Source of the DNA: an uncultured Clostridium sp.
GTDB taxonomy: Bacteria > Bacillota > Clostridia > TANB77 > CAG-508
Direction: 5' to 3'
DNA length: 33,458 nucleotides
Assembly: GCA_947057505.1 (NCBI GenBank)
Contig: CAMSEM010000003.1
Location: forward strand, 1 to 33,458
Both the position numbers and the translations under genes were made by a program. The notes beneath the pieces were generated by a model, which saw only the letters and a program-made list of their open reading frames with translations, was not told the origin of the DNA and made no database searches. Shown piece by piece: positions 1 through 33,458 of this stretch. How positions within the stretch are numbered: position 1 is the first letter of the stretch; every line of letters starts with the position of its first letter.

Positions 1-1
1 G

Positions 2-1099
2 CGTTCACCCGGGCGAAAGAGAAGCTTATCATTACCGGAACTATGTCAAATTCCAGAACTATCAGAAAAATACCGCATTTTGATACGTTATTTTGAAACC
101 AACTTCTACCCAGATGGCAGAAATGTATTAAACACAAAACGTTCTGTTACAACAGCTTCTTCTGAATTAGATAATTTACTACGCTATCCTGGTGTAAAAA
201 ATATTTTGTGTAATCGTTCTAACAACTTAAATACAGACAAATTGCTATCAAAAGGTGAAGTAACTTTATTGTGTACTCGTAGAGGAGATTTAGGAGAAAC
301 TGCTCACAAGGCATTTGGCTTATTCTTCTTATTACTATTACAACAATCTATTCTTTCTAGACCTGGAAATGATAGTAATCGTATACCGCACTTTTTATAT
401 ATTGATGATTTTCCAACTTATATTTGCAAAGCAACTGAACCAATTTACACTCTATACCGTAAATATAAAATTGGTACTGTATTAGACTCACAAAACCTAA
501 CACAGTTAAAAGGTGATTTATCAGCTGATGGTAGAGGAGATTATTATAAAGATTTAATTCTTTCTAATACTGTTAACAAATTTATTTTTGGTAATGCTCT
601 TCCAGAGGATGTACAATGGTGGCAAACAGCAATGCAAGATAAAAGAGAATGGACTTTCAGTAATACCTATAATGCAGATAAAACAGAATATGATCCTAAA
701 AAAGGTAATATTAGTTTAGCTTGGAAATCTAATTTTGCTGCTGGTAAAATTATGTCTTTGAAATCTAAACAAGTTATTTACAAAATTAAAGATGCAAAAG
801 GATCTAGTAAAGTAAATAAAGGTAAAGTAGATTTTATGGAATCTAAATATAAAGAACCTAAAAAACTTAAAAAATATGATTTTACTAAGTTTACTAATGG
901 TATTTCAGACATAGAAACTGCTGCAAGAAAAGCACTTGAAAAGAATAAACCTAACTATTCAGTTATTACATCATCTAATGATAATTATGATATTGACAGA
1001 GAAATAGATCCAATTCAAACAGATATATCTGATTCTAGATTTTTATTTGATAATGAAGATGCTATTGTGGTAAACTTTAAAAATAAAAAAGGCGAATAA
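2..1099 (+). CDS. VirD4/TraG-like (HerA-type) ATPase C-terminal part, 5' truncated by the window edge
   Basis: Frame is open from base 2 (…LPELCQIPELSEKYRILIRYFETN…), so the listed TTG start at 80 is probably internal. Walker-B-like 'PHFLYIDDFPTYI' and C-terminal 'GTVLDSQNLTQL' resemble type IV coupling proteins. No Walker A visible in the window. Confidence 0.5.
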   Translation, partial: RSPGRKRSLSLPELCQIPELSEKYRILIRYFETNFYPDGRNVLNTKRSVTTASSELDNLLRYPGVKNILCNRSNNLNTDKLLSKGEVTLLCTRRGDLGETAHKAFGLFFLLLLQQSILSRPGNDSNRIPHFLYIDDFPTYICKATEPIYTLYRKYKIGTVLDSQNLTQLKGDLSADGRGDYYKDLILSNTVNKFIFGNALPEDVQWWQTAMQDKREWTFSNTYNADKTEYDPKKGNISLAWKSNFAAGKIMSLKSKQVIYKIKDAKGSSKVNKGKVDFMESKYKEPKKLKKYDFTKFTNGISDIETAARKALEKNKPNYSVITSSNDNYDIDREIDPIQTDISDSRFLFDNEDAIVVNFKNKKGE

Positions 1100-1140
1100 G
1101 TCTTGTTTCCTTGTTTGATTTAATTATATAAGATACATGA

Positions 1141-1172
1141 AAAAAAGATTCTATGAAAATAGAATCTTTTTT
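1141..1172. terminator. bidirectional Rho-independent terminator between convergent genes
   Basis: AAAAAAGATTCTAT-GAAA-ATAGAATCTTTTTT perfect stem with A/T tracts on both sides. Confidence 0.85.
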
Positions 1173-1179
1173 AGTGTAT

Positions 1180-2121
1180 TTAAATTCCTAATAATTTTAC
1201 TTCAATGTTTTCCATTTTGTATTTTTGTGTTTCTGCATCTAGTTTAAATTCTACTAATGTTTTAGCAAGTGTTTCTTCATTTTGCCTTAAATCTGTTGTA
1301 TAATATAAGTTGATATTACTAATTTCTAAACCGTTTACTACAATACATTTAAATGTTTGTGCCATGTGTTTTTCATCTTCACAAATTAAAATTAATTGTG
1401 GCAAGCTCATATAACCAGAGTCTCCTACTTGAAAATTTTCATAGAAGTCTTTATATAGTTTCATTTTATCTACTAATTTCTTTTCCCAATCATCTTCTCT
1501 ACGAATTACTTCAAATACAAATTCTATCGATTTTGCATTTTTAGTTAATTTAACACTTCCTCCACTTGCTTTAAATATTTTACCATTTTGTTTAGCGGTA
1601 AATGCTGGCTTTGGTGTATATGAGTCAAATGCTTTTACTTTTCTTAAATAAGCAATTAATGTTTGATTTCCTGCTAACCTTTTTTTAATCATTGGAACAG
1701 GTTTGGTATTATCTGTTGGTTGCCATTTACTTTCTATTCCTCTAGAGTTTAGTAAGTATTTACCCATTTTTTCTAAGCAGTATATACGGTAAATTCCTTT
1801 TCCATCTTCTGAATTGAAATAGTATCTAGTTAAAATTTTGGTTTTTACTAATTGTTCTAATTTATTATTTAATTTATCTTGTGAGCCTACTTCAATGTTT
1901 TTCCATTCTAACATTTGAAGTAGTTGCCTAGATGTTATAAATTCAAATTCATTTACTAATTCCATGATTGCAAAATGAATATCGTTAATATGCCCTATAT
2001 TAATTCTATGAATAATTTGGTTCATAGATACATATCCATCTTTTCCATCAAATACTTTTAATTCACCTTCACGAATGGCAAAAGGCGATACGGTTGCTTT
2101 AATTTCTTTATCTTCTATCAT
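1180..2121 (-). CDS. Replication-relaxation-like winged-helix protein
   Basis: 313 aa; 'FITSRQLLQMLEW…LEQLVKTKILTRYYF…' resembles the N-terminal winged helix of replication-relaxation (Replic_Relax) proteins; adjacent to the coupling-protein-like ATPase. Confidence 0.4.
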   Translation of the reverse strand: MIEDKEIKATVSPFAIREGELKVFDGKDGYVSMNQIIHRINIGHINDIHFAIMELVNEFEFITSRQLLQMLEWKNIEVGSQDKLNNKLEQLVKTKILTRYYFNSEDGKGIYRIYCLEKMGKYLLNSRGIESKWQPTDNTKPVPMIKKRLAGNQTLIAYLRKVKAFDSYTPKPAFTAKQNGKIFKASGGSVKLTKNAKSIEFVFEVIRREDDWEKKLVDKMKLYKDFYENFQVGDSGYMSLPQLILICEDEKHMAQTFKCIVVNGLEISNINLYYTTDLRQNEETLAKTLVEFKLDAETQKYKMENIEVKLLGI

Positions 2122-2263
2122 TTTTAACCTCCTTTAGTCTTAAGCAAAGACTAAACTATTCTATTTTCTTTTTGCTTTTATTACATCAGCTATATTAATA
2201 TTACCATATATTTGGCAATTTGTCTAATTTTTTCAAAAATGTTTGTAAAATTATTTTTTAAAA

Positions 2264-2322
2264 TTTAAGTATATTGCCAAAGCGTAGCACACGCAGCAGT
2301 GCAAACGTGCAATATACTTAAA
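2264..2322. repeat. intergenic palindromic element with GC-rich loop
   Basis: TTTAAGTATATTG (2264-2276) is the perfect reverse complement of CAATATACTTAAA (2310-2322); the loop contains GCAC-ACGCAGCA-GTGC. Confidence 0.7.
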
Positions 2323-2352
2323 TATAAAATAATTAAATATTAACAATTACTA

Positions 2353-3066
2353 TTACTTTAACAAATTATCAACTTCCTTCTGGCTTAAGTATCGCCATGT
2401 ACCTAGTTTTAAATCTTTTACACCAATATTTCCAATTTTACTTCTATGAAGTGCTAATACTTTTTTTCCTATTGCTTCGCACATACGTCTTACTTGCCTG
2501 TTTTTTCCTTCGTGAATGGTAATTTCTATTCTAGAAATGTTTTTTTCTTCATCTATTTTCATAATTCTAACTTTAGCTGGTTTTGTAACATATTCTCCAA
2601 TATCTACTCCATTTTGCAAGTTTTCTACTTCTTCATTGGCTATTTTACCTTTTAGAGTTACTTGATAAGTTTTATTTATTTCATGTTTTGGGTGTGTTAT
2701 TTGATAAATAAAGTCTCCATCATTGCTTAAGATTAGTGCTCCAGATGTGTACATGTCTAGTCTTCCTACTGGTACGACTTTTTCTTTTATTTTTATTAAA
2801 TCCATAACTGTATTTCTATTAAATTGATCTTTTACTGTTGTTACATAGTCGATTGGCTTATTTAATAAGATATATACTTTTTTTACTTGGTTTGTTATTT
2901 CTTTGCCTGCAAATTCTACTTTATCTGTTTGTGGATTAATTTTAGTGCCTAATTCTACTACTATTTTTCCATTTACTTTTACTTTGCCATCTATGATATA
3001 TTGTTCTGCTTTTCTTCTAGAACAAACACCTTTGTTTGCTAAAAATTTTTGTAATCTTTCTTCCAT
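2353..3066 (-). CDS. rluB: RsuA/RluB-family pseudouridine synthase
   Basis: S4 domain N-terminus (RLQKFLANKGVCSRRKAEQYI), 'VPVGRLDMYTSGALILSNDG', 'EGKNRQVRRMCEAIG'. Confidence 0.9.
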   Translation of the reverse strand: MEERLQKFLANKGVCSRRKAEQYIIDGKVKVNGKIVVELGTKINPQTDKVEFAGKEITNQVKKVYILLNKPIDYVTTVKDQFNRNTVMDLIKIKEKVVPVGRLDMYTSGALILSNDGDFIYQITHPKHEINKTYQVTLKGKIANEEVENLQNGVDIGEYVTKPAKVRIMKIDEEKNISRIEITIHEGKNRQVRRMCEAIGKKVLALHRSKIGNIGVKDLKLGTWRYLSQKEVDNLLK

Positions 3067-3126
3067 TTTTATTTTTACTTCTTAAAAAACTTGCTTCTAA
3101 GAAGCTTTTCCTCCTTTTCTAAAGAT

Positions 3127-3155
3127 AAGAGGTAATCGTAATTAGATTACCTCTT
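3127..3155 (-). terminator. hairpin, possible weak terminator downstream of the 110-aa ORF
   Basis: AAGAGGTAATC-GTAATTA-GATTACCTCTT, 11-bp perfect stem immediately after the stop; weak U tract. Confidence 0.5.
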
Positions 3156-3164
3156 ACATTGTAA

Positions 3165-3497
3165 TTAGTCCTTTTTTTCGCCTAAAACTTCCTTTAGGTG
3201 TTTTATTCTTTTGGTTTCTTCATTAATCTCATAAATTCCTATTCTGGTTAGCCCTAATGCAATAATCGCTAATATCGCATGTACTATGATAATACCTATC
3301 CCATTATAGTAAACAACATCAAGTACAATTGATACAATATTGGCTAAGAATATTATTGCTACAGCTATCGTTGCCATTTGCCAATAGCGAAGTGATGACA
3401 TTTTATTTAGTCCCAAATGCCATATTAAGCAAGTCGCTAGGACTAAGATAGCTAATAGCAGCACACCATCATTAATAGTTCTAATTACAGTTTCCAT
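3165..3497 (-). CDS. small hydrophobic membrane protein, unknown function
   Basis: 110 aa with about three hydrophobic segments; AGGAGG-type RBS upstream of ATG. Confidence 0.6.
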   Translation of the reverse strand: METVIRTINDGVLLLAILVLATCLIWHLGLNKMSSLRYWQMATIAVAIIFLANIVSIVLDVVYYNGIGIIIVHAILAIIALGLTRIGIYEINEETKRIKHLKEVLGEKKD

Positions 3498-3622
3498 GCT
3501 TCATTCCTCCTTTTATTGATGTAAAATGTTATATTGTAAAACTAAAAAGAAAGGAATTGTTTTTCCTCACTATTTAGTGAAAAAAAGTAATATGAACTTT
3601 CTATGTATGCATTATATCACAA

Positions 3623-4532
3623 TTATTTACATAACTCAAGTTTTTTTAGTATTTCTTCAAAATATTGTGGTAGAGGTGCTTCTAAGTGCATCTGTTTTTT
3701 AGTAATTGGGTGAATAAAGTCTAGGCTTTTGGCATGTAGCATTTGTCCTACTACTCCAAATTCATTCTTTCCATTAGAATATACCATATCTCCAACTACT
3801 GGATGACCTATTTCTGCCATATGTACTCTTATTTGATGGGTTCTTCCTGTTTCTATAATAACTTGCATGAATGTATAAGTTCCATATCTTTGTAGCACTT
3901 TAAAATGTGTAATGGCTCTTTTTCCATTTCGAGTTACTGCCATTTTCTTTCTATCTTTTGTACTTCTTCCTATTGGCATATCAATACTTGCCTCTTCTTC
4001 TGGTACATTTCCTCGAACTAAAGCTAAATACATTTTCTTTACTTTTCTATCTTGTATTTGATTGCTAAGCTCAATGTGTGCTTTATCGTTTTTGGCTATG
4101 ATTAGTAATCCAGAAGTATCTTTATCTAAACGGTGGACAATTCCTGGGCGTAGCTCTCCTCCAATGCCAGATAGGTCTTCTTTACAATGTGCCATGATAG
4201 CATTTACTAAAGTTCCATCTGGGTTTCCGGTTAGCTGGGTGTACTACCATTCCTTTTGCTTTATTTACTACGATAATGTCATTATCTTCATAAATAATAT
4301 CTAATGGAATTTCTTGTGCTTTTAAGCTTGTTTGTTTTACTTCTGGTATGTCAATGGTAATGCTATCTCCTTCTTGTACTATATAGGAAGTTTTGGTTTT
4401 TTGGTTATTTACCAGTATTTGTTCTTCTTCTATTAGCTTTTTTATCATCATACGAGATAAGTCTACATTTTGATTTGCAATATATTTATCTATTCTTTCT
4501 TTTGCATTACTTTCTACTTTTATTTCTTTCAA
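3623..4532 (-). CDS. rluD: RluA/RluD-family pseudouridine synthase, split into two frames at an in-frame CGG codon
   Basis: ORF 4182-4532 (S4 domain, 'IIVVNKAKGMVVHPAN') and ORF 3623-4195 ('GIVHRLDKDTSGLLIIAKND…GRTHQIRVHMAEIGHPVVGD') form one protein. +1 shift at CGG (plus coords 4227-4229) gives 'HPAN|GNPDGTLVNAIMAHC'. Confidence 0.9.
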
Positions 4533-4585
4533 TATTTTTCTCCTTATTAACTTATTCTATATCCAATTATTGTTATTATTAAAAA

Positions 4586-6253
4586 TTAATTCACTCTCTC
4601 ATAAACTACAAAGTTCTCATCACTATATAATTCTGTATAGTTATCATCTCTTGATAAGAACATATTTAATTTTGTTTTTGCTCCAGTAATGACATGTGTA
4701 ATATCATATTGTTCCATTTTATCTTCATAATAAGTACTAATATTAGATACATTAATATAATCAGAGAAAATATCTCTACCTGCTTGCTCCTCAGTTTTAT
4801 TGAATTCTGGCGCATATAGGTCTGCTCTTGAATCTATGAAGACTGGGATACCTCTATATAACAAGTAACTTCCATAATTATATTCATTAAATAATTTTAT
4901 ATTTTCAACGTCTAAATGGCTCAGAATATAATCTGATGCAGCTACTGGATAGGTAGCTTCGTTTACAAATTTATCATTTGCTTTTCCTTTTAGCATTAAA
5001 AGACTAATTAAAATAACAATTAGAACAGTAAGTATTCTGCCAAGTAATGTGGTAACAAATTCCATAACCGTTTTAGTTATTTCTTTATCATATTTTTCTA
5101 TTAAGTTAGTTACTAATTTTGCAAAGATAAATCCACAAACAATTACAAAAATAGATGCTTGCCTTCTAGACATGAAGGTAAGTATAGTAAGACCACCTAG
5201 CATAAAGAAATCACGCATACTTGCTTTTGTATCTGTAAAAATAAGTAATAATACAAATACAATAACTACTGTCAACATGGCTTTATTGTTAATTAAAACT
5301 AATGGTTGATGCTCGCTTATATTATCCATTGTATTTCCTTGCATTGTATTTACTAAATAAGTATATGGTGTTACTCCAATTGGTGTAAGTAGCCCTGTGA
5401 AAATACATAAAATCATAATCACAATTAACCATTTTACAGCTGGTTCTTTTTTGAATGTCATTTTATATGCTTTTTTTCTTCTCTTTTGTGTTAATTTTAT
5501 TGCATTTTCCTTATCTAATTGCAAGTGTGCAATTTTTTCTTGCCTCATTCTTACCTTTTCTAAATCACCTTTTTTTGCTATTTTCTTTAATTTACGTTCA
5601 TTCCATTTGATTCTTAACCAGTAATAAATATAACTATCACTAATAAGTGCAAGTAGGTATTCTGCAATATATGGCATATATAAAACGAAGTAAAATGGCC
5701 ATACTGCACAATGCAAATTAGCAATTAAAATAGGAATGATTACTAAATATACTGCATACCTTTTCTTTTTCGTTTTGATAAATTGCTCTATAAATAAAAT
5801 AGTTAAAGCAAATAGAATAAAGGTCACAAGCTGTGCTCTTGCTGCAATAAAGTCTTTTAACAAGTACATGGTTAGCATGGTAATGATAAATGAAATAAGA
5901 GGGTTTTTGCATAATTTATGATTGGTATAATAGCAAACTACTCCAAGTGTCATGGCTAGCAAAATGGTTGCTATATATAGTGCACAAAATCCGCCTATAC
6001 CTGTTATTTCTCCTAAATGGTACACTAGGTAAGTTCCTACATCATAAGCCCAATGTGGATACGTATATGGCAAATTATCATGCCAAGAAAATGGGTCTTG
6101 CATATCGATACTTCCAGTTTGCATGATATGTTCACCAATAGCTATGGTGTAATAGGTATCATTTTGAAATGTAATTGGTGTTAATGCAAAGCAAAAAATT
6201 AAAATGCAAAAAATAGCTAATACATGAAATTTTATATTTGTTTTATCTTTCAT
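4586..6253 (-). CDS. polytopic membrane protein, GT-C-like
   Basis: 555 aa, many TM segments, luminal-loop-like 'YTYPHWAYDVGTYLVYHL' and C-terminal 'YGSYLLYRGIPVFIDSRADLY' typical of GT-C-type uncharacterised membrane proteins. Confidence 0.5.
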   Translation of the reverse strand: MKDKTNIKFHVLAIFCILIFCFALTPITFQNDTYYTIAIGEHIMQTGSIDMQDPFSWHDNLPYTYPHWAYDVGTYLVYHLGEITGIGGFCALYIATILLAMTLGVVCYYTNHKLCKNPLISFIITMLTMYLLKDFIAARAQLVTFILFALTILFIEQFIKTKKKRYAVYLVIIPILIANLHCAVWPFYFVLYMPYIAEYLLALISDSYIYYWLRIKWNERKLKKIAKKGDLEKVRMRQEKIAHLQLDKENAIKLTQKRRKKAYKMTFKKEPAVKWLIVIMILCIFTGLLTPIGVTPYTYLVNTMQGNTMDNISEHQPLVLINNKAMLTVVIVFVLLLIFTDTKASMRDFFMLGGLTILTFMSRRQASIFVIVCGFIFAKLVTNLIEKYDKEITKTVMEFVTTLLGRILTVLIVILISLLMLKGKANDKFVNEATYPVAASDYILSHLDVENIKLFNEYNYGSYLLYRGIPVFIDSRADLYAPEFNKTEEQAGRDIFSDYINVSNISTYYEDKMEQYDITHVITGAKTKLNMFLSRDDNYTELYSDENFVVYERVN

Positions 6254-6305
6254 TTCTATCTCCTTTTTTCTTTTTAAGCTTTATACATAAGTGTTTTATT
6301 GTATA

Positions 6306-6327
6306 GGAAAAATCGCTAGATTTTTCC
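6306..6327 (-). promoter_or_regulatory. leader hairpin upstream of the GT-C-like gene
   Basis: GGAAAAATC-GCTA-GATTTTTCC perfect 9-bp stem within the ~180-nt 5' leader. Confidence 0.5.
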
Positions 6328-6433
6328 GTGTACAACAAGGTTAGTCCAGCTTAGTTTACCCAAGCTTTAGCTCGTGGCATGTATTTCGCAAATTCTTCGA
6401 AGGCTTTACCTTACTAAGCGAAATGCCTTTCTT

Positions 6434-6462
6434 ATTATACCAAATTTTACTTAAACAAACAA
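6434..6462 (-). promoter_or_regulatory. sigma70-like promoter for the GT-C-like gene
   Basis: Minus strand TTGTTT - 17 nt - TATAAT. Confidence 0.5.
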
Positions 6463-6665
6463 GCTATTTTTTAGCATATTAGTAACAATGGTTACTAGAT
6501 ACTGGATCATTATTCAGTGGTAGTTACCTTAATAGTCCTAATCATGTTTGTTTTTACAGTTTTGAAAAGTACTTAAGCTGCCTTTCTTCTTTGAACATGC
6601 TAACTGCATTGTGCATTAAAAAAACAAGAACACACACATGATGTGTACTAATTTACCAAAAAGCA

Positions 6666-6694
6666 TTGATTTATTTTACATAATGTGTTATTAT
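6666..6694 (+). promoter_or_regulatory. sigma70-like promoter for the 175-aa ORF
   Basis: TTGATT - 17 nt - TATTAT. Confidence 0.5.
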
Positions 6695-6756
6695 GTGTAT
6701 AAGTTTGTTTATAAAACTTTTAAATTTTTAATAAGATTTTTAAGGAGGGTTATAGC

Positions 6757-7284
6757 ATGAGCGGAAAACAATTATCTAGACCTATAGCAGAACAGCAATT
6801 ACTTTCAAAAGAGGCAATAATGTTGCCTCCTACACAACGGTTAGAGTTGCTTTTTAAAGCAAAAAATTACCCAATAGTAAGAAAAAGGACTTCAGCTGAA
6901 AAACAAATAAATGAGATGATTGACTTTTACAATCTCTGCTGTGTAATGTTAGTGCAGTATTTTCCAGTTGAAGATGCTGAATGCAATTTTCTTATGCTAA
7001 ACCTTATTGCATCACAAGAAAATGCTCAATCAATTTTCACTGGAAAATTTGCAAAAGCTTTAAAAATGTTGAGAGAATATGAGGAGCTGGAAAATAAAAT
7101 AACAGCTATACAAATGTTGTTTTACCAATACCAATATTCTTTTCCTGAATTATATGAATCTTATAATTTAGAAGATTTTGCAATCCAACGTATTTCGGAT
7201 ATTATTCGAGATACTAGAGAATTGATGAATTCCGACCCACAGTTTGCCGAACAAATTTTAAGGCGTTGGGAGCTATTATCTTAA
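6757..7284 (+). CDS. hypothetical protein, 175 aa
   Basis: Strong SD (AAGGAGGG) before ATG, promoter upstream, terminator downstream. Contains an in-frame CGG (…PPTQ-CGG-LELL…). Confidence 0.65.
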   Translation: MSGKQLSRPIAEQQLLSKEAIMLPPTQRLELLFKAKNYPIVRKRTSAEKQINEMIDFYNLCCVMLVQYFPVEDAECNFLMLNLIASQENAQSIFTGKFAKALKMLREYEELENKITAIQMLFYQYQYSFPELYESYNLEDFAIQRISDIIRDTRELMNSDPQFAEQILRRWELLS

Positions 7285-7288
7285 ATTG

Positions 7289-7322
7289 ACAAAAACAGTT
7301 GGAAAGCTATCCAACTGTTTTT
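7289..7322. terminator. bidirectional terminator between the convergent 175-aa ORF and tsf
   Basis: AAAAACAGTTGGA…TCCAACTGTTTTTT. Confidence 0.85.
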
Positions 7323-7336
7323 TCATTATTTTTATT

Positions 7337-8218
7337 TTATCCATTAATTTGTTTTGCAACTTCTTCTGCAAAGTTTTCTTCTTTCTTTTGAAGTCCTTCA
7401 CCTTTTTCAAATCTAGCAAATCTAATAATTTTTGCTCCTTTTGATTCTACTAGTTTTCCTACTTTTTGGTCTGGATCTTTAACAAAGTCTTGTTCTACTA
7501 AGCAAATTTCTCCATAAAATTTTCCAATTCTACCTTGTACTATTTTTTCAGCAACAGCTTCTGGTTTTCCTTCATTAACAGCTTGTGCTTTTAAAATTTC
7601 CATTTCGTGGTCTACTCTATCTTGTGGAACCTCTTCTCTGCTTAAGTATTCAGGTCTTGCTGCAGCAATTTGCATGCAAACATCTTTTGCAAGATTACTA
7701 TCTCCACCTTCTAATTCTACTAGAACACCAATTTTTCCATCTCCATGGATGTAGCTTTCTACTAAACCATTTGATTCGAATCTTTCAAACCTACGAATTG
7801 ACATGTTTTCACCAATTGTTGCAATTTTATTAGTTAATACATCTTGTACAGTTTTGTCTGTTTCTACGATAGATGTTTGTGCTAATAGTTCTTCTAATGT
7901 AGCAGGATTTTTCTCTGCTACTTGTTTTGCAACATCTGCAACAAAGCTTCTAAATTCTTCATTTTTAGCTACGAAGTCTGTCTCTGCATTAATTTCAACT
8001 ACAACTCCTACTTTTTGGTCTTCTGTTACATAAGTTGCAACTAAACCTTCAGCTGCAATTCTATCTGATTTTTTAGCAGCTTTTGCAATTCCTCTTTCAC
8101 GTAAAAGTTCAATTGCTTTTTCTTCATCTCCGTTTGTTTCAGTTAAAACTTTTTTGCAGTCCATCATTCCTGCACCTGTTTTTTCCCTTAGAATTTTTAC
8201 TTGTTCAGCAGTAATCAT
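7337..8218 (-). CDS. tsf: elongation factor Ts
   Basis: 'ITAEQVKILREKTGAGMMDCKKVLTETNGDEEKAIELLRERG'. Confidence 0.98.
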   Translation of the reverse strand: MITAEQVKILREKTGAGMMDCKKVLTETNGDEEKAIELLRERGIAKAAKKSDRIAAEGLVATYVTEDQKVGVVVEINAETDFVAKNEEFRSFVADVAKQVAEKNPATLEELLAQTSIVETDKTVQDVLTNKIATIGENMSIRRFERFESNGLVESYIHGDGKIGVLVELEGGDSNLAKDVCMQIAAARPEYLSREEVPQDRVDHEMEILKAQAVNEGKPEAVAEKIVQGRIGKFYGEICLVEQDFVKDPDQKVGKLVESKGAKIIRFARFEKGEGLQKKEENFAEEVAKQING

Positions 8219-8241
8219 TATATTTTCCTCCTTTTATTATG

Positions 8242-8381
8242 AAAGCATTAGTTTTTCTTATGAGATTTTTAGTACCTTGTATGAATGACCATTTAAAGAC
8301 AGCTATTAAAGGTTTTAGCCAAGTGATAGATGTCAAAAATGAAAAAGGTTTTAAAAATCGAAGAAGACAAACTAATGCTTT
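8242..8381 (-). promoter_or_regulatory. candidate structured rpsB-tsf intercistronic spacer
   Basis: 13-bp perfect inverted repeat AAAGCATTAGTTT (8242-8254) / AAACTAATGCTTT (8369-8381) enclosing ~114 nt, ending just upstream of the tsf SD. Confidence 0.5.
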
Positions 8382-8402
8382 TCTATACCATATATAACCT
8401 TA

Positions 8403-9206
8403 TTATTCAGCTATTTCTTCTGCTTTAGCTGGTTCTTCTTCAGCTTGAGCTACAACTTCTTCCATGTCAGCTGGTGCTTCTAAATTTTCTTCTACCATAG
8501 CTTCTTCTACAGTTTCCATAGATTCACCTTGTCTTCCTTCAATAACAGCATTTGCCATACAGTCTGCAATTAATTTTACAGCACGAATAGCATCGTCATT
8601 TCCTGGAATTGCATAGTCTACATCTTCTGGGTTACAGTTAGTGTCTACTAAACCAACAACTGGAATACCTAATTTTCTAGCTTCTAGAATTCCTATTCTT
8701 TCTTTTTTAGGATCTACTATGAACATAACTCCTGGTATTTCTGTCATTTCTTTAATTCCACCAAGGTTTTTTTCTAGTTTTTCCATTTCTTTCTTTAAAA
8801 GAATTACTTCTTTTTTAGGTAGTACATCAAATGTACCATCTTCTTGCATTTTTTCAAGCTCTGTTAATCTGTTAATTCTTTTTCTAATTGTTTCAAAGTT
8901 TGTTAAAGTACCACCTAACCATCTTTGGTTAACATAGTACATACCGCATTTTTCAGCAGCTTCTTTCATGCATTCTTGTGCTTGTTTTTTTGTTCCTACA
9001 AATAGAATTGATTTTCCTTCTTCTGCTTGTTCTTTTAAGAAAGCATAAGCTTCATCTAACTTTTTAGATGTTTTTTGTAAGTCAATAATGTGGATGCCAT
9101 TTCTAGCTTGAAAAATGTATTCAGCCATTTTAGGATCCCATCTTCTTGTTTGATGTCCAAAGTGAACACCTGCTTCTAGTAATTGTTTCATTGCAACTAC
9201 TGCCAT
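8403..9206 (-). CDS. rpsB: 30S ribosomal protein S2
   Basis: '[41 protein letters not shown]'. Confidence 0.98.
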
Positions 9207-9352
9207 AATTTTTTCCTCCTTTTAGTTGTTCCTCCATATTGCTACAAACGTTTCAAAAGACTTGTTTAAATTGATTAATAGATTTTTTAAGCAAGCACTC
9301 TTTTGTTACTTACAATATGTGTGTATTTTTCCAACGTATATTATTATATCAT

Positions 9353-9381
9353 AAAAAGTGCCTGCAGCGCAAGCACTTTTT
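9353..9381 (-). terminator. terminator hairpin downstream of rubrerythrin
   Basis: AAAAAGTGC…GCACTTTTT. Confidence 0.7.
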
Positions 9382-9531
9382 GCAATTTTGGGTGACAATT
9401 TGCAATTTATTGATATTATGCCACTTTGGTCTAATAGTATTTTTTCTATGGATAATTTTTTTGTTTTATTATAAATTGGATTTCTATACTTTCATATTAA
9501 GATAATATATATTTCATTTATCAATATCTAA

Positions 9532-10083
9532 TTAGTCTGCAAAATATCTTTTTAATAATCCATCAAATCCCTTTCCATGACGAGCTTCATCTTTACACAT
9601 TTCATGAACAGTGTCGTGAATTGCATCATATCCAAGTTCTTTTGCTCTAGTTGCAAGTTCTTTTTTGCCCATACAAGCACCATGTTCTGCCATAGCTCTT
9701 AATGATACATTTTTCTTTGTATCTGCATGAACTACTTCTCCTAATAGTTCTGCAAATTTTGCAGCATGTTCTGCTTCTTCATAGGCATATCTTTTAAATG
9801 CTTCAGCTATTTCTGGGTATCCTTCTCTATCTGCTTGGCGGCTCATTGCTAAGTACATACCAACTTCTGTACATTCTCCCATGAAATTTTCTCTTAATCC
9901 TTTTACTACTTCTTCATCTAATCCTTGTGCTACACCTATTACATGTTCATCTGCATACGCTTTTTTAGCGTCCTCTTGTCTTAATTCAAATTTTTCTTTT
10001 GGTGCTCCACATTGTGGGCATTTTTCTGGAGCTTCTTCTCCAAAGTGGATATATCCACATACTTTACATACATATGCTTTCAT
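9532..10083 (-). CDS. rubrerythrin with N-terminal rubredoxin-like domain (reverse rubrerythrin type)
   Basis: '[32 protein letters not shown]' followed by a ferritin-like diiron domain. Start placed at 10083 because the longer ORF start (10101) overlaps the GGAGG SD. Confidence 0.9.
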
Positions 10084-10199
10084 TATTTTTTCCTCCTTCA
10101 AATTTTGCCTTGTATTGTGCTTTTATTTTTTCACTTTACTATCATAAGATATTTTATAAAAAATTTCAAGATGTTTTTTTATATTTTTGAAAAAAATGG

Positions 10200-10220
10200 C
10201 AAAATTGCTATATTACAAGT
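10200..10220. repeat. 21-bp direct repeat copy 1
   Basis: CAAAATTGCTATATTACAAGT, identical to 20468-20488; both copies intergenic. Confidence 0.8.
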
Positions 10221-10249
10221 CTTTTAAGTTTTTACCATTAAATAATAAC

Positions 10250-10280
10250 AAAAATAGCAAGTGTAATCCTTGCTATTTTT
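10250..10280 (-). terminator. terminator downstream of tuf
   Basis: AAAAATAGCAAG-TGTAATC-CTTGCTATTTTT. Confidence 0.85.
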
Positions 10281-10297
10281 ATATTTTACTTATTTAA

Positions 10298-11500
10298 TTA
10301 AGCAATAATTTCAGATACAACACCTGAACCTACTGTACGTCCACCTTCACGAATAGCGAATCTTAATCCGTTTTCAATAGCGATTGGAGTAATAAGTTCA
10401 ATTGTCATGTCGATGTTATCACCTGGCATAACCATTTCTGTACCAGCTTGTAATTCGATAACACCTGTAACGTCTGTTGTTCTAAAGTAGAATTGTGGTC
10501 TATATCCATTAAAGAATGGTGTATGACGTCCACCTTCTTCTTTAGTTAGAACGTATACTTGTGCTTTGAATTTTGTATGTGGATGAATTGTTCCTGGTTT
10601 AGCTAATACTTGACCACGTTCAATTTCATCTCTTGTTGTTCCTCTTAATAGAACACCAATGTTATCTCCAGCTTCTGCTTGGTCTAATGTTTTTCTAAAC
10701 ATTTCTACACCAGTAACAACTGTTTTCTTAGATTCATCTGATAATCCAACGATTTCAACTTCTTCTTGAACTTTAACCATTCCTCTTTCAACTCTACCAG
10801 TAACAACTGTTCCTCTACCACTGATTGTCATAACGTCTTCAATTGGCATTAAGAATGGTTGGTCAACTGGTCTTTCTGGTGTTGGAATGTAGCTATCAAC
10901 TGCATCCATTAATTCTTTCATTGGAGCATATACAGGATCGTTAGGATCTGTAGATGTGCTTTCTAATACTTTTAATGAAGAACCTTTAACGATTGGAATT
11001 TCGTCTCCTGGGAAATCATAGCTTGATAATAAGTCTCTAACTTCCATTTCAACTAATTCTAATAGTTCTGGATCGTCAACCATATCGCATTTGTTTAAGT
11101 AAACAACGATATATTTAACACCTACTTGTCTTGCTAAAAGAATGTGCTCTCTTGTTTGAGGCATTGGTCCATCAGCTGCAGAAACAACTAGGATAGCACC
11201 GTCCATTTGAGCAGCACCTGTAATCATGTTTTTAACATAATCAGCGTGTCCTGGGCAGTCAACGTGTGCATAGTGTCTGTTTTCTGTTTCATATTCTACG
11301 TGAGCTGTGTTGATTGTGATTCCTCTTGCTTTTTCTTCTGGAGCACCATCGATTTGGTCATATGCTTTAAATTCAGCATTGCCTATCATTCCTAAGTATT
11401 TTGTAATAGCTGCTGTTGTTGTTGTTTTACCATGGTCAACGTGTCCGATTGTACCAATGTTAACATGTGGCTTTGTTCTTTCAAATTTTGCTTTAGCCAT
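10298..11500 (-). CDS. tuf: elongation factor Tu
   Basis: '[33 protein letters not shown]', full length 400 aa. Confidence 0.99.
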
Positions 11501-11518
11501 TTTTAATTTCCTCCTTTT

Positions 11519-11559
11519 AAGTTAGCTGCTAGCAAGCTTGTGAGCTTTACAGATAACTT
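11519..11559 (+). repeat. hairpin element copy A (fusA-tuf spacer)
   Basis: AAGTTAGCTGCTAGCAAGCTTGTGAGCTTTACAGATAACTT; 27-nt core matches copy C on the opposite strand with 5 transitions. Confidence 0.6.
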
Positions 11560-11643
11560 ATACAAAAATACTTTTGCATTTTGTATTCTTTCTAAAAGCT
11601 CCTCTGCTGCTTTTGCTATTTTCTATTTTTTAATATTAAAATT

Positions 11644-11684
11644 AAGTTAATTGTTAGTGAGTTGGTAAGTTTTATAAGTTACTT
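11644..11684 (+). repeat. hairpin element copy B, divergent (fusA-tuf spacer)
   Basis: AAGTTAATTGTTAGTGAGTTGGTAAGTTTTATAAGTTACTT, partial similarity to copies A and C. Confidence 0.4.
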
Positions 11685-11708
11685 ATAAAAACTCATTATA
11701 TCTCACTG

Positions 11709-11747
11709 CACTTGCATTTTATAACATTTAAATTAAAAATGCAAGTG
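11709..11747 (+). terminator. perfect hairpin with plus-strand U-tract in the fusA-tuf spacer
   Basis: CACTTGCATTTT…AAAATGCAAGTG followed by TTTTTATTATTTTT on the plus strand, antisense to the operon. Confidence 0.5.
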
Positions 11748-11798
11748 TTTTTATTATTTTTATGAACTATTTGCTTTTTAACTATTGTATTTTAGTTT

Positions 11799-13877
11799 TT
11801 ATTTTTTAGCTCTTGATGCAACAATTGTATCAAATACTGATTTTGGAACTTCTTCATAATGACTTGGTTCCATTGAATAAGTACCTCTTCCTTGTGTTTT
11901 TGAACGTAAGTCTGTTGCATAACCAAACATTTCTGATAATGGAATGAAACTTCTAATAATTTGGTTTCCTTGGATTGCTTCCATACCTTCCATTTTACCA
12001 CGTCTTGAGTTTACATCACCTATAACATCTCCCATGTATTCTTCTGGAACTGTTATTTCTACTCTCATGATTGGCTCTAGAATAACTGCTTTTGCTTGTT
12101 TACAACCTTCTTTGAAAGCCATAGAACCGGCAATTTTGAATGCCATTTCTGAAGAGTCAACTTCATGGTATGAACCATCTACGAGTGTAGCTTTAAAGTC
12201 AATTACAGGGTATCCTGCTAAAATACCACTTTCAGCAGCTTCTCTAACACCTTCTTCGATTGGTTTAATGTATTCTTTAGGAACAACACCACCTACGATT
12301 TTGCTTTCAAACTCAATTCCTTTACCTGGCTCTAATGGTTCCATTTCTAGCCATACGTCACCGTATTGTCCACGACCACCAGATTGACGAATGAATTTAC
12401 CTTGTACTTTTACTTTATTTCTAATTGTTTCTTTGTAAGAAACTTGTGGTTTACCTACACTACATTCAACTTTGAATTCTCTTTTTAGACGGTCAACGAT
12501 AATGTCTAAGTGTAATTCACCCATACCTGCAATAATTGTTTGTCCAGATTCTTGATCTGTCCATGTTTTGAATGTTGGATCTTCTTCTGCAAGTTTTGAT
12601 AATGCTATTCCCATTTTTTCGCTATTTGCTTTATCTTTTGGTTCAATAGCAATATCAATAACAGGCTCTGGAAATTCCATTGATTCTAAAATAATTGGAT
12701 GTGCAGGATCACATAATGTATCACCTGTTCCAACATCTTTTAATCCTACTGCTGCTGCAATATCACCTGCATATACTTTATCAATATCTTCTCTGTGATT
12801 TGAGTGCATTAATAGAATTCTTCCCATTCTATCTTTCTTATCTTTATTTGCATTTAAAATTGTTGAACCTGCATCTAATGTACCTGAATATACTCTAAAG
12901 AAGCAGATTTTTCCAACAAATGGATCTGTTGCAATTTTGAATGCTAAAGCTGCAAATGGTTCATTATCAGATGTTTTTCTTTCAGCTTCGTTTCCATCCA
13001 TATCAACACCTTTAATATCTGCAATATCAAGTGGTGATGGCATAAATTCTACAATACTATTTAATAATTCTTGTACACCTTTATTTTTGTATGAAGATCC
13101 ACAGCATACTGGAACAATTTTATTTGCGATTGTTCCGCTTCTAAGACCTTTTCTAATTTCTTCTTCAGATAATTCTTCACCATCTAAATATTTCATCATC
13201 AATTCATCATCTTGTTCAGCTGTTGCTTCTATTAATTTTGCTCTGTATTCTTCTACTTGTGCTTTCATATCTTCTGGTATATCTGTTTCTTCAATTTCTC
13301 TTCCTAAGTCATCTTTATGAATGAAAGCTTTCATTTTAATTAAATCTACAACACCCTTGAAGTTTTCTTCTGCTCCAACTGGTAGTTGAATTGGAACTGC
13401 ATTTGCTTTTAATCTATTTTTTAATTGTTCAACGCAAAGCATAAAATCAGCACCAGTAGTATCCATTTTATTTACATATACCATTCTTGGTACCATGTAT
13501 TTATCTGCTTGTCTCCAAACTGTTTCTGTTTGTGGTTGAACACCACCTTTAGCTGCTAATACCGTTACAGCACCATCAAGTACTTTTAAAGAACGTTGTA
13601 CTTCTACAGTAAAGTCAACGTGTCCAGGGGTATCAATAATATTGATACGATGTCCTAACCATTGACAAGTTGTAGCAGCAGAAGTAATGGTAATACCTCT
13701 TTCTTGTTCTTGAACCATCCAGTCCATTGTTGCTCCACCATCGTGAACCTCACCAATTTTGTGAGTTTTACCTGTATAGAAAAGTATTCTCTCTGTTGTT
13801 GTTGTTTTTCCTGCATCAATGTGAGCCATGATTCCTATATTTCTTGTTTTCTCTAAAGGAAACTCTCTTCCAGCCAC
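11799..13877 (-). CDS. fusA: elongation factor G
   Basis: '[36 protein letters not shown]', 692 aa. Confidence 0.99.
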
Positions 13878-13942
13878 TTATTTTTCCTCCTTTTTACTAT
13901 TTTTTATAAGTATGCAACTTCAACTTCGTTTCAGTTGCATCA

Positions 13943-13979
13943 AATAACTGTAAAGCTCGTAAACTCGCTAACAGTTATT
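13943..13979 (-). repeat. hairpin element copy C (rpsG-fusA spacer)
   Basis: Minus strand AATAACTGTTAGCGAGTTTACGAGCTTTACAGTTATT; perfect outer stem AATAACTG/CAGTTATT. Confidence 0.6.
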
Positions 13980-13989
13980 AGAATTAGAA

Positions 13990-14460
13990 TTAGAATTTAT
14001 AATGAGCAAAAGCTCTATTTGCTTCAGCCATTTTATGCATATCTTCTTTCTTTTTGAAAGCTCCACCGTTTCCAGCTACAGCATCCATAATTTCGCCAGC
14101 TAGTTTTTCAGCCATAGTTTTTTCATGTCTTTTTCTAGCATAAACTACTAACCATCTTAAACCTAAAGTTTGTCTTCTTTCTGGTCTAATTTCGATTGGT
14201 ACTTGATATGTTGCACCACCAATTCTTCTTGCTTTAACTTCAAGAACTGGCATTACATTTTCAAGTGCTGCTTGGAAAACTTCTAATGCATCTTTTTGCT
14301 CTTTTTCTTTTATGATGTCAAATGCATCATATACGATAGATTGAGCAACTGTTTTTTTACCATCTAACATAACATTGTTAACTAATTTTGTTACAACTTT
14401 GCTATTATATATTGGATCTGGTAAAACTTCTCTTTTTGCTATATATCCTTTTCTTGGCAC
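13990..14460 (-). CDS. rpsG: 30S ribosomal protein S7
   Basis: '[47 protein letters not shown]'. Confidence 0.98.
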
Positions 14461-14747
14461 TATTCTTCCCTCCTTTTTAAATTTTCATACTATAAAGTAT
14501 TTCGGTACTCTGGAAAACTTTTTGTTTTCCCGTATAGTGCTATATAATTTATTCTAAATTTAAGTACCTTAAATTAGTAATTTTATAGCACCACTTTTTT
14601 GAAACTTTTTTACCTATTTTTTTAATTTTTATCAAAAGCGAGTATTACAAGGCATTCAAGATAAAATTTTTGAGATAATACGTATTGTATATCGAAAAAA
14701 TTTTAGTCGAATACTAACACAGTAAGACGAAGCTTTTCACAAGAATT

Positions 14748-15161
14748 TTATTTTTTAGGTCTCTTAGCTCCATACTTAGAACGCGCTTGCATTCTATCTT
14801 TTACACCTGCTGTATCTAATGTTCCTCTAATGATGTGGTATCTAACACCTGGAAGGTCTTTTACTCTTCCACCTCTAATTAGAACAACACTATGTTCTTG
14901 TAGGTTATGTCCAATACCTGGAATATATGAAGTAACTTCATATCCATTAGATAGTCTTACTCTGGCTACTTTTCTTAAAGCTGAGTTTGGTTTTTTAGGT
15001 GTTACAGTTTTTACAACAGTACATACACCTCTTTTTTGTGGTGCTCTTTTGTTAGTCATTCTTTTGTTCATAGAATTATAACCATGTTGTAAAGCTGGTG
15101 CTGTTGATTTTGCTTTAGAAGATTTTCTTCCTTTTCTTACTAATTGATTGATTGTTGGCAC
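14748..15161 (-). CDS. rpsL: 30S ribosomal protein S12
   Basis: '[25 protein letters not shown]…[38 protein letters not shown]'. Confidence 0.98.
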
Positions 15162-15469
15162 TTAAATTTCACCTCTTTTCTTAAATTTGATTATTATTTG
15201 TATGTAGCAAAACCTTTTATATAGGGCTTTACTTTAGCAAATAATTTGAAAACCACTAGTTTTATACATAATTTGCGTATTTTATACTAGCGGTATCTAT
15301 TTTATCATTTTTTTAGGTTAAAGTCAACTATTTTCTAGTCTATTATATAATTATTCCATGTTATGTTACAATGGATGTTACTTTTATAAACTATATTTTT
15401 CTTTTACAATTTACCATTATTTTATGTTTTTGATGTGCAGTAGTCCTAATAGTGTTTACTCTTTCTTAA

Positions 15470-15786
15470 TTAGCGTTCTATTTCTTCTTCTCTTTTTGTT
15501 GTGTATTCTTCTCTAGCTATATTATCATTTGCTTGCATTACTCCATAGATTTTTTGTCTTGTTGTTGTATCAACTACTATATTTTGTAATAATTCTTCTC
15601 TTGCAGTTTTCTTTTCTAATGCCTCTCCTGCATCATTTATAGCAATGTTGTCCTTTTTAATACCTTGTTCTTTCTTCATTGCTTTTCTATAAAGTAATTC
15701 CTTTTTTCTGTCTCAAAATTTGTTTGTTCCTCATCTAAAGTTACATTTTTGGCTTTATAACTTGTATCTTCTATGTTTTTTTCCAT
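15470..15786 (-). CDS. small charged protein of unknown function, apparently frameshifted at an A6 run
   Basis: ATG at 15786 reads MEKNIEDTSYKAKNVTLDEEQTNFETEK…, then leaves frame at AAAAAAGG (plus T6 15702-15707). A -1 shift gives …TEKKELLYRKAMKKEQGIKKDN…, joining ORF 15470-15679. Confidence 0.5.
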
Positions 15787-15802
15787 TTTCCCCGCCTATT
15801 TT

Positions 15803-17272
15803 TTAATCTATCTTTTCTTTTTCTAAATCTTTTAATGCTCTATCTGCTAATTTGGTGTATTTTAATTTTTTGTCTTTTATTTTTTCTGGAAGCTCTGGCA
15901 AAATTCCAAAGTTTGCATTCATTGGCTGAAAGTTACTGCTTGGAGTTGATATATATTTTGCCAAAGCTCCAATCATTGTTGTTTCTGGAAAGACTATTTT
16001 GTTTTCTTTTTGTATTTTTATAGAATTACTCTTTATTACTTCCTCATTTTTTTCACCACTTTTTGTTTTTTGCTCTTTCCATTGATTAGCTGCATTTAGC
16101 GCAGCTACTAAACCAGAGCAAATAGATTCTACATATCCCTCTACTCCTGTAATTTGCCCTGCAAAGTAAATATTTGGATTTAACTTCATTTGGTAATTTT
16201 CATTTAATAATTCTGTAGAATTAATATAGGTATTTCTATGCATCACACCATATTTGGCAAAACTGGCTGTTTCTAGTCCTGGTATCATGCTAAATACTCT
16301 TGCTTGTTCTCCAAATTTTAAATTCGTTTGAAATCCTACCATGTTAAATAAATTGCCTTCTGTATTATCTTGTCTTAATTGCACTATGGCATATGGTCTT
16401 TTACCAGTTCGTGGGTCGGTAAATCCTACTGGTTTTAATGGTCCAAAACGTAAGGTATCTTTTCCCCTTTTTGCCATTATTTCAATTGGCATACATCCTT
16501 CAAAAATTTCTTTTTTTTCAAATTCATGCAAAGTTACTACTTCTGCATTTGTTAAGTTCTCCCAAAATGTTTCATATTCTTCTTGGTTCATAGGTAAATT
16601 TAAATAGTCTGCCTCTATATTTTTATTTAGGCTTTCTTTCCATTCTTCTATGCTTTGTTCTTTTGGTCTTTCTTGTGTATACCTATCTCCCCAAAAAGCA
16701 ATATTCATATTGATAGAGTCCTTTTCTACAATTGGTGCTGCTGCATCGTAAAAATATAGTTTGTCTTGTCCAGTTAAATTTGCTATTTCTCTAGATAAAT
16801 TGTTAGAAGTAAGTGGACCTGTAGCTATAATAACAATTCCGTCTTTTGCCATTTGTTCAATTTCGCTTTGCCAATTTAGCGCTTCACTGTCATTTTGTAC
16901 ATTTCCTATTTCTTTTCGAATAATTTCTACATTTGGCATTTTTTGTAGCTCTTTGGTTACTTTTTTTGCAAATTCTTTACGGTCTACTGCTAAGGCCTGT
17001 CCTGCTGGCACTGCGGTTTCATCTGCTATACGAATTAAAAGAGAATCTAAAGCACGTAGTTCTTCTTTTAATAATCCACAAGCATTGGTGTGTAAGTTTG
17101 ATTTTAATGAATTACTACATACAATTTCTGCTAAATTTTCATTGCTATGTGCTGGTGAAAAATGATTTGGTTTCATTTCATATAGTTTTACTTTTATTCC
17201 TCTTTTTGCTATTTGGTAAGCAGCTTCAGATCCTGCTAAACCTCCACCAATTATACTAATATATTCTTTCAA
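15803..17272 (-). CDS. trmFO: methylenetetrahydrofolate-tRNA-(uracil-5-)-methyltransferase
   Basis: 'ISIIGGGLAGSEAAYQIAKRGIKVKLYEMKP…HFSPAH', 'ANFGILPEL'. Confidence 0.95.
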   Translation of the reverse strand: MKEYISIIGGGLAGSEAAYQIAKRGIKVKLYEMKPNHFSPAHSNENLAEIVCSNSLKSNLHTNACGLLKEELRALDSLLIRIADETAVPAGQALAVDRKEFAKKVTKELQKMPNVEIIRKEIGNVQNDSEALNWQSEIEQMAKDGIVIIATGPLTSNNLSREIANLTGQDKLYFYDAAAPIVEKDSINMNIAFWGDRYTQERPKEQSIEEWKESLNKNIEADYLNLPMNQEEYETFWENLTNAEVVTLHEFEKKEIFEGCMPIEIMAKRGKDTLRFGPLKPVGFTDPRTGKRPYAIVQLRQDNTEGNLFNMVGFQTNLKFGEQARVFSMIPGLETASFAKYGVMHRNTYINSTELLNENYQMKLNPNIYFAGQITGVEGYVESICSGLVAALNAANQWKEQKTKSGEKNEEVIKSNSIKIQKENKIVFPETTMIGALAKYISTPSSNFQPMNANFGILPELPEKIKDKKLKYTKLADRALKDLEKEKID

Positions 17273-17344
17273 AATTGTATCCTCCCTAAATCATTTCTAA
17301 GTTTTAAAATCTTTTGATAAATTTTCTAAATATGTCAATGTGTT

Positions 17345-20329
17345 TTAACCAAAAAGTTCCATAACATCTTCTTTTGTTAATTGATTAATAAATGTATTTT
17401 GTGTAGATAGCATATTATCTATCAATTTTGCTTTTTTTTCTTGCAATTCATATATTTTTTCTTCTATAGAATTTTTGGTAATTAATTTATATACTTGTAC
17501 ATTATTCTTTTGCCCAATTCGATAGGTTCTATCTGTTGCTTGATTTTCTGCTGATATATTCCACCATGGGTCATAATGAATTACCATGTCTGCTCCTGTT
17601 AAGTTTAACCCTGTTCCACCTGCTTTTAAAGAAATTAAAAAGATTTTAATATTTTTGTCTTCATTAAATTTATCTACCAAATTAATTCTATCTGCAACTT
17701 TGGTTTGCCCTGTTAGTTTTAAGTAGGAAATTCCTCGCTTTTTTATTTCTTTTTCTATCATTTCAAACATAGAAGTATAGCCTGAAAATAATAATATTTT
17801 GTGTCCACTTTCTATGGCATCTGTCACAACTTCTATACATTGTTTTAATTTGCTACTTTCTCCTTCATAGTCTTGCAAAAATAGACTTGGATGGCAACAT
17901 ATTTGCCTTAACCTCATTAAAAGTGCTAATATTTTTATTTGGCTATTTTCAAATCCATTTGCTTGTATTTCTTGTGCTACTTCTTTTTTAGCTTGTGCTA
18001 AATACGATAGGTATACTTTTTGTTGTTCTTCTTCCATTTCATTATATAATACTGTAACTGTTTTATCTGGAAGCTCTGTTAATACTTCTTTTTTGATTCT
18101 TCTTAAAACAAATGGTTCTATCATTCTTTTTAAAGTTTGCATAGCTTGTGCATTTTCTTCTTTTATAATTGGTGTTTCATATAGCTCTTTAAATTTACGA
18201 TATTTAAACAAATAGCCAGGCATGATGTAGTCAAAAATAGACCATAGTTCTGAAAGTGAGTTTTCTATTGGAGTTCCTGTTGAGGCAAATCTTGTTTGGG
18301 CTGTAATTTTTTTAATGGCTTTTGCATTTTGTGTATTGTTGTTTTTGATATATTGTGCCTCATCTGCTATCATATATTTAAACTGATAATGATAGCCAGT
18401 ATAAATTTCAATGTCTCTTTTTAGTGAGTCATATGAAGTAATTACTAAATCATATTCTGGTATTTTAGCGATTTTTCTTTGCCTATCTATAGCTGAGCCA
18501 CTAATCACTGTTGCCTTTAAGCTTGGTGTAAATTTCATAGCTTCGCCTAACCAATTTAGAGTAAGCGAACTTGGGCATACTACTAAAGATGGTTTTGCAT
18601 TTTCTTTTTCTTCATTAACATAGGATAAAATTACTGCTAATATTTGAATGGTTTTTCCAAGTCCCATGTCATCTGCTAAAATGCCACCAAATTGATAATT
18701 GTCTAACATTTTTAACCATTGGTACCCTATTTTTTGGTAGACTCTCATTTGCGCATTTAGATTTTCTGGCATACTCACTTCTATTGCTGTTTGATTTTCT
18801 TTTAATTTATCTAGCATGGTTTGGTAGGCATCGTTTGTTTGTATGTGAACATTTTTTAAATTTTTTAGCATTTTATCTAAATATAAGCTTCTATAGCTAG
18901 GGAGTGTAATCATACCCTTTTCTAATTCTTCATAATTTGTATCCATTTCTACTGTTAGTTCTTGTAAGAATTGCATTGTTTGGGTATCTTCTAGTTTTAT
19001 ATAGCTTCCATCTTTTAACCTATGAAATTTCTTTTTTAAGTTGTACTTTTGTAGCATTTGGGATAAATCTGTTAAGTCAATTCCTATTTGAGATAGGTCT
19101 ATTTCTAGTAGGTGATTTTCTAACTTAATACCAACGTTTTGCATATGAAAATTAGTAATTTGTTTTTTTCTAAAACTCTCTGTTGCTAATACTTCATATT
19201 TTTTCATATAGGTTTCTATTTCTTCTGATAAAAAAGAAAATATTTTACTATCATTGGCTAAAATTAGCCTATTATTATTTTTGTCTAACATAAAACCTGT
19301 TTGAATAAACGTATTTAATGCCTCGTTCTCGCCAATCATATTTCTAGCAAAAGATTGATTTTGCCCTAATAATGGGTTAAATTCTTCTTCTCCATAACAA
19401 AATTTAATATCTGCTGTAATATTGTTTAATGCATCATAGTCTAAATAAATTTTAACTGCTAATTTTTTAGGTATACAGCTTTCTTGTATGATTTTAGGAA
19501 GTTTTTGTTTTTGAATGATTTGTTCCATATTGGGTGCTATCATTGCAAAAAAACTAGTTAGTTCTGCTGTATCCATTACAATGGAATTGGTATAATTTTT
19601 ACGTAGTACCTCTAATAATTTTAAGGTAGTGTTTTTAAATTGTTCACTACAGCGGTAAATTGCCTCTGGGCATAGTAGATAAAGGTATTCCTTACCTTGC
19701 AATATTTCATAGCTAAAAACATCAATATTACATTCTAGCTTAAATTCATCATTTTGTACTTGTTCAATATTAAAATGAATATTAGGTTCTTCTGCTTTAA
19801 AACAAATTGTTTTTTCTTTTTCTCCTTTTTGAAATAGCACTTGTTTGTTTTGAAGGCTGTCAAAGAAATCATCCAACCCAGTGTTAGAAATTAAAATACT
19901 ATCTGGTACAAAGTTTTTTGTATAATAGCTATAGCCATTTGCAATTTCATTATTGTATTTCATAATTTCTGCATATTTTAGTAAAAATTGAAGAATTGGC
20001 ATAGATGCTTCTTCAAAGCTTTCTGTTTTATGAATTACATTTAGTTTGTTTCCATATTGGTATACTTCTTGATTTAACATTTTCTCATAAAATTCTGGCA
20101 AGTTTTTTAGCTTGTATAGTTGTTTATCTCCTATTTTAAATTCTACTTTTAGTTGTTTGGTAAATTCGTTGTAAAATATTTTGGGAATTATTTTAATATT
20201 TTGCGCATATTCTTCTTTTTCTTGTGAGCCTTCTAGCTTTTGCTGTTCTGCTTGTATAAAGGTGGTTAGTAACTGTTTAAATACTCTATGATTTTCTTTT
20301 CTGCGAATTTCATTACTATTGTTTACCAT
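17345..20329 (-). CDS. SNF2-family DEAD/DEAH helicase with SNF2 helicase-associated N-terminal domain
   Basis: 'GGILADDMGLGKTIQILAVI', 'IADEAQYIKNNNTQNAKA', 'SLKAGGTGLNLTGADMVIHYDPWWN…ATDRTYRIGQ'. Start moved to 20329 because the listed start overlaps the SD (TTGGAGGT). Confidence 0.93.
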   Translation of the reverse strand: MVNNSNEIRRKENHRVFKQLLTTFIQAEQQKLEGSQEKEEYAQNIKIIPKIFYNEFTKQLKVEFKIGDKQLYKLKNLPEFYEKMLNQEVYQYGNKLNVIHKTESFEEASMPILQFLLKYAEIMKYNNEIANGYSYYTKNFVPDSILISNTGLDDFFDSLQNKQVLFQKGEKEKTICFKAEEPNIHFNIEQVQNDEFKLECNIDVFSYEILQGKEYLYLLCPEAIYRCSEQFKNTTLKLLEVLRKNYTNSIVMDTAELTSFFAMIAPNMEQIIQKQKLPKIIQESCIPKKLAVKIYLDYDALNNITADIKFCYGEEEFNPLLGQNQSFARNMIGENEALNTFIQTGFMLDKNNNRLILANDSKIFSFLSEEIETYMKKYEVLATESFRKKQITNFHMQNVGIKLENHLLEIDLSQIGIDLTDLSQMLQKYNLKKKFHRLKDGSYIKLEDTQTMQFLQELTVEMDTNYEELEKGMITLPSYRSLYLDKMLKNLKNVHIQTNDAYQTMLDKLKENQTAIEVSMPENLNAQMRVYQKIGYQWLKMLDNYQFGGILADDMGLGKTIQILAVILSYVNEEKENAKPSLVVCPSSLTLNWLGEAMKFTPSLKATVISGSAIDRQRKIAKIPEYDLVITSYDSLKRDIEIYTGYHYQFKYMIADEAQYIKNNNTQNAKAIKKITAQTRFASTGTPIENSLSELWSIFDYIMPGYLFKYRKFKELYETPIIKEENAQAMQTLKRMIEPFVLRRIKKEVLTELPDKTVTVLYNEMEEEQQKVYLSYLAQAKKEVAQEIQANGFENSQIKILALLMRLRQICCHPSLFLQDYEGESSKLKQCIEVVTDAIESGHKILLFSGYTSMFEMIEKEIKKRGISYLKLTGQTKVADRINLVDKFNEDKNIKIFLISLKAGGTGLNLTGADMVIHYDPWWNISAENQATDRTYRIGQKNNVQVYKLITKNSIEEKIYELQEKKAKLIDNMLSTQNTFINQLTKEDVMELFG

Positions 20330-20467
20330 TGTTTTTAATACCTCCAAATTAGGTTTTAAACCAGAATTTTGCTAGTGTAAAATTATATCATATTATGCTT
20401 AGTTTGGCAATTGCATTTTTTATACTTTTGGAAAATTTTAGGTAATTATTCAATGCTTGTTACTTAC

Positions 20468-20488
20468 CAAAATTGCTATATTACAAGT
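20468..20488. repeat. 21-bp direct repeat copy 2
   Basis: CAAAATTGCTATATTACAAGT, identical to 10200-10220. Confidence 0.8.
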
Positions 20489-20710
20489 TTTTTCTTAATG
20501 TTACTAAATATTTACAAATTTTAGACCTTCTTGTAAATAGAATATTGCAAAAATAAAAAGTTGCGGAATTTGACTTTTATGTAAAACTGATGTATGCTAT
20601 GAATTAGATACAATTTATATATTAATTCCTATATTCACTAATTAGTGAGGGAACCATTCCTCTTACTTTTTGGTTTTTCATATATAACATGTAGACAACA
20701 ATAAAAGAAA

Positions 20711-21076
20711 ATGGAGGATATAATTATGATTGGAAAATTTGTAGTGTGGTTTATCGTTTATGGGCTCAGTTTTTTGGTATCTAATGTACTTGGCTGGGTA
20801 GAACAAGGGATAGCATTTTTCTACATTTACCTTGGATTTTTAATTCTTTATGGTATTTGTATTATTATATTATTGGTACATGGGAAGCATGTTAATCTTG
20901 CTCCATGTGAAATGGAGCGGCTATTTGATACTATACCCAAAATGCTTATAACATTAGTGATTAACTTATTGGTAACATTCGTAATTACTAAACTTTTTAA
21001 TGTAAATTTTTATGTTGTTTACCAAATTATACTGTTTTGTCAATGTTTAGTTCCCAACATCAAAAAGAACAATTAA
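20711..21076 (+). CDS. small integral membrane protein, unknown function
   Basis: 121 aa, 3-4 hydrophobic segments; GGAGG SD before the internal ATG (MIGKF…) at 20726. Contains in-frame CGG (CEME-CGG-LFD). Confidence 0.6.
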   Translation: MEDIIMIGKFVVWFIVYGLSFLVSNVLGWVEQGIAFFYIYLGFLILYGICIIILLVHGKHVNLAPCEMERLFDTIPKMLITLVINLLVTFVITKLFNVNFYVVYQIILFCQCLVPNIKKNN

Positions 21077-21087
21077 CCAAATACAAA

Positions 21088-21129
21088 AAAATTCTTATGA
21101 GAAGATTTAATCTTTCTCATAAGAATTTT
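21088..21129. terminator. bidirectional terminator between convergent genes
   Basis: AAAATTCTTATGAGAA…TTCTCATAAGAATTTT, 16-bp perfect stem. Confidence 0.9.
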
Positions 21130-21170
21130 CTTTTTATTCTTTACTTTTCTTCTTTGTAGTAGCTTTTTTC

Positions 21171-23231
21171 TTACTTGCTGTTTTTTTTCTTTGCTGTAGT
21201 CTTTTTCTTTGCTTTTATTTCGTTTTGTTCCTTTTCTTTTTCTGGCTCCCATTTTTCTCCTGGTTTTGGTGGATTCCATGATATATATTCACAAGAGGTT
21301 CCATTGTTTTCACAAACGTAAAATTTTCTTCCTCTTTTTGTTTTTTTAATTTGTACTGTTCCACCACAAACAGGACAAGGCACTTCTATGGTTTCTATAA
21401 TTGGCTTTGCATTTTTACATTCTGGAAAGCCTGGACAAGCTAAAAACTTACCATACCTACCATATTTAATAACCATCATTTTACCACACTTTTCACATGG
21501 TACATCTGATACTTCTTCTACTAATTCTACATGTTCTAATTCTTTTTCTACTTTTTCTACTGTTTTTGAGAATGGTCCATAAAAATTACGAATAATTTGT
21601 TTCCATTCTTCTTTACCTTCTGCTATTTGGTCAAATTCTTCTTCTATTTTGGCTGTAAATTCTATATTGATAACATCTTTAAAGTTTTCTACTAATAATC
21701 CATTTACAATTTTGCCTAAGTCTGTTGGTACTAATTGCTTTTGTTCTTTTTGAATATATCTTCTTTCTAAAATAGTCGTAATAGTTGGAGAGTACGTACT
21801 TGGTCTACCGATTCCTTTTTCTTCTAATGCCTTTACTAAGCTTGCTTCTGTGTATCTTGCTGGTGGCTGTGTAAAGCTTTGTTTTGGCTCTAATTTTTCT
21901 TTTTTTACTTCTTGCCCTACTGTTAGTTCTGGAATAGCGTTACTATCTTCTTCTTTTTCACCTTCTATTGTTTCTACATAAAGAGTCATGAACCCTTTAA
22001 ATTTTAATGTTTGACCGCTTGCTCTAAAGTTATAGTTATTTACTTGTATATCGCAACTTATGGTGTCATAAATAGCTGTTGCCATTTGGCTTGCAATAAA
22101 GCGATGATAAATTAGCCTATATAATTTATATTGGTCGTTTGTTAAATAGTCTTTTATTTTTTCTGGGTTTAGGTCTACATAGGTTGGTCTAATTGCTTCA
22201 TGGGCATCTTGTGCATTTTGTTTTGTTTTGTAATAACGGTTTTCATAGTAGCTTGCACCATAGGTAGCTGTAATATAGTTTTTGGCAGCTGCCCTTGCTT
22301 CGTCTGAAATTCTAGTAGAGTCTGTTCTCATATAGGTAATTAAACCTACAGTTCCTCTTTCTCCTACATGTACACCTTCATATAACCCTTGTGCTACTGA
22401 CATGGTCTTCTTTAGAGTAAATCCTAATTTTCTAGATGCCTCTTGTTGCATGGTACTAGTAGTAAAAGGTGGAGCTGGTGCTTTTTTCTTTTCGCCTTTT
22501 TTTACATCTGCAACAATATAGGTTCCTTTTTGAATTTGGCTTAAAATTTCTTCTACTTCTTCTTTGGTATGAAGTTCTAACTTTTTACCAGCTTTTCCAT
22601 AAAAGGTTGCACCAAATTGCTTTTTAGAGTTTGGTTCTGTTAAGGTAGCATAAATATTCCAATACTCTTCTGGAATAAAGTGCTCTATTTCTTCTTCTCT
22701 ATCTACTATTAATTTTACTGCTACTGATTGTACTCTACCTGCAGATAGTCCTCTTTTTACTTTTTTCCATAGAACTGGGCTTATTTTGTACCCTACCATT
22801 CTGTCTAATACACGTCTTGCTTGCTGTGCATCTGTTAAGTTCATATCTATTTTTCTAGGTTTTTTGATAGATTCTTTTACTGTTTCTTTGGTAATTTCAT
22901 TAAAGGTAATTCTACAGCTACTATCTTCTGGAATTTCTAAAATATGGGCTAAATGCCATGCTATTGCTTCTCCTTCGCGGTCAGGGTCAGTTGCAAGATA
23001 CACTTGTTTTGCATTTTTAGCTTCTTTTTTTAAGGCTTTTATTAAATCTCCTTTTCCACGAATGTTAATATATTCTGGCTCAAAGTCTTGTTCTATGTTA
23101 ATTCCCATTTTAGATTTTGGTAGGTCTCTTATGTGTCCCATAGAGGCCATTACTTTTGTACTTCCACCTAAAAACTTTTTAATTGTGTTTGCTTTTGCAG
23201 GTGATTCTACAATAATTAATTTATCTGCCAT
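21171..23231 (-). CDS. topA: DNA topoisomerase I
   Basis: 'KLIIVESPAKANTIKKFLG', TOPRIM, C-terminal zinc fingers 'CEKCGKMMVIKYGRYGKFLACPGFPECKNAKPI'. The 3' end may extend to 21134 if an A8 run is A7. Confidence 0.97.
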   Translation of the reverse strand: MADKLIIVESPAKANTIKKFLGGSTKVMASMGHIRDLPKSKMGINIEQDFEPEYINIRGKGDLIKALKKEAKNAKQVYLATDPDREGEAIAWHLAHILEIPEDSSCRITFNEITKETVKESIKKPRKIDMNLTDAQQARRVLDRMVGYKISPVLWKKVKRGLSAGRVQSVAVKLIVDREEEIEHFIPEEYWNIYATLTEPNSKKQFGATFYGKAGKKLELHTKEEVEEILSQIQKGTYIVADVKKGEKKKAPAPPFTTSTMQQEASRKLGFTLKKTMSVAQGLYEGVHVGERGTVGLITYMRTDSTRISDEARAAAKNYITATYGASYYENRYYKTKQNAQDAHEAIRPTYVDLNPEKIKDYLTNDQYKLYRLIYHRFIASQMATAIYDTISCDIQVNNYNFRASGQTLKFKGFMTLYVETIEGEKEEDSNAIPELTVGQEVKKEKLEPKQSFTQPPARYTEASLVKALEEKGIGRPSTYSPTITTILERRYIQKEQKQLVPTDLGKIVNGLLVENFKDVINIEFTAKIEEEFDQIAEGKEEWKQIIRNFYGPFSKTVEKVEKELEHVELVEEVSDVPCEKCGKMMVIKYGRYGKFLACPGFPECKNAKPIIETIEVPCPVCGGTVQIKKTKRGRKFYVCENNGTSCEYISWNPPKPGEKWEPEKEKEQNEIKAKKKTTAKKKNSK

Positions 23232-23448
23232 GTTTTTTATTGATGTTAAACATTTTACTAAATGCTAAAACATTCTCCTTTTATGCTAGATTTAGGTTTT
23301 TTGTTTTAGGGTTTACCTATAAACCTACTAATGTTTATTTTTTCTAATTTGTATTTATTTTCATAAATGCTACTCTTGTATAATAGCTTACTTTTTTAAA
23401 TTTTGCAAGTTGCTATTTGGCTCCCATTCAAAAGGCAACAAGGAAAGA

Positions 23449-25914
23449 TTAAAGTGCCTCAAAGCCGAGCACCGCGCGGAAACTGTGGCTGCTGCCAGAA
23501 TTGCCACTGTTGTAGTACGAATAGAATACACCAGCATTACTTCCATTATTGAAACGACCACCGCGTACGAAGAACGGACTGCTCGAATAAACGAAGGTAG
23601 AGTAGTCGCTGAACCAGCCAGTAGTTCCACTTACGTAAACCTCTTTCGTAGCATCTCCTGTTTTACATACGGTATAAATATCTGTTCCATAATTATTACT
23701 TGTTCCATGATAGGCTGTTGCATATTTGGTACTTGCTCCTCCTGTTGTTGCAAATGAGCTTCCATTGCTGATATAACTACTTGTATTGGTATTCCATGCT
23801 GCTGTATATTCATAAGCTCCTCCACTCATGTCATAGATACCATATGTGTTTCCAGTGGTACTTTGTTTTTGATTATTTGCATTTGTATATGCTGTTTCCC
23901 CTTGTGCTCCTCCTGTATAGAAACTACTATTTCGATTGATTGCTATTTCATGCCCATTTCTTCCATATTGACTATGGGTTAAATATGCTACTGCTCCCCA
24001 TTCGCTATTTTTTGCCATATGGCTATTCATAAAACTTGTTTTATTATCAAAACTATCTACTGTTCCTGTTTGTCCATAGGTAGCTTCTCTTCCTATGGTA
24101 TAAAATTCTCCTATTGTTCTACTTCTTAAGCTTTGCACTCCTGGTGTACTTGCTAAGTTTGTACTTTCTGTTCCACTCATTTCAAATTTGGCAAACCAAA
24201 AGCCTGTAAGAGTATCTCCCCAGCCACCATTATTAATGTTCTTTGTTTTTTGTGCCTGGGTAGAGCCCTGTTTTGCTCCAAAGGCTGGATGGACTATATA
24301 TTTATAACCATCTGCTGCTTCTACTGTTTCTATTCCATCTTCTAAGCTATACCTTAGTATCCCATCTTCACTCCACATACCATAGCCATCATAATAGCCT
24401 AGTTCTTTTGCCTGGTCTGTTTGGCTTGTATAATAGGTTATTCTATAGGCATACCTAGGTATCCATACAAAATAGCTTCCATTTTGTGTTTTGGCATTTG
24501 CCCAATGGCTTGCATTATTATCTGCATTTCCCGTTATTGCTTTATATTCATACCACTCATTTCCACTATTGGCTTCATTTGCTGTTTTTTCAGTTGTTCC
24601 ATCCCATTTAATTGGTGTCATTTTATTACCAGTTGTTCCTAATATTGGTGATTTGGGCTGTGGTATAATATTGTTGTTTTCATCTAGCCAAATAACATCT
24701 ATTCTTCCATAACCATTTTCTACTGGTGTATTAGTTGGGTTAGTTCCTAAGATTGGTGCTTTTCGTTTTACTTCTACTTTATGTGAAATGGTTTCTCTTT
24801 TGTTTCCTGCTATATCTACTGATAGTACATGTAAATAATAATCACCTGGTTGGCTTGGAACAGTTATAATAATTGGGTGTGTGCTGTTACTGAATGCATC
24901 AGCTGTGTTCCACACTGTATTATTTACATTTAGATTGGTACTTGTGGTATTGAATAGCCATTTACATTTTGTGATATCTATTTTAGTTTGATTGTCTGTA
25001 TGGGTTACTGTTGCTAATTCCTTTTCTCCTATTGTTGTACTTAATGTTAATCTTGTAATAGTTGCAAGCTCTGGTACTATACTATCTAAAATACTTACAC
25101 TTGCTTCATCTGCTGCATTTCCTTCATCATCTATTAGTCTTGTAAATATGGTGTCTCCATGTCTTAGTCCTTCTACTGTTGTTCCTTCCATCCACATTCC
25201 GCTAATACTATTTTTTTGCCATTGCATTTTTAGTCCGGTAGTAGTACTTAGAGTTACTGTTGCATTTTCATTTGCAGTCCATATTGGTGCACTTACTGTG
25301 ATGGTTCCTGTAATTAGGTTGGGACTTTGTGTATTTGCTCTTGCTTTTGCCTGACTTGGTGTTAGTACTTCTTTTAAGGTCATATTATCGTCACCATCTG
25401 TTTCAACAGTTGCCACATAGCCATCTTTGGTGGTTATGGTATAGGTTTCTTTTTGGCTTGTTAAGGTTTGCTGTATATTTTGTGCCACTTGATTTGTAAC
25501 TTGGCTTGCTAACTTAATAGGTGTTGTAGTTGCAAGTTTGGCTACTAAACTAGTTTGTTTTTTTTTATTGTTTGCTTCTACTATTTTATTTTCTTCTTTT
25601 ATTACTTCTTTGGTAATATCTGCTGGGCTATTAATAAGTCCTGCTTGTACTAATTTTTGCCAAAAGTCTTCTATATTTAATTTTGGATTTAGTAGTTTTT
25701 CTGCCTTATAATTTACTATTTCAATACTTAATTTTTCTTCTATTTGTGCTTTTTTATGGCTTTCTACTGATGCTTGTGCTATTTGCAAAATATTGCCATC
25801 TGTAAAAAGAAGGTTAGCGCTAACTCCTGCTAGTATTAATAACACTGCAATTGTTACTACTAATGCAATTAAGGTTATTCCATAGTTTGATTTTAATTCT
25901 ATTTTTCTTACCAT
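23449..25914 (-). CDS. prepilin-like N-terminus fused to a SUMF1/C-lectin-fold C-terminal domain (candidate variable surface protein)
   Basis: N-terminus 'MVRKIELKSNYGITLIALVVTIAVLLILAGVSANLLF' (prepilin-like); C-terminus 'FFVRGGRFNNGSNAGVFYSYYNSGNSGSSHSFRAVLGFEAL' (FGE/C-lectin fold signature). Start chosen by SD (AGAGGAG) spacing. Confidence 0.8.
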   Translation of the reverse strand: MVRKIELKSNYGITLIALVVTIAVLLILAGVSANLLFTDGNILQIAQASVESHKKAQIEEKLSIEIVNYKAEKLLNPKLNIEDFWQKLVQAGLINSPADITKEVIKEENKIVEANNKKKQTSLVAKLATTTPIKLASQVTNQVAQNIQQTLTSQKETYTITTKDGYVATVETDGDDNMTLKEVLTPSQAKARANTQSPNLITGTITVSAPIWTANENATVTLSTTTGLKMQWQKNSISGMWMEGTTVEGLRHGDTIFTRLIDDEGNAADEASVSILDSIVPELATITRLTLSTTIGEKELATVTHTDNQTKIDITKCKWLFNTTSTNLNVNNTVWNTADAFSNSTHPIIITVPSQPGDYYLHVLSVDIAGNKRETISHKVEVKRKAPILGTNPTNTPVENGYGRIDVIWLDENNNIIPQPKSPILGTTGNKMTPIKWDGTTEKTANEANSGNEWYEYKAITGNADNNASHWANAKTQNGSYFVWIPRYAYRITYYTSQTDQAKELGYYDGYGMWSEDGILRYSLEDGIETVEAADGYKYIVHPAFGAKQGSTQAQKTKNINNGGWGDTLTGFWFAKFEMSGTESTNLASTPGVQSLRSRTIGEFYTIGREATYGQTGTVDSFDNKTSFMNSHMAKNSEWGAVAYLTHSQYGRNGHEIAINRNSSFYTGGAQGETAYTNANNQKQSTTGNTYGIYDMSGGAYEYTAAWNTNTSSYISNGSSFATTGGASTKYATAYHGTSNNYGTDIYTVCKTGDATKEVYVSGTTGWFSDYSTFVYSSSPFFVRGGRFNNGSNAGVFYSYYNSGNSGSSHSFRAVLGFEAL

Positions 25915-26061
25915 ATTTTCCATTCTCCTCTTGTGTTCATTACAGCTATCCTCTTTTTGTTTTATACTTTTTTTCATATTATATAGTAATTTATGATATC
26001 TTTCAATACATTTTTGCATATTTGGGTTTACAAAATTTCTATTTAAAAGTTAAATAAAATA

Positions 26062-26096
26062 AGCCCTAGACATTTTTTTGTCTATAGGCTCATTTT
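26062..26096 (-). terminator. terminator downstream of the DUF6514-like gene
   Basis: Minus strand GAGCCTATAGACA-AAAAAAA-TGTCTAGGGCTTATTTT. Confidence 0.65.
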
Positions 26097-26130
26097 TAAT
26101 TTTTGTTAATATTGTTAGCAAAACTAATAT

Positions 26131-26436
26131 TTATTGTAACACTAAATCTTCTAAAACGTATTTTAAGTCAATTGGTGTTACTTTATTTCTAAGTAATATA
26201 TTTAGTAAATTTTCTACTTCTTCCTTTTGTGCGCAAATATGATTAATTTCTTGCTTTTCTTCGTTTAATTCATGATTACCTACTTCTGTTTTAATAACTC
26301 CTACACCATATTGTTTTTCGTTTTTATTAAGCTTTTTATCTTTGGTTTTATAATATTGTAGCTTAATAGTTCTAGCGTCTTCTTCTAGTTCTGTTTGAAT
26401 TGTTGCTTCGCCGTAAATTTTTGTAAAGTTATACAT
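26131..26436 (-). CDS. DUF6514-like small protein
   Basis: 101 aa; 'YGVGVIKTE…NKVTPIDLKYVLEDLVL' resembles DUF6514 proteins from Clostridia (recalled family pattern, not searched). Confidence 0.5.
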   Translation of the reverse strand: MYNFTKIYGEATIQTELEEDARTIKLQYYKTKDKKLNKNEKQYGVGVIKTEVGNHELNEEKQEINHICAQKEEVENLLNILLRNKVTPIDLKYVLEDLVLQ

Positions 26437-26627
26437 ACAGTTTATATTCCCCTTTCTTCATTTGTACGTGAAGAATTTTATCAAAGATTTTTCAAGAATA
26501 CAAGTATTTTCGTACGACACAATTCGACATTTTTGTATTAATTTTTCTTTTATCTTATGCAAAAATTAAGAATAAATATCAAAAGTATGATTATATTAAA
26601 ATATAATAGAAAAATCTTTTTACTTAG

Positions 26628-26777
26628 ATTCAAGAAAAAAATAATTTTATCCAACTGGCTGATGTATGTGCTTTATATCTTAATAAATATATTTGTATTA
26701 GAGATAATTATTGTCATTATAATCCTATAAAAGAAAAACATCGTATTTTAATTATTAAGTTTATGTGGAACTTATGA
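26628..26777 (+). pseudogene. possible 3' remnant of a DUF3800-type gene
   Basis: Short open frame after TAG: IQEKNNFIQLADVCALYLNKYICIRDNYCHYNPIKEKHRILIIKFMWNL*; 'IQLADVCALYLNKY' resembles the DUF3800 C-terminal motif. Confidence 0.3.
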
Positions 26778-26830
26778 AAATAAAAAAATGACACTTGAAA
26801 ACCAAATGTCTATTAATGATTTATTTAAAT

Positions 26831-26889
26831 AAAAAATGTGCAAGAGGCGATTTTGAGGAGTTCCACCACGGGAGCTCACTGCCTCCTGC
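26831..26889 (-). ncRNA. GC-rich two-tier hairpin followed by a U run (terminator or small RNA 3' end)
   Basis: Minus strand GCAGGAGGC…GCCTCTTGC (9 pairs, one G-U) enclosing GAGCTCC-CGTGGT-GGAACTC, followed by CATTTTTT. Confidence 0.5.
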
Positions 26890-27063
26890 TTAAGTTAAAT
26901 ATATTATAACAAATATCATTTAACTTGTCGAATATTTGACATTATTAGTATATACAAAAAAACAAAAATATTAATAAAATTTGCTGTTGAACTTGACAAA
27001 TTTATATAATATACTTAGTTTAAATTTCATTTAGCAATTACTCCGTGCTACTAGTATCTATAT

Positions 27064-28186
27064 CTATACATGAACTATACTTCTTATTTCTTGATAAATT
27101 TTTTCTTCTACATTAGAAATTGCAATTTGGTTTGCTTTTTTCCCCATTTGTAGTAATTTGTTTTTATCTTGAACTAAGCTACTAATCTCTTCGTTTAGGG
27201 TTTTAGCAGTTAAGTTTTTATCTAATATAATTTGGGCTGCTCCTACTTTTTGTAATACTTTTGCATTATATTCTTGATGGTTTTCAGTAGCAAATGGAAA
27301 TGGTATAAATATAGCTGGTTTTCCAACATTTGCAATTTCTGTAATGGTCATTGCTCCGCTTCTACATACTACTAAGTCTACCATATTCATAACTTCTTCC
27401 ATATTATAGATATATGGCAATATTTTAACATTTACAATAGAGTCTATTTCTAGCTGATGTTTTTCTTTTAATGTTTTTTTCATTTCTTTGTACTGTACAG
27501 GTCCTGCTGCCCACATAATTTGATAGTCTTCATTTTGCTTTTTGCTAATAATTTCTAATAAGCTATTATTAATACTTTGTGCACCTTGGCTTCCACCAAA
27601 AAATAGCACAATTGGCTTATTTTCTTGTAGACCATTTTGTTTTAACAACTCTTGTTTTCTAGTATTAGAAATTTCTACTTTTTTTACTTTAGTTGGCGTT
27701 CCTGTAACAGCAATTTGTTTTGCTTTTGGAAGCCTTGCTTTTGCATCTTCAAAACCTAATAGTACTTTATTTGCTTTGCTTGATATCATTTTAACTGCTA
27801 CTCCTGGGAAAGCATTACTTTCATGTAACACTACTGGTACTTTTTTCTTTTTAGCTGCTAAACATACTGGTACACAAATATATCCACCTGTTCCGTAATA
27901 CGACATCTGGTTTAAATTGTGCTATGATTTTTTTTGCTTCTTTTATAGAATGAAATGTTTGGTAAATTTTCTTTACGTTTTCTAAAGATAAGGTTCTATC
28001 AAATCCATAAGCATTAATTGTTTTTAGGCTATATCCTGCTCTTGGTACCAAGTCATTTTCTAGCCCTCTATTTGTTCCAATAAATATAATTTCTGAGTTT
28101 GGCTCTTGTTTTTTTATTTCATTTGCAATGGCAATTCCTGGGTTAATATGCCCACCAGTTCCTGCTGCTGCAATTATTACTTTCAT
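27064..28186 (-). CDS. murG: undecaprenyl-PP-MurNAc-pentapeptide GlcNAc transferase, split into two frames at an in-frame CGG codon
   Basis: ORF 27851-28186 ('MKVIIAAAGTGGHINPGIAIA…AQFKPDVV') and ORF 27064-27906 ('…[27 protein letters not shown]…') join by +1 shift at CGG (27893-27895) to give [16 protein letters not shown]. Confidence 0.95.
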
Positions 28187-28248
28187 ATTTTACTTTCCTT
28201 TCCTAATTCTTATCTATAATTTTAGATTGTATTATAAAAATTAATTTC

Positions 28249-29434
28249 TTAAATCTTCTTTCCTGCACGTGAAATATTTAATAATATGCCGCATACAGCT
28301 TAGTAAAATAAATAACGCTGTTCCACCATAACTAAAGAATGGTAATGGTATACCAGTATTTGGAATAGATGAAGTAACAACGGCAATATTTAAAATTACT
28401 TGAATGGCAACTAAGCTAGTAATTCCAATTGCAACTAGGCTACCAAATGTATCTGGTGCTTTTATCGCAATTAAAATTCCTCTCCATATTAAAACTGCAA
28501 AAATACAAATGATAATAACACAGCCAATAAAGCCAAGTTCTTCTGCTACAATAGAAAAAATAAAGTCGTTTTGCGGTTCTGATATGTATAAGTATTTTTG
28601 CTTGCTTTCTCCTAGTCCTGCTCCAAATAGTCCTCCTGAGCCAATGGCATAAAGACTTTGAATAACTTGCCAACCTGTAGTTTGTGCATAGTCCCATGGA
28701 TTTAAAAATGATAAAATTCTTCCTAGACGGAAGCTATCTCCTTCGCCTCCACCAGAAGTAAGTTTATATACTAAGTAGGCTCCTATCCCCATTCCGCCAA
28801 CAGCTCCTGCTGCAATAAAGTGTAACATTCTGGCACCTGCAATAATTAGCATAACACATGTAATCATGGCAATAATTAAAGATGCACTTAAGTGATTTTG
28901 TACCAAATATAAAATAGCAATTGGCGGTAATAAAAAGCAAAGTGGTTTTACAAAACCTTTCCAAAAGTCTTTTAACTCATCTTTATGGTCAGCTAAGTAT
29001 CCTGCATAAAAAATGATTAAACCAATTTTAGTAAATTCTGATGGCTGAAATTGCCCAAGTCCTGGAAATGCTACCCATCTTAATGCACCATTTACTTCTA
29101 CTCCTAGTCCTGGTATTAATACTAATAATAAAATTCCACAAGAGGCAAAATAGGCTGCCAAATATAGTTTTTTGTATATACGATAGTCTATTTTAGAAAA
29201 AGTAAACATAGAAATTAAGCCTAAAATTCCAAACATAAGCTGTTTTCCTGCATAGGTATAACTTTTACCATCTTCTGCAAGTGCTGTAGGTGCAGAGGCA
29301 GACAGTACCATCACAATACCTAATGCTAATAGTATAAAAACAACTACGCAAAGTAGAAAGTCAAATGGCTGGTTAACAAATTTTAAATTTTTTTTGTTCT
29401 TTTGGGTTGCTGCTTTTGACATGGGTAATTTCAT
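28249..29434 (-). CDS. ftsW: FtsW/SpoVE-family SEDS protein; conserved C-terminus is in the +1 frame after CGG
   Basis: SEDS protein; zero frame ends …LLSCM-CGG-HIIKYFTCRKEDLRN* (stop at 28241). +1 at CGG (28289-28291) gives …LLSCM|GILLNISRAGKKI* (stop 28249-28251), matching the GILLNISR family motif. Confidence 0.9.
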
Positions 29435-29485
29435 TCCTTTCTTATAGAAAAAGTAGATTAACTATAGTATTCATATTTTACTATT

Positions 29486-30475
29486 TTAAATTGACATTAA
29501 TCCTACTACACAACAAATTAATGTAATAAAACTAAATACTGATACAATTTTATTCTCATTCCAACCAGATAATTCGAAATGATGATGAATTGGTGTCATT
29601 TTGAAAACTCTTTTTCCTGTTTTCTTAAAATGTTTTACTTGTATCATAACAGATAATGTTTCTAGTACTGGTATTAATGCAATAATGATTAGTATTAGTG
29701 GCATTTTTAAGTATAATGCCATACTCGCAATTGCTCCACCTAATAAAAGTGAACCTGTATCTCCCATCATTACTTTTGCAGGATGCAAATTAAATAATAA
29801 AAATACTAAGCAAGCCCCTATTAAGATGCTACCAAATATGGTAATTTCTTGTATTTCTAAGATAATTCCAATAACAGTTAAGCAAGTAAGAATAATGGTA
29901 GTTACACTTGTTGAAAGCCCATCTATTCCATCTGTTAAGTTAACAGCATTGGTAGTTGCAAGCATAACAATTACTGCAAATGGTATATATATCCAAATTG
30001 GTAATGATATAGCTGTTTTAAAAAATGGAATATACGTGTCGCTTCCTATTTGTAGTAAACCTGTTAAACATAAACTAAATGCAACAGATACAATTAATAG
30101 TCCTAACATTTTGTAGGCTGGTTTTAATCCTTCTGTGTTTTTTCCAATTAGTTTTTTTAGGTCATCTATTAAACCTATTACACCAAATCCAATCGTAGTT
30201 GCAATTAATGGAATTAGGTGAATAGCTACTTGCTTTTGTTCTTCATTTCCTGTTTTTGTATAGTTTAGGCAGATAAGTACTCCCATTACTAAAACAGTTA
30301 TAATCATAATAATTCCACCCATCGTTGGTGTTCCTTGTTTTTTTAGGTGTGACTCTGGGCCCTCTGCCCTTTCCATTTGTCCTACTTTTAATTTTTTTAA
30401 GATTGGAATTGTAATAATGGCTATTACAAAACTAATTGCCATAGATAGTAATATAATTTTTGTTTGAAATTCCAT
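29486..30475 (-). CDS. mraY: phospho-N-acetylmuramoyl-pentapeptide transferase
   Basis: 'SHLKKQGTPTMGGIIMI', 'NAVNLTDGIDGLSTSVT', 'VFKMTPIHHHFELSGW'. Confidence 0.98.
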   Translation of the reverse strand: MEFQTKIILLSMAISFVIAIITIPILKKLKVGQMERAEGPESHLKKQGTPTMGGIIMIITVLVMGVLICLNYTKTGNEEQKQVAIHLIPLIATTIGFGVIGLIDDLKKLIGKNTEGLKPAYKMLGLLIVSVAFSLCLTGLLQIGSDTYIPFFKTAISLPIWIYIPFAVIVMLATTNAVNLTDGIDGLSTSVTTIILTCLTVIGIILEIQEITIFGSILIGACLVFLLFNLHPAKVMMGDTGSLLLGGAIASMALYLKMPLILIIIALIPVLETLSVMIQVKHFKKTGKRVFKMTPIHHHFELSGWNENKIVSVFSFITLICCVVGLMSI

Positions 30476-30527
30476 AATTTCCTCCTTGGTTATGAGATTT
30501 TAAAAATGTATATTTTTTTAGAAAAGG

Positions 30528-30587
30528 ACAGCTTTTATATCATTTTCTACGCAGTTGGGGCGAGCAAGAAAATGATATAATAGCTGT
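30528..30587. repeat. large palindrome in the murE-mraY spacer
   Basis: ACAGCTTTTATATCATTTTCT (30528-30548) vs AGAAAATGATATAATAGCTGT (30567-30587): 20/21 paired, GC-rich 18-nt loop ACGCAGTTGGGGCGAGCA. Confidence 0.75.
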
Positions 30588-30607
30588 TTTTTCTATTTAA
30601 TTTTTAC

Positions 30608-32077
30608 TTACTCTAAAATCTCTCTAATAATTTCCCTTTCATCAAAAGGATATTTTTTTCCTTTAATTTCTTGTGTTAATTCATGACCTTTTCCTGCAAT
30701 CACAATGATATCCTTTTTGTTTGCTATTGTAATTGCTTTTTTGATTGCTTCTTTTCTATCTAAAATACATTCATAACTACCCTTTGTTTTTTTGATGCCT
30801 TTTTCTATTTGTGATACTATTTCTTCTGGCTTTTCGGTTCTTGGGTTGTCTGATGTAATAATGGTGTGATCTGCTATGGTTCCTGATATGGTTCCCATGA
30901 TTGGTCTTTTGCCAGAGTCTCTATCTCCTCCACAGCCAAATACACAAATTAATTTACCTTGTGTATAAGTTTTTACAGTGGTTAAAATATTTTCTAAGCT
31001 TTCTGGGCTATGTGCATAGTCTATCATAATAGTTAGTTCTTTTTGATTATCTACTAATTCACTTCTTCCTGGTACACGAATATTTAGTAATGCTTCTATT
31101 ATATTTTCTGCTGTACAGCCATATTTTAGTGCTACACTAATAGCTGCTAGTGAATTGTATACACTAAATCTACCTGGAATTCCAGTTTTTACTCTTTGAT
31201 TTTTATCGCCTAGTTTTACTTTAAAATCTACATAGGCATTTGTTACTGTAATATCTTTTGCAAGTAAATTTCCTGGGTTATCTATTCCATAAGTGGTAAA
31301 GGTACAATTTGGTACTAGGTTTGGTAATTTGTTTGCATAAATATCATCTGAATTAATATAGCCATATTTACACATAGAAAATAGTTTTACTTTTGATTCA
31401 AAGTAATCTTCCATGCTAGAATGTTCTTTTTGGCTAATGTGGTCTTTTGAAAAGTTTGTAAAAATGCCAACATCAAACTCGCAGCCATCTACTCTACCTA
31501 ATTTTAAACTTTGAGAAGATACCTCCATTACAGCAAATTCACATTTTGCTTTTACCATTTGGCTTAACAATTCTTGTAGTTCTAGGCTTTCTGGAGTGGT
31601 TCTGTCGTTATCTCCTAAGTTTTTATCTCCTATATATGTGCAAATTGTTCCAATAAGACCTACTTTATATCCTTGTTTTTCTAATAAAGACTTAATCATA
31701 AATGTGGTAGTAGTTTTTCCTTTAGTTCCAGTTACCCCTATTAGCTTTAATTTTTTAGAAGGGTTTTGATAATAGTTGCATGCACAAATGGAAATTGCAT
31801 GCCTTGTGTCTGGTGCTAAAATGAAGGTTATATCATCGGTTAAATCTTTTACCATTTCTCTGGTTAATTTATCTGCTTGTGCCATAATAACTTTTGCACC
31901 ATTTTGAATGGCCTCTCCAATGAATTCATGACCGTTTTGTTCAAAACCATCTATTGCAACAAACATGTCTCCTGTTTTTATCTTTTGAGAGCTACTTTCT
32001 ATTTTAGGAACATCTACTTCTAGACTTCCTTTTACTTTTAGGCCTTCTAAGCCCGCTAAAATACTTTTTAATTCCAT
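30608..32077 (-). CDS. murE: UDP-N-acetylmuramoyl-tripeptide synthetase
   Basis: 'LKLIGVTGTKGKTTTTFMIKSLLEKQGYKVGLIGT', 'TTPESLELQELL', 'GCGGDRDSGKRPIMG', 'SDNPRTEKPEEI'. Confidence 0.96.
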   Translation of the reverse strand: MELKSILAGLEGLKVKGSLEVDVPKIESSSQKIKTGDMFVAIDGFEQNGHEFIGEAIQNGAKVIMAQADKLTREMVKDLTDDITFILAPDTRHAISICACNYYQNPSKKLKLIGVTGTKGKTTTTFMIKSLLEKQGYKVGLIGTICTYIGDKNLGDNDRTTPESLELQELLSQMVKAKCEFAVMEVSSQSLKLGRVDGCEFDVGIFTNFSKDHISQKEHSSMEDYFESKVKLFSMCKYGYINSDDIYANKLPNLVPNCTFTTYGIDNPGNLLAKDITVTNAYVDFKVKLGDKNQRVKTGIPGRFSVYNSLAAISVALKYGCTAENIIEALLNIRVPGRSELVDNQKELTIMIDYAHSPESLENILTTVKTYTQGKLICVFGCGGDRDSGKRPIMGTISGTIADHTIITSDNPRTEKPEEIVSQIEKGIKKTKGSYECILDRKEAIKKAITIANKKDIIVIAGKGHELTQEIKGKKYPFDEREIIREILE

Positions 32078-32152
32078 AGCTTTCTCCTATCCTTCTTTTA
32101 TTTTTTATTACATTTTTTCTTATGTGGTTTATCTTCCTAATTTTCCATTTGT

Positions 32153-32182
32153 ATTATACCATAACTTGTTTTTAGAAAGCAA
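32153..32182 (-). promoter_or_regulatory. promoter upstream of murE
   Basis: Minus strand TTGCTT - 18 nt - TATAAT with extended -10 TG. Confidence 0.5.
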
Positions 32183-32194
32183 CTTATGTTTGAA

Positions 32195-32500
32195 TTATAT
32201 TTCTACAATAATTTTTGTTCCTTCATATACACTAATTCCTTGTTTTGGTAATTGCTCTTTAATGACACAAGTTTGTTTGTCATATTCTTCTGGCTCATTT
32301 TTTATTTGCAGTTCTAAATTTACTTCTTTTAATGCTTTAGTTGCATCTAATATAGTCATTCCTTCTATTTTTGGTACTTCTACTTGCTTTTTCATTTCTT
32401 CTTCTGTTTCGTTATCTTTTTGTAGTTCTAAATATGGTAATACTTCAGATAATACTTGCCCTCCTACTGGTGCTCCTACCGCACCTCCTTGGGTGATTTA
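32195..32500 (-). pseudogene. C-terminal fragment of a PASTA-domain penicillin-binding protein
   Basis: Open frame ITQGGAVGAPVGGQVLSEVLPYLELQKDNETEEEMKKQVEVPKIEGMTILDATKALKEVNLELQI… (PBP C-terminus plus PASTA); frame ends upstream at TAA near 32500 and no transpeptidase domain precedes it. Confidence 0.7.
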
Positions 32501-32626
32501 AGCAACACAAATCAAGTTAGCTGTTCGAACGATAGTAAATTGCAGATGGCTTATGCAATTAAGTTACTATATTTTTCAAAAACCATAACAACTTTTTAAT
32601 GTTTTTTCAATAAAGTAGACAAAAAA

Positions 32627-32663
32627 ATAACTAGATAATTATCTTCTGGTAATCTCTAGTTAT
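32627..32663 (-). terminator. terminator downstream of the phosphodiesterase-like ORF
   Basis: ATAACTAGA…TCTAGTTAT with a minus-strand U tract (plus AAAAAAA at 32621-32627). Confidence 0.75.
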
Positions 32664-32717
32664 TCAAAATCTATTTATATCTTTATATTTCAATTATCTC
32701 CTTGTGTATGAAGAGTA

Positions 32718-33323
32718 TTATGTATCTATAACAATTAGTGGTACAGTTAATTCCTCTTTACTAAAACCTGAATGAGATCCTTTTATTTTTCCAATATAAT
32801 TTTTTGCATCCTCTACAGTATTAACAAAATAAGCACCTTTTTTGCAAAAACTGATAAATTCTCCTAAGTTCGATTTCATATATTCCGATATCTCTTCTTT
32901 TCCAAATATATTATTTTTTATAAATTCATTTGTATCAAAAATATACATTTTATCTTGATAGTCTTTTTTGAATTCCTTTAAAAATTTATCTTTTTTATCT
33001 TCTTGCACATAATATGTTGCTGTTCCATAATCAATTCCTGGTAGAGCATAGAAATATTTATTATATTTTTCAAAATCCATCGTAATATCTTTTTCTGTTA
33101 TATCTATTTGTCCATGATCTGCTATGATAATAATTTCTAAATCTTGTATGCTTTGCTTTTTTAATTTAATTAGCTCCTTTTCCATTTCATTCATAATGTT
33201 TTTACTATATACTCCATTATAATGAGATTCCGAATCCACATATGGTAAATATAAGTAGGTAAATGTCTCAGCATTTATATTACTCTTTATATTATTTGTT
33301 GCTTTTTCAAATGCCTCTTCCAT
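32718..33323 (-). pseudogene. N-terminally truncated alkaline-phosphatase-superfamily (type I phosphodiesterase/nucleotide pyrophosphatase-like) protein
   Basis: 'FTYLYLPYVDSESHYNGVYS…LEIIIIADHGQIDITE…GSHSGFSKEELTVPLIV' matches the central/C-terminal part; the N-terminal catalytic region is absent and an in-frame TAG lies two codons upstream. Confidence 0.6.
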
Positions 33324-33381
33324 ATTCTACCATATTTTTACATAATTCTCAAGTTTTTTGTATACTAATTATAAAAAAATT

Positions 33382-33442
33382 GGCTTTGCAACTGCACAGT
33401 TTAAGGAATCCTCTGCATAAGTTATTCGTAATCGGCAAAGCC
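33382..33442. repeat. inverted repeat at the window end
   Basis: GGCTTTGC (33382-33389) / GCAAAGCC (33435-33442). Confidence 0.5.
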
Positions 33443-33458
33443 TCAACGACTAACTCAA

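Follow-up and report, generated by a model that had tools for sequence, protein, structure and literature searches.

Probable diversity-generating retroelement variable region at the C-terminus of a putative prepilin-like, C-lectin-type protein from an uncultured Clostridium

The DNA considered here (the window) is a stretch of 33,458 nucleotides from an uncultured Clostridium sp., corresponding to contig C3 of a MAG (G000) that comprises 1.23 Mb in 113 contigs, with 87.6% completeness and 2.41% contamination. On its reverse strand lies a gene for a protein of 856 aa, whose last codons form a candidate variable region (VR) of the type written by diversity-generating retroelements (DGR). The features of the locus are collected in Table 1.

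Table 1. Features of the target gene in the window
Feature	Position	Strand	Description and basis
Target gene, 856 aa	23449..26019	(-)	Prepilin-like N-terminus, middle region and C-terminal SUMF1/FGE-like domain ending in the VR; ORF list, genome-wide paralogues
Prepilin-like N-terminal segment (...SNYGITLIALVVTIAVLLILAG, cut after G), possible class III signal and membrane anchor	25822..25893	(-)	PF07963 match
SUMF1/FGE-type (C-type lectin) domain	23452..24480, conserved core ~23779-23970	(-)	PF03781 and PDB profile match
Near-invariant block 5' of the VR (GGAGATGCTACGAAAGAGGTTTACGTAAGTGG...)	23614..23688	(-)	Common to all four copies
VR, ~149 nt	23465..23613	(-)	53 columns variable across four own-genome copies
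NNY codon run TAC TAC AAC AGT GGC AAT TCT GGC AGC AGC CAC AGT	23482..23517	(-)	Direct reading
GC-rich 3' end of the VR (TTCCGCGCGGTGCTCGG), position of a putative IMH-like element	23465..23481	(-)	Conservation

The prepilin-like character of the N-terminus, proposed in a preliminary description of this DNA, is suggested by the motif G/ITLIALVVTI (the slash marks the cut), which was recognised by eye and recurs both in a full-length paralogue of 726 aa on contig C8, with the same prepilin-like start (GITLIVLVITIVVMLILAG), and in the relatives L094-L097. The match to the Pfam family N_methyl (PF07963; E=0.032), however, reaches 14.2 bits and so stays below the curated cut-off of 21.2. A prepilin peptidase (PF01478) is present on contig C9 of the same genome. 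The proposed SUMF1/C-lectin fold of the C-terminal domain is favoured by sequence profiles but not by structure prediction. The window protein matches FGE-sulfatase (PF03781) with a sub-threshold E=0.0017, and 4 of 15 relatives match this family as well. When a profile of the target family was compared with the PDB, the best match was 5vf4, a DGR variable protein of Thermus aquaticus (E=1.1e-4), followed by the FGE-like PvdO (0.56); a profile built from a narrower alignment had no match in the PDB. AlphaFold models based on 6 and 15 sequences had mean pLDDT values of 33 and 41, a low confidence at which no fold can be assigned and a Foldseek search is meaningless.

The composition of the gene changes sharply towards its 3' end. 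The GC content is 48.7% in 23450-23599, compared with 34-40% in the gene body and 23-33% directly 3' of the gene, and the coding-strand adenine fraction is 0.20 in the last 165 nt versus 0.41 in the preceding 435 nt. The GC rise and the run made up wholly of NNY codons, which had led the preliminary description to propose a DGR-type variable region, are both present. Its position had been given as 23449-23600, which is the right place, although slightly narrow for a block that extends over approximately 23465-23613. It had also been stated that neither a reverse transcriptase (RT) nor a template repeat (TR) is visible here, and this holds for the whole window, where no near-copy and no RT ORF occur; other parts of the genome do contain RTs and additional copies of the block. 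The 3' end of the VR is conserved among the four VRs of this genome except for two single-copy changes, and also in the TR and VR of an orthologous DGR from genome G034 described below; by analogy, it may have an IMH-like role. A stable hairpin 3' of the VR, as known from some DGRs, was not found.

With 23449-23640 as a query, the search of the own assembly returned three further copies, on contigs C99, C21 and C8, being 90%, 83% and 79% identical, respectively. Each of them forms the 3' end of a paralogous gene, and the stop region is the same in all; the C21 and C99 genes are cut by contig ends. The jump in GC content is limited to these four block-sharing copies (0.47-0.52 in the last 180 nt), with values of 0.24-0.40 in the other own-genome paralogues examined. 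Approximately 15 paralogues of the target domain exist in this genome, and, since only the four VR bearers among the paralogues examined show the GC jump, most of them look like ordinary, non-diversified relatives. Non-diversified relatives of the targets have likewise been noted for multi-target DGRs elsewhere (PMC3521204).

The differences between the copies are confined to the block, as would be expected for site-restricted variation, which is seen here between paralogues within one genome. Between the window and C8 there are 33 differences in the 150 nt of the VR block but 10 in the 360 nt just upstream (Fisher P = 2.3e-11), and the two genes share 225 consecutive identical bases starting about 150 nt upstream of the VR. 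In the adjoining near-invariant block, any two of the window, C21 and C99 copies differ at 1-3 positions in 66-75 nt, and pairs that include the C8 copy at 6-8. In the four-copy alignment, 53 of 149 columns are variable. Adenine occurs in 39 of these 53, with 34 of the 39 located at codon positions 1-2, and in only 8 of the 96 invariant columns. The variable columns lacking adenine (n=14) comprise 13 with C/T and one with C/G/T, and 10 of the 14 fall at codon position 3. This combination, with adenine-containing variable columns at the first two codon positions and nearly pure C/T exchange, mostly at the third, in the remainder, corresponds to the AAY-to-NNY signature of DGRs. The 14 columns without adenine speak against clean writing from a single template, and they imply either that the VRs do not all derive from one TR or that ordinary drift has accumulated. 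At 23689-23763 of the window, 5' of the conserved 75-nt block and outside the main VR, the paralogues show another small cluster of non-synonymous differences (TAYHGTSNNYGTD).

The preliminary description had pointed to the full genome as the place where an RT and a template should be sought; a DGR-motif RT was found on contig C26 and a second cassette on C73, while the cognate TR is absent from the assembly. The C26 cassette is complete for its three genes, in the order MutS domain I protein (152 aa), Avd and RT. The respective profile matches are MutS_I (PF01624) with E=2.7e-6, bAvd with 1.4e-16, which is above the cut-off, and RVT_1 with 6.4e-19. The Avd protein also matches NCBIfam DivGenRetAVD (1.7e-18, below the cut-off of that model) and phrog_3206 ('Avd protein of DGR'). 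The RT, the sole complete DGR RT of the assembly, contains the motifs IGNYTSQ and YLDD and matches phrog_1423 (1.5e-101). The element GxxxSQ is a hallmark of DGR RTs, for which the motifs are defined as (I/V/L)GxxxSQ and YxDD (PMC3521204). As the genes next downstream of this cassette, judged by eye, are those of translation factor IF-3 and ribosomal proteins, it looks chromosomal. In relatives, the TR is situated downstream of the RT, but no TR matching C26 was found at this place. The second cassette, on C73, has intact ORFs for a MutS_I-like protein and for an Avd protein (above the bAvd cut-off), and then an RT of which only an N-terminal fragment of ~76 codons precedes the contig end. Mis-binning of the cassette contigs is possible in principle, given the contamination of 2.41%; a VR is, however, borne by two long contigs, C8 and that of the window, the latter with topA and further core genes. 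Two further RT pieces at contig ends (G000:C60:6304-7401 and G000:C37:10532-11338) look like group II intron fragments and were set aside; the C37 piece has an adjacent match to the intron RNA RF02005 (L017).

A second family of SUMF1/FGE-like proteins with VR-like tails is found beside the C26 cassette, at 1-213 of L012 (G000:C26), upstream of the RT. Five further copies of this tail are located at C1:9895-10098, C1:33006-33133, C5:9811-10015, C71:1489-1678 and C58:300-427, and several of the tails are frameshifted or stopped. BLAST of the own assembly revealed no template repeat for the C26 VR-like tail. Two readings are conceivable: this second DGR may be in decay, or the assembly may lack its TR too. 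At 3345-4298 (-) of L137 (G000:C9), a further FGE-like paralogue, of the same type as the C26 targets, adjoins the prepilin peptidase gene region.

The TR that corresponds to the window VR was not detected when the own assembly, 87.6% complete, was searched by BLAST with the VR; it was probably lost at contig breaks and would lie beyond the end of C73, in the unassembled part of the genome. An exact VR core pattern had no match in viral and genome contig collections, from which records of the own genome are possibly left out. The best foreign match of the window VR is instead a TR/VR block in a genome of the same family, G034:C177 (L058), whose TR is 71% identical to it. This locus (1-2861) contains a complete DGR, with MutS_I-like, Avd and RT genes on one strand and, on the opposite strand, the TR (613-766) and the VR (161-314), the latter within a SUMF1-like target. 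All 16 changes from TR to VR occur at adenines. The C73 and G034 proteins are 71% (Avd) and 75% (RT N-terminus) identical, far above the 25% and 45% found between C73 and C26, which identifies C73 as the orthologue of the G034 cassette. The adenines of the G034 TR also predict which columns vary in the genome under study, as 29 of 38 adenine columns vary compared with 26 of 116 others (P=3.9e-9), and no choice made on the sequences of that genome entered into this test. Seven other related loci have a MutS_I-like/Avd/RT cassette flanked by TR and VR, close to the RT, and the TR/VR differences located at template adenines amount to 10/11, 11/12, 11/12, 17/18, 21/22, 21/22 and 25/27. The direct TR/VR proofs thus come from relatives, and in the own genome the restriction to adenines is shown indirectly, through the orthologous TR and the codon positions. 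A related RT (E<=1e-20) is found in 34 of 59 related genomes. The closest named relatives in GTDB genomes are uncultured Clostridia MAGs; near the more divergent ones (L093-L097, 40-48% identity), the flanking DNA examined contained no DGR.

The data taken together support the initial proposal of a DGR-type variable region, as an RT with the DGR motif exists in the genome, the variation is site-restricted, and the variable positions are predicted by an orthologous TR. We consider that the reverse-strand segment 23465-23613 is the VR of a DGR target, one of several scattered paralogues rewritten from a template, with a probability of about 0.93. It is proposed that a template RNA rich in AAY codons would be copied by the DGR RT with its Avd partner and the associated MutS_I-like protein, that adenines would be misread during copying, and that the mutated cDNA would then replace the 3' ends of several scattered paralogous genes, including the one in the window. 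The products would be prepilin-like-anchored proteins with a C-terminal C-lectin domain of the SUMF1/FGE type, displayed at the surface; given this combination of anchor and domain, the rewritten residues probably belong to a face that binds ligands at the cell surface. The writer of the window VR is likely to be the C73-type DGR, since C73 is orthologous to the G034 cassette, whose TR resembles this VR and predicts its variable columns.

It is conceivable, though unlikely, that this is a fossil VR, with fixed remnants as targets, and that the DGR which wrote it no longer has its TR or RT in this lineage. The absence of the TR from the own assembly would fit this, as would the state of C26, where the region downstream of the RT lacks a matching TR and several target-like tails are frameshifted or stopped; Treponema denticola strains with leftover targets have also been described (PMC4891356). 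Against a loss of the writer speak the four VRs, which are all open in frame to the stop codon, the differences between the window and C99, which are almost only at A-type sites, and the MutS_I-like and Avd ORFs on C73, which are intact up to the contig end. A somewhat smaller chance is given to the C26 DGR acting in trans and writing the window VR in place of the C73 DGR: no other DGR RT in the assembly is complete, but the C26 cassette adjoins, and is related to, the other target family (C26:1-213, C1, C5, C71 and C58), and it is C73, not C26, that is orthologous to the DGR with a TR resembling the window VR. That the four copies are ordinary paralogues, with C-termini diverged by diversifying selection or inter-paralogue recombination and no reverse transcription, is very improbable, for although some 15 domain paralogues exist and most of their tails differ without a DGR signature, the divergence of the VR block is ~8-fold above that of the adjoining body, the adenine-containing variable columns lie at codon positions 1-2 with the others almost all C/T, the columns that vary can be predicted from the adenines of an orthologous, independent TR, and recombination between paralogues would be expected to make the block more uniform rather than to create new states only at adenines.

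DGRs with many remote FGE/SUMF1-type targets are already known, and targets of the pilin type have been proposed or shown elsewhere. The TvpA-type FGE-sulfatase targets of T. denticola are surface lipoproteins. The DGR of that organism serves up to seven such remote targets (PMC4891356), and the system studied here resembles it in being chromosomal, in having scattered paralogous FGE/C-lectin targets rewritten in trans, and in the remnant targets that are also found there. It differs from the TvpA-type targets and HRDC accessory protein of T. denticola (PMC4891356) by the prepilin-like anchor and the MutS_I-like accessory protein. Cassettes with Avd and the MutS-like accessory protein MSL (PF01624) are also known (PMC10053308) and share the gene set of MutS_I-like protein, Avd and RT with GxxxSQ, whereas here the targets are dispersed and the own TR is unassembled. 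A hypervariable C-lectin-type tip on a pilus-associated anchor has already been proposed, in that PMC12632263 cites work on Bacteroides type V pilus tip pilins diversified by a DGR, and PMC6642488, citing Paul et al., links putative pilin structures to DUF1566 DGR targets. Type V pili, however, are lipoprotein-derived and belong to Bacteroidota, unlike the type IV prepilin-like N-terminus in Clostridia considered here. The T. aquaticus variable protein 5vf4 (PMC6328139), although the best PDB profile match, is remote and comes from another organism with another anchor. According to one survey (PMC6642488), 28.6% of DGRs have multiple VRs. The combination of a type IV prepilin-like anchor with dispersed targets in small-genome Clostridia was not found in the open-access papers examined.

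We tentatively suggest that this lineage of small-genome gut Clostridia might carry some 15 prepilin-anchored C-lectin proteins, at least four of them rewritten in trans by one DGR, that a second DGR with its own scattered targets might coexist, and that the outcome could be antigenic or ligand variation on type IV-like pilins. If display on type IV-like pilins is true, pili with a tip diversified by a retroelement would comprise two types, the other being the type V pili of Bacteroides. The system would also be a tractable case of a DGR that belongs to a bacterium rather than a phage and acts in trans on a number of probable surface proteins; DGRs are common in the uncultured gut lineage concerned. 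It is also worth noticing that the sequence by itself sufficed to recognise a VR with no retroelement on its own contig, which could subsequently be linked to a distant cassette.

A further observation concerns the template RNA. A search for the Rfam RNA RT-14 (RF02921) gave nothing above the cut-off in the own genome and a match of 56.8 bits at 788-936 (+) of L058 (G034:C177), between the TR and the RT. This placement, 22 nt after the TR, points to RT-14 as the structured 3' portion of a DGR template RNA.
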